A DNA stretch of 47,289 nucleotides. Origin: Alphaproteobacteria bacterium. GTDB taxonomy: Bacteria; Pseudomonadota; Alphaproteobacteria; SHVZ01. Within the stretch, counting starts at the first letter, position 1; each line of letters starts with the position of its first letter. The position numbers were made by a program, and so were the translations under genes. The notes under the pieces are model-generated. The model was given only the letters and a program-made list of their open reading frames with translations. It made no database searches and was not told the origin of the DNA. Where the stretch lies: the NCBI GenBank assembly GCA_016869375.1, contig VGEH01000015.1:1-47289 (forward strand). The letters run 5' to 3'. Below, in pieces: positions 1-47,289 of the stretch.

Positions 1-627
1 CCCGGCGATGCCGGCGCGACGACGAGCCTGTCGCCCGGCGAGGCGTTGCGCTCGCCCCAGTTCATCGTGCTGGCGGCGACCTACTTCGCCTGCTGCGCGG
101 CGCATTCCGGGCCGATCTTCCATACGGTCAGCTATGCCATCGGCTGCGGCATCGCGCCCTTGGCGGCGGTCAGCATCTACAGCCTGGAGGGTCTCGCCGG
201 GCTCGGCGGCCGTCTATTCTTCGGCGTCGCCGCCGACCGCCTCGGCGTCAAGCGCGTGCTGGTCGCGGGCCTGACCGTGCAGGCGCTGGCGATCGCCACC
301 TTCCTCGCGGTCAACGAGCTGCCGGAGTTCTACGCGCTGGCGATCGTCACCGGCATGGCCTATGGCGGCGTCATGCCGCTTTACGCGGCGCTGGCGCGGG
401 AGTATTTCAGCCCGCGCATCATGGGGACCGTGCTCGGCGCCGCGACCATGGCCTCCAGCCTCGGCATGGCCTCGGGTCCCTGGGTCGGCGGCTGGCTCTT
501 CGACAGCTTCGCCGATTACTCCTGGCTCTATATCGGCTCCTCCGCGGTCGGCCTGGGCGCGGTGGCGATCGCGCTGTTCTTCCCGCCGCTGCCGGCGCGG
601 GCAGGGGAGAGGCTGCAGCCCGCTTAA
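1..627 (+). CDS. MFS transporter, C-terminal part (5' end outside window)
   Basis: Frame 1 is open from base 1; hydrophobic TM helices, GLGGRLFFGVAADRLGVKRVLVAG loop typical of MFS. Confidence 0.8.
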   Translation, partial: PGDAGATTSLSPGEALRSPQFIVLAATYFACCAAHSGPIFHTVSYAIGCGIAPLAAVSIYSLEGLAGLGGRLFFGVAADRLGVKRVLVAGLTVQALAIATFLAVNELPEFYALAIVTGMAYGGVMPLYAALAREYFSPRIMGTVLGAATMASSLGMASGPWVGGWLFDSFADYSWLYIGSSAVGLGAVAIALFFPPLPARAGERLQPA

Positions 628-661
628 GCGGCACCGGCCTCGTCGTGCTATAGGCACGGCG

Positions 662-1171
662 ATGACGGGGAAGGAAAAATCGCCGGCGCGCCAGTCGACC
701 GAGGACGAGCCCGACCGCGTGCCCGCGCAGTGCCTCTGCGGCGCGGTCCGGCTCGACATCCAGTACCCGGCCTTCTGGGCCTGGCACGACCATTCCAAGG
801 CGAGCCGGCTCGCCCATGGCGCCGCCTATGCGACCTATGTCGGGACCTGGCGGAAGCGCTTCCGCATCGTCAAGGGCGCCCGCAGCATCGCCCGCTTCGA
901 GGACAAGGAGACCGGGAACGCCCGCAATTTCTGCCGCCGCTGCGGCACGCCGGTCTATTACGAGCGGAAGTCGGCGCCGAAATGGGTCAACATCCCCCGG
1001 GCCTTGTTCCAGGGCCGGACCGGTCGCCAGCCGCTCTACCACCTCAACATCGGCGAGCTTCAGGACTGGATCTACATCGGGGCGACGCTAGGCCCTCTCA
1101 AAGGCTATCCGGGCGTGGTATGGGAACGCCCGAAAAGGAAGAAGCGGCGCGAGCCGCCGGCTATGTTCTAA
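662..1171 (+). CDS. GFA/CENP-V family (glutathione-dependent formaldehyde-activating-like) protein
   Basis: CLCGAVRLDI and FCRRCGTPVYYE zinc-binding Cys motifs; ATG at 662 in frame of ORF 362..1171. Confidence 0.75.
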   Translation: MTGKEKSPARQSTEDEPDRVPAQCLCGAVRLDIQYPAFWAWHDHSKASRLAHGAAYATYVGTWRKRFRIVKGARSIARFEDKETGNARNFCRRCGTPVYYERKSAPKWVNIPRALFQGRTGRQPLYHLNIGELQDWIYIGATLGPLKGYPGVVWERPKRKKRREPPAMF

Positions 1172-1204
1172 CCCCTCCCGACCGTTCGCCCCTCAAGAGA
1201 CACG

Positions 1205-2125
1205 ATGCCGATCAAGATCCCGAACGATCTGCCTGCCCGCGCCACGCTCGCCGAAGAGGGTGTGATGATCATGCGCGAGGCCGATGCCGTGCGTCAGGAC
1301 ATCCGGCCGATGCGCATCGGCCTGCTCAACCTGATGCCGAACAAGATCCGGACCGAGACCCAGTTCGCCCGCCTCCTCGGCGCGACCCCGCTGCAGGTCG
1401 AGCTGACACTGGTGAAGATGACGCATCACGTCGCGCGCAACACGCCCAACGACCACATCATCAGCTTCTACCGGGACTGGGAGGATGTGCGGCGCGAGCG
1501 CTTCGACGGCTTCATCGTCACCGGTGCGCCGGTCGAGCAGATGCCGTTCGAGGAGGTCACCTACTGGGACGAGCTGCGCCGCGTCTTCGACTGGACGCAG
1601 ACCCATGTGCACGGAACCTTCAACGTGTGCTGGGGCGCCCAGGCGGCCGTCCATCATTTCTACGGCATGCCGAAGTACCCGCTGCCGGCGAAGGCGTTCG
1701 GCGTCTACCGCCACCGCAACCTGGCGCCGGCCTCGCCCTTCCTCCGGGGTTTCTCCGACGATTTCCAGATCCCGGTGTCGCGCTGGACCGAGGTCCGGCG
1801 CGAGGACATCCCGAAGGACAGCGGCATGACCGTGCTGATGGACTCCGACGAGGCCGGACTCTGCCTGCTCGACGATCCGAAGCACCGCACGCTGAACATG
1901 TTCAACCACATCGAATACGACTCGGGCTCGCTCGGCGACGAGTATTTCCGCGACATCGCGGCGAAGACGTCGATCGCGCTGCCGCGCAACTACTTCCCCG
2001 GCGACGATCCCAGCAAGCCGCCCGAGAACCGCTGGCGCAGCCACGCGCATCTGCTGTTCGGCAACTGGATCAACCACCTCTACCAGACGACGCCCTTCGA
2101 CATCGCCAAGGTGGGGCAGGCGTGA
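1205..2125 (+). CDS. metA: Homoserine O-acyltransferase (MetA family)
   Basis: [13 protein letters not shown].., [45 protein letters not shown] motifs. Confidence 0.93.
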
Positions 2126-3783
2126 TCGCCGGGCGGCGCGCCTTCCTCGAGCTCCTGAAGCAGGAAGGCGTCGACATCCTCTTCGGCAACCCGGGCACGA
2201 CCGAGCTGCCGCTGATGGATGCGCTCGCCGCCGAGGACGGCATCCGCTACGTGCTCGGCCTGTCCGAGGCCGCGGTGATGGCGATGGCCGACGGCTATGC
2301 CCAGGCCTCGGGCCGGCTCGCCGTGGTCAACCTCCATGTGGCACCCGGCCTCGGCAATGCCATGGGCATGCTCTACGACGCGCAGAAGAGCGCCTCGCCG
2401 GTGCTGGTCACCGCCGGCCAGCACGAGCAGGGCTTCAACGTCACCGAGCCGATCCTCTGGGCCGACCTGCCGACCCTGGCGCGGCCGCTGGTGAAATGGG
2501 CGGCCGAGGTGCATCGCCTCGCCGACCTGCCGCGCCTGCTGCATCGCGCCGCCAAGACCGCGCTGGCGCCGCCGACCGGCCCGGTGTTCCTGTCGCTGCC
2601 CGGCGACATCCTGATGGCCGAGGGCGAGGTCGATCTCTCGGTGCCGACCCGCATCGCGCCAAGGCTGCGCGGCGACCGCGAGGCGATCGAGGCCGCCGCC
2701 GCGCTGCTGGCGAAGGCGGAGCGGCCGGTGATCGTCGCCGGCGACGCGGTCGCGCAGAGCCGCGCCCATGCCGAGCTGGTCGCGCTCGCCGAGCTGATCG
2801 GCGCGCCGGTCTATGCCGAGGGCATCGCCAACACCGCTTCGTTCCCGGCCTCGCATCCGCTCTTCCGCGGCGCGCTGGTGCGGCTCGCGCCGGCGATCCG
2901 CCAGGTGATGGACCGCCACGACCTGCTGCTCTCGGTCGGCGGCGATCTGTTCACGCAGTCGCTGCCCTCCGAGATCGTGCCTGTGCCTCCTGGGATGCCG
3001 ATCGTGCATCTCGACATCGATCCCTGGGAGCTCGGCAAGAATTTTGCGACCTCGGTCGCGATCCTGGGCGATGCGAAGGCGACGGTCCCGGAGCTGACGA
3101 CGGCGATCGGCAGCGTGATGACGTCGGAAGCGCGCGTGCAGGCGCGAAAGCGCGTCGAGGAGGCGAGTGCTACGACGCTGGCCGAGCGGCAGGCGCTGCG
3201 CAAGCGCGCGGAGGCGGAGGCCGGCGCCTCGCCGGTGAAGCCGCTGGCGCTCTTGCAGGCGATCGCCGACCTGTTGCCGAAGGATGCGGTGGTGGTCGAG
3301 GAGGCGCTCTCGTCCGGCACCGGCATGCGCCAGCTCATCCGGAGCGACGACCCTCAGAGCTTCTATGGCCTTCGCGGCGGCGGCATCGGCTGGGGATTGC
3401 CGGCGGCGATCGGCGTCAAGCTGGCGCTGCCCGAACGGCCCGTGGTGGCGCTGATCGGCGACGGCAGCGCCATGTACACGATCCAGGCGCTGTGGACCGC
3501 GGCGAACCAGAACATCGCCGTGGTCTTCGTCATCCTCAACAACGCCTCGTATCGAATCCTGAAGCAGCGCGTGCAGACGCTGCGCGGCCACGCGGCGCAG
3601 AGCGGGCGCTATGTCGGCATGGAGCTCGACAACCCGGCGATCGACTTCGTTGGCATGGCGCGCTCCCTCGGCATCGAGGCGGGCCGCGCGCGCACGGTCG
3701 CCGAGGCGGTGGACCTGATCAAGGCGGGCCTCGCCAGGAACGGGCCGAGCCTGGTCGAGGTCGCGATCGAGCGCGCGCTCTAG
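2122..3783 (+). CDS. Thiamine-diphosphate-dependent decarboxylase, benzoylformate decarboxylase-like
   Basis: GTG start overlapping metA stop (GTGA); [58 protein letters not shown] ThDP motif. Confidence 0.85.
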
Positions 3784-5096
3784 CCGACGAGCCTGGCCGG
3801 AAGCCAGGTGGCGACGGCGGGAAACAGCAGCAGCAGCGCCAGCAGGGCGAGGCTCATCGCCACATAGGGCACGACGGCGCGGAAGATGTGGCCCATCGTC
3901 ACCCCGGGCGGGGCGACGCCGCGCATCGTCATCAGCAGCAATCCATGCGGCGGCAGCAGCAGCCCGAGCTGCATGCAGACCAGGAACAGAACGCCGAACC
4001 AGATCGGGTCGATGCCGAGCTTCACCACGAGCGGCATGAACACCGGAAGCGTGATCAGCATCATGCTGACCTGGTCGACGAAGATGCCGAGGAAGATCAG
4101 GATCAGCAGCATCCCGACCAGGATGGCGAAGGCGGAAAGGCCCTGGCCCAGGATCGCCGAGACCAGCCCGTCGGTGGCGCCGGAGAAGGAGAGGATCTGC
4201 GAGAAGGTAGTGGCGCCGAGGATGATGAAGAGGATCATGCCGGTGATCGCCGCCGTGCCCTCGAGCGCACGCAGCAGCGCGCGAACCGTCAGCGCGCGGT
4301 AGGCGAGCGCCATCGCCAAGGTGGCCAGCGCGCCGAGCGCGGCGGATTCGGTCGGCGTGGCGAAGCCGCCGGACATGGCGCCGACCACGACGACGAAGAT
4401 CGAGACCAGCGGCACGACGTAGAAGGCCAGCAGCCGCCATCCCTCGCTGCGGTCGCCGCCTTCATCCTCGGCTCGCGGCGCGAGATCGGGGCGTCGGAGC
4501 GCGGCCAGGACGATGTACCCGACGAAGGCGACGCTCAGGATCAACCCGGGCACGACGCCGCCGATCAGCAGCTTCGAGATCGAGATGCCCGACAGGCTGC
4601 CGAGCAGCACGGTCAGCGCCGAGGGCGGGATCAGCATGTCGACGGCGCCGATCGCCATGATCGGCCCGGTGGCGAAGGCCGGCTTGTAGCCGCGGGCCAG
4701 CATCACCGGCAGCATCAGCGAGCCCAGCATCGCCGTGGTCGCGATGGTCGAGCCGGAGATCGCCGAGAACACCGTGCCGGCGACGACGGCGATCACCGCG
4801 AGCCGCCCCGGCACCCGCCGGATCAGCCGCTCGACGCCCTCGATCACCTTGAGCGCGAGGCCGGTGTGGAACAGCAGCTCGCCCATCAGGATGAAGAGCG
4901 GGATGGGCGTGAGCGAGAAGTTCATCACCGAGACAACGCTGTTCCGCGCCACCTGCAGCAGCCCCGCATCGCCGCCGAGGAAGAGGATCGCGCCCAGGAT
5001 GTTGATCGCGACGAAGGAGAGCGCGACCGGCATGCCGAGGAAGAGAAGGGCCGCCGAGCCGCCGAGGAGGAGGAGGGCGGAGAGCTGCCAGATCAT
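3780..5096 (-). CDS. dctM: TRAP transporter large permease (DctM-like)
   Basis: Multi-TM; GSTIATTAMLGSLMLPVMLARGY, LIPPSALTVLLG, FLGIFVDQVSMMLITLPVF motifs. Confidence 0.9.
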   Translation of the reverse strand: MIWQLSALLLLGGSAALLFLGMPVALSFVAINILGAILFLGGDAGLLQVARNSVVSVMNFSLTPIPLFILMGELLFHTGLALKVIEGVERLIRRVPGRLAVIAVVAGTVFSAISGSTIATTAMLGSLMLPVMLARGYKPAFATGPIMAIGAVDMLIPPSALTVLLGSLSGISISKLLIGGVVPGLILSVAFVGYIVLAALRRPDLAPRAEDEGGDRSEGWRLLAFYVVPLVSIFVVVVGAMSGGFATPTESAALGALATLAMALAYRALTVRALLRALEGTAAITGMILFIILGATTFSQILSFSGATDGLVSAILGQGLSAFAILVGMLLILIFLGIFVDQVSMMLITLPVFMPLVVKLGIDPIWFGVLFLVCMQLGLLLPPHGLLLMTMRGVAPPGVTMGHIFRAVVPYVAMSLALLALLLLFPAVATWLPARLVG

Positions 5097-5099
5097 GCG

Positions 5100-5615
5100 C
5101 TAGCTGACCGACACCGCATCGCTGCGCGGCCCGCGCTCGCTCTGCGCCAGCCGAAGCATGCGGAACACGAACTCGACGGCGACCAGCAGGAACGCGGCCG
5201 GCAGCGCCGAGAGCATCCACCACTCCGGCAGTACCAGCGTCTTCAGGCTGATCGCGCCGGAGGCCCAGCTCGCATAGGCGGCGCGGCCGCCATAGAGGAC
5301 GAAGTAGAGGGCGCAGCCGAATCCGGCGAGGTCGGCGATCCACTCCATCGCATAGGCGAGGCGGGGCGGCACGGCCCGCAGCAGGATGTCGACGCGGATG
5401 TGCTGGCCCTGGCGCAGCAGCCAGGGCGCGGTTGCGAGCGTGACGAGGTAGAGGATGTACTCGCTGACCTCGTTGCTCCAGGGCAGCCCGCCGAGGCGGA
5501 GGTTCCGAAGAGCCACGTCGGCACCGATCATCAGCGCCATCGCCAGGATGGCGAGCGCCGCCGCCAGCATCAGGAGATCGAGCAGCCGCCCATAGGCGCG
5601 CGAGAGCGCGGTCAC
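5100..5615 (-). CDS. dctQ: TRAP transporter small permease (DctQ-like)
   Basis: Four TM segments, WSNEVSEYILYLVTLATAPWLLRQGQHIRVD motif; directly upstream of dctM. Confidence 0.88.
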   Translation of the reverse strand: MTALSRAYGRLLDLLMLAAALAILAMALMIGADVALRNLRLGGLPWSNEVSEYILYLVTLATAPWLLRQGQHIRVDILLRAVPPRLAYAMEWIADLAGFGCALYFVLYGGRAAYASWASGAISLKTLVLPEWWMLSALPAAFLLVAVEFVFRMLRLAQSERGPRSDAVSVS

Positions 5616-5646
5616 GTTCCCCCCGCTGTCGCGTGCCGGGTCGCGG

Positions 5647-6591
5647 CTACTTCGCGAAGAACTCCTTCAGCTTCGGCCCATGCTCGGGGCTCTGCTTGAT
5701 GATGCCGGCCCAGCCCTCGGCGACGGCCTTCCTGCGGAAATCGTCGCCGAGCGAGATCACCTGGATGCCGGCGGCCTTCTGCCTGGCGATGTCGGCCTCG
5801 TTCTCCTTGGTCACTTCCGACGACTGCGCTTCGAGCCAGGCGGAGGCATCGGAGATGATCTTCTTCTGCCGGTCGTTGAGCTTGTTCCAGGAGGCCTTGT
5901 TGATTAGCACGCTGACCTCGGCCGAGTAGAAGCCGGGATCGACTCGGTACTTGGTCTTCTCGTGCCAGCCGAGATCGAAGACACCGGTGATCGGCCAGCC
6001 ATAGCCGTCGACCACGCCGCGCTCGAGCGCGGTGTAGACCTCGCCCGGCGCGGTCTGCACGACGGTGGCGCCCTGCGCCTGGAAGAAGTCGCGATAGACC
6101 GGCGTGATGCGGAGCTTGAGGCCGGTCAGGTCGGCGCTCGAGATCGGCTTATTGAGATAGAGGTGGAAGGGGTTGTTGTCGATGTGACGCGCCAGCATGA
6201 TCGCGTTCATCTTCTGGTCATAGAGCTTCGCCATGTAGTCGAAGCCGCCGTTGCGGCGCAGCTCCGCCATCGGCCTTTCGGTCAGCTTCCACGCATCCGC
6301 CTCGGGGATGACGTTGGTGTAGAAGGCGCCGGTAACGTTGGCGATGTCGACCACGCCCCCTTTCAGCGCATTGCCGACCTCGAAGGGCGGCATCGCCTTA
6401 GGGCCCCCGATGTAGTTGATCTGCACCTGCCCCTTGCCCTCGGCATTCACCTTGTCGATGAACGCCTCGAAGCCGCGCGAATAGAAGGTCTTCTCGGCGA
6501 AGGAGGTGATCGCCTTAAGCGTCACTTCCTGGGCGGCGAGCGGTGCCGAAAGCGAAACGAGCGCGGCGAGAGCCGCTCCGAACAGACGCAT
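5647..6591 (-). CDS. dctP: TRAP transporter substrate-binding protein (DctP-like)
   Basis: Signal peptide; LKLRITPVYRDFFQAQGATVV, YTALERGVVDGYGWP motifs; order P-Q-M on minus strand. Confidence 0.88.
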   Translation of the reverse strand: MRLFGAALAALVSLSAPLAAQEVTLKAITSFAEKTFYSRGFEAFIDKVNAEGKGQVQINYIGGPKAMPPFEVGNALKGGVVDIANVTGAFYTNVIPEADAWKLTERPMAELRRNGGFDYMAKLYDQKMNAIMLARHIDNNPFHLYLNKPISSADLTGLKLRITPVYRDFFQAQGATVVQTAPGEVYTALERGVVDGYGWPITGVFDLGWHEKTKYRVDPGFYSAEVSVLINKASWNKLNDRQKKIISDASAWLEAQSSEVTKENEADIARQKAAGIQVISLGDDFRRKAVAEGWAGIIKQSPEHGPKLKEFFAK

Positions 6592-6685
6592 GATGGCCTC
6601 CCTTAGGCGTGCCGGATTTCACGGCCTTGAGTTGGCGCAACCTCAGCACAGAGACGAAGGAGGGGGCAACCTCCTCTGCGCTGCC

Positions 6686-7600
6686 TTACACCGCGATGCC
6701 GATCAGCGCCTGGCCCTTGTTCACCGCGAGGCTGGTGAGGTTGTAGAGGACAGGGCCGGTGTGCTCGGCCAGCACCGGCTTCTCCCACTGGCCGATCAGG
6801 TCGCGGATCATGCCGACGCGCTGGCCCTTCACGACATCGGCGCCGGGCCTGGTCTCGACATGCCAGTAGCCGGCCTCGGGTGCCGTCGCCACTTCCATGC
6901 GGCAGAGACGCGGCGCGGGACCCGACGGGCGGTTCGCCTTCGCCGTCATGCCGAGCTCGGCCATGATGTTCTTCACGCCCGTCTCCAGCAGCGCGACCGT
7001 CTCCTCGGTCATCAAGCCGTTCTGTCCGGACTCCAGCAGCACCGCCGGAATGCCGAGATCGGCCGCGGCGCCATAGCTGTGGCCGCGCTTGGTGCTGGCG
7101 GAGGCGAAGGAGAGGCCGCTGGCGATCGCGAGCTCGCGGCTGCGTTCGCTCGAGGCCGGATAGATCGAGAAGGGGATCAGCGCCTCGACGATGTCGCCGC
7201 CATGCAGGTCGATATAGGCATCCATGCCGCTCATTGCCTGGCTGACCGCCCAATGCGCGAGCCGGTCGCTGGCGCTGCCTGCTGGATCGCCGGGAAAGAC
7301 GCGGTTCACGTTCTTGCCGTCGGAGGGGTTGTGGAAGGCGCGATGCTGGAAGAAGGCGCCGATGTTGAGGATCGGCAGGATGGTGATCTCGCCGGCGAAG
7401 CTGTCCGGCTCCAGCGCGCAGAGACGCCGCGCCGCCTCGATCGAGGTGTATTCCGCGCCATGCACGCCGGCGGTGATGAGCAGCTTCGGCCCGGGCGCGC
7501 GGCCGCGGATGATCGTGCAGGGGATCTGATGTCCCACTTCCGGCTCGACATAACCGGTCCAGCGCGATTTTCCGGCAGCTTCTGCGGGCGCGAGCGGCAT
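6686..7600 (-). CDS. Succinylglutamate desuccinylase/aspartoacylase (M14-like) family protein
   Basis: GVHGAEYTSIEAARRL, N-R-F-PG (NVNRVFPGD), DLHGGD zinc-peptidase motifs; likely start MPLAPAEAAG at 7600. Confidence 0.85.
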   Translation of the reverse strand: MPLAPAEAAGKSRWTGYVEPEVGHQIPCTIIRGRAPGPKLLITAGVHGAEYTSIEAARRLCALEPDSFAGEITILPILNIGAFFQHRAFHNPSDGKNVNRVFPGDPAGSASDRLAHWAVSQAMSGMDAYIDLHGGDIVEALIPFSIYPASSERSRELAIASGLSFASASTKRGHSYGAAADLGIPAVLLESGQNGLMTEETVALLETGVKNIMAELGMTAKANRPSGPAPRLCRMEVATAPEAGYWHVETRPGADVVKGQRVGMIRDLIGQWEKPVLAEHTGPVLYNLTSLAVNKGQALIGIAV

Positions 7601-7627
7601 GCGGGACTCCCTCACTTCAAATAGAAA

Positions 7628-7658
7628 GCCCCTCTCCCGCGGATGGCGGGAGAGGGGC
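7628..7658 (-). terminator. Rho-independent-type hairpin downstream of the dienelactone hydrolase gene
   Basis: Perfect 13-bp stem gcccctctcccgc-ggatg-gcgggagaggggc; minus strand continues TTTCTATT. Confidence 0.8.
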
Positions 7659-7677
7659 AGGGACGACAACTCGCGTC

Positions 7678-8589
7678 TTAGGCGAGATGCTTCTTGAAGT
7701 GCGCGACGGTGCGCTCCCAGGAGAGCTTCGCCGCCGCTTCGTTGTAGCGAGGCGTCGAGATGTTGTGGAAGCCGTGCTGAGTGCCGGGATAGGTGTGGAC
7801 CTCGATCGACCTGCCGGCGGCCTTCAGCGCCGCCTCGTAGGCCGGGTAGCCCGGGTTGATGTTCGGGTCGGTCTCGGCGAGATGGACCAGCAGCGGCGCA
7901 CGGACGTCCTTCACCAGATCGGCCGCGGCGACGACGCCGTAATAGGGGACGCCGGCCGCCATGTCGGCGCCCATCGTCGCGGCGAGCCAGTTGGTGGTGC
8001 CGCCGCCCCAGCAGAAGCCGGTGACGCCGAGCTTGCCGTTCGACAGCGCATGCGCCTTGAGGAACTTGGCGCTGTTCAGCATGTCGGTGCGGAGCTTGGG
8101 CTGCTCGAGCTTTGCCTGCATCTCGCGGCCTTCGTCGTCATTGCCCGGATATCCGCCGACCGGCGAGAGGCCGTACGGCGCCAGAGCGAGGAAGCCGGCG
8201 GCAGCGGCGGCGCGCGCGGTGTCCTCGATATAGGGATTGAGGCCGCGGTTCTCGTGCACGACGAGCACGGCCGGGTAGGGCCCGTTGCCGGCGGTCGGAC
8301 GCACCAGATAGCCCTTCATCTGGCCCGAGGTGCCGCCCGGCGAGGGATAGCTGACATAAGTCGCCTTGATGCGGCAGTCGGTGAAGGAGACCGTCTGCGC
8401 CTTGGCGTAGTTCGGGATCAGCGCCTGCGCCATGGCGAGGCCGCCGACGGTGACGGCAGCGGCGCGCGCGAAGAAGGTGCGGCGGTCCATGCGGCCATGG
8501 CAGTACTCGTCATAGAGGTCGAACACGCGCTGGTCGATCCAGCTCTGGGTCACCGTCTCCGGCTGTTCGACATACATCTGGTCGGTCAT
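7678..8589 (-). CDS. Dienelactone hydrolase family protein with Tat-like N-terminus
   Basis: VVHENRGLNPYIEDTARAAAAAGF, GFCWGGG nucleophile motif, TQHGF; MDRRTFFARAAAVTVGGLAMA twin-arginine segment; GGAGGAAA upstream of ATG 8589. Confidence 0.88.
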   Translation of the reverse strand: MTDQMYVEQPETVTQSWIDQRVFDLYDEYCHGRMDRRTFFARAAAVTVGGLAMAQALIPNYAKAQTVSFTDCRIKATYVSYPSPGGTSGQMKGYLVRPTAGNGPYPAVLVVHENRGLNPYIEDTARAAAAAGFLALAPYGLSPVGGYPGNDDEGREMQAKLEQPKLRTDMLNSAKFLKAHALSNGKLGVTGFCWGGGTTNWLAATMGADMAAGVPYYGVVAAADLVKDVRAPLLVHLAETDPNINPGYPAYEAALKAAGRSIEVHTYPGTQHGFHNISTPRYNEAAAKLSWERTVAHFKKHLA

Positions 8590-8699
8590 TCGCGTTTCCT
8601 CCATTTGTGAAGCCCCACGGGCACGGACCATAGCAGCCAGGGATTTGGCTGGCAGCACCCTGTGAAATCACGAGGGCGTGGGATAGGGTCGGCGGCGCC

Positions 8700-9797
8700 A
8701 TGATTTCCGTCATCGAGAATCCGCAGAAGCCGAGCCGCCAGGGCACCGACCCGCTGACGCTCGAGCAGATGCTGGCCTATTTCCACGTGCCCGCCGTCAG
8801 CGTCGCGGCGATCCGAGATTTCAAGATCGACTGGGCCAAGGCCTGGGGCGTTGCCGATGTCGAGACCGGCGAGAAGACGACCGAGAAGACGCTGTTCCAG
8901 GCGGCCTCGATCTCGAAGCCGGTCGCGGCGATGGCCTCGCTCAGGGCGATCCAGGACGGCCGCTTCGGCCTCGACCAGGACATCTCGACGATCCTGAAAT
9001 CCTGGACGCTGCCGGACCATCCCTTCGGCGGCGGCCTGGCCGTCACGCCGAGGATGCTGCTGAGCCACACCTCCGGCACCGGCGACGGCTTCGGCTTTCC
9101 CGGATACGAGCCGGACGCGCCTTTGCCGACGCTCCAGCAGATCCTCGACGGCGAGGCGCCCGCCAATCGCGGTCCGGTCCGGCTGGTGCGCCCGGCGCTC
9201 TCGGCTTTCCATTATTCGGGCGGCGGCTCGACCATCCAGCAGCTGGCGCTGACCGACGCGGTCGGCCGGCCCTATCGCGAGCTGGTGCGGGAATGGGTGC
9301 TGGACCCGATCGGCATGAGTGACAGCAGCGTCGACCTGCCGCTCCCCGATGCGCTCAAGGTGCGGACGACGCGCGCCCATGACGGATGGGGCCGCGCGAT
9401 GAACGTGAAGTACCACGTCTATCCGGAAGCGGCGGCAGCGGCGCTGTGGACGACGCCGACCGATCTCGCCAAGTTCGCGATCGAGGTGCAGCAGACGCTC
9501 GCCGGCCGTTCGACGCGCGTGCTGTCCAGGACGATGATGCAGGAGATGGTGACGCCCGTCGGCGTCGGTCCCTATGCCGCGGGCTTCGCCATCGCCCGAA
9601 CCGGCGAGGGCTGGTACTTCTCCCATGGCGGCGGCAATTGGGGCTTCAAGTGCCGGCTCGTCGCGCATCGCGCCAAGGGCTATGGCGCCGCGGTCATGAC
9701 CAATGGCGACAATGGCGAGATCGTGGTGACCGAGATCATCGAGCGCGTGGCGCGCGCCTATGGCTGGGACACGCTCGACAAGCCGATGCTGCGCTAG
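8700..9797 (+). CDS. Serine hydrolase, beta-lactamase (class C/esterase) family
   Basis: ASISKPVAAMA (SxxK), YSGGGSTIQQLALTDAVGRPY, HGGGNWGF motifs. Confidence 0.85.
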   Translation: MISVIENPQKPSRQGTDPLTLEQMLAYFHVPAVSVAAIRDFKIDWAKAWGVADVETGEKTTEKTLFQAASISKPVAAMASLRAIQDGRFGLDQDISTILKSWTLPDHPFGGGLAVTPRMLLSHTSGTGDGFGFPGYEPDAPLPTLQQILDGEAPANRGPVRLVRPALSAFHYSGGGSTIQQLALTDAVGRPYRELVREWVLDPIGMSDSSVDLPLPDALKVRTTRAHDGWGRAMNVKYHVYPEAAAAALWTTPTDLAKFAIEVQQTLAGRSTRVLSRTMMQEMVTPVGVGPYAAGFAIARTGEGWYFSHGGGNWGFKCRLVAHRAKGYGAAVMTNGDNGEIVVTEIIERVARAYGWDTLDKPMLR

Positions 9798-10204
9798 TCG
9801 GTCGTCTCGAACTTCGCGGGCGCGGTGATCTCGACCAGCTCGAGATCGTCGGAATGCGCCAGTTCGCGGTGGCGGATGCGGGGCGGCTGATAGACGCTGT
9901 CGCCGGGCTTGAGCGTCACCTCGCCGATATCCTCGTATTCGAAGCGCACCCAGCCGCGCGTGACGAAGACCATCTGGAAGTCGAGATGATGGCGGTGCCA
10001 TTTCGGCTCGGCATGCTTGCCTGGGATGGCGCGGATCACATGCGCCATGAAACCGCCCTCGCTGGCCTTGGCGATGCCGAGGTCGCGATAGGCGAAGAAG
10101 GCGCGGAGCCCGGCATCGAACGCGGCGCCCTCGGCATGGCTCACCGTGGTCCGGCGTTCCGGCGATGCCGCCTTGGCGGCGGCGGTGGAGCGGGCGCGTG
10201 GCAT
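9794..10204 (-). CDS. Cupin-domain protein
   Basis: KWHRHHLDFQMVFVTRGWVRFEYEDIGEVTLKPGDSVYQPPRIRHRE cupin motifs. Confidence 0.85.
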   Translation of the reverse strand: MPRARSTAAAKAASPERRTTVSHAEGAAFDAGLRAFFAYRDLGIAKASEGGFMAHVIRAIPGKHAEPKWHRHHLDFQMVFVTRGWVRFEYEDIGEVTLKPGDSVYQPPRIRHRELAHSDDLELVEITAPAKFETTD

Positions 10205-10233
10205 GCTCCTATCATCGACCAGGAGGGCACGCT

Positions 10234-11604
10234 ATGTCACGGACGCTGATAGAGGGCGGCTACCTCATCCCGATGGACAAGCCCTATGCGGTGGTCGCCG
10301 ACGGCATCGTCGCCATCGACGGCAACCGCATCACCTATGCCGGGCCGCGAGGCGGCCTCGATGCGCGCGCCTTTGCTGCAGCCATCACGATCAACGCCAA
10401 GGGGCGGGCGGTGCTGCCAGGACTCATCAACACGCATATCCATCTCATCGGTGCTTATCTGAAAGGCCTGACCGAGGATGTGTCGGGCCAGCTCTCCGCC
10501 GGCCTCTGGAAGCGTGCGGTGCCGATCGCCTTCAAGCATGTGCATGACGAGGATTGGTATGCCGGGTGTCTCACCCATGCGATGGAGATGCTGTGCACCG
10601 GCACCACCACCATCGTCAGCCAGTTCTTGAAGGAACACTTGGCGGCACCTGCTATGCGCGACCTCGGTATCCGCGCGGTGATGAGCCAGGAGATCTTCGA
10701 GGTCGACGCGCTGAAGCTCAACGCCGCGGTGATGGATCGGCCGATGCAGCCGGGGAAACTGGAGGAAGGGCTGGAGCTCTCGCGCCGGCTCCATGCCGAC
10801 TGGCACGGCAGGGAGAATGGCCGCATCACCACGCGGATCTCGCCGGCCGGTCCCGGCTTCACCTCGCAGGAGGGGCTGATCGCCTCGGCCGCGCTCGCCG
10901 ACGAGCTCGGCCTCGGCCTCAACGTCCATGTCGCCGAGGTGCCGGGCGAGACCGAGTTCGTCCTGCAGCGCTACGGCAAGCGCCCGATCCAGTTCCTCGA
11001 CGAGCTGGGCCTGCTCAGCGAGCGCACGATCGGCATCCACACCGTCTTCCTCAACGATGACGACATCGCGCGGATCGCGCGCACCGGCATGCACATCTCG
11101 CATACGAGCTACCATGTGGCGAAGCGGGGATACTTCCCGCCGATGGAGAAGGTCTATGCGGCGGGCTGCAACGTCACCTGGGGTTCCGACTGGTGCTCGA
11201 ACGATCTCTGGAAGTTCATGAACATGGGCATCCTCCACCCGCGCGCGCACTCCGGCGACCTCACGATGCTCGACGGCTGGCGCGCGCTGCACATGGCGAC
11301 GATGGGCGGGGCGAGGTCGATCGGCATGGATAGGGAGATCGGCTCGCTCGAAGCCGGCAAGAAGGCCGACATCATCCTGGTCGATCTCGATACGCCCTGG
11401 TGCCGGCCGGTGCGCACCGACAACCTGCCGAGCAACCTCGTCTACAACGCCACCGGCAGCGACGTGACCGATGTGATCGTCGACGGCCGCATCGTTGTGC
11501 GCGAGAAGAAGGTGACGATCGTGGACGCACCCGCCGTGCTCAAGGAGACCCAGGAACGCGCCGAGCGCATCTGGGCGCGCGCCGACGCCGTGTTCGGAGG
11601 CTGA
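10234..11604 (+). CDS. Amidohydrolase (ATZ/TRZ/chlorohydrolase-like subfamily)
   Basis: GLINTHIHLIGAYLKGLTED, NVHVAEVPGETEFV, WGSDWCSNDLWKFMNMG motifs; AGGAGGG before ATG 10234. Confidence 0.87.
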   Translation: MSRTLIEGGYLIPMDKPYAVVADGIVAIDGNRITYAGPRGGLDARAFAAAITINAKGRAVLPGLINTHIHLIGAYLKGLTEDVSGQLSAGLWKRAVPIAFKHVHDEDWYAGCLTHAMEMLCTGTTTIVSQFLKEHLAAPAMRDLGIRAVMSQEIFEVDALKLNAAVMDRPMQPGKLEEGLELSRRLHADWHGRENGRITTRISPAGPGFTSQEGLIASAALADELGLGLNVHVAEVPGETEFVLQRYGKRPIQFLDELGLLSERTIGIHTVFLNDDDIARIARTGMHISHTSYHVAKRGYFPPMEKVYAAGCNVTWGSDWCSNDLWKFMNMGILHPRAHSGDLTMLDGWRALHMATMGGARSIGMDREIGSLEAGKKADIILVDLDTPWCRPVRTDNLPSNLVYNATGSDVTDVIVDGRIVVREKKVTIVDAPAVLKETQERAERIWARADAVFGG

Positions 11605-11608
11605 TGCG

Positions 11609-12613
11609 ATGAAGCCCATCAGGTTTGCCGCGATCGGCCTCGACCATTTCCACATCCATGCCCAGATCGAGCTGATGCTGGGGCAGGGGGCGGAGTTCGT
11701 CGCCTATTGCGGCACCGAGGAGCAGTTCTTCAAGAAATCCTGCGCCGCGACCTACCCGCAGGCGAAGAGGGTAGAGGACCGGCGCCGCATCCTCGAAGAC
11801 AGGAGCATCGACCTCGTGCTCAGCGCCGCGGTCAACAGCGAGCGCGCGCCCCTGGGCATCGAGGTCATGCGCCATGGCAAGGACTTCATGGTCGACAAGC
11901 CGGGCGTCACCTCGCTCGACCAGCTCGCCGAGGTGCGCCAGGTGCAGGCGGAGACCGGCCGCATCTACTCGATCTGCTACGGGCACCTGGTCTCGCCGGC
12001 GACGGTGAAGGCCCGTGAGCTTCTGCGATCCGGCGCCATCGGCAAGCTAGTCAATGTGGTGTCGCTCAATCCGCATCGCCGCAACCGCGACCGGCGCCCG
12101 GACTGGTTCTTCCAGCGCGAGAAATTCGGCGGCATCCTGGCCGATATCGGCTCGCATGCCTGCGACCAGTTCCTCTATTTCACCGGCCGGCTCGATGCCG
12201 AGATCGTCTCGGCCACGGTCGCCAACCGTGCCAATCCCGAATTCCCGAGCTTCCAGGATTTCGGCGAGATCCTGCTGCGCACGCCCGAGGTCACCGGCTA
12301 TTGCCGCGTCGACTGGTTCACCCCCGACGGGTTGCCGACCTGGGGCGACGGGCGCACGACCCTGATCGGCACCGAGGGGTATATCGAGCTCCGCAAGAAT
12401 GTCGACATCGCCGGTCGCCCCGGAACCAACCACCTGTTCCTCGTCGACCGCGCCGGCGTGCAGCACATCGACTGTTCCGGCGTCGCGCTTTCCTATGCAA
12501 GCCAGCTCGTCGCCGACATACGCGACCGCACCGAGACCGCGATGAGCCAGGCGCATTGCTTTCGCGCCGCCGAGCTCGCGATCACCGCCCAGGCGATGGC
12601 GGAGCGGGCGTGA
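11609..12613 (+). CDS. Gfo/Idh/MocA family oxidoreductase
   Basis: IRFAAIGLDHFHIH N-term, MVDKPGVTSLDQ, GGILADIGSHACDQFLYF. Confidence 0.85.
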   Translation: MKPIRFAAIGLDHFHIHAQIELMLGQGAEFVAYCGTEEQFFKKSCAATYPQAKRVEDRRRILEDRSIDLVLSAAVNSERAPLGIEVMRHGKDFMVDKPGVTSLDQLAEVRQVQAETGRIYSICYGHLVSPATVKARELLRSGAIGKLVNVVSLNPHRRNRDRRPDWFFQREKFGGILADIGSHACDQFLYFTGRLDAEIVSATVANRANPEFPSFQDFGEILLRTPEVTGYCRVDWFTPDGLPTWGDGRTTLIGTEGYIELRKNVDIAGRPGTNHLFLVDRAGVQHIDCSGVALSYASQLVADIRDRTETAMSQAHCFRAAELAITAQAMAERA

Positions 12614-13238
12614 GAAGGCGCCGGTCGAGGTTGAAGCAGGCCGAGTAGAGCGGCGCGTCAGTCGTTGGCGGGGGGAGGTTGCCGAGGGCGCTGCGGATTG
12701 ATGCCTCGTCCAGGCCTTCGACGATGAGGAGCGCGGCGAAGGAGTCGTCCGCTCGTCGCAAGCCTTTCTCGCGGGTCTGGATCGAAGTTTGCGCGAGATC
12801 GGTGAGCAGGAGGCGGGCCGCGGCGATGCGGTCATGCCCGGCGAGTATCCGGCACAGCTCATCGGCGTCTCCGTCCGGAGCGGCATCGAGGCGCAGCGCG
12901 GCGAGGTAGCCGCCCTGGCCGATCCCGGCCGAGGCGGCCACGCGCCCACCGCCGCGGGCGAAGTTCTTCAGGCGCGGCATGATGCGCTGCGACCAGGGCG
13001 TCGGCGCGTTGAGCCTGGCGAGGTAGGAGGGGCCGCCGACCGCCTCGGCGGAGTCCAGCTCATAGAGGATCAGGTAGCGGTTGGCGCTGCGGTCGAGGGC
13101 ACGGAAGAGGCGGCAGGCGAGGAAGCCGTCGACGCCGAGGCGCTCGAGGGAGTGCTCGCGCATCATCCAATGCGCCCAGTCGGTCTCGTCCTCCGGCGAA
13201 AGCTCGCTCCAGATCGCGAGGAAGCCGCCGCCCTTCAC
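12582..13238 (-). CDS. Uncharacterised protein, possibly two tandem alpha/beta-barrel (EthD/NIPSNAP-like) repeats
   Basis: Open frame, GTG start at 13238 next to the stop of the downstream-coordinate hydrolase gene; no firm family recognised. Confidence 0.5.
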   Translation of the reverse strand: MKGGGFLAIWSELSPEDETDWAHWMMREHSLERLGVDGFLACRLFRALDRSANRYLILYELDSAEAVGGPSYLARLNAPTPWSQRIMPRLKNFARGGGRVAASAGIGQGGYLAALRLDAAPDGDADELCRILAGHDRIAAARLLLTDLAQTSIQTREKGLRRADDSFAALLIVEGLDEASIRSALGNLPPPTTDAPLYSACFNLDRRLLTPAPPSPGR

Positions 13239-13239
13239 C

Positions 13240-14631
13240 TCAGCGCTTCTTTCCCTTGCCGTAGCGCGTCTGCATCTCGGCGACGACCTTGGCCTCGGGC
13301 CGGTACTTGCTGCCGGCGAGCCAGATCTCGGTGACGCGGCCGCTCGCGTTGCGGGTGCGGCGGACGGTCTCGCCATAGCTGGCGCCGCCGGCGGCCAGCA
13401 CGATGCGGCCGCTGTCGCGGCCGGTGACCTCGAGCTCGGTCGCGTCCCTGAAGGCATCGGGGTAGCCGTCGGGCGTGCCGGGATTGACGACGACGACACG
13501 ATCGCCGACCGGCAGGAGATCGAAGCCGCCCCAGAGGCTCCACCAGCGGCCGTTCCAGTCGGCGAGCCTCCGCGACGGCGCGCCGTGACGGGCGAAGTGG
13601 CGGAGGATGTGGATGGTGCCCTGGACCCAGGCGACGGCACGGCCGTCGGCGGCATTGGTCAGGCAGGAGACGGTGATGTCGTGAGGCGCATAGGTGCCCG
13701 TGTGCGTGACATAGCCCTGGAAGCCGCCGGAATGCCCGAACCACGGCCAGTCGCCGGTGCTGCCGCTGCGGATTCCGAGCCCGTAATAGAGCTCGGCCGG
13801 GACGTGCGGGATGCGCCACTGGCCGCGCACCATCTCGCGCCGGCTGGCGGGGGAGAGCACGCTCTTCTTGGCCTTGGGCGCGAGCTGGTTGAAGAAGCGG
13901 GCGAGATCGGCCGCGGTGCTGATGAAGCCGGTCGCCGAGGCCAGCGCGTGGGTCGAGTTGGCGCCGGGGATGACGACCCGTTCGCCGACCGGCAGCCGGG
14001 CCGAGTGCCCGCGGGCGAAGGGCGTCGTGCGCGCGATCGGCACGTCAGGCTGCGTCTCCTTAAGGCCGACCGCGTCGACGATCTCGCGCTTGATCCATGT
14101 GTTGTAGGACCCGCCTGTCACCGACTCGATGACGAGGCCGAGCAGACCGAAGCCGTGGTTCGAGTACTTGTAGCGGGTGTTGCGGTCGATGATCGGCGCC
14201 TCCGCCAGATCGGCGCGCAGCTCCGCCTCGTTCTTGAACGGCCGTCGGTCGGTCCATTGCCCGGCATCGGTGCTGTCGCGGATGATGCCGGCGGTGTGCG
14301 AGAGAAGCTGGGTCAGCGTCGCCTTGGCGATCTCGGGATGCAGGCCGTCGACATGGCGGCCGGCGGGATCGTCGAGCCTGAGCTTGCCTTGCTCGCGCAG
14401 CTTCATGATGCCGGCGCCGGTGAAGCTCTTCGAATGCGAGGCAACGCGGTAGCGATGCCGCGGTGTCAGCTCCACGCCGCGCACCTGGTCGGCATAGCCA
14501 TAGGCGCGTTCCAGCAGTACCTTGCCGTTATGCGCGACGGCGATGACGCAGCCGGGCTGCTCATGCAGGCGCATCTGGTGCTCGACCCATTTCGGAACAT
14601 AGTCGAGCGCAGCGGCGAGCCAGCGATCCAT
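13240..14631 (-). CDS. Serine hydrolase, beta-lactamase family
   Basis: VASHSKSFTGAGIMKL (SxxK), YKYSNHGFGLLGLVIESVTGGSY, FGHSGGFQGY motifs. Confidence 0.88.
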   Translation of the reverse strand: MDRWLAAALDYVPKWVEHQMRLHEQPGCVIAVAHNGKVLLERAYGYADQVRGVELTPRHRYRVASHSKSFTGAGIMKLREQGKLRLDDPAGRHVDGLHPEIAKATLTQLLSHTAGIIRDSTDAGQWTDRRPFKNEAELRADLAEAPIIDRNTRYKYSNHGFGLLGLVIESVTGGSYNTWIKREIVDAVGLKETQPDVPIARTTPFARGHSARLPVGERVVIPGANSTHALASATGFISTAADLARFFNQLAPKAKKSVLSPASRREMVRGQWRIPHVPAELYYGLGIRSGSTGDWPWFGHSGGFQGYVTHTGTYAPHDITVSCLTNAADGRAVAWVQGTIHILRHFARHGAPSRRLADWNGRWWSLWGGFDLLPVGDRVVVVNPGTPDGYPDAFRDATELEVTGRDSGRIVLAAGGASYGETVRRTRNASGRVTEIWLAGSKYRPEAKVVAEMQTRYGKGKKR

Positions 14632-14643
14632 CCTTGAAGCTCC

Positions 14644-16053
14644 TCAAGCCGCCATCGGCGGACGTTTGGCGCGCCAGCTCGTGGCGCGTTCATAGGCATG
14701 CGCCACGCCCATGGCGGTGGCGTCGCCGAAGGGATGGCCGACGACCTGGACACCGAGCGGCAATCCGGCGGCGGTGAAGCCGCAGCAGACGGTCATTACC
14801 GGAAGGCCGGTCAGGTTGAACGGCATGGTCAGCGACGGACGCTTGAAGGCGCCGTCCCGGTCATAGCCCACCATCTTGGTCGCGGCTCCGGGTGCTGCGG
14901 CGCAGATCATCACGTCGAAGCCGGCCATCGCCGCACGCGTGCGCTCGATCAGCTGCTGTCGGGAGCGCATCGCCTGCACGTAGTCGTTGGCCGAGAACAG
15001 CGCCGCCAGGGTCACGCTGCTGCGGAAGCGCTCGCCATAGTCGTTGTAGCGGGTCTGCAGGTTCTTGGCGTGGACCGCGAAGGTCTCGCTCAGGATGATG
15101 ACGCGGCCGGCCGGGGCGAAATCGTTGAGCGCGGGCATGGCCACGTCGCGCACATCGGCGCCGAGCTTCTTCATCGTGTCGGCCGCTGCCTCGACCGCGC
15201 GTGCCATCTCCGGCTCGACCGGGAACTCGCCCTCATGCCAGTGGCGGATATAGCCGACGCGCACACCCTTGAGATCCTGGCGCAGCGCCGCGCGATAGTC
15301 GGGGATCTTCACCTTGGCACTGGCGGCGTCCTTCTTGTCGTGGCCGGCCATCGCCTGCAGCAGGATGGCGCAATCCTCGACCGTCCAGGCCATCGGCCCG
15401 GCATGGTCGAGCGTGAAGGCTAAGGGCAGGATGCCGTAGCGGCTGACGAGGCCATAGCTCGGCTTCATGCCGGCGACGGCACAGAAGGTCGAGGGCGAGC
15501 GGATCGAGCCGCCGGTATCCGAGCCGGTGGCGCCGAGCACGAGGCCGGCGGCGATCGCGGCGCCGCTGCCGCTGGAGGAGCCGCCGGGGCTGAGCTCGGG
15601 ATCCCACGGGTTGCGCGCCGGCGGCCAGGGCGTGTCGAAGGAGGGGCCGCCGATGGCGAATTCATGCGTGGCGAGCTTGCCGAGCAGGGTGGTGCCGGCC
15701 TTCGCCAGCTTCGTCGTGACGGTCGAGTCCTCCGTCGGCACATAGTCTTCCAGCACCTTGGAATGCGCCGTGGTGCGGATGCGCTTGGTGCAATAGATGT
15801 CCTTGAGGCCGATCGGGATGCCGTGCAGCGGCCCACGCCGGCGCCCGGCCATGATCTCTGCCTCGGCCTTCTTCGCGGACTTGCGCGCGAGCTTCTCGGT
15901 CACCAGCAGGAAGCTGTTGAGCTTCGGATCGAGAGCCTCGATGCGCTTGAGCAGCAGCTCGGTCAGCTCGACCGGCGACAGCGCCTTGCTCTCGATCAGG
16001 CGCGAGGCTTCGGCGATGGTCGGGACCTGGCCGACCTGCGTGGCATCGTTCAT
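14644..16053 (-). CDS. Amidase signature family protein (GatA/AtzE-like)
   Basis: GIPIGLKDIYCTKRIRTTAHS, ELSPGGSSSGSGAAIAAGLVLGATGSDTGGSIRSPSTFCAVAGMKPSYG amidase signature. Confidence 0.93.
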   Translation of the reverse strand: MNDATQVGQVPTIAEASRLIESKALSPVELTELLLKRIEALDPKLNSFLLVTEKLARKSAKKAEAEIMAGRRRGPLHGIPIGLKDIYCTKRIRTTAHSKVLEDYVPTEDSTVTTKLAKAGTTLLGKLATHEFAIGGPSFDTPWPPARNPWDPELSPGGSSSGSGAAIAAGLVLGATGSDTGGSIRSPSTFCAVAGMKPSYGLVSRYGILPLAFTLDHAGPMAWTVEDCAILLQAMAGHDKKDAASAKVKIPDYRAALRQDLKGVRVGYIRHWHEGEFPVEPEMARAVEAAADTMKKLGADVRDVAMPALNDFAPAGRVIILSETFAVHAKNLQTRYNDYGERFRSSVTLAALFSANDYVQAMRSRQQLIERTRAAMAGFDVMICAAAPGAATKMVGYDRDGAFKRPSLTMPFNLTGLPVMTVCCGFTAAGLPLGVQVVGHPFGDATAMGVAHAYERATSWRAKRPPMAA

Positions 16054-16241
16054 GGCGTCACCTTGAAAGTCAGCGCCGGCTCGACCGACACGGGCCGGTC
16101 GTTGCCGAGCTGCGCCAGGTACTCGCGCACATAGCCCGAGACGCGGTGGATGTCGTCGATCTGCTCGGTCGACAGCGTGAGGCCCGCCCGCTTCAGGCAG
16201 GTCTCAACCTCGGCTCGGTTCATCGGTTCGGGGGCGCTCAT
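16050..16241 (-). CDS. 63-aa GatC/AtzG-like (DUF4089-type) small protein paired with the amidase
   Basis: ATGA 4-bp overlap with amidase start; helical, ends EPALTFKVTP, resembling the EPA-F end of AtzG-like proteins. Confidence 0.65.
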   Translation of the reverse strand: MSAPEPMNRAEVETCLKRAGLTLSTEQIDDIHRVSGYVREYLAQLGNDRPVSVEPALTFKVTP

Positions 16242-16279
16242 CCGGGTTCTCCCTTTGGAGACGGCATTATAGGTGAACT

Positions 16280-17761
16280 CTATCCGCGCCAGCTCTTCGG
16301 TTCTTCCATCGGGTACATCGGTCGGGGCACGCGCTGCCAGGGGAGGCCGACCACGTCGGACTGGCCGGGACCGCGCGTGTCGACGCGGATCACCTCGGAG
16401 GTGATCGGCTTGAAGAACTGGAAATTGGACGCGGTCTTGAGCACGGCCATCTTGTAGTCGGACGGCTCGATGCCGAACCAGCGATAGACGTCGGGCACGT
16501 TGCCGGCGGCGCCCGGCTTCTCGCTGACCATCAGCGTCGCCGGCCCGACCTCGAAGAAGACGGTGCGGCCCATGTCGTGCTCGGGCTGCTGGAACACCGG
16601 GACCTTGATGATGCCGGAGGCGATCTTCCTCACCCGGCCGGTGACGGTCAGCGGCTTGAAGAATTTCGGCGAGCTGTGGCCGCCGACCGGCAGCGTGATC
16701 TCGGCGCCCTCGCCGGCGGCGATCAGCTTCGCCACCGTGCCGGGCTCGATCAGCGGCATCAGCGCCTTGCTCTTGATGCCGAGCCGCAGGATCGCTTCCA
16801 GGATCAGATTGGAGTCGCCGGCGGTGCCGCCGAACACGGTATCTCCCGTATCGCTCAAGACGACGACGCCCTTCGCCGCCTGATCGGCGCGGCGGACGGC
16901 GTCGTCGACCGAGACGGCGTCCTTCTTCATGAAATCCTGCCGCATCGACCAGGCGAAGTCGGCGGATTCATCGGCGAGCTTCTCGGCGAGCGCCCGGTCG
17001 CCGTCGACATTGACGATCGTGGTCCAGCCGCCTTCGGCGACGTCGAGCCAGGGCTGCATCGGGCAGAGCGCGACATGGAGCACGCGCTTGTCCTTGGCCT
17101 CCCAGTTCCGCGCCTGATCGAACCACGCCTTCATCGGTCCCTGGCTGGTGAGGAACTGCTCCTGATGGGTGACCAGCCGGATCTTCCGCCAGGCCATCAC
17201 CGGCTTGATCTCCTTGCGCAGGATGCGGACCAGCATGTCGCCGGCGAGCCGGCCCGTGTCGTAGGTGTCGTGCGGCTGGGTACGGTGCGCGACGATTGCG
17301 GTGGAGAGCTCGACCATCTGGCGCGTGACGTTGGCGTGGTGGTCGAGCGAGAGCACGATCGGCACGTCCGGGCCGAGCACGGCGCGGCAGATCGCGAGCT
17401 GCGCGCCCTCGACGTCGTCGACGCCTTCGGCCGCGGCGGCGCCGTGCAGGTGCAGGGCCAGCGCGTCGACCTTGCCGGCCTTGCGCAGGCCGGTGCCGAT
17501 CCGCTCCTCGAAGAACAGGCGGGCGCCGGTGTCGATGCGTCCGCCGGCCATCGCCCAGCCGGAGACGATCGGGACCCACTCGACATTCATGCCGGAGGCG
17601 GCCATCGCGTCGACGCAGCCGCCGACCTGGCCCTTGCCGGCCATTTTCTCGATGATCTCCTGGCCTTCGAGGATGCCGAAGGCCTTGAAATCGTCGATCG
17701 TCGTCGGCAGCGGGTTGAAGTCGTTGGTCTCCTGCCCGACATGGATCGTGGCGATACGCAT
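16280..17761 (-). CDS. M81 family metallopeptidase (MlrC-like)
   Basis: MRIATIHVGQETNDFNP, VLSLDHHANVT, VVLSDTGDTVFGGTAGDSN. Confidence 0.9.
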   Translation of the reverse strand: MRIATIHVGQETNDFNPLPTTIDDFKAFGILEGQEIIEKMAGKGQVGGCVDAMAASGMNVEWVPIVSGWAMAGGRIDTGARLFFEERIGTGLRKAGKVDALALHLHGAAAAEGVDDVEGAQLAICRAVLGPDVPIVLSLDHHANVTRQMVELSTAIVAHRTQPHDTYDTGRLAGDMLVRILRKEIKPVMAWRKIRLVTHQEQFLTSQGPMKAWFDQARNWEAKDKRVLHVALCPMQPWLDVAEGGWTTIVNVDGDRALAEKLADESADFAWSMRQDFMKKDAVSVDDAVRRADQAAKGVVVLSDTGDTVFGGTAGDSNLILEAILRLGIKSKALMPLIEPGTVAKLIAAGEGAEITLPVGGHSSPKFFKPLTVTGRVRKIASGIIKVPVFQQPEHDMGRTVFFEVGPATLMVSEKPGAAGNVPDVYRWFGIEPSDYKMAVLKTASNFQFFKPITSEVIRVDTRGPGQSDVVGLPWQRVPRPMYPMEEPKSWRG

Positions 17762-17789
17762 CGCGTTCTCTCTCTGCTGCGCTATTCGG

Positions 17790-18584
17790 TCAGTGGCGAG
17801 GGACGCAGATATTGCGTCGTGACGGGGCCGTAAGGAAGCGGACGATGTCCATCGCCGGCGGCATGCCGGCGAACCTCTCCAGCGCCTCGGCCAGGCGCTC
17901 TTTCAGCGGTGCGCCCGGCTGGAAAAGGAACCGATAGGCACTGACCAGTCCCCGGATCTGCTCGCGCGGGAACCCGCGCCGCTTGAGGCCGCGAAGGTTC
18001 AGCCCGTCGAGCCGGGCGCGGTCGCCGACGGCCACACCGTAAGGAATCACATCGGCTTCGACGCCCGTCATCCCGCCGATCATGGCGTGCGGGCCGATCC
18101 GCACGAACTGGTGCACGGCCGACTGACCGCCGAGGATGGCGTGATCACCGATCTCGACATGCCCGCCGAGCAGCACGTGGTTCACCAGCGTGACATCGTC
18201 GCCGATGATGCAATCGTGGCCGACATGGGCGCCGGCGAGGATGAGGCAACGTTCGCCGATGCGGGTCAGCATCCGGCCACCGGAGGTTCCGGTGTTCACG
18301 GTGACATGCTCGCGGATCACGCAATCCGCTCCGATCGTCAACGCCGACTCCTCGCCGGCGAACTTCCGGTCCTGCGGGGTGTCGCCGACCACGGCGAAGG
18401 GAAAGATGCGGGTGCGGGCACCGACCCGCGTGCGGCCGCGGACGACAGCATGGGCATCGAGCACGACGCCGTCTTCGAGCGTGACCTTGGGTCCGACGAT
18501 CGCGTAGGGGCCGACCTCGACGCCTGATCCCAGGATCGCGGAGGCGCTGACGAGGGCGGTCGGATCGATGCGGCCAGAGGACAT
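17790..18584 (-). CDS. lpxA: Acyl-[ACP]-UDP-N-acetylglucosamine O-acyltransferase (LpxA), orphan copy
   Basis: Left-handed beta-helix hexapeptides; GDTPQDRKFAGEES, IREHVTVNTGT, HVGHDCIIGDDV, VHQFVRIG, LNLRGLKRRGF. Confidence 0.88.
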   Translation of the reverse strand: MSSGRIDPTALVSASAILGSGVEVGPYAIVGPKVTLEDGVVLDAHAVVRGRTRVGARTRIFPFAVVGDTPQDRKFAGEESALTIGADCVIREHVTVNTGTSGGRMLTRIGERCLILAGAHVGHDCIIGDDVTLVNHVLLGGHVEIGDHAILGGQSAVHQFVRIGPHAMIGGMTGVEADVIPYGVAVGDRARLDGLNLRGLKRRGFPREQIRGLVSAYRFLFQPGAPLKERLAEALERFAGMPPAMDIVRFLTAPSRRNICVPRH

Positions 18585-18677
18585 GACGGTAGGATCTTAC
18601 CTACGTCATGCCTCTCGATCGGCGCCAGCGCGGCGCGAAGCGACTCCATTCAATTATAGTTACCATGTGTTGCAGGG

Positions 18678-20585
18678 TCAGCCCTTCATCACCGGCAGCA
18701 CGATCCGCGAGGGGTGTGCCTTGTCGAGATGGAGCGTGTTCGTCGCCTTGATCTTCTTCGTATGACGACCGAGCGGCTCGCCGGTGCCGGGGTTGACGTC
18801 GAAGCGCGGGAAGTTCGAGGAGGCGATGTCGACGCGGATGCGATGGCCCTTCCTGAAGCGGTTGGCGACCGGCGGCAGCTCGACCACATACTCGACAACC
18901 TCGCCCGGCTTCAGCAGCTCTTCCTTGTCGTAGCCCTTGCGGAAGCGGGCGCGGCGAATGGAGTCGCAGAGCAGCATGTGGAACCCCTCGGGCTCGTCCT
19001 TCGTCGGCGGCGAGACGTCGAGCAGCTTCACCGTCACGTCGGTATCGACCGCCGATGAGGCGACCCAGATGCGCGCCTCGATCGGGCCGGCGATCACCAG
19101 GTCCTCGGGCAGCGGATCGGTCTGGAAGACCAGCACATCCGGCCGATTGGCGAGCAGCGGGAAGGGGGCCTTGCAGCCGACGAGGTTCGGCCGCTCCTTC
19201 TGATGCATCGGCCCGTCGGGCACGACGGTGCGCATGCGCGCGCGCGGGCTGATATAGGCGGCGTCCATGCCCTCCGGCACCTTGACCCATTCGAGGAATC
19301 CCGCGACGGCGCCGCCGATGGTCGGCACCGGGTGGTCGGGGTCATGCGTCCAGGCGATCGGCGAGGCTTCGGCCGGCCTGGTCGAGAGCGCGCGGTTGCC
19401 GGCGAGGTAGTAGGGCGTCGGCGTCATGCCGGTCGGCGGCCAGGCCGTGTCGTCGCGCCACGAACCGCCATGGCTGAAGTGGCCGCGTTTGGTGCGCTCA
19501 CCGCTGCCGCCGCCCATCTCGAAGTAATGCACCGGCGCGTCCTTCTCGACGGCGGTCGGCATGTCCTTGAGCCAGCGGTCGAACCAGCGCAGCCGCTCGG
19601 CGTTGTAGACGCGGTAGCCCCAGTCGGCGCCGCTGCCGAAATCGACCTCGATCGAGGCGGAGCCGCCGGCGCGCATGCCGGCATGGCCCCAGGGCCCGAG
19701 CACGAGACGCTGCGGTGATTTCAGCCGCTTCGACAGCGCGATGTACTGGCCGGCGACATCGGCGACGAAGGGATCGAACCAGCCGGACGAGACGACGCAG
19801 GGGATGTCGGCGAAGCGATCGAAGTACGCCTTGTGCTCTAGCACCTCCTGCATCCACCAGGCATCCTTGATGCCGTTGTTCTGGTAGCGCATCAGGATCT
19901 GCTCGAGATTGGGCACGACGGTGAGCGGGCTGCCGCCCTCCTTCCACGGTCCCTGCACCAGCAGGGTGCGCATGTTCTCGACGCCTTCCTCGATCCGGCG
20001 CTTGGCCTCCGCATCGTCCTGGATCTCGGGCACGTCCCAGCCATGAAGGAAGAGCGCGGCGAACATCTGGAGGGCCTGGGCGCCGCCGGTGCGCGCCTCC
20101 CAGTCGAAGGCCGAGGTCGGGCAGACATCGACCCAGAGCGCCTTCAGCGCCGGCGGCTTATAGAAGGCGGCGACGTTCTGGACGATGCCGGAATGGGAGC
20201 TGCCGACCATGCCGACACGGCCGTCGCTCCATTCCTGCGCGGCGATCCAGGCGATGGTATCGGCGCCGTCGAGGCCCTCGCGCTTGTTGGCGACGTGGAA
20301 ATACTGGCCATGGCCTTCCGACTTGCCGCGTCCGCGCAGATCCTGGACGACGGTGACGTAGCCGCGCCTGGTGAAGAAGCGTGCCACCGGCTCGACCTGC
20401 ATCACCGGGTTCGACTTGTCGTAGGAGGTGCGGGTCAGGATCACCGGAAAGCGCCCCGGCTTCGCCGATCCATCCGGCGCCGCCGGGCGATAGACATCGG
20501 TCGCGAGGCGGACGCCATCCGCCATCGGCACCATGACGTCCTCGGAAACGACGATCCCGTTCTCAGGCGTGCGGTCGTAGAGCAT
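18678..20585 (-). CDS. CocE/NonD family hydrolase
   Basis: MADGVRLATDVYRP, GRVGMVGSSHSGIVQN (GxSxxG), VSSGWFDPF, GPWGH motifs. Confidence 0.88.
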   Translation of the reverse strand: MLYDRTPENGIVVSEDVMVPMADGVRLATDVYRPAAPDGSAKPGRFPVILTRTSYDKSNPVMQVEPVARFFTRRGYVTVVQDLRGRGKSEGHGQYFHVANKREGLDGADTIAWIAAQEWSDGRVGMVGSSHSGIVQNVAAFYKPPALKALWVDVCPTSAFDWEARTGGAQALQMFAALFLHGWDVPEIQDDAEAKRRIEEGVENMRTLLVQGPWKEGGSPLTVVPNLEQILMRYQNNGIKDAWWMQEVLEHKAYFDRFADIPCVVSSGWFDPFVADVAGQYIALSKRLKSPQRLVLGPWGHAGMRAGGSASIEVDFGSGADWGYRVYNAERLRWFDRWLKDMPTAVEKDAPVHYFEMGGGSGERTKRGHFSHGGSWRDDTAWPPTGMTPTPYYLAGNRALSTRPAEASPIAWTHDPDHPVPTIGGAVAGFLEWVKVPEGMDAAYISPRARMRTVVPDGPMHQKERPNLVGCKAPFPLLANRPDVLVFQTDPLPEDLVIAGPIEARIWVASSAVDTDVTVKLLDVSPPTKDEPEGFHMLLCDSIRRARFRKGYDKEELLKPGEVVEYVVELPPVANRFRKGHRIRVDIASSNFPRFDVNPGTGEPLGRHTKKIKATNTLHLDKAHPSRIVLPVMKG

Positions 20586-20590
20586 GGCGG

Positions 20591-22618
20591 CTACATCAGA
20601 TCCCGTTCGGTGGTGTTGGACCAGGTCTTGCGGAAGATCTCTTCGTCATTCTCGAAGACGACCGCTTGCTGGGCGAGCACCCAGTCGGTCTTGGTGGCGT
20701 GGAAGGAAAGCTCGGTCTCGATCCGGATGATCCAGTCGTCGTCGCGGTCCAGCTCGTAGACCTGGCGGTAGAAACCTGTCGCCGAGGTCGGGTCTCCTTC
20801 GGTGATGGTGAAGCGCTTGAGCAGGTTATGCCCGATCGCGGTACCGGTGGGCAGCCGCCATCGGCGGCCGGGGCCGAGGAAGCCGCCGATGCCGACCGTC
20901 TCGACCGTGATCTTGCCGCTCATCGCATCCTGGACGATGTGGCGCGTGATCTGCTTGTCCTCCTCGACCACGACCTCGATCTCCGGTCCGCGCTCGTTCG
21001 GCCCGAATGTCGCTCTCCGGCTCCGGCCGGTCAGGACCGGCAGCGAGAAGGTGCTGGCGCCGGTATAGAGGGTCATCTTCACCATCTCCGGCGCGGGCCA
21101 GACAATCGGCCAGTAGGAGGTGGAGAGCGCCAGCCGGATGCGATGACCGGGCGTGAAGGTCCAGCCGACATCGGGCAGCTCCAGGCGGATGCGCATGCGC
21201 TGGCCGCGGATGACCGGCTTCGGCGACTCGTGGCTTTCGCGATGCGTCAGGTTCAGCACCTGAAAGGCGACGCGGACCGAGGTGCCGTCCGGCGCCACGT
21301 CGCAGAGGCGGGCGACGACCTGCGCCACCGGCTTGTCGACGGAGATGTCGGCCTCGAGCACGGCGCGGCCGAGAATGTCGATCGATCGCGACAGCGGTTC
21401 GGTATCGAAGCAGAGAGAGCGGCCGTCATCCTCGCGCTGGTCGCGCGGCTGCTCGCCCTCGATCGCCATGCTGAGCCATTCCGTCGCGGCGAGGCCCGTC
21501 GCCAGCGGCGAGGAGTGGACCAGCGCCTTCTCCGCCCAGGCGCGCTTGTCGAGGCGGCCGCTGCCGAGGAAGTATTTCTCGGGCACCACCTTCTCCGACG
21601 GCCAGCCGTCGAGCGCGAGCCAGCGGCCGGATTTCACTCCATAGGTCGAGGAGGGCCGGTCGAAGGTCTGGAGAAAGACGCGATATGAGGGATCGCGATC
21701 CCAGCCGTTGTCGATGTCCTTCACGTAGCGGTCGAAGAAGCGGACACAATCCTGGAGGAAGCCGACCTCCGGTCCCGGCACGCCGTCATGGGGGTAGTGA
21801 TGGCCCCAAGGACCGATGAGGCCGAAGCGCGGGCCTTGCAGGTTCGCCATCAGGCGCGGCACGGCGCGCGAGATGTAGTCGGCCCAGCCGCCGACGGCGA
21901 AGACCGCGCAGGTCACCTTGTCGAAGCGCTCGCAGAGCGAGGCGTGCTTCCAGAAATCGTCGCGGCGCTGGTGCTTGAGCCAGTCGACGAGCCAGGGGTG
22001 ATTGTCCTCGAGCCGTGCCTTCCAGATCGCGCGCCAGGTCTCGCCGACAATCTCGGGGTCGGGCGGGCGCGCGTTGAACTCGATCATGGTGTCGGTCCAC
22101 CAGAGCTGCTCGCAGAGGAAGGCGCCGCCGGTCCAATGCAGCGACTGGTCGTAGCGGTCGTCGCCGGCGCAGACCGGGATGATCGCCTTCAGCGCCGGCG
22201 GCGCCATGCCGGCGAGCGCGAGCGCCGTGAAGCCGCTCCACGACTTGCCGATCATGCCGACCGTGCCGGAACACCAGGGCTGCTTCACCATCCACTCGAT
22301 CGCGGCGATGCCGTCGTCGAGCTCGCCCTGTTCCCATTCGCCGCGCAAGAGGCCGTCGGAATCGCCGGAGCCGCGCGTGTCGATGCGCAGGCACGCATAA
22401 CCATGGCCGGCGATGTAGTGATGGATCGCCTCGTCCCGGGCGCGGCTCTGGTCGCGCTTGCGATAGGGCATGTACTCGAAGATCGCCGGCACCTTCTCCA
22501 GCTCGGCGTCCTCGGGCAGCCACACCCGTGCGGCGAGACGGTGGCCACCCGGCATCGGGATGAAGACGTTCTCGATCGTCTTGACGCGGCGGGGATAGCG
22601 GGTGCGGACCGGCTTCAT
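20591..22618 (-). CDS. CocE/NonD family hydrolase (second, tandem)
   Basis: MPGGHRLAARVWLP, GTVGMIGKSWSGFTAL, DTRGSGDSDG, GPWGHHYPHDG; likely start MKPVRTRY at 22618. Confidence 0.87.
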   Translation of the reverse strand: MKPVRTRYPRRVKTIENVFIPMPGGHRLAARVWLPEDAELEKVPAIFEYMPYRKRDQSRARDEAIHHYIAGHGYACLRIDTRGSGDSDGLLRGEWEQGELDDGIAAIEWMVKQPWCSGTVGMIGKSWSGFTALALAGMAPPALKAIIPVCAGDDRYDQSLHWTGGAFLCEQLWWTDTMIEFNARPPDPEIVGETWRAIWKARLEDNHPWLVDWLKHQRRDDFWKHASLCERFDKVTCAVFAVGGWADYISRAVPRLMANLQGPRFGLIGPWGHHYPHDGVPGPEVGFLQDCVRFFDRYVKDIDNGWDRDPSYRVFLQTFDRPSSTYGVKSGRWLALDGWPSEKVVPEKYFLGSGRLDKRAWAEKALVHSSPLATGLAATEWLSMAIEGEQPRDQREDDGRSLCFDTEPLSRSIDILGRAVLEADISVDKPVAQVVARLCDVAPDGTSVRVAFQVLNLTHRESHESPKPVIRGQRMRIRLELPDVGWTFTPGHRIRLALSTSYWPIVWPAPEMVKMTLYTGASTFSLPVLTGRSRRATFGPNERGPEIEVVVEEDKQITRHIVQDAMSGKITVETVGIGGFLGPGRRWRLPTGTAIGHNLLKRFTITEGDPTSATGFYRQVYELDRDDDWIIRIETELSFHATKTDWVLAQQAVVFENDEEIFRKTWSNTTERDLM

Positions 22619-22746
22619 GCGAGAGAGGCTAGGCGCGACGCCGGTCAGATCCAAGAAGCTGTTGTCCCCGAGTGAAACGCCTCGTGCTCCTCCCCCGTCT
22701 GCTTCGCAGCCGAGGGAGGGAGTGAAGAGTGGGGTGAAACGAAACC

Positions 22747-22784
22747 TATCGGGTCATCAGCCAGACTTATCGGGTTGTATCGGG
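22747..22784. repeat. Three direct TATCGGG heptamers at 22747, 22768, 22778
   Basis: Read directly: ccTATCGGGTcatcagccagactTATCGGGTtgTATCGGGaag; offsets 21 and 10 bp. Confidence 0.6.
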
Positions 22785-22829
22785 AAGCGTAACTCGACCC
22801 GCTCAAGGCGCCGCCCTAGGCTCGGCGCC

Positions 22830-24914
22830 ATGACAGCCATTCGCGTCGCCGCCGATATCGGCGGCACCTTCACCGACATCGCCGCGACGCTTCCCGACGG
22901 CACCATCGCCACGCACAAGGTTCTGTCGACGCCGGGCGACTATGCCGCCGCCGTGGTCGACGGCGTCCGCGACCTTCTCGCCCAGCGCGGCGTCAAGGGA
23001 AGCGAGGTCGAGGAGGTGCTGCATGCCTGCACGGTCGCGACCAACTCGATCCTGGAAGGGAAGGGGGCGAAGACAGCGCTGGTGACCACGCGCGGCTTCC
23101 GTGATGTGCTCGAACTCCGCCGCGTGCGCGTGCCGAAGCTCTACGATCCGCTCTGGGTCAAGCCGACGCCGCTGGTGCCCCGCGATCTCCGCTTCGAGGT
23201 GACCGAGCGTCTCGGCCCCGATGGTTCCGTGGTGACGGCGCTCGACGAGGCCGATGTCGATCGCGTCATCGCCGAGATCGGCAAGGCGAAGGTCGAGGCG
23301 ATCGCCGTCTGCTTCCTGCACTCCTACGCCAATCCGGATCACGAGCGCCGCGTCGGGGCCAAGCTGAGGAAGGCCTTCCCGAACGCCTTCGTCACGCTCT
23401 CGGTCGACATCCTGCCCGAGATCCGCGAATACGAGCGCACCAGCACGACGGTCGTGAACGCCTATGTCGGCCCGCCGGTGAAGACCTATGTCGGTGCGCT
23501 CGCCGATCGCCTGAAGAGCGACGGGGTCGCCGGACGGCTGCTGGTCATGCAGTCCTCGGGCGGCATCCTCGACGCGCCGACAGTGATGGACCAGCCGGCG
23601 CGCATCGTCGAATGCGGGCCTGCGGCCGGCGTCATCGGCGCGGCGCGCGTCGCTGCGGCGGCCGGCATGAACGACGTGCTGACATTGGACATGGGCGGGA
23701 CCACGGCGAAGGCCTCGCTGATCGAGGCCGGTCGCATCGCGCATACCGACGAATACGAGGTCGGTGGCGGCATCTCGCTGTCCAGCCGGCTGGTCAAGGG
23801 CGCGGGCTACGCGCTGAAGCTGCCGGTCATCGACATCTCCGAAGTCGGTGCCGGAGGCGGCAGCCTGGTCAAGTTCGACCGCGGCGGCGGCTTGAAGGTC
23901 GGTCCGGAGAGCGCCGGCGCGATGCCCGGGCCCGCCTGCTACAACCTCGGTGGCAGCGAGCCGACGGTCACCGATGCCAATGTCATCCTGGGCTTCGTCA
24001 ATCCGACGGCGCTGGCCGGCGGCACGGTTCCGATCGATGCGTCCAAGGCGAAGGCCGCGATCCAGGACAAGGTCGCGCATCGCCTTGGCAGCTCGGTCGA
24101 GGGCGCCGCCTGGAGCGTCTACGAGGTCGCCTCATCGACGATGATGCGCGCGCTCAAGGCAGTTTCCACCTATCGCGGCCGCGACCCGCGCGAGTTCGGC
24201 CTTGTCGCCTTCGGCGGCAATGGCGGTGTCTTCGGGCCGCATCTGGCGAAGGAGCTCGGCATCAGCCGCGTGATCGTGCCGCCGGCCGCGGGGGTTCTCT
24301 CGGCAATTGGATTGCTCGTCTCCGACGTCGCCTTCGGCCGTTCGCGCGGCTATCTCAAGCAGACGCTGGAAGCGAAGCCGGCCGATATCGGCCGCATCCT
24401 CGACGAGCTTGCTGCGGAAGTGCTGGCGAAGCTCGGCCCCTGGCAGAAGACGGCGACGCTCTCCCGCGTCGCCTCGATGCGCTACACGAGCCAGGCTTTC
24501 GAGCTGCCGGTCTCCATTCCCGACGGCAAGGTCACGGCGGAGACGCTGAAAGCGCTGCCGGCGCGCTTCGAGGCCGAGCACCAGTCGACCTACGGCCATA
24601 ACTTCCGGGGCACCGTGCCGACCGAGATCGTCGCGCTCTCGGTGACCGCCACGGCGCCGGCCGGCGGCTCGGCCGAGACCATGCGCGTGTCGTCGGGGCG
24701 AGGCGAGGGTGCCGAGCAGACGCGCCGCGCCTATTTCGGGCCACGTCATGGCTGGATCGCGACGCCGGTGCTCGGCCGCGCCGCGCTGGGCGCGACGCCG
24801 CGCCAGGGACCATTGATCGTCGAGGAGTACGAGGGGACGACCGTTGTGCCCCCGGGGGCATCCGCGTCGCGCGATCCGATCGGCAACATCACCGTCGTGT
24901 TCGGAGGGCGCTGA
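22830..24914 (+). CDS. hyuA: Hydantoinase/oxoprolinase family, HyuA-type subunit
   Basis: VAADIGGTFTDIAA, HACTVATNSILEGKGAKTALVTTRGFRDVLE, LTLDMGGTTAKASLI motifs; ATG 22830. Confidence 0.92.
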   Translation: MTAIRVAADIGGTFTDIAATLPDGTIATHKVLSTPGDYAAAVVDGVRDLLAQRGVKGSEVEEVLHACTVATNSILEGKGAKTALVTTRGFRDVLELRRVRVPKLYDPLWVKPTPLVPRDLRFEVTERLGPDGSVVTALDEADVDRVIAEIGKAKVEAIAVCFLHSYANPDHERRVGAKLRKAFPNAFVTLSVDILPEIREYERTSTTVVNAYVGPPVKTYVGALADRLKSDGVAGRLLVMQSSGGILDAPTVMDQPARIVECGPAAGVIGAARVAAAAGMNDVLTLDMGGTTAKASLIEAGRIAHTDEYEVGGGISLSSRLVKGAGYALKLPVIDISEVGAGGGSLVKFDRGGGLKVGPESAGAMPGPACYNLGGSEPTVTDANVILGFVNPTALAGGTVPIDASKAKAAIQDKVAHRLGSSVEGAAWSVYEVASSTMMRALKAVSTYRGRDPREFGLVAFGGNGGVFGPHLAKELGISRVIVPPAAGVLSAIGLLVSDVAFGRSRGYLKQTLEAKPADIGRILDELAAEVLAKLGPWQKTATLSRVASMRYTSQAFELPVSIPDGKVTAETLKALPARFEAEHQSTYGHNFRGTVPTEIVALSVTATAPAGGSAETMRVSSGRGEGAEQTRRAYFGPRHGWIATPVLGRAALGATPRQGPLIVEEYEGTTVVPPGASASRDPIGNITVVFGGR

Positions 24915-24915
24915 T

Positions 24916-26649
24916 ATGGACACCGTCCAGCCCAACACCGATCCGGTGCTGACCGAGATCGTCCGCAACGCGCTCGATGCCATCGCCGACGAGATCGCGC
25001 TGATCGTGCTGCGCACCGCCTGCTCGGGCATCGTGCGCGACTCGATGGACTATTCGACCGCGGTCTGCGATGCGGCCGGCGGCACGCTGGCGCAGGGGCT
25101 CACCACGCCTCTGCATCTCGGCAGCTTCCACGATGCGATGCTGGCGCTGATCAAACGCTTCGAGGGCGATGTCGCCGAGGGCGACATCTTCATCTTCAAC
25201 GATCCCTATCTGTCTGCGGGCCAGCATCTCCCGGACATCTACATTGTCCGTCCCGTGTTCGTGGAGGGCACCCTGGAAGCCTGGGCCACGACGGTCGCGC
25301 ACCACACCGACGTCGGCGGCATCGTGCCGGGCAGCAACTCGATCGGCTCGACCGACATCTACCAGGAAGGGCTTCGCCTCCCTTTCCTCAAGCTCGCTTC
25401 GGCCGGCGTCGAGAACAAGGCGGTGCTCGACATCCTCGCCGCCAATGTACGCGTGCCGGAGAAGGTGCTGGGCGATCTGAACGCCCAGATCGCGGCGACG
25501 GCGATCGGCGTCCGCGAGATCCAGTCGCTGTTCGCCAAGTACGGCAAGGCGACCTTGCGCGCGACCTTCGCCGAGATCCACGACCACGCCGAACGCCTGG
25601 CGCGCTCGGTGATCGCCGAGATTCCGGACGGCACCTACAAATTCGAATCCTGGATCGACGGCTTCGGCGAGAAGCCGGAGCCGATCCGCTTCTGCGCCGC
25701 GGTCACCGTTTCGGGCGATGAGATCACCGTCGATCTCGACGGCACCTCGCCGCAGGTGCCGGCCGGCATCAACGCGCCGGTGCCCTTCACCAAGGCTGCG
25801 TGTTACGCCGCGATCCGCTCGATCATGGGCGAGGAGATCCCGAATGCCCTGGGCTTCACCCGCCCGATCCATGTGAAGGCGACGCTGGGCTCGATCGTCA
25901 ACCCGCGCTCGCCCGGCGCCTGCGGCGCACGCGGCATCACCGGCTTCCGCACCATGGACACGGTGTTCGGCGCGCTGGCACAGGCGGTGCCGAACCGCGT
26001 GCCGGCCGACGGCAATGGCGGCTCCTCGATCCCGGCGATCGGCGGCGAGCACCAGGGCAAGCCCTTCGTCTTCGTCGAGACCTTCATGGGCAATTGGGGC
26101 GGCTCGGCCTCGGGCGACGGCCAGGAAGGCGTCACTCATATGGGCGCCAACCAGTCGAACGTGCCGGTCGAGATGATCGAGGCCGAGTACCCGATCCGCA
26201 TCGAGCAGTACGGCCTCGTGCCGAATTCGGGCGGGCCGGGCAAGCATCGCGGCGGTCTTTCGATGATCCGCGACTACCGCTTCCTCGGCGATGCCGGACC
26301 ATGAACGCTCCGCTCTGACAAGCGCCGCTTCCCGCCCTTCGGTCTTTCCGGCGGCAAGGCGGGATCGCCCTGCCTCTCGATCATCAATCCGGACAAAGAG
26401 GCGCGCGCGCTGCCGGTGCTGATCACCGAGCCGGTGACGCTGCGCAACGGCGATCTGTTCCGTCACGTGCTGCCGGGCGCGGGGGGCTGGGGCAACCCGC
26501 ATGAGCGCGATCCCGAGCGCGTGCTAGAGGATCTGAAGCTCGGCAAGGTTACGCGCGAGCATGCGCGCGAGGCCTATGGCGTGGTGATCGCGGGCGAGCC
26601 GCCGCACGTCGATGCGGAGGCGACGCGGAAGGCGCGGGTGCCGCGTTAA
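24916..26649 (+). pseudogene. hyuB: Hydantoinase B/oxoprolinase (HyuB-type), interrupted by in-frame TGA at 26302-26304
   Basis: 24916..26304 gives HyuB (RTACSGIVRDSMDYSTAVCDAAG, FNDPYLSAGQHLPD); after the TGA the same frame reads TLRSDKRRFPPFGLSGGKAGSPCLSIINPDKEARALP..GAGGWGNPHERDPERVLEDL..AYGVVI to TAA at 26647-26649. Whether truly non-functional is unknown. Confidence 0.8.
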
Positions 26650-26902
26650 CCATGTTGCGGCTCGTCGACGATCTGGTCGCGGATTGCAGCCGGCAAATCT
26701 GACCTAGAGTCTGCTTCGCTGACTGGTCGTGTGCGCAAACGCCGGCAATGGAGATGGTCAGACCTGAGGCGCAACGAACGCTGCGACTCAAATGATTATC
26801 CCAGACTCCTCTCACCGGGGTTCGTCATACGCTGGAGCGCCGGTGCTGGCACCGGACATGCAACCACCCGTTGGCTGTTCATCGGCAGCCAGGGGGATGC
26901 TC

Positions 26903-27487
26903 ATGACGTCATTCAGGATCGTAAAGGGTCCGGTTAACGAGGCGTGCGCGGTGCCGGGCATCGGCGCGAGGTACGGCGCGGCGTGGGGGCCGCAGGCTGA
27001 TCGCACGAACGTCGCACTCATGTCTTTCGGCTACGCGGAGAGTTCCGGAATCGTGACGATCGATCCGGCTACCAGCGAGTTCACGCTGAGCCATGTTCCG
27101 CCCGAAGGGCTCGTGGGCGAGGGGCGTCAGGCCCAGATCGATCTTCTGCTGCAGCACGCCGCTCCCTATCGCTCGTTCGTGCTGCTGGTCGGCGGACTTT
27201 CTCCCAGGCGGGGCGACGATGGGCCGGCCAGCGGTCCTTGTGTCGGGATCCTGAGGGAGGCGGGATTCCCTGCGGTCGCCGATTTCACCGGACCGAGCGG
27301 GCAGTCCTGCGACGTTGCCGTCTCGGCGAACGGGATCTGGATCGCCACCCGTCCGCCGGCGACGCGGGTGCTCCTCATGACCTTTGTCGGCGCGGCGGGG
27401 CTGGGCGTACCGGTCGACGCGCCATCCAGGCCGCGCTGGTTCATCCCGTCGTGTGTGGTGGCCGCGAAAGACGAAGCGAGAGCCTGA
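26903..27487 (+). CDS. Uncharacterised protein
   Basis: Open frame with AGGGGG upstream of ATG 26903 (alternative ATG 26897); no recognised family. Confidence 0.5.
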   Translation: MTSFRIVKGPVNEACAVPGIGARYGAAWGPQADRTNVALMSFGYAESSGIVTIDPATSEFTLSHVPPEGLVGEGRQAQIDLLLQHAAPYRSFVLLVGGLSPRRGDDGPASGPCVGILREAGFPAVADFTGPSGQSCDVAVSANGIWIATRPPATRVLLMTFVGAAGLGVPVDAPSRPRWFIPSCVVAAKDEARA

Positions 27488-27542
27488 GCGCCATCGCCGG
27501 ATTTCGTAGCGAAAGGCGACCTCCGACTGTAGGGTCCGCCGC

Positions 27543-28280
27543 ATGACGACCGCGACCATTGGCGGCAAGCGCATCATCGGCGTGCTCGGCGGCATGGGGC
27601 CCCTGGCGACCGTAGACTTCATGCGCAAGGTCATCGAGGCGACGCCGGCGACCAAGGACCAGGAGCACATCCCGATCGTCGTCTGGTCGGTGCCGCAGAT
27701 CCCGGATCGCTCAGCCTCGATCTACGGCAAGGGCGAGTCGCCGCTGCCGATGATGCAGGACGGGATCCGGCGGCTGGAGCAGATAGGCGCCGGTTGCATC
27801 GCGATCGCCTGCAACACCGCGCATTACTGGTACGAGGAGATGCGGCGAGGCAGCAGCGCGAAGCTGCTGCATATCGGCGAGACCACGGCCGAGGGGCTGG
27901 TCTCGCTCGGCATTCCGCGCGGGCCGGTCGGCCTGATCGCCACCGACGCGACGATCGAGACGAAGATCTACCAGGATCGCCTCGGCGCGCATGGCTACGA
28001 CAGCCTGGTCCTGCCGAAGGAAGACACTGACCGCCTGTTCTGGCCGGCGGTCCGCAAGGTCAAGGCGAACGACACCAAGGCCGCCGTGCCACTGCTCGAG
28101 GAAGCAGTCGAGCGCCTGGTAGCGGCGGGCGCGACCCGCGTCGTGCTCGGCTGCACCGAGGTTCCCATCGGCCTGGCGGAGGCACGCAGGGAGATCCGCG
28201 CACTCTGCTTCGATGCGACCGATGCGCTCGCGCTCGCCTGCGTCGCCTGGGCGAGCGCCGAGACCGCGGGCGCACCCTAG
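27543..28280 (+). CDS. Aspartate/glutamate racemase family protein
   Basis: IGVLGGMGPLATVDF, CIAIACNTAHYWY, RVVLGCTEVPIGL (paired catalytic Cys motifs). Confidence 0.9.
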   Translation: MTTATIGGKRIIGVLGGMGPLATVDFMRKVIEATPATKDQEHIPIVVWSVPQIPDRSASIYGKGESPLPMMQDGIRRLEQIGAGCIAIACNTAHYWYEEMRRGSSAKLLHIGETTAEGLVSLGIPRGPVGLIATDATIETKIYQDRLGAHGYDSLVLPKEDTDRLFWPAVRKVKANDTKAAVPLLEEAVERLVAAGATRVVLGCTEVPIGLAEARREIRALCFDATDALALACVAWASAETAGAP

Positions 28281-28301
28281 GCCGGCAGCGCCGCTCCTCG
28301 A

Positions 28302-29075
28302 ATGAGCACGATCGGACAGGGGCGCATTGTGGCCTGGGAAGGCGGCAGCCTCTGGATCTTCAGGACCAGTTCCTTCGCCGGACCGGGAATGCATGCGACG
28401 GATTTCCATTCGCATCATGCGATACAGGCGACTCTGGCTCTCGATGGGCGCTTCGAGCTACGGACCCCCGACTCGAGGATGCGAGGCGACGCCGTGGCTG
28501 TTGCCGCGGACGCGCGCCACCTTTTCGAGGCGGAAGGATTGGTCGCGATCGTGTTCGTGGAGCCCGAGAGCCGGTCCGGACGGGCCATGAGCCGTGCTCT
28601 GTTTGCGGGCTCGCCTCTGGCGAGCATCCCGCGGGACCGGCTTGGCGACCTGATCGACCGACTGAGAGCGGCCTTCGGCGATCCTGCCGCCGACGATGCG
28701 GCCGTGGCCGAGATCGGCCGCTCCGTCGTCGCCCGCCTCGCGGGAAACCTGGCCGCCGACACGCCCGATCACCGGGTGAGGAAGATGATCGCTTTTGCGG
28801 CTGGCGCGATCGACCGGCCGCTCAGCCTTGCCGACGTCGCGACAGTAGCGGGGCTGTCTTCCGGCCGGGCCAGGCACCTGTTCGTCGAACAGACGGGGCT
28901 TCCCTTTCGGACCTATCTTCTTTGGCTGCGCGTGACCAAGGCGGTCGAGGTATTCGCCGCCGGGCGATCCCTGACGGAGGCGGCGCACGAAGCGGGATTT
29001 GCCGACTCGGCCCATCTCAGCCGAACCTTCCGGCGAATGTTCGGCCTCACCGCGGCGTCCCTCCGCATCGAATAG
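28302..29075 (+). CDS. AraC family transcriptional regulator
   Basis: C-terminal double HTH: SLADVATVAGLSSGRARHLFVEQTGLPFRTYLLWLR..GRSLTEAAHEAGFADSAHLSRTFRRMFGLTAA. Confidence 0.9.
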   Translation: MSTIGQGRIVAWEGGSLWIFRTSSFAGPGMHATDFHSHHAIQATLALDGRFELRTPDSRMRGDAVAVAADARHLFEAEGLVAIVFVEPESRSGRAMSRALFAGSPLASIPRDRLGDLIDRLRAAFGDPAADDAAVAEIGRSVVARLAGNLAADTPDHRVRKMIAFAAGAIDRPLSLADVATVAGLSSGRARHLFVEQTGLPFRTYLLWLRVTKAVEVFAAGRSLTEAAHEAGFADSAHLSRTFRRMFGLTAASLRIE

Positions 29076-29166
29076 GGAAGGACGCCTTTTAGCCGTTTCG
29101 TTCAAGTCGACGCCGGCATGCCGGGCGTAGAAGCGGGCCTTCCCAACCGGAAACCAGGAGGTTCCC

Positions 29167-29334
29167 ATGACCAACGCCTGCAATTGCGATCCCTGCACCT
29201 GCGCCCCGATCTGCACCTGTACCCAGGCCGACATTCGTGCCGACGCGGCTCCCGAATGGACCGGCGGGTGCGGCTGCGGGTGCGGCTGCGCCTCCGCCGC
29301 TGCGTGCGTGGCCGAGTGCGACTGCACCGGCTGA
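29167..29334 (+). CDS. 55-aa cysteine-rich metallothionein-like protein
   Basis: MTNACNCDPCTCAPICTCTQADIRADAAPEWTGGCGCGCGCASAAACVAECDCTG; 13 Cys in 55 aa; AGGAGG 5 nt upstream of ATG; hairpin terminator downstream. Confidence 0.8.
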   Translation: MTNACNCDPCTCAPICTCTQADIRADAAPEWTGGCGCGCGCASAAACVAECDCTG

Positions 29335-29385
29335 TGAGAGCCTGCCTCGCGTGCCCCTGCCTCCCCATCAGCGGCAAACGAAAAC

Positions 29386-29411
29386 GGGGGGCCGAAGCCC
29401 CCCGCTCTTTA
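29386..29411. terminator. Strong, possibly bidirectional intrinsic terminator between cys-rich gene (+) and SBP gene (-)
   Basis: Perfect 8-bp stem CGGGGGGC-CGAA-GCCCCCCG, followed by CTCTTT on + and preceded by GAAAA (TTTTC on -). Confidence 0.8.
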
Positions 29412-29429
29412 GGCATATGAAGGTTCGGC

Positions 29430-30980
29430 CTACTCGAACCAGACGTCCCACATGCGCGGGATACGGCCCGGCGCGTAGTTCTGGACGTTGGCGCGGACGG
29501 CCTGGTAGCGGCCGAGATCGCCGACCTTGATCGCCGGCACGAACTCGAAGAACCGCTTCTGGAAGTCGGCGAAGGCCTTCTGACGGTCCTCGAGCTTGAG
29601 GGCGGTGTTCAGCACGTTGTTGGCGCGCTGCAGCTCGGGATCGGCCATCCACTGGGCGCCCTTGCCGTCATAGTCGGTGGCGAAGAACGAGGTGACGTTG
29701 TAGGGGCCTTCGTAGGGTTCGATGCCGAAGCCGAGCGTCCACAGGCTCCAGCCTTCCGGCTTGGCGCGCAGGTTGAACGCGGTCGGCCAGTCGACGGTGT
29801 TGAGCTTGATGTTGAGGCCGGCCTTCTTCAGCTGCTCGGCGGCGACGACGCCGGTCTGCTGATGGTTGGCGATCGTCGAGTCGGTGAGGATGACGATCTC
29901 CTCGCCCTTGTAGCCGGCCTCTGCGAGCAGGCGCTTCGCCTTGGCCATGTCCTTCACGTTGTAGTCGGACTTGCCGATGTCGCCGGCGAAGTAGCTGGTG
30001 CCCGGATGCTGCCAGCCATGGGTCAGGCGGTAGAGGCCTTCACCCGCGATCGCCATGATCTCTTCGGCATCGATAATCGCCTGGATCGCCTGGCGCACCT
30101 TCTGGTCCTTCGTGGGCCCGAAGGAGGCGTTGACGATGATGGTCTGGAACGCCCAGGGCATCGCCTCGATGATCTTAATGTTCTTGTTGTCCTTGAGGCG
30201 CTTGGCCGAGGGCGGCGGCAGCGCGTCGACGGCGTGGATCTCGCCGGCCTCCAGCGCGGCCGAACGGGCGCCGCCCTCGGGGATATGGCGGAAGCGGACG
30301 GTGTCGAAATAGGCGGTCTTCTTGCCGCCGAAGCCGTCGCGCTTCTGGAAGTTCATGTTCTGGCTATAGCCGTCGAAGCGCTTCACCAGCACATGGCTGT
30401 CCGGGACGTACTCGACGAACTGGTAGGGGCCCGTGCCGATGTGGTCGATCTTGCCGCGCTCCTTGCCGGCTTCCGACTTCGGCATGATGCCGGCCGGGGC
30501 GCGCGGGCTGGAGAGCTGGTCGAGGAAGCCCGGGACGGGCTGCGCCAGCTCGACGGTGACGACGTATTTCGAGGTCGCCGTCATCTTGGTGATCGGCTTG
30601 ATGATCTGGGCCGAGCCACCGACCTTGCCGTAGCGCTCGAGTGAGGCGATCACATCCTCGGAGGTCATCTCCTGGCCGTTGTGGAACTTCACGCCCTGGC
30701 GCAGCGTGAAGACGTAGGTCTTGCCGTCGGCCGAGATGTCGGCCTTGGCGGCGAGATCGGGAATCACGTTGGCATTCTCGTCGCGCGCGAACAGCGTCTC
30801 GATCCAGTGCAGCGAGATGTTGCGCGAGGCCTCGGCCGTGGAGGCCTGGGCATCGGTCAGCGGCGGCGCCGACGACGTGCCGACGATGGCATTCCCGCCC
30901 TTCTTCTGGGCAAGCGCCGGCGAGATGGCGACCGCCAGCGCGAGCGCGCTTACGGTCGACAGAAGTGTCACCCTGAACAC
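29430..30980 (-). CDS. ABC transporter substrate-binding protein, peptide/nickel family 5
   Basis: Signal peptide; YVFTLRQGVKFHNGQEMTSEDVIASLERY, IGTGPYQFVEYVPDSHVLVKRFDGY. Confidence 0.9.
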   Translation of the reverse strand: MFRVTLLSTVSALALAVAISPALAQKKGGNAIVGTSSAPPLTDAQASTAEASRNISLHWIETLFARDENANVIPDLAAKADISADGKTYVFTLRQGVKFHNGQEMTSEDVIASLERYGKVGGSAQIIKPITKMTATSKYVVTVELAQPVPGFLDQLSSPRAPAGIMPKSEAGKERGKIDHIGTGPYQFVEYVPDSHVLVKRFDGYSQNMNFQKRDGFGGKKTAYFDTVRFRHIPEGGARSAALEAGEIHAVDALPPPSAKRLKDNKNIKIIEAMPWAFQTIIVNASFGPTKDQKVRQAIQAIIDAEEIMAIAGEGLYRLTHGWQHPGTSYFAGDIGKSDYNVKDMAKAKRLLAEAGYKGEEIVILTDSTIANHQQTGVVAAEQLKKAGLNIKLNTVDWPTAFNLRAKPEGWSLWTLGFGIEPYEGPYNVTSFFATDYDGKGAQWMADPELQRANNVLNTALKLEDRQKAFADFQKRFFEFVPAIKVGDLGRYQAVRANVQNYAPGRIPRMWDVWFE

Positions 30981-31129
30981 GATGGAAACCTCCCAATGGA
31001 CGAAATCGGATACGGAAGAAGGAAGCCTATGATGGCCGTTCGAGGCTTGGCAATCAAGATCGCTCCCATCGGAAACACGGCTTCGTGACGGCTGGAATCG
31101 ATGCTATTGCGACAGGAAAAGGGGGGCGC

Positions 31130-32341
31130 ATGACAGCGGAGATGCTGGACTTCATCGATCGGAACCGCGAGCGGGCCGAGCGTTTCCTGGCCGCGCTCGT
31201 GCGCATCCCCTCCGACAACCCGCCGGGCGATCTGGCGCAAGCCGCGGAGAAGGCGAAACGGCTTCTCGAGGGGTTCGGCCTCACGGTCGAGTCCCACCCC
31301 GTGCCGGCCGATCTGGCGGCGGCGAACGGCATGAAGAGCGCGACCAACCTGATCGTGCGGCGCAAGTTCGGGCCCGGACCGACAATCGCGCTGAATGCGC
31401 ATGGCGACGTGGTGCCGCCGGGCGAGGGCTGGAGCCGCGATCCCTACGGCGCCGAGATCGTCGATGGCTGGATGTATGGGCGCGGGGCGGCGGTCTCGAA
31501 GTCGGACTTCGCCACCTATGCCTTCGCGCTGATGGCGCTGGAGACGGCGAAGCCCTCGCGCGGCACGGTCGAACTTCACCTGACTTACGACGAGGAGGTC
31601 GGCGGCGAGATCGGCCCCGGCCATCTGCTCAAGGCCGGCCTCTCGAAACCCGACATGGTGATCTGCGCCGGCTTCTCCTATGCCGTGGTCGCCGCCCATA
31701 ACGGGTGCCTGCATCTGGAGGTCGGCTTGCGTGGCCGCTCGGCGCATGCGGCCTCGCCCTCGACCGGGGTCGATGCCCTCGAAGCGGCGAGCCAGGTGCT
31801 GTCGGCGCTCTATGCCTGGCGCAAGGGGCTGGCCTCCCGCGTGTCGAAGACGCCGGGCATCGGCGCGGCGCAGATGACGGTCGGGCTCATCAAGGGCGGC
31901 ATCAACACCAATGTCGTGCCCGACGCGGTCACCCTCCGGCTCGATCGCCGCATGATCCCTGAAGAAGATCCGGTCGCGGTCGAGGCCGAGCTGCGCGATG
32001 TCATCACTAAGGCCGTCGCGGTTGCCGGCGCGACCGTCGAGATCAGGCGCGTGCTGCTGGCGCGTCCGCTCACATCGACCGATGCCAGCCGCAAGATGGC
32101 GGAGACGCTGTCGAAGCGCGCCTCGGAAGTCCTCGGCGAGGCGATCGCGGTCACCGGCGTGCCGCTCTACACCGATGCCCGCCACTATGCCGAGGCGGGC
32201 ATACCGACCATCCTCTACGGTGCAGGCCCGCGCACGATCCTCGAAGCCAATGCCCATCGCGCCGACGAGCGGATCAAGCTCGATGATCTGAACGCCGCGA
32301 CCAAGGTGATCGCGCTGACGCTGAAGGATCTTCTCGCTTAG
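31130..32341 (+). CDS. M20 family deacylase/peptidase (ArgE/DapE-like)
   Basis: LVRIPSDNPPGD, NAHGDVVPPGEGWSRDPYGAEIVDGWMYGRGAAVSKSD, GGINTNVVPD; start could also be GTG 31085. Confidence 0.9.
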   Translation: MTAEMLDFIDRNRERAERFLAALVRIPSDNPPGDLAQAAEKAKRLLEGFGLTVESHPVPADLAAANGMKSATNLIVRRKFGPGPTIALNAHGDVVPPGEGWSRDPYGAEIVDGWMYGRGAAVSKSDFATYAFALMALETAKPSRGTVELHLTYDEEVGGEIGPGHLLKAGLSKPDMVICAGFSYAVVAAHNGCLHLEVGLRGRSAHAASPSTGVDALEAASQVLSALYAWRKGLASRVSKTPGIGAAQMTVGLIKGGINTNVVPDAVTLRLDRRMIPEEDPVAVEAELRDVITKAVAVAGATVEIRRVLLARPLTSTDASRKMAETLSKRASEVLGEAIAVTGVPLYTDARHYAEAGIPTILYGAGPRTILEANAHRADERIKLDDLNAATKVIALTLKDLLA

Positions 32342-33819
32342 GAAGCCTGCTGCCGGAGCACGTGCTTCTGCACCTTGCCGGCGGCGGTGCGCGGCAGATC
32401 GGCGACGACGAGGATGGTTTTCGGAACCTTGTATCCGGCGATGCGCTCGCGGCAGAAGGCGCGCAGCCGCTCCGGCTCCGGCCGCGCATCGGCCCTGGGC
32501 ACGACGAAGGCGCGGCCGACCTCGCCCCAGCGCTCGTCGGCGACGCCGATCACGGCGGCCTCCAGCACCTCGGGATGGGCGAGCAGCGCATGCTCGACCT
32601 CGGCCGGATAGACGTTCTCGCCGCCCGAGATGAACATGTCCTTGATGCGGTCGAGGATGGTGACATAGCCCTCGGCATCGAGCCGGCCGACATCGCCGGT
32701 CCGGAGCCAGCCATCGGCGGTGAAGGCGGCGCGGGTGGCCTCGGCGTTGTTCCAGTAGCCGGGCGTCACATTGCTGCCCTTCACCAGCACTTCTCCTGAC
32801 GCGCCGGTCGCGACGTCCTTGCCCTCAACATCGACGATGCGGATGCGCGAGAGGATCTGCGGCCTTCCGGAAGAGCCGATCCTGATCTCGACGCTCTCGG
32901 GATCCATCAGGCAGAGCGTCGGTCCTGTCTCGGTCATGCCGTAGCCCGCGCAGATACGCGCGCCGCGATTCAGAAATTTGCGCAGCAGCGGTTCCGGCAG
33001 CGGCGCACCGCCGCTTCCCCAGTGCCGCACGCGGTCGAGCCTCGTGGCGGTGAAGCGCGGATGCAGCGCGAGTGCCTGGTAGACGGAGGGCACGCCGAAG
33101 AAGCAGGTCGCCTCGCCCTCGTCGATCGCACCCATGACTTGGTCGGCATCGAACTTCGGAAAGATCGTCACCGTGCCGCCGGCAATCAGTGTCGGCAGCG
33201 TGTGCAGGTTGATGCCGGCGGTATGGAAGAGCGGCAGGAAGTTGAGCGTACGGTCGGCGGCCGTGAGGCCGATCGCCTGGGAGAGGTTCACGTAGTTGGC
33301 GAGCGACATGCCGAAGGTCTGGATCACCGCCTTCGGCCGTCCGGTCGTGCCGGAGGTGTAGAGCAGGTACCAGGTGCCGTCCGCCTGCCAGGCATCGTCC
33401 GAGCGAGCGGGCGCGGCCGCGCCGATCCGCTTTTCATACTCGGCGAGAGAAAGCGTAGGGAGGTCGAGCTGCGCTGCCATCTCGCCATGCGCGGCGTCAT
33501 GAACGAGCAGGCGAGGGGAGCAGTCGGAGAGGATCGTTTGAAGCTCGCCCGCCGCAAGCCGCCAGTTGAGCGGCACGGCGATGGCGCCGATGCGGGCGGC
33601 GGCGAAGAGAAGCTCGAAGAAGGCGATCTCGTTCAGCATCAGGAAGGCGATGCGGTCGCCGCGGCCGATGCCGAGATCGCGCAGTATCCGTGCCGCCCGC
33701 GCCGCGCGGTCGTCCAAGGTGCAATAGGTGACCTCGCGGCCGCTCTTCGCCTCGATGAAGGCGAGGCGGTCGGGGGAAAGCTCGGCGCGTCGGCGGGCGA
33801 AGTCGAACATCTCCCCCAA
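32338..33819 (-). CDS. AMP-dependent synthetase/acyl-CoA ligase
   Basis: LLYTSGTTGRPKAV, GYGMTETGP, GWLRTGDVGRLDAEGYVTILDRIKDMFISGGENVYPAEVE, PRTAAGKVQK. Confidence 0.95.
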   Translation of the reverse strand: MGEMFDFARRRAELSPDRLAFIEAKSGREVTYCTLDDRAARAARILRDLGIGRGDRIAFLMLNEIAFFELLFAAARIGAIAVPLNWRLAAGELQTILSDCSPRLLVHDAAHGEMAAQLDLPTLSLAEYEKRIGAAAPARSDDAWQADGTWYLLYTSGTTGRPKAVIQTFGMSLANYVNLSQAIGLTAADRTLNFLPLFHTAGINLHTLPTLIAGGTVTIFPKFDADQVMGAIDEGEATCFFGVPSVYQALALHPRFTATRLDRVRHWGSGGAPLPEPLLRKFLNRGARICAGYGMTETGPTLCLMDPESVEIRIGSSGRPQILSRIRIVDVEGKDVATGASGEVLVKGSNVTPGYWNNAEATRAAFTADGWLRTGDVGRLDAEGYVTILDRIKDMFISGGENVYPAEVEHALLAHPEVLEAAVIGVADERWGEVGRAFVVPRADARPEPERLRAFCRERIAGYKVPKTILVVADLPRTAAGKVQKHVLRQQAS

Positions 33820-33831
33820 CGCTACACAAGA

Positions 33832-34428
33832 TCAGGGCTGGATGCCTCGTCCGATCAGGTCGACGGCCGGGCCGATCACGTCGTCGAGAGGGGTGGCGAC
33901 GTCCCAGATTCCGTAGCGCTGGCCCAGGAGGACCGCCATGCCCATCAGCGCCCAGGCGCGGACCTCGGCACTGCCCTTGCGGATCTCGCCGCGGGCCTCG
34001 GCCGCTTCCAGCGCGGCGCGGTAGGTGGCGGCGAAGTCCATGTAGTGGCGGCGGTAGATCGTCTCGTCGACGAACTGCGATTCCTCGACGATGCGGTAGA
34101 GACCCGGATTGCCGCGCACGAACTCGATGAAGGCGCGGAGGCCTTCGCGCTCGGCATCCAGGCGGCTCCTGGTGCCGGCGATGGCTGCGGACAGGTGCTG
34201 GCGGAGATCGCGGCCCATCTGCAGGACCATCTCGCGCAGCACCTCCTCCTTGCTCTGGAAATAGATGTAGAAGGTGCCCTGGCCGACCCCGGCCGCGGCG
34301 GTGATGTCGCTGATCGAGGTGACGCTGAAGCCGCGCTTGCCGATCTCCGCCGCCGCGGCCGACAGGATTTTCTGGCGGGTACGTTCGCCGCGATCGGTCT
34401 TGGGCTTGGGTGAGGCGCGTGCTGTCAT
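33832..34428 (-). CDS. TetR family transcriptional regulator
   Basis: TRQKILSAAAAEIGKRGFSVTSISDITAAAGVGQGTFYIYFQSKEEVL HTH; start MTARASPKPK at 34428. Confidence 0.93.
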   Translation of the reverse strand: MTARASPKPKTDRGERTRQKILSAAAAEIGKRGFSVTSISDITAAAGVGQGTFYIYFQSKEEVLREMVLQMGRDLRQHLSAAIAGTRSRLDAEREGLRAFIEFVRGNPGLYRIVEESQFVDETIYRRHYMDFAATYRAALEAAEARGEIRKGSAEVRAWALMGMAVLLGQRYGIWDVATPLDDVIGPAVDLIGRGIQP

Positions 34429-34436
34429 CGGCTTCA

Positions 34437-34456
34437 ATATGACGAGGTCGTCATAT
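34437..34456. promoter_or_regulatory. Candidate TetR operator O1
   Basis: Perfect 9-bp inverted repeat ATATGACGA-GG-TCGTCATAT, 9 bp upstream of tetR start. Confidence 0.75.
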
Positions 34457-34478
34457 AACTGCGCCGGGCGGCGTGCTA

Positions 34479-34528
34479 TGTCAATATTCACGGCACTATT
34501 GACGCGATGCAGCGTCGCGCCCTATGTT
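34479..34528. promoter_or_regulatory. Back-to-back divergent promoter core
   Basis: Minus-strand TTGACA (34484..34479) and plus-strand TTGACG (34499..34504) lie within inverted repeat GTCAATA-N10-TATTGAC (34480..34503); plus -10 TATGTT at 34523 after 18-bp spacer. Confidence 0.5.
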
Positions 34529-34536
34529 CAGGTCAA

Positions 34537-34556
34537 ACATGAATTGATCGTCATAT
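34537..34556. promoter_or_regulatory. Candidate TetR operator O2 (one perfect half-site)
   Basis: ACATGAATTGATCGTCATAT; right half TCGTCATAT identical to O1, left half 5/9. Confidence 0.55.
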
Positions 34557-34584
34557 GAATGACGGTCCAGCCAGGGAGGAAAGC

Positions 34585-35787
34585 ATGAGCGGAGTATCCA
34601 GGTTCCTGCGTGTAGTCATGGGCGGAGCGGCGGCGCTGGCGCTGTCCTTCGGCGCCGCCTCGGCGCAGGATCTCAAGATCGCGCTGATCGCCGGCAAGAC
34701 CGGCCCGCTGGAAGCCTATGCCAAGCAGACCGAGGCCGGCTTCATGATGGGCCTCGAGTTCCTGACCAAGGGCTCGATGACGCTGAACGGGCGCAAGATC
34801 CAGGTCATCGTCAAGGACGACCAGCTGAAGCCCGACCTCGCCAAGTCTCTGCTCGAGCAGGCCTATGGCGACGACAAGGTCGATCTCGCGGTCGGCACCA
34901 CCTCCTCCGCCGCGGCGCTCGCCGCGCTGGCGGTCGCCGAGGAATACAAGAAGGTGCTGATCGTCGAGCCGGCGGTCGCCGATTCGATCACCGGCGACAA
35001 GTGGAACCGCTACATCTTCCGCACCGGCCGCAACTCGAGCCAGGACGGCGTCGCCGCCGCGGTCGCGCTCTCCAAGGAGCCGATGCAGATCGCGACGCTG
35101 GCGCAGGACTACGCCTTCGGCCGCGACGGCGTGAAGGCGATGAAGGAGGCCCTGGAGGCGGTGAAGAGCCCGTCCAAGGTCGTCTTCGAGGAATACGCGC
35201 CGCAGAACACCACCGACTTCACCGCCTCGGCGCAGCGCCTGTTCGACGCGCTCAAGGACAAGCCGGGCCGCAAGGTCATCGTGATCATCTGGGCCGGTCC
35301 CCATCCGCTGACCAAGATCGCGGACCTGAAGCCCGAACGCTTCAACATCGAGATCGCGCCCGGCGGCAACATCCTGCCGGCGATGGCGCCCTACAAGGCC
35401 TATCCGGGCATGGAAGGCGCCATCTATTACTACTGGGGCTTCCCCAAGAACCCGATGAACGACTGGCTGGTCGCCGAGCACCAGAAGCGCTTCAACGCGC
35501 CGCCGGACTTCTTCACCGCCGGCGGCATGGCCGCGGCCTCGGCCGCGCTCGCCGCGATCGCCAAGGCGGGCGGCACCGATACCGAGAAGCTCATCGCCGC
35601 GATGGAAGGGCTCGAATTCGACACGCCCAAGGGCAAGATGACCTTCCGCAAGGAAGACCATCAGGCGATGCAGTCGATGTATCACTTCCGGGTCAAGAAG
35701 GACGGCAAGGACCAGTACGACCTGCTGGAGCTCGTCAACGAGATCCCGGCCTCGGCCATCCCGGTGCCGATCCGCAACAAGCGCTAG
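34585..35787 (+). CDS. Branched-chain/aromatic-type ABC transporter substrate-binding protein (LivK-like)
   Basis: Signal peptide; DLKIALIAGKTGPLEAYAKQTEAGFMMGLEF; GGAGGAAA upstream of ATG 34585; followed by livGFHM. Confidence 0.88.
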   Translation: MSGVSRFLRVVMGGAAALALSFGAASAQDLKIALIAGKTGPLEAYAKQTEAGFMMGLEFLTKGSMTLNGRKIQVIVKDDQLKPDLAKSLLEQAYGDDKVDLAVGTTSSAAALAALAVAEEYKKVLIVEPAVADSITGDKWNRYIFRTGRNSSQDGVAAAVALSKEPMQIATLAQDYAFGRDGVKAMKEALEAVKSPSKVVFEEYAPQNTTDFTASAQRLFDALKDKPGRKVIVIIWAGPHPLTKIADLKPERFNIEIAPGGNILPAMAPYKAYPGMEGAIYYYWGFPKNPMNDWLVAEHQKRFNAPPDFFTAGGMAAASAALAAIAKAGGTDTEKLIAAMEGLEFDTPKGKMTFRKEDHQAMQSMYHFRVKKDGKDQYDLLELVNEIPASAIPVPIRNKR

Positions 35788-35804
35788 ACTTAAGAAGAAG
35801 AGCA

Positions 35805-35824
35805 GGGGCGGCGCGAGCCGCCCC
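35805..35824. other. Intercistronic stem-loop between SBP and livG-like genes
   Basis: Perfect 8-bp stem GGGGCGGC-GCGA-GCCGCCCC, no U tract. Confidence 0.6.
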
Positions 35825-35844
35825 GCCGCTTTCGGGGGAGGACG

Positions 35845-36603
35845 ATGGACGCGCCGGCGCTGGAGACGCGCGATCTGACGATCCGCTTCGGCGGTCATGT
35901 CGCGGTCGACCGCGTGAGCTGCAGCTTCCGCGCCGGCACGCTGACCGCGATCGTCGGCCCCAACGGCGCCGGCAAGACCACCTACTTCAACCTGATCTCG
36001 GGCCAGCTCAAGGCGAGCGCCGGAACGGTGCTGCTGAAAGGCGAGGATGTGACCGCGCTTCCGGTCTCGGCGCGAACGCATCGCGGCATGGGACGCGCCT
36101 TCCAGCTCACCAATCTCTTTCCCAATCTCACCGTTGCCGAGAATGTGCGCCTCGCGGTGCAGAGCCGCGCCGGCGTCGGCCTCGATCTCATGAGATTGTG
36201 GAGCGACCGCACGGCGCTGATCGAGAAAGCCGAGGCGATGCTGGGTCGTGTAAGGCTTGCCGATCGCCGGCAGGCGACGGTCGCCTCGCTCTCGCATGGC
36301 GACCAGCGCAAGCTAGAGGTCGCTCTGATGCTGGCGCTGGAGCCCGACATCTTCATGTTCGACGAGCCGACCGCCGGCATGAGCGTGGATGAGGTGCCGA
36401 CGATCCTGGAGCTGATCCAGGAGATCAAATCGCGCGCCCAGGCGACCATCCTGCTGGTCGAGCACAAGATGGACGTGGTGCGCTCGCTCGCCGACCGCAT
36501 CATCGTCTTGCATAACGGCCAGCTCGTCGCCGACGGCCCGCCCGCCGAGGTCATCGCCTCGCCGGTGGTGCAGGAAGCCTATCTCGGCGTGGCGGCCGCA
36601 TGA
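35845..36603 (+). CDS. livG: ABC transporter ATP-binding protein (LivG-like)
   Basis: GPNGAGKTTYFNLISG Walker A, LSHGDQRKLEVALMLALEPDIFMFDEPTAG. Confidence 0.92.
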   Translation: MDAPALETRDLTIRFGGHVAVDRVSCSFRAGTLTAIVGPNGAGKTTYFNLISGQLKASAGTVLLKGEDVTALPVSARTHRGMGRAFQLTNLFPNLTVAENVRLAVQSRAGVGLDLMRLWSDRTALIEKAEAMLGRVRLADRRQATVASLSHGDQRKLEVALMLALEPDIFMFDEPTAGMSVDEVPTILELIQEIKSRAQATILLVEHKMDVVRSLADRIIVLHNGQLVADGPPAEVIASPVVQEAYLGVAAA

Positions 36604-37325
36604 CCACCCCGCTGCTCTCCCTTTCCGGGGTCCACACCCATGTCGGGCGCTATCACATCCTGCATGGCGTCGACCTTGTCGTGCCGGTAGGCGGCGTCAC
36701 CATGCTGCTGGGGCGCAACGGGGCAGGGAAGACCTCGACCCTGCGCACGATCATGGGGCTCTGGCGCGCCTCGGCCGGGAGCGTGACCTTGGCCGGCGAG
36801 GACGTGACTCAGGCGGCCACGCCCGCGATCGCGCGCTCCGGCCTCGCTTACGTACCCGAGAACATGGGCATCTTCGCCGACCTCACCGTGCGCGAGAACC
36901 TCGTTCTCGCGGCGCGCTCCGGCGAGATCGATGCCGATCGCCTGAAATGGGTCTTCGGCCTGTTCCCGGCGCTGGAGAAATTCTTCTCGCTCGCCGCCGG
37001 CGCGCTCTCGGGCGGGCAGAAGCAGATGCTGGCGATCGCGCGCGCGATCATCGAGCCGCGCAGGCTCTACCTCGTCGACGAGCCGACCAAGGGCCTGGCG
37101 CCGGCGATCGTCGCCAACATGATCGCGGCCTTCCGCGAGCTGAAGGCGTCGGGCGCGACCATCCTCCTGGTCGAGCAGAATTTTGCCGCTGCCAGGGCAC
37201 TCGGCGACACGGTCGCGGTCATGGATGACGGCCGCATCGTCCATGCCGGGGCGATGGCGGAGCTGGCCGACGACGCCGAGCTGCAGCACCGCCTGCTCGG
37301 CCTCAGCCTGGCCAAACACCAGTGA
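36600..37325 (+). CDS. livF: ABC transporter ATP-binding protein (LivF-like)
   Basis: GRNGAGKTSTLRTIMG, LSGGQKQMLAIARAI, LVDEPTKGLAP; ATGA overlap with livG. Confidence 0.92.
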   Translation: MTTPLLSLSGVHTHVGRYHILHGVDLVVPVGGVTMLLGRNGAGKTSTLRTIMGLWRASAGSVTLAGEDVTQAATPAIARSGLAYVPENMGIFADLTVRENLVLAARSGEIDADRLKWVFGLFPALEKFFSLAAGALSGGQKQMLAIARAIIEPRRLYLVDEPTKGLAPAIVANMIAAFRELKASGATILLVEQNFAAARALGDTVAVMDDGRIVHAGAMAELADDAELQHRLLGLSLAKHQ

Positions 37326-37326
37326 T

Positions 37327-38322
37327 GTGCCACCAGTGATCGACTTCAAGCAGATCGACTGGGTGCCGCCGGGCCTGATCGTCGGCATGGCGCTGATCGC
37401 GCTCCCTCTCGTTGGCGATCCGGCGGCGTGGCTGACGCTGACCGTCGCCGCGCTCGCCATGGGCATGATGATCTTCGTGATGTCCTCGGGCCTGACGCTG
37501 GTCTTCGGCCTGATGGATGTCATCAATTTCGGCCATGGTGTCTTCATCTCGATCGGCGCCTATGTCGCGCTGCTCGTCTTCGTGCCCTTGGCCGCGTGGG
37601 GCGCGGCGGACTCGCTGACGCTCAACCTGGCGCTGGTCGGCCTCGCCATCCTCGTCTCGATGACCGCGACCGGCGCGCTGGGATACGCCTTCGAGCAGGT
37701 GGTGATCCGGCCGGTCTATGGCCAGCACTTGAAGCAGATCCTGATCACCACCGGCGGCCTCATCGTCGTCGAGCAGCTGATCCATGCGCTCTGGGGCGCC
37801 AACCCGATCCCGCTCCGCCTGCCGGAGACCTTGCGTGGCTCCTTCCTGATCGGCGATGCCGCGGTCGAGCGTTTCCGCGTCTTCGCCATCGTGCTCGGGC
37901 TCGCGGTCTTCGCCGCGATGTATATCGGCCTCAACCGCACGCGCATCGGCCTCCTGATCCGCGCCGGCGTCGAGAACCGCGAGATGGTCGAGGCGCTCGG
38001 CTACGACATCAGGAAGATCTTCATCGGCGTCTTCGTCGCCGGCTCGGCGCTGGCCGGCCTCGGCGGCGTGCTCTGGGCGCTCTACCGCCAGATCCTGGTC
38101 GCTTCGATGGGCATGGAGATGATGGTGCTGATCTTCATCGCCATCATCATCGGCGGGCTGGGCTCGGTCGGCGGCTGCTTCGCCGGCTCGATCCTGCTGG
38201 CGCTGCTTGCCAACTACACCGGCTTCCTGGTGCCGAAGCTGGCGCTGGTCTCCAACATCCTGCTGATGCTGGCGATCCTGGTATGGCGGCCGCAGGGCCT
38301 CTACCCGGTGGCGAGGCGCTGA
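37327..38322 (+). CDS. livH: Branched-chain amino acid-type ABC permease (LivH-like)
   Basis: SSGLTLVFGLMDVINFGHGVFISIGAY signature; GTG start 37327 (or 37336). Confidence 0.9.
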   Translation: MPPVIDFKQIDWVPPGLIVGMALIALPLVGDPAAWLTLTVAALAMGMMIFVMSSGLTLVFGLMDVINFGHGVFISIGAYVALLVFVPLAAWGAADSLTLNLALVGLAILVSMTATGALGYAFEQVVIRPVYGQHLKQILITTGGLIVVEQLIHALWGANPIPLRLPETLRGSFLIGDAAVERFRVFAIVLGLAVFAAMYIGLNRTRIGLLIRAGVENREMVEALGYDIRKIFIGVFVAGSALAGLGGVLWALYRQILVASMGMEMMVLIFIAIIIGGLGSVGGCFAGSILLALLANYTGFLVPKLALVSNILLMLAILVWRPQGLYPVARR

Positions 38323-39389
38323 TGATCGCGCGCCTTCTCTCCGGCGACCTGCCGCGCTCCCATGCGCTGACGGTCGTTCTCGTGATCGTCCTGGTTTCGC
38401 TCGCCGGCGCGCCCTTCCTGTTCCCGGGCAGCCAGTCGCTCAACGTCGCCGCCAAGATCTGCGTCTTCATCGTTCTGGCGGCGAGCTACGATTTGCTGCT
38501 GGGCTACACCGGCATCGTCTCCTTCGCGCATACGATGTTCTATGGCATCGGCGGCTACGGCATCGCCATCGCCATGCACGGGATAGGCGCCAATTGGGGC
38601 GCGATGGGCGTCGGCATCGCGCTGGCGCTTCTCGTCTCCCTGATACTCGCCGTGGTGATCGGCCTCTTCTCGCTTCGCGTGCGCGCGATCTTCTTCGCCA
38701 TGATCACGCTCGCCGTCGCTTCCGCCTTCGCCGTGCTCGCCTCCCAGCTCCGCGACATCACCGGCGGCGAGGATGGGCGCAGCTACTCGGTGCCGGCGAT
38801 GTTCCGCCCGTCCTTCCGGCTCTTCGAGCAGCCGGTGCTCGGCGTCTCGATCACCGGGCGGATTCTTACCTATTACATCGTCTTCACCTCCTCGCTGCTC
38901 CTGTTCCTGGCGGCGCTCCGCATCGTCAACTCGCCCTTCGGCCGCGTGCTGCAGGCGATCCGCGAGAACGAGTTCCGCGCCGAGGCGCTGGGCTATCGCG
39001 TCGTCGTCTACCGCACGGTCGCGAGTGTGCTCTCGGCGGGCATGGCGACGCTTGCCGGCGTGCTGATGGCGCTCTGGCTCCGCTACACCGGTCCCGACAC
39101 CACGCTCAGCTTCGCCATCATGATCGACATCCTGCTGATGGTCGTGATCGGCGGTATGGGCACGCTCTATGGCGCCGTGCTCGGCGCCACGATCTTCATC
39201 CTCGCGCAGAATTACCTGCAAGTCGTGATGGGCAAGCTCTCGGCGGCAACATCCGGGATTCCGTTGCTGCCGCAGTTGCTCCACCCGGATCGCTGGCTGC
39301 TCTGGCTCGGCATCCTCTTCGTGCTCTCGGTCTATTTTTTCCCGACCGGCATCGTCGGCAGGCTGAGGAGTGGGAGGCTAAAGGCCTAA
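38322..39389 (+). CDS. livM: Branched-chain amino acid-type ABC permease (LivM-like)
   Basis: AASYDLLLGYTGIVSFAHTMFYGIGGYG, LQAIRENEFRAEALGYRV; ATG overlaps livH stop. Confidence 0.9.
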   Translation: MIARLLSGDLPRSHALTVVLVIVLVSLAGAPFLFPGSQSLNVAAKICVFIVLAASYDLLLGYTGIVSFAHTMFYGIGGYGIAIAMHGIGANWGAMGVGIALALLVSLILAVVIGLFSLRVRAIFFAMITLAVASAFAVLASQLRDITGGEDGRSYSVPAMFRPSFRLFEQPVLGVSITGRILTYYIVFTSSLLLFLAALRIVNSPFGRVLQAIRENEFRAEALGYRVVVYRTVASVLSAGMATLAGVLMALWLRYTGPDTTLSFAIMIDILLMVVIGGMGTLYGAVLGATIFILAQNYLQVVMGKLSAATSGIPLLPQLLHPDRWLLWLGILFVLSVYFFPTGIVGRLRSGRLKA

Positions 39390-39450
39390 CTCCGCTGGCC
39401 GGTCTTGAAACGAGGCGCAGAGCGGCTACGGTGTCGCGGGGGGCCATAAA

Positions 39451-40044
39451 ATGGGTAACCTGACCGTACTAGCCGTCGCTTCGGTACTTTTGTTGATTGG
39501 CTCATCTAAGGCAGCTGAGCCGTTTGGGGATTGGCGTGTCGAGGCGAATAGGGATCGGTATTCCGACAAGGAGACGGTGTTCGCTGCGACTTATGCGACG
39601 AAGACCAACGCTAGTCAGAAGCCTGTTTTTGCGTTCGCCTGTGGTGATGCGCTAGGTCCTCCTGGCTCGATCGGCATCACATTCGTCTGGCAGAACAATG
39701 GTCCTATCCAAGAGTCCCGCGTTACCGTTTCCTCCACCGGTGTTAGCGAAGTTTTCGACGTAGGAGTTCTTGGCGCCCGTCGCGAGGGCGTCGGCGTGAG
39801 ACCTGACGACTATGCTCGGCTTCTCTCATTCATTCGTGATCGCGAAACCTTTGACATATCGGCTCGTATGACATGGGGCGGGTTAACGGCGACGTTCTCG
39901 ACGCGCGGAATGAAGGCTGCGTTCGAAAGATTGCAAGACGCTTGTGGCGGTCCGAAGGTCGATGAGGTACCGGCGCAAGTAGTATGTCCAGCTGGTACTC
40001 AGTTGGTTCTTGGCTCCAATCCGCCCATATGCAGACGCCAGTAG
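39451..40044 (+). CDS. Secreted hypothetical protein in a lower-GC patch
   Basis: Signal peptide MGNLTVLAVASVLLLIGSSKAAEPFGDWRV; paired C-terminal Cys; sampled lines 52-57% GC versus about 72% in a neighbouring line. Confidence 0.65.
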   Translation: MGNLTVLAVASVLLLIGSSKAAEPFGDWRVEANRDRYSDKETVFAATYATKTNASQKPVFAFACGDALGPPGSIGITFVWQNNGPIQESRVTVSSTGVSEVFDVGVLGARREGVGVRPDDYARLLSFIRDRETFDISARMTWGGLTATFSTRGMKAAFERLQDACGGPKVDEVPAQVVCPAGTQLVLGSNPPICRRQ

Positions 40045-40063
40045 AGACTGTCGTGAGTGGCAG

Positions 40064-40639
40064 ATGATTTTCCAGGCTGTGATCTTCACGCTGGCTGCCA
40101 TGACCGCTCCGGTCTTCGCCGAGGAGTGGAAGAAGATCGAGCCGGCGGAATCCGCGCTGGTCGTGGCGCTTCCCGGCCTCAAGGACGCAAAGCCGACCTA
40201 TTTCGACCGCGCCGAGGGAAAGCCGGCAGCGGGCTCCGAGCCGGCGGTGCCGACCACGGACAAGGCGGGCTATGCCGCGGCCGGAACGCTCGGCGTCTTC
40301 TGGTACGAGTTCGTCAACGGCCAGGCCGCATGGCGCGATGCGGGCCTGCGCGCCGTCGTCGAGGACCTCGACTGGATCGCCGACAAGAACCTCGTCTTCG
40401 CCCGCACCGAGCAGGCCTATTTCCGCGGCAATGCCGAGGGCAAGCTTCGCCTCTTCACGTATCGGCCGCAGAACGCCGACCGTCCCTGCGTGGTCGGGCA
40501 ATATGCGCGCTCCGGCTCGCAGATATCCGAACGGGTGACCGCGATCATCTGCAAGCCCGCCGGCACGCAGATGGACATGGCCGAGGCCAGAAGGCTGATC
40601 GACGGCGTGGGAACCAAATCCCTGCCGCCAGCGATGTAG
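40064..40639 (+). CDS. Secreted hypothetical protein
   Basis: Signal peptide MIFQAVIFTLAAMTAPVFAEEW; open frame. Confidence 0.65.
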   Translation: MIFQAVIFTLAAMTAPVFAEEWKKIEPAESALVVALPGLKDAKPTYFDRAEGKPAAGSEPAVPTTDKAGYAAAGTLGVFWYEFVNGQAAWRDAGLRAVVEDLDWIADKNLVFARTEQAYFRGNAEGKLRLFTYRPQNADRPCVVGQYARSGSQISERVTAIICKPAGTQMDMAEARRLIDGVGTKSLPPAM

Positions 40640-40670
40640 GCTCGACGAGGTCGGGCGAAAGGGTCGTCGG

Positions 40671-41237
40671 TTGAGCAAGGCGCGATGGATCGTGGCGGTT
40701 TTGGCGCTCGGAGCCGCGGCAGGCGTCGCGCTCTGGGTGGCATGGCCGCGCCTCGCGCCGAAGCCCGACCAGCAAGCCGGGTCGGCGGTCCCCTCGGTGA
40801 CGGTGACGCTTTCTCAGCACCAGCCTGCGCCTGCACCGCCGCCAGCACCGGCACCACCTCCGCCCGTCGCCGCGCCCGATCCGCCGCCGGCACCGCCGCC
40901 GTCGGTCGCCGCCGTCCCTCCGGCGCCGATCGCGCCGCCGCCATCGCCACCACCGCCGCTGGTCGTGGACCGGAAAGTGATCATCCGCGTGCAGTACCTG
41001 CTCGAGCAGGTGGGCTACGGCTCGGGCAACCCCGACGGCGTCATGGGCCGGCGGACGAAGCAGTCGATCGTGTCATTCCGTCGCGGCGCAGGCCTGCCGC
41101 CGGGGGAGGAGATCGACGACCGCCTGATCGACGCGCTCGAACAGATGAACCAGCAGCAGGCAGCGCTCCGCCGCACCGAAGGCGTGCCCGCTGCGGCGCC
41201 GCGCGTGCCGGTCGAGCGCGTGCCGCTGTCGAACTAG
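40671..41237 (+). CDS. Membrane-anchored protein with Pro/Ala-rich linker and peptidoglycan-binding-like domain
   Basis: TTG start; N-terminal TM; long PAPAPPPP linker; VIIRVQYLLEQVGYGSGNPDGVMGRRTKQSIVSFRRGAGLP (PG_binding_1-like). Confidence 0.75.
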   Translation: MSKARWIVAVLALGAAAGVALWVAWPRLAPKPDQQAGSAVPSVTVTLSQHQPAPAPPPAPAPPPPVAAPDPPPAPPPSVAAVPPAPIAPPPSPPPPLVVDRKVIIRVQYLLEQVGYGSGNPDGVMGRRTKQSIVSFRRGAGLPPGEEIDDRLIDALEQMNQQQAALRRTEGVPAAAPRVPVERVPLSN

Positions 41238-41241
41238 GCCG

Positions 41242-42276
41242 TTACTTCCCGAACCACGCCTTCTGCCGCGGATGCTGCAGCGTGTCCGGGTTGATCAGCT
41301 TCGGCGGCGTCTCCTTGCGCGCATAGGCGGTGGCCGATTTGAACGAGCCTTCGGCGAGCAGTCGGTTGCACTCGTCGGTGTGGCAGAGCGAGTGCGGGGA
41401 GACGAAGACGTTCTCGAGCTTCAGGATCGGGTTGTCCGGCGAGGTCGGCTCCTGCTCGAAGACGTCGATGCCGGCACCGGCGATCTTGTTGCTGGCGAGC
41501 GCGTTGTACATCGCCTTCTCGTCGACGATCGGCCCGCGCGCCGCCGAGATGAAGTAGGCGGTCGGCTTCATCAGGCTGAAGGCCCTCTCGCCGACCAGCT
41601 TCCGCGTCGAGTCGTTCAGGAGGACGTTGACGCACACGAAGTCGCCCTCGCGGAACAGCGTGTCGTAGTCGACGAGCGTCACGCCCAGTGCCTTGGCATC
41701 CTCGGCATTGGCGTAGGGATCATGCGCGATGAACTTCATGTCGAGCGGCTTGGCGATCCGGAACAGCTCTTTGGCGATGTTGCCGAAGCCGATCGAGCCC
41801 AGCGTGCGGCCGGTGAGGCCGACGCCGTAATACTGGCGCTGGTCGGTCCACTTGCCGGCACGCGTGATGCGGTCCTTGTGGTTCAGCTTGTGCGCGAGCG
41901 CGAGCAGGAAGGTGAGCTGCGTCGTCGCCATCGGGCGGCGCACGGCGTCGGGGTTGTTGGTCAGCAGCACGCCCGCGGCCGAGAGCGCCTTCACGTCGCG
42001 CGTGTCGTAGCCGGCGCCGAACCCGGCGACCAGCTTGAGGCGGATGTCGGAGCGGCCGAGCGCGTCGGCGCCGATGCCGGCGGCGACCGGGCAGATGATG
42101 TCGTACTTGGCCGCGTCGTCCGCGGTCAGCATCTTCCTGCCCTCGTCAAGATACTCCCAGGAGACGTTCCTCGCGCTCTTCAGGATGTCGAGCGCGACCG
42201 GATCGAAGAAGGTTTTCTCGGTGCCGGCGAGCAAGGCATCGCGGGTCACGCCGACGCGAATGGTGTCAGTGGCCAT
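41242..42276 (-). CDS. D-2-hydroxyacid dehydrogenase family protein
   Basis: GRTLGSIGFGNIAKELFRIAKPLDMKFIAHDPY, ISAARGPIVDEKAMYNAL, NVFVSPHSLCHTDE. Confidence 0.9.
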   Translation of the reverse strand: MATDTIRVGVTRDALLAGTEKTFFDPVALDILKSARNVSWEYLDEGRKMLTADDAAKYDIICPVAAGIGADALGRSDIRLKLVAGFGAGYDTRDVKALSAAGVLLTNNPDAVRRPMATTQLTFLLALAHKLNHKDRITRAGKWTDQRQYYGVGLTGRTLGSIGFGNIAKELFRIAKPLDMKFIAHDPYANAEDAKALGVTLVDYDTLFREGDFVCVNVLLNDSTRKLVGERAFSLMKPTAYFISAARGPIVDEKAMYNALASNKIAGAGIDVFEQEPTSPDNPILKLENVFVSPHSLCHTDECNRLLAEGSFKSATAYARKETPPKLINPDTLQHPRQKAWFGK

Positions 42277-42421
42277 AAGAAGACTCTCCCTGGAGGATGC
42301 GGGAGCCTAGGGGCGGGGGCGGATCGGCGGCAAGCGGGCTTCCGGGTTCGCGAAACAGGCGGCCGGCTTGACACTCCAGGCCCGGCCGAGTGACCTGCGG
42401 CGCCTTTGACCGGAGTCCTCA

Positions 42422-43621
42422 ATGCGCATCGCCAGGGTCGACGCCATCCGCATCCGCGAGCCCGAATGGTCGCCGCCGATCTGGTGGAGCACGACGCCGA
42501 CCGACATCCTTTTCGATCTCGGCCGCGAGATGCGCGAGATGGCCGTCGGCCTCTACAACGCGCCGATCGAGATGCGGAAAGACAAGGTCACGGTCGTCAT
42601 CGTCAAGGTGACGACCGACGAGGGCATCGAGGGGCTCGGCGGCATCGCGCTCGGATCGGAAGCGATGGCGCAGATGGTCGAGAACATCTTAGGCCCGCTG
42701 GTGATCGGCTCATCGCCCTTCGATGTCGAGCTGCTGTGGGAGAAGATGTACCGCTCGACCATCAATATCGGCCGCAAGGGGCTGGTGCTGGAGGCGATCA
42801 GCGGCATCGACATCGCGCTCTGGGACATCATGGGCAAGGCGACGAAGCAGCCGGTCTTCAACCTGCTCGGCGGCCGCACGCGCTCGAGGCTCCGCGCCTA
42901 TGCGAGCTCGCTCTACGCGATGAAGAATCTCGACCGCCTGGCCGAGATCGCCGCCGGCTACGCCAAGGCCGGCTACACGGCGATGAAGATGCGCTTCGGC
43001 TACGGGCCCGGTGACGGGCGGCCGGGCATGCGCAAGAACCGGGACCTGGTGAAGGTGGTGCGCGAGGCGATCGGCCCCGACATCGACCTGATGGCGGATG
43101 CCTATATGGGCTGGACCGCGCAATACGCGATCGAGATGCTGCGCATGCTTGAGCCGTTCCAGCTCACCTGGGTCGAGGAGCCGGTGATCCCCGACGACAT
43201 CGAGGGGTACGCGCGGATCAAGCGGGAAGGGGGCATCGCGATCGCTGGCGGCGAGCACGAATTCACGCGCTGGGGCTTCCGCGAGCTGATCGAGCGCCGC
43301 GCCGTCGACTGGGTCCAGCTCGACGTCAACCGGGTCGGCGGCATCACCGAGGCGAGGAAGGTCGTGGCGCTGGCCCAGGCCTTCAACCTGCCGGTCGTCC
43401 CGCACGCGCACAACTACCACAACCTTCACCTGGTCATGGCGAGCGCCAACATGCCGCTTGCCGAGTTCTTCCCGCATCCGGAGCGCGACGGCGACACTTT
43501 CTTCTCCGAGCTCTTCGTCGGCGAGCCTGTGGTCGAGGCGGGCGAGATCGCGCTTTCCGGCCGGCCCGGTTTCGACGTGACGCTGAACGAGGAGGTGGTC
43601 GGCCGCTACCGCATCGCCTGA
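42422..43621 (+). CDS. Mandelate racemase/muconate lactonizing enzyme family, L-rhamnonate dehydratase-like
   Basis: EAISGIDIALWDIMGKATKQPVFNLLGG, KMRFGYGPGDGRPGMRKN, DLMADAYMGW, WVEEPVIPDD, GGEHEFTRWGFREL. Confidence 0.9.
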   Translation: MRIARVDAIRIREPEWSPPIWWSTTPTDILFDLGREMREMAVGLYNAPIEMRKDKVTVVIVKVTTDEGIEGLGGIALGSEAMAQMVENILGPLVIGSSPFDVELLWEKMYRSTINIGRKGLVLEAISGIDIALWDIMGKATKQPVFNLLGGRTRSRLRAYASSLYAMKNLDRLAEIAAGYAKAGYTAMKMRFGYGPGDGRPGMRKNRDLVKVVREAIGPDIDLMADAYMGWTAQYAIEMLRMLEPFQLTWVEEPVIPDDIEGYARIKREGGIAIAGGEHEFTRWGFRELIERRAVDWVQLDVNRVGGITEARKVVALAQAFNLPVVPHAHNYHNLHLVMASANMPLAEFFPHPERDGDTFFSELFVGEPVVEAGEIALSGRPGFDVTLNEEVVGRYRIA

Positions 43622-43723
43622 TTTCGCCGACCCGGCCGCGCAATTGACAGGTCAGCGTCGGGCGCTCGACAGTGGGCGCTCGGTTGACCGCGCCTCGCGG
43701 CCGACGGATTTCAGGAGAAACGG

Positions 43724-45316
43724 ATGAAAGTAGTTAATCGTAAGCGGCTGGCGTTCCTCGCTGCCCCGCTCGCGGCGCTTGCCATGACCGCCGCCCCGGC
43801 CGAGGCGCAGAAGACCGTCTATGTGGTCCCGCATGCGGACCTTCGCATCCTCGATCCGCTGCAGGCCGCGGCGACGATCACGACGATGCATGCGTCCAAT
43901 ATCTACGACCAGATCTTCGCCTGGGACGTGAACCTGCAGTCGAAGCCGCAGATGCTTCAGGACCACAAGGTTTCTGACGACAAGCTCACCTATACGATGA
44001 CGCTGCGTCCAGGCCTCAAGTTTCATGACGGCTCGGCGGTTACCACCAAGGACGTGGTCGCCTCGGTGAAGCGCTGGATGATCCGCGACGGAATCGGTCG
44101 GCGCCTCGCCGGCGTGCTTGCCTCGCTCGAGGCGGTCGACGACAAGACCTTCGTCTTCAAGCTGAAGCAGCCCTATTCGTGGGTCGAGTATTCGCTCGGA
44201 AACCACGCCGGCAACTACCCGGCGATCATGCGCGAGAAGGAAGCGCTGATCGATCCGATGACCGCGGTCGGCGCCGACGCGCAGATCGGCTCCGGTCCCT
44301 ACAGGTTCGTGCGCGAGGAGTGGAAGCCCGGCGACGAGGTCGTCTATGCCAAGTTCGCCGACTACGTGCCGCGCGCGGAGCCGCCGGATGGCATGGCTGG
44401 CGGCCGCCAGGCGAAGGTCGACAAGCTGATCTTCAAGGTTATTCCCGATCCGCAAACGGCAGCCTCGGCGCTGCTCAAGGGCGAAGTCGACTTCATCGAC
44501 GGCCCGGCTTCCGATGTGCTGCCGCAGCTCGAGCGCTCGAATCAGATCACGGTGTCGAAGCTGGCTCCGGTCGGCGGCTTCGGCGCCATCCGCGCCAACG
44601 CGTTGCACCCGCCCTTCGACAATCCGAAGGCGCGTCAGGCGCTCGCCCTCCTGGTGCCGCAGGAGGACTACATGCGGACGGCCTTCGGCAACAAGAACTG
44701 GAACGAGTGCTTCTCGTTCTTCGTCTGCGGCTCGGTCTACGGCACCACCGTCGGCTCAGAGCCCTTCCGCAAGCCCGATCCGGCGCGCGCGAAGAAGTTG
44801 TTCGAGGAAGCAGGCTACAAGGGCGAGCGCATCGTCATCACCTCGACCCGCGAGATCGCTCAGATCGGCGCGCAGGCCGAGGTGCTGGCCGCCGGCTTGA
44901 ATGCGATCGGCGTCAAGGCCGAGGTCGAATGGGCCGACTGGGGCACAACCTTGACCCGCTTCCTAACCAACAAGGCTCCGCGCGGGCAGACCGGCCATTG
45001 GAATATCTTCACCACGACCAACTCCTGGTCGACCTGGCACAACCCGCTCACCAACATCGGCGTCGTGCTGAACCCCGAGGGCAGCTGGGCTGGTTGGCCC
45101 ACCGATCCTGAAGGCGAGAAGCTCCGCGTCGAGTTCATCGAGGCGACCGACCAGGCGAAGCGCATGGAGGTCCTGGAGAAGCTGCACCGGCGGCTGTGGG
45201 AGGTCATGCCCTACATCGTCACCGGTCAGTTCGACCAGCAGTACGCCTGGCGCAACAATATCAAGGGCGTGCTGCCGACCTCCAAGCTGGTGCTCTGGAA
45301 CATCAGCAAGGAGTAG
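43724..45316 (+). CDS. ABC transporter substrate-binding protein, family 5 (paralogue A)
   Basis: Signal peptide; LTYTMTLRPGLKFHDGSAVTTKDVVASVKRW; co-linear with 45528..47126. Confidence 0.92.
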   Translation: MKVVNRKRLAFLAAPLAALAMTAAPAEAQKTVYVVPHADLRILDPLQAAATITTMHASNIYDQIFAWDVNLQSKPQMLQDHKVSDDKLTYTMTLRPGLKFHDGSAVTTKDVVASVKRWMIRDGIGRRLAGVLASLEAVDDKTFVFKLKQPYSWVEYSLGNHAGNYPAIMREKEALIDPMTAVGADAQIGSGPYRFVREEWKPGDEVVYAKFADYVPRAEPPDGMAGGRQAKVDKLIFKVIPDPQTAASALLKGEVDFIDGPASDVLPQLERSNQITVSKLAPVGGFGAIRANALHPPFDNPKARQALALLVPQEDYMRTAFGNKNWNECFSFFVCGSVYGTTVGSEPFRKPDPARAKKLFEEAGYKGERIVITSTREIAQIGAQAEVLAAGLNAIGVKAEVEWADWGTTLTRFLTNKAPRGQTGHWNIFTTTNSWSTWHNPLTNIGVVLNPEGSWAGWPTDPEGEKLRVEFIEATDQAKRMEVLEKLHRRLWEVMPYIVTGQFDQQYAWRNNIKGVLPTSKLVLWNISKE

Positions 45317-45332
45317 TCGTCGCTCAGGCCAG

Positions 45333-45373
45333 GGCCGGCGGTGCGCGTCCGCGTGCCGCCGGCCTTTTCTTTT
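45333..45373 (+). terminator. Intrinsic terminator after SBP paralogue A
   Basis: ggccggcgg...ccgccggcc 9-bp stem followed by ttttctttt. Confidence 0.8.
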
Positions 45374-45527
45374 GCGGAAATCGCGGTTTCGGCCGGGCTG
45401 GAGCGCAATTGACAGGAGCGTGGGTCGGTCGGACAGTTGCCCATCAGGATCGATTTCCGATCCGAGAGGTCCGGGACGCGAGGGGAAGTGTGTCCGGGAC
45501 CGCAGGCCAACTGGGAGACGAAAGCAC

Positions 45528-47126
45528 ATGAAATTCCTGAACGGGCGCCTGGCCGCCCTGGCGGCGATGTCCGTGGCCATCGGCCTCGGCATGGCTGCGG
45601 CGCCGGCATCGGCGCAGAAGACGCTGACCATCATCCCGCATGCCGATCTTCGCGTGCTCGACCCGCTGCAGGCGGCGGCGACGATCACCACCATGCATGC
45701 GACCAACATCTTCGACCAGCTCTTCGCCTGGGACGTCGATCTGCAGCCGAAGCCTCAGATGGTCGGCAATCATTCCGTCTCGGCCGACAAGCTGACCTAT
45801 ACGATGACGCTGCGTCCCGGCCTCAAGTGGCATGACGGCACCGCGGTCACCACCAAGGACATCATCGCCTCGATCAACCGCTGGATGAAGCGCGATCCGA
45901 TCGGCCGCAAGATGGGCGAGAGCGTCGCCGGCATCACCGCGACCGACGCCAACACCTTCGTCATCAAGATGAAGGCACCTTATGCCTGGGTCGAGTACTC
46001 GCTGGGCAATCATGCCGGCAATTTCCCGGCGATGATGCGCGAGAAGGAGGCGATGGTCGACCCGTTCACCGCTGTACCGAACGACCAGCAGATCGGATCC
46101 GGGCCGTTCAAGTTCGTGGCATCCGAGTGGAAGCCGGGCTCGGAAGTCGTGTACGTCAAGAACACCGACTACGTGCCGCGCTCCGAGCCGCCCGACGCGA
46201 TGGCCGGCGGCAAGGAGGCGAAGGTCGACCGCCTCGTCTTCAAGGTCATTCCCGACGCCAACACCGCCGCCAATGCCCTGCTCAAGGGTGAGGTCGACAT
46301 GATCGACATGCCGGCCGGCGACATCCTGCCGCTGCTCGAGAGGGACAAGGACATCGTCGTCGCCAAGGTGCATCCGGTCGGCGGCTTCGGTTTCTTCCGT
46401 CCGAATGCCCTGCATCCGCCCTTCAACAACATCAAGGCGCGCCAGGCCCTGGCGCTGATCGCCTCGCAGGAGGACTTCCTTGCCGCCGGCTTCGGCGACA
46501 AGAAGTGGTGGAACGAGTGCTACAGCTACTTCGTCTGCAAGTCCGCCTATGGCACCGAGGTGGGCTCGGAGCCCTACCGCAAGGTCAATCGCGAGAAGGC
46601 GAAGCAGCTCCTGGCCGAGGCCGGCTACAAAGGCGAGAAGATCTACGTCATCGGCACCAAGGAGATCGCGCATATCGGTGCCATCACCGAGGTGCTGGTC
46701 GACGGCCTGCGCAAGACCGGCGTCAATGTCGAGCTCGAGATGATGGATTGGGGCACGATGGTGACCCGCTTCGGCGGCAACAAGAACAAGCCCGGCGAGC
46801 AGGGCGGCTGGCACCTTTGGTCGGCCTCGGGCTCGTGGTCGACCTGGCACAATCCGCTGACCAACCTCGGCGTCAACATGGCCAAGGAAGGCACCTGGGC
46901 CGGCTGGGCGGCCGATGAGGAAGCAGAGAAGCTTCGCAACGACTTTATCGCCGCGCAGACCAAGGAGGAGCGCATGGCTGTGCTCGACAAGCTGCACCGG
47001 CGGCTCTGGGAGGTCGTGCCTTATGTCATGACCGGCCAGTACGACCAGCCCTATGCTTGGCGGAAGAACGTCTCCGGCGTGCTCCCGACCTCCAAGCTGG
47101 TGCTGTTCAACATCGCCAAGAACTGA
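45528..47126 (+). CDS. ABC transporter substrate-binding protein, family 5 (paralogue B)
   Basis: Signal peptide MKFLNGRLAALAAMSVAIGLGMAAAPASAQ; LTYTMTLRPGLKWHDGTAVTTKDIIASINRW. Confidence 0.92.
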   Translation: MKFLNGRLAALAAMSVAIGLGMAAAPASAQKTLTIIPHADLRVLDPLQAAATITTMHATNIFDQLFAWDVDLQPKPQMVGNHSVSADKLTYTMTLRPGLKWHDGTAVTTKDIIASINRWMKRDPIGRKMGESVAGITATDANTFVIKMKAPYAWVEYSLGNHAGNFPAMMREKEAMVDPFTAVPNDQQIGSGPFKFVASEWKPGSEVVYVKNTDYVPRSEPPDAMAGGKEAKVDRLVFKVIPDANTAANALLKGEVDMIDMPAGDILPLLERDKDIVVAKVHPVGGFGFFRPNALHPPFNNIKARQALALIASQEDFLAAGFGDKKWWNECYSYFVCKSAYGTEVGSEPYRKVNREKAKQLLAEAGYKGEKIYVIGTKEIAHIGAITEVLVDGLRKTGVNVELEMMDWGTMVTRFGGNKNKPGEQGGWHLWSASGSWSTWHNPLTNLGVNMAKEGTWAGWAADEEAEKLRNDFIAAQTKEERMAVLDKLHRRLWEVVPYVMTGQYDQPYAWRKNVSGVLPTSKLVLFNIAKN

Positions 47127-47138
47127 CCTCTTCGCCTA

Positions 47139-47289
47139 GGGCCTGTTAACACTATGTGTTAGACTGCTCGCATGGAAATCAGACCCGAGCAGTTCAGTTT
47201 GATTGAGCCCTCGTTGCCTGTGCAACGCGGCAACGTTCGGCTTGAGAATTTGCAGGTTATCAACGCGATCCTGTATGTGGCGGAGCATG
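47139..47289 (+). mobile_element. Left end of an IS5-like insertion sequence (continues past window)
   Basis: GGGCCTGTTAACAC terminal-type sequence adjoining CTAG, followed by transposase start. Confidence 0.75.
47172..47289 (+). CDS. IS5 family transposase, N-terminal fragment (runs off window)
   Basis: MEIRPEQFSLIEPSLPVQRGNVRLENLQVINAILYVAEH, typical IS5-type N-terminus. Confidence 0.85.
   Translation, partial: MEIRPEQFSLIEPSLPVQRGNVRLENLQVINAILYVAEH

Follow-up and report, generated by a model that had tools for sequence, protein, structure and literature searches.

A Cys-rich small gene linked to an AraC-type regulator as a candidate for an undescribed metallothionein-like family in Alpha- and Betaproteobacteria

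Few bacterial metallothioneins are known, and their control has been described in terms of ArsR/SmtB-type repression. SmtB and AzuR repressors control the known cyanobacterial metallothioneins, and negative regulation has been proposed for the expression of prokaryotic metallothioneins (PMC8790569). In Pseudomonas, the metallothionein operon is without metal-responsive regulators (PMC7387436). A search of the non-subscription literature returned neither an AraC-regulated metallothionein nor a paper on the protein family DUF3703, which recurs beside the genes described here. We analysed a 47,289-nucleotide stretch of DNA (the window) from an alphaproteobacterial assembly (GCA_016869375.1, contig VGEH01000015.1), in which an initial annotation had singled out a short Cys-rich ORF. 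That account was right about the gene and missed the AraC-type regulator ahead of it, the promoter element between them and the operon of DUF3703 and a membrane protein found in relatives. The small gene probably encodes a metal-binding stress protein that is switched on in an unusual way.

The ORF runs from an ATG at 29167–29169 to a TGA at 29332–29334 and translates, letter for letter as claimed, into a 55-aa protein, MTNACNCDPCTCAPICTCTQADIRADAAPEWTGGCGCGCGCASAAACVAECDCTG (P0001), with 13 Cys and a single aromatic residue and without His (Table 1). The AGGAGG Shine-Dalgarno reported for it is also present, with the ATG five bases further on. Among 44,455 ORFs of 35–80 aa from 200 first-order Markov (Markov-1) shuffled copies of the window, none had at least 13 Cys in 45–70 aa, which excludes a chance origin. 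Across the window and 35 related loci, at least 16% Cys was reached by 20 of 1041 ORFs of 35–80 aa, 18 of them being the small gene or its counterparts. The ORF at 29167–29334 is a real gene, and an under-annotated one that is missed by the standard family models. The cassette is embedded in a region of hydantoinase, Asp/Glu racemase and peptide-transport type (22602–31000), where metal genes are not obvious. Elsewhere in the window, positions 38001–40000 show a lower GC content (0.628) and a strong AT skew (−0.249) relative to the remainder.

Table 1. Position and basis of the features at the small-gene locus, in window coordinates
Feature	Position	Strand	Basis or remark
AraC/XylS-type regulator, 257 aa, proposed activator of the small gene	28302..29075	+	Pfam HTH_18, 9.3e-17
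Conserved element of the promoter, AGCCGTTTCGTTCAAG, a putative AraC operator that overlaps the −35 region	29091..29106	+	Pattern and alignment
−10-like TAGAAG	29128..29133	+	21 bp after TTCAAG; relatives mostly 20 bp to TAnA
Shine-Dalgarno AGGAGG, within conserved CCAGGAGGTTCCnATG	29156..29161	+	Sequence and alignment of intergenic regions
Metallothionein-like protein P0001, 55 aa, 13 Cys	29167..29334	+	Translation, syntenic homologues, selection in relatives
G/C hairpin between convergent genes	29386..29403	.	Terminator scan

The peptide-seeded search that the initial annotation had proposed yielded nothing usable. As a direct query (tblastn/HMM), the 55-aa peptide found no relative in the genome contigs or among the plasmids searched, and against related genomes it gave chance-level matches only. 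Matches of 24–26 residues in G002–G005 lie inside 41-aa frames and proved unrelated when checked, and at the weak model matches in G073, G362 and G691 there is no Cys-rich small gene. Homologous loci were reached instead by anchoring on the neighbouring AraC gene, using the AraC proteins of the window and of G002, a genome of the same genus, as a joint query and fetching 36 loci. In G002, the AraC orthologue is 61% identical, and behind it, in the same orientation, lies an ORF of 63 aa and 12 Cys that shares the CAGGAGGTTCCnATGACC start with the window ORF. Of the 20 closest loci (AraC identity 46–61%), 17 have a Cys-rich small ORF adjoining the AraC gene, as do two of the three loci at 42% identity; it mostly starts 82–107 bp after the last AraC codon. 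Additional cases occur on a Cupriavidus megaplasmid (L129) and in G145 (L134), and none was seen at more distant AraC loci (<40% identity). The relatives of the window AraC come from Caulobacteraceae, Hyphomonadaceae, Rhodospirillaceae, Oxalobacteraceae and Cupriavidus.

The members of the family have 36–63 aa, 8–14 Cys (only 8 in the Brevundimonas copies), 0–2 His and almost no aromatic residues. The N-terminus reads MT[DN]xCxCxPCxC in many of them, and the C-terminal block of most resembles CxCGxxCxCGxxCxC. The likeness to the SmtA/BmtA N-terminus noted for the window protein was borne out, its CxCxxCxC motif (CNCDPCTC) having counterparts in many, not all, relatives (CNCQPCTC, CACQPCTC). 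The GCGCGCGC run, previously interpreted as a CGCGCGC stretch replacing the SmtA-type second half, is the local form of the C-terminal CxC block of the family.

The small gene is under purifying selection in relatives and is tied to one AraC subfamily. The codon-conservation test suggested at the outset gave dN/dS values of 0.23–0.28 in three close pairs, and the loss of Cys conservation that had been named as evidence against the gene was not seen in them, all aligned Cys being kept (8/8, 9/9 and 13/13). More distant pairs mostly remain at or below about 0.5, with L082/L098 (~0.67) and L100/L103 (~0.89) as exceptions. The window copy is divergent, keeping only 9 of 14–16 aligned Cys relative to L084 and L098, and the selection acting on it is therefore read from its relatives.

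A single gain of the link between AraC and the small gene is not demonstrated by the AraC tree, which is weakly resolved and needs about five changes of small-gene label. On the Cupriavidus oxalaticus plasmid NZ_CP038636.1 (L130, ~5900–6150), a decaying copy of the cassette has AraC reduced to its last codons, the promoter element kept and an internal TGA in the Cys-rich ORF. In Methylomonas (L102, ~4870–5010), AraC and the promoter element are followed by a 50-aa ORF (MNRTNENLCHSNPGPG...) that contains no more than two Cys and may be an eroded remnant of the small gene. Five loci (L083, L084, L085, L090 and L098) come from deposits named Candidatus Marinimicrobia that carry alphaproteobacterial-looking genes at high identity, and this label is probably wrong for these contigs.

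The alignment of 19 intergenic regions revealed a common promoter layout, in which AGCCnnTnCRTTCAA is followed by about 20 bp, TAnA and then the Shine-Dalgarno; AGCCNNTNCRTTCAA, about 20 bp and TAnA succeed one another in 19 of 19 aligned loci. The pattern AGCCNNTNCRTTCAAG has one exact match in the window, with 0.07 expected when one mismatch is allowed. In its exact 16-base form, the pattern has a single occurrence in each of two genomes, the 5-Mb window genome and G002, and in both it lies at the small-gene locus, which is what a local regulator with one target would show. A pattern search did not find the element in G145 (L134), and pattern matches in class-level genomes were chance matches with no Cys-rich small ORF beside them. 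In Brevundimonas (L093 and L094, 4844–5142), the small gene is inverted and convergent with araC, and the element has moved with it; because the inversion keeps it upstream of the small gene, the element belongs to the promoter of that gene and not to the 3′ end of araC. A promoter scan found no consensus sigma-70 −35/−10 pair ahead of the small gene, as expected for an activator-dependent promoter. The earlier description of the ORF as a complete transcription unit of its own was not sustained: it starts 91 bp past the araC stop codon, with its own conserved promoter in between.

AraC homologues that lack the small gene (L091, L102, L106, L107 and L108) have this element, or a close variant of it, ahead of the next gene. 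In L106 and L107 (Mycobacterium), L108 (Acidimicrobiia) and L091 (Rhizobiales), AGCC...TTCAAG precedes unrelated genes, which were identified by eye as fatty-acid-hydroxylase-like in L106 and flavin-monooxygenase-like in L108, with a Crp-like kind also among the four loci. These loci belong to a broader AraC subfamily whose targets are local, and the element looks as a binding site for this subfamily would. Since the same element lies ahead of unrelated genes, the inducer may be something other than a metal.

The regulator itself carries the C-terminal HTH pair of the AraC family (PF12833 over residues 180–255), and its AlphaFold2 model (mean pLDDT 89.6) combines a cupin-like N-terminal half with a two-HTH C-terminal half, the best Foldseek matches being ToxT, Rns and CuxR. 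It has no Cys. Five residues (T33, H36, H38, H39 and H73) do not vary among 25 homologues and fit the cupin pattern HxH(x)3Q(x)6G...H, and the His residues could form a metal site. The motif was rejected as proof of metal sensing, given that a cupin His signature is common among AraC proteins, many of them without known metal binding, and that HxHH...H is equally invariant in the homologues without the small gene. By analogy with other AraC-family proteins, the regulator would bind the element directly and act by activation, not repression; we infer activation because the site overlaps the −35 region and a consensus −35/−10 pair is absent.

Downstream of the small gene, the hairpin that had been taken for its terminator does exist (GGGGGGC-CGAA-GCCCCCC), but its assignment to the small gene fits less well. 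In the terminator scan it scores only for the minus strand, as GGGGGGC-TTCG-GCCCCCC-GTTTTCGTTT, the plus-strand tail being only GCTCTTT, so that it more probably terminates the convergent gene at 29430–30980 (−), which encodes a solute-binding protein (SBP_bac_5). Nothing co-directional follows the small gene in the window. At the Caulobacter-type loci, in G002 and in Massilia, DUF3703 (PF12487, up to 1e-37) lies downstream of it, in most cases with a predicted membrane protein of 120–150 aa ahead of DUF3703 or fused to it. DUF3703 was not found in the window genome, an assembly about 90% complete, and the window has either lost the membrane protein and DUF3703 or never had them. The fusion is in frame in L088 (6013–6789), L090 (2898–3680), L082, L084 and L086, and the small membrane protein, which has no Pfam match, is a separate ORF in L083. 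In L135 (G326) and L139 (G015), the AraC homologue stands next to DUF3703 with no Cys-rich ORF, and in L135 the promoter element lies directly ahead of DUF3703. An alpha/beta-hydrolase gene follows in L088, L092 and L096. Copper-gene neighbours occur in only two loci: L088, where a P-type ATPase carries YHS/HMBD domains, and L083, with CopD; this is suggestive, but two loci are too few to establish copper as the specific metal.

We propose, with a probability of roughly 0.7, that the small protein is a cytosolic metal-thiolate buffer of an undescribed family, activated by AraC through the upstream element. The product of the upstream gene would bind AGCCnnTnCRTTCAAG over the −35 region of the small-gene promoter and, once bound, would activate that promoter. 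The Cys clusters of the protein, the N-terminal CxCxxCxC and the C-terminal CxC-rich block, would then sequester an excess of thiophilic metal, be it Cu(I), Zn(II) or Cd(II). A metal-buffering function is likely.

Organic ligands are the usual signals of AraC proteins. On this basis, the protein might instead be a pool of thiols sacrificed to electrophiles or oxidants, with AraC responding to a signal that is organic or oxidative in nature and the alpha/beta-hydrolase of some operons degrading the same compound. The lack of Cys in the regulator, the hydroxylase-like and monooxygenase-like genes behind the element in L106 and L108 and the hydrolase genes at three loci agree with such a role, which we nevertheless consider unlikely: the CxC/CxxC clustering seen throughout the family is typical of metal-thiolate clusters, not of plain thiol scavengers, and copper genes are neighbours at two loci. 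Far less probable is a modified and exported precursor peptide, that is, a Cys-rich RiPP such as a methanobactin-like or bufferin-like metal-binding peptide. A small Cys-rich peptide of variable length and conserved start would suit this role, whereas no modifying enzyme recurs nearby, the conserved partners being AraC, the small membrane protein and DUF3703, and a signal sequence is not apparent. The chances are slimmer still that the ORF is a regulatory leader, a Cys attenuator for downstream genes, even if a short ORF does precede X-DUF3703 in several relatives; the window has no co-directional gene for it to control, the strong Shine-Dalgarno is conserved and selection acts on the amino acid sequence. 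A chance ORF, for which a TGC-rich reading comes more easily at 67% GC, is refuted by the syntenic homologues under purifying selection, in line with the shuffled copies.

Returning to the metal-buffer reading, the protein has the composition expected of functional metallothioneins, with its Cys in CxC/CxxC clusters and few aromatic residues or His. Neither P0001 nor any of 18 relatives was matched by Pfam PF02069 at E≤1, and a PF02069 genome search at E≤10 did not return the small-gene locus; in the control set, which includes Synechococcus elongatus, the model matched over its cut-off in one genome. No family member matched the NCBIfam bacterial metallothionein models, and the PDB holds no solved structure related by sequence to the 55-aa protein. 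The central zinc finger (aromatic-CCxxC plus His ligands) is missing from P0001, which has neither His nor the motif, and the SmtA-type middle (YCCxxC/His) is absent throughout the family. As far as its sequence tells, the small protein resembles a metallothionein but is not a PF02069 member. What survives of the earlier suggestion of a divergent or new metal-thiolate class is a conserved Cys-rich gene without a match to any known family; the tie to PF02069 does not.

A broader interpretation would join these elements into a mobile metal-handling module of Alpha- and Betaproteobacteria, in which a metallothionein of an undescribed family, under positive AraC control from one operator, acts together with the membrane protein and DUF3703. 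We hold this view tentatively, at somewhat under even odds. If this is true, DUF3703 would gain a first functional context, and the family would be a case of an activator-controlled bacterial metallothionein. The link to AraC offers a testable set of regulator, promoter and target, along with the first genomic context for DUF3703. Moreover, a conserved family without a matching profile, linked to AraC and to a sharply defined putative operator, suggests that such proteins, short and lacking the SmtA signature, are under-counted.

Compared with known systems, the regulator shares with ToxT, Rns and CuxR the cupin-like half and the two HTH motifs, but is only 10–14% identical to them and has a metallothionein-like gene as its proposed conserved target. 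The CxC-rich composition recalls some eukaryotic metallothioneins, two of the 19 members matching Metallothi_Euk2 weakly (best E 0.0049) and one matching Metallothio_5 at E 2.9; these matches are sporadic, P0001 has none, and they most likely reflect Cys composition, not kinship. Like SmtA, BmtA and PmtA, the proteins are small and Cys-rich, with CxCxPCxC near the N-terminus and a CxC-containing C-terminus, but they differ in lacking the YCCxxCA zinc-finger middle, in having almost no His and in escaping the HMMs. Finally, the regulators of SmtA and NmtA are repressors of the SmtB/ArsR type, the SmtB/ArsR operon comprising an ArsR-type repressor and a 12-2-12 operator, whereas the family described here is linked to an AraC-type regulator and a single promoter element, AGCCnnTnCRTTCAAG.
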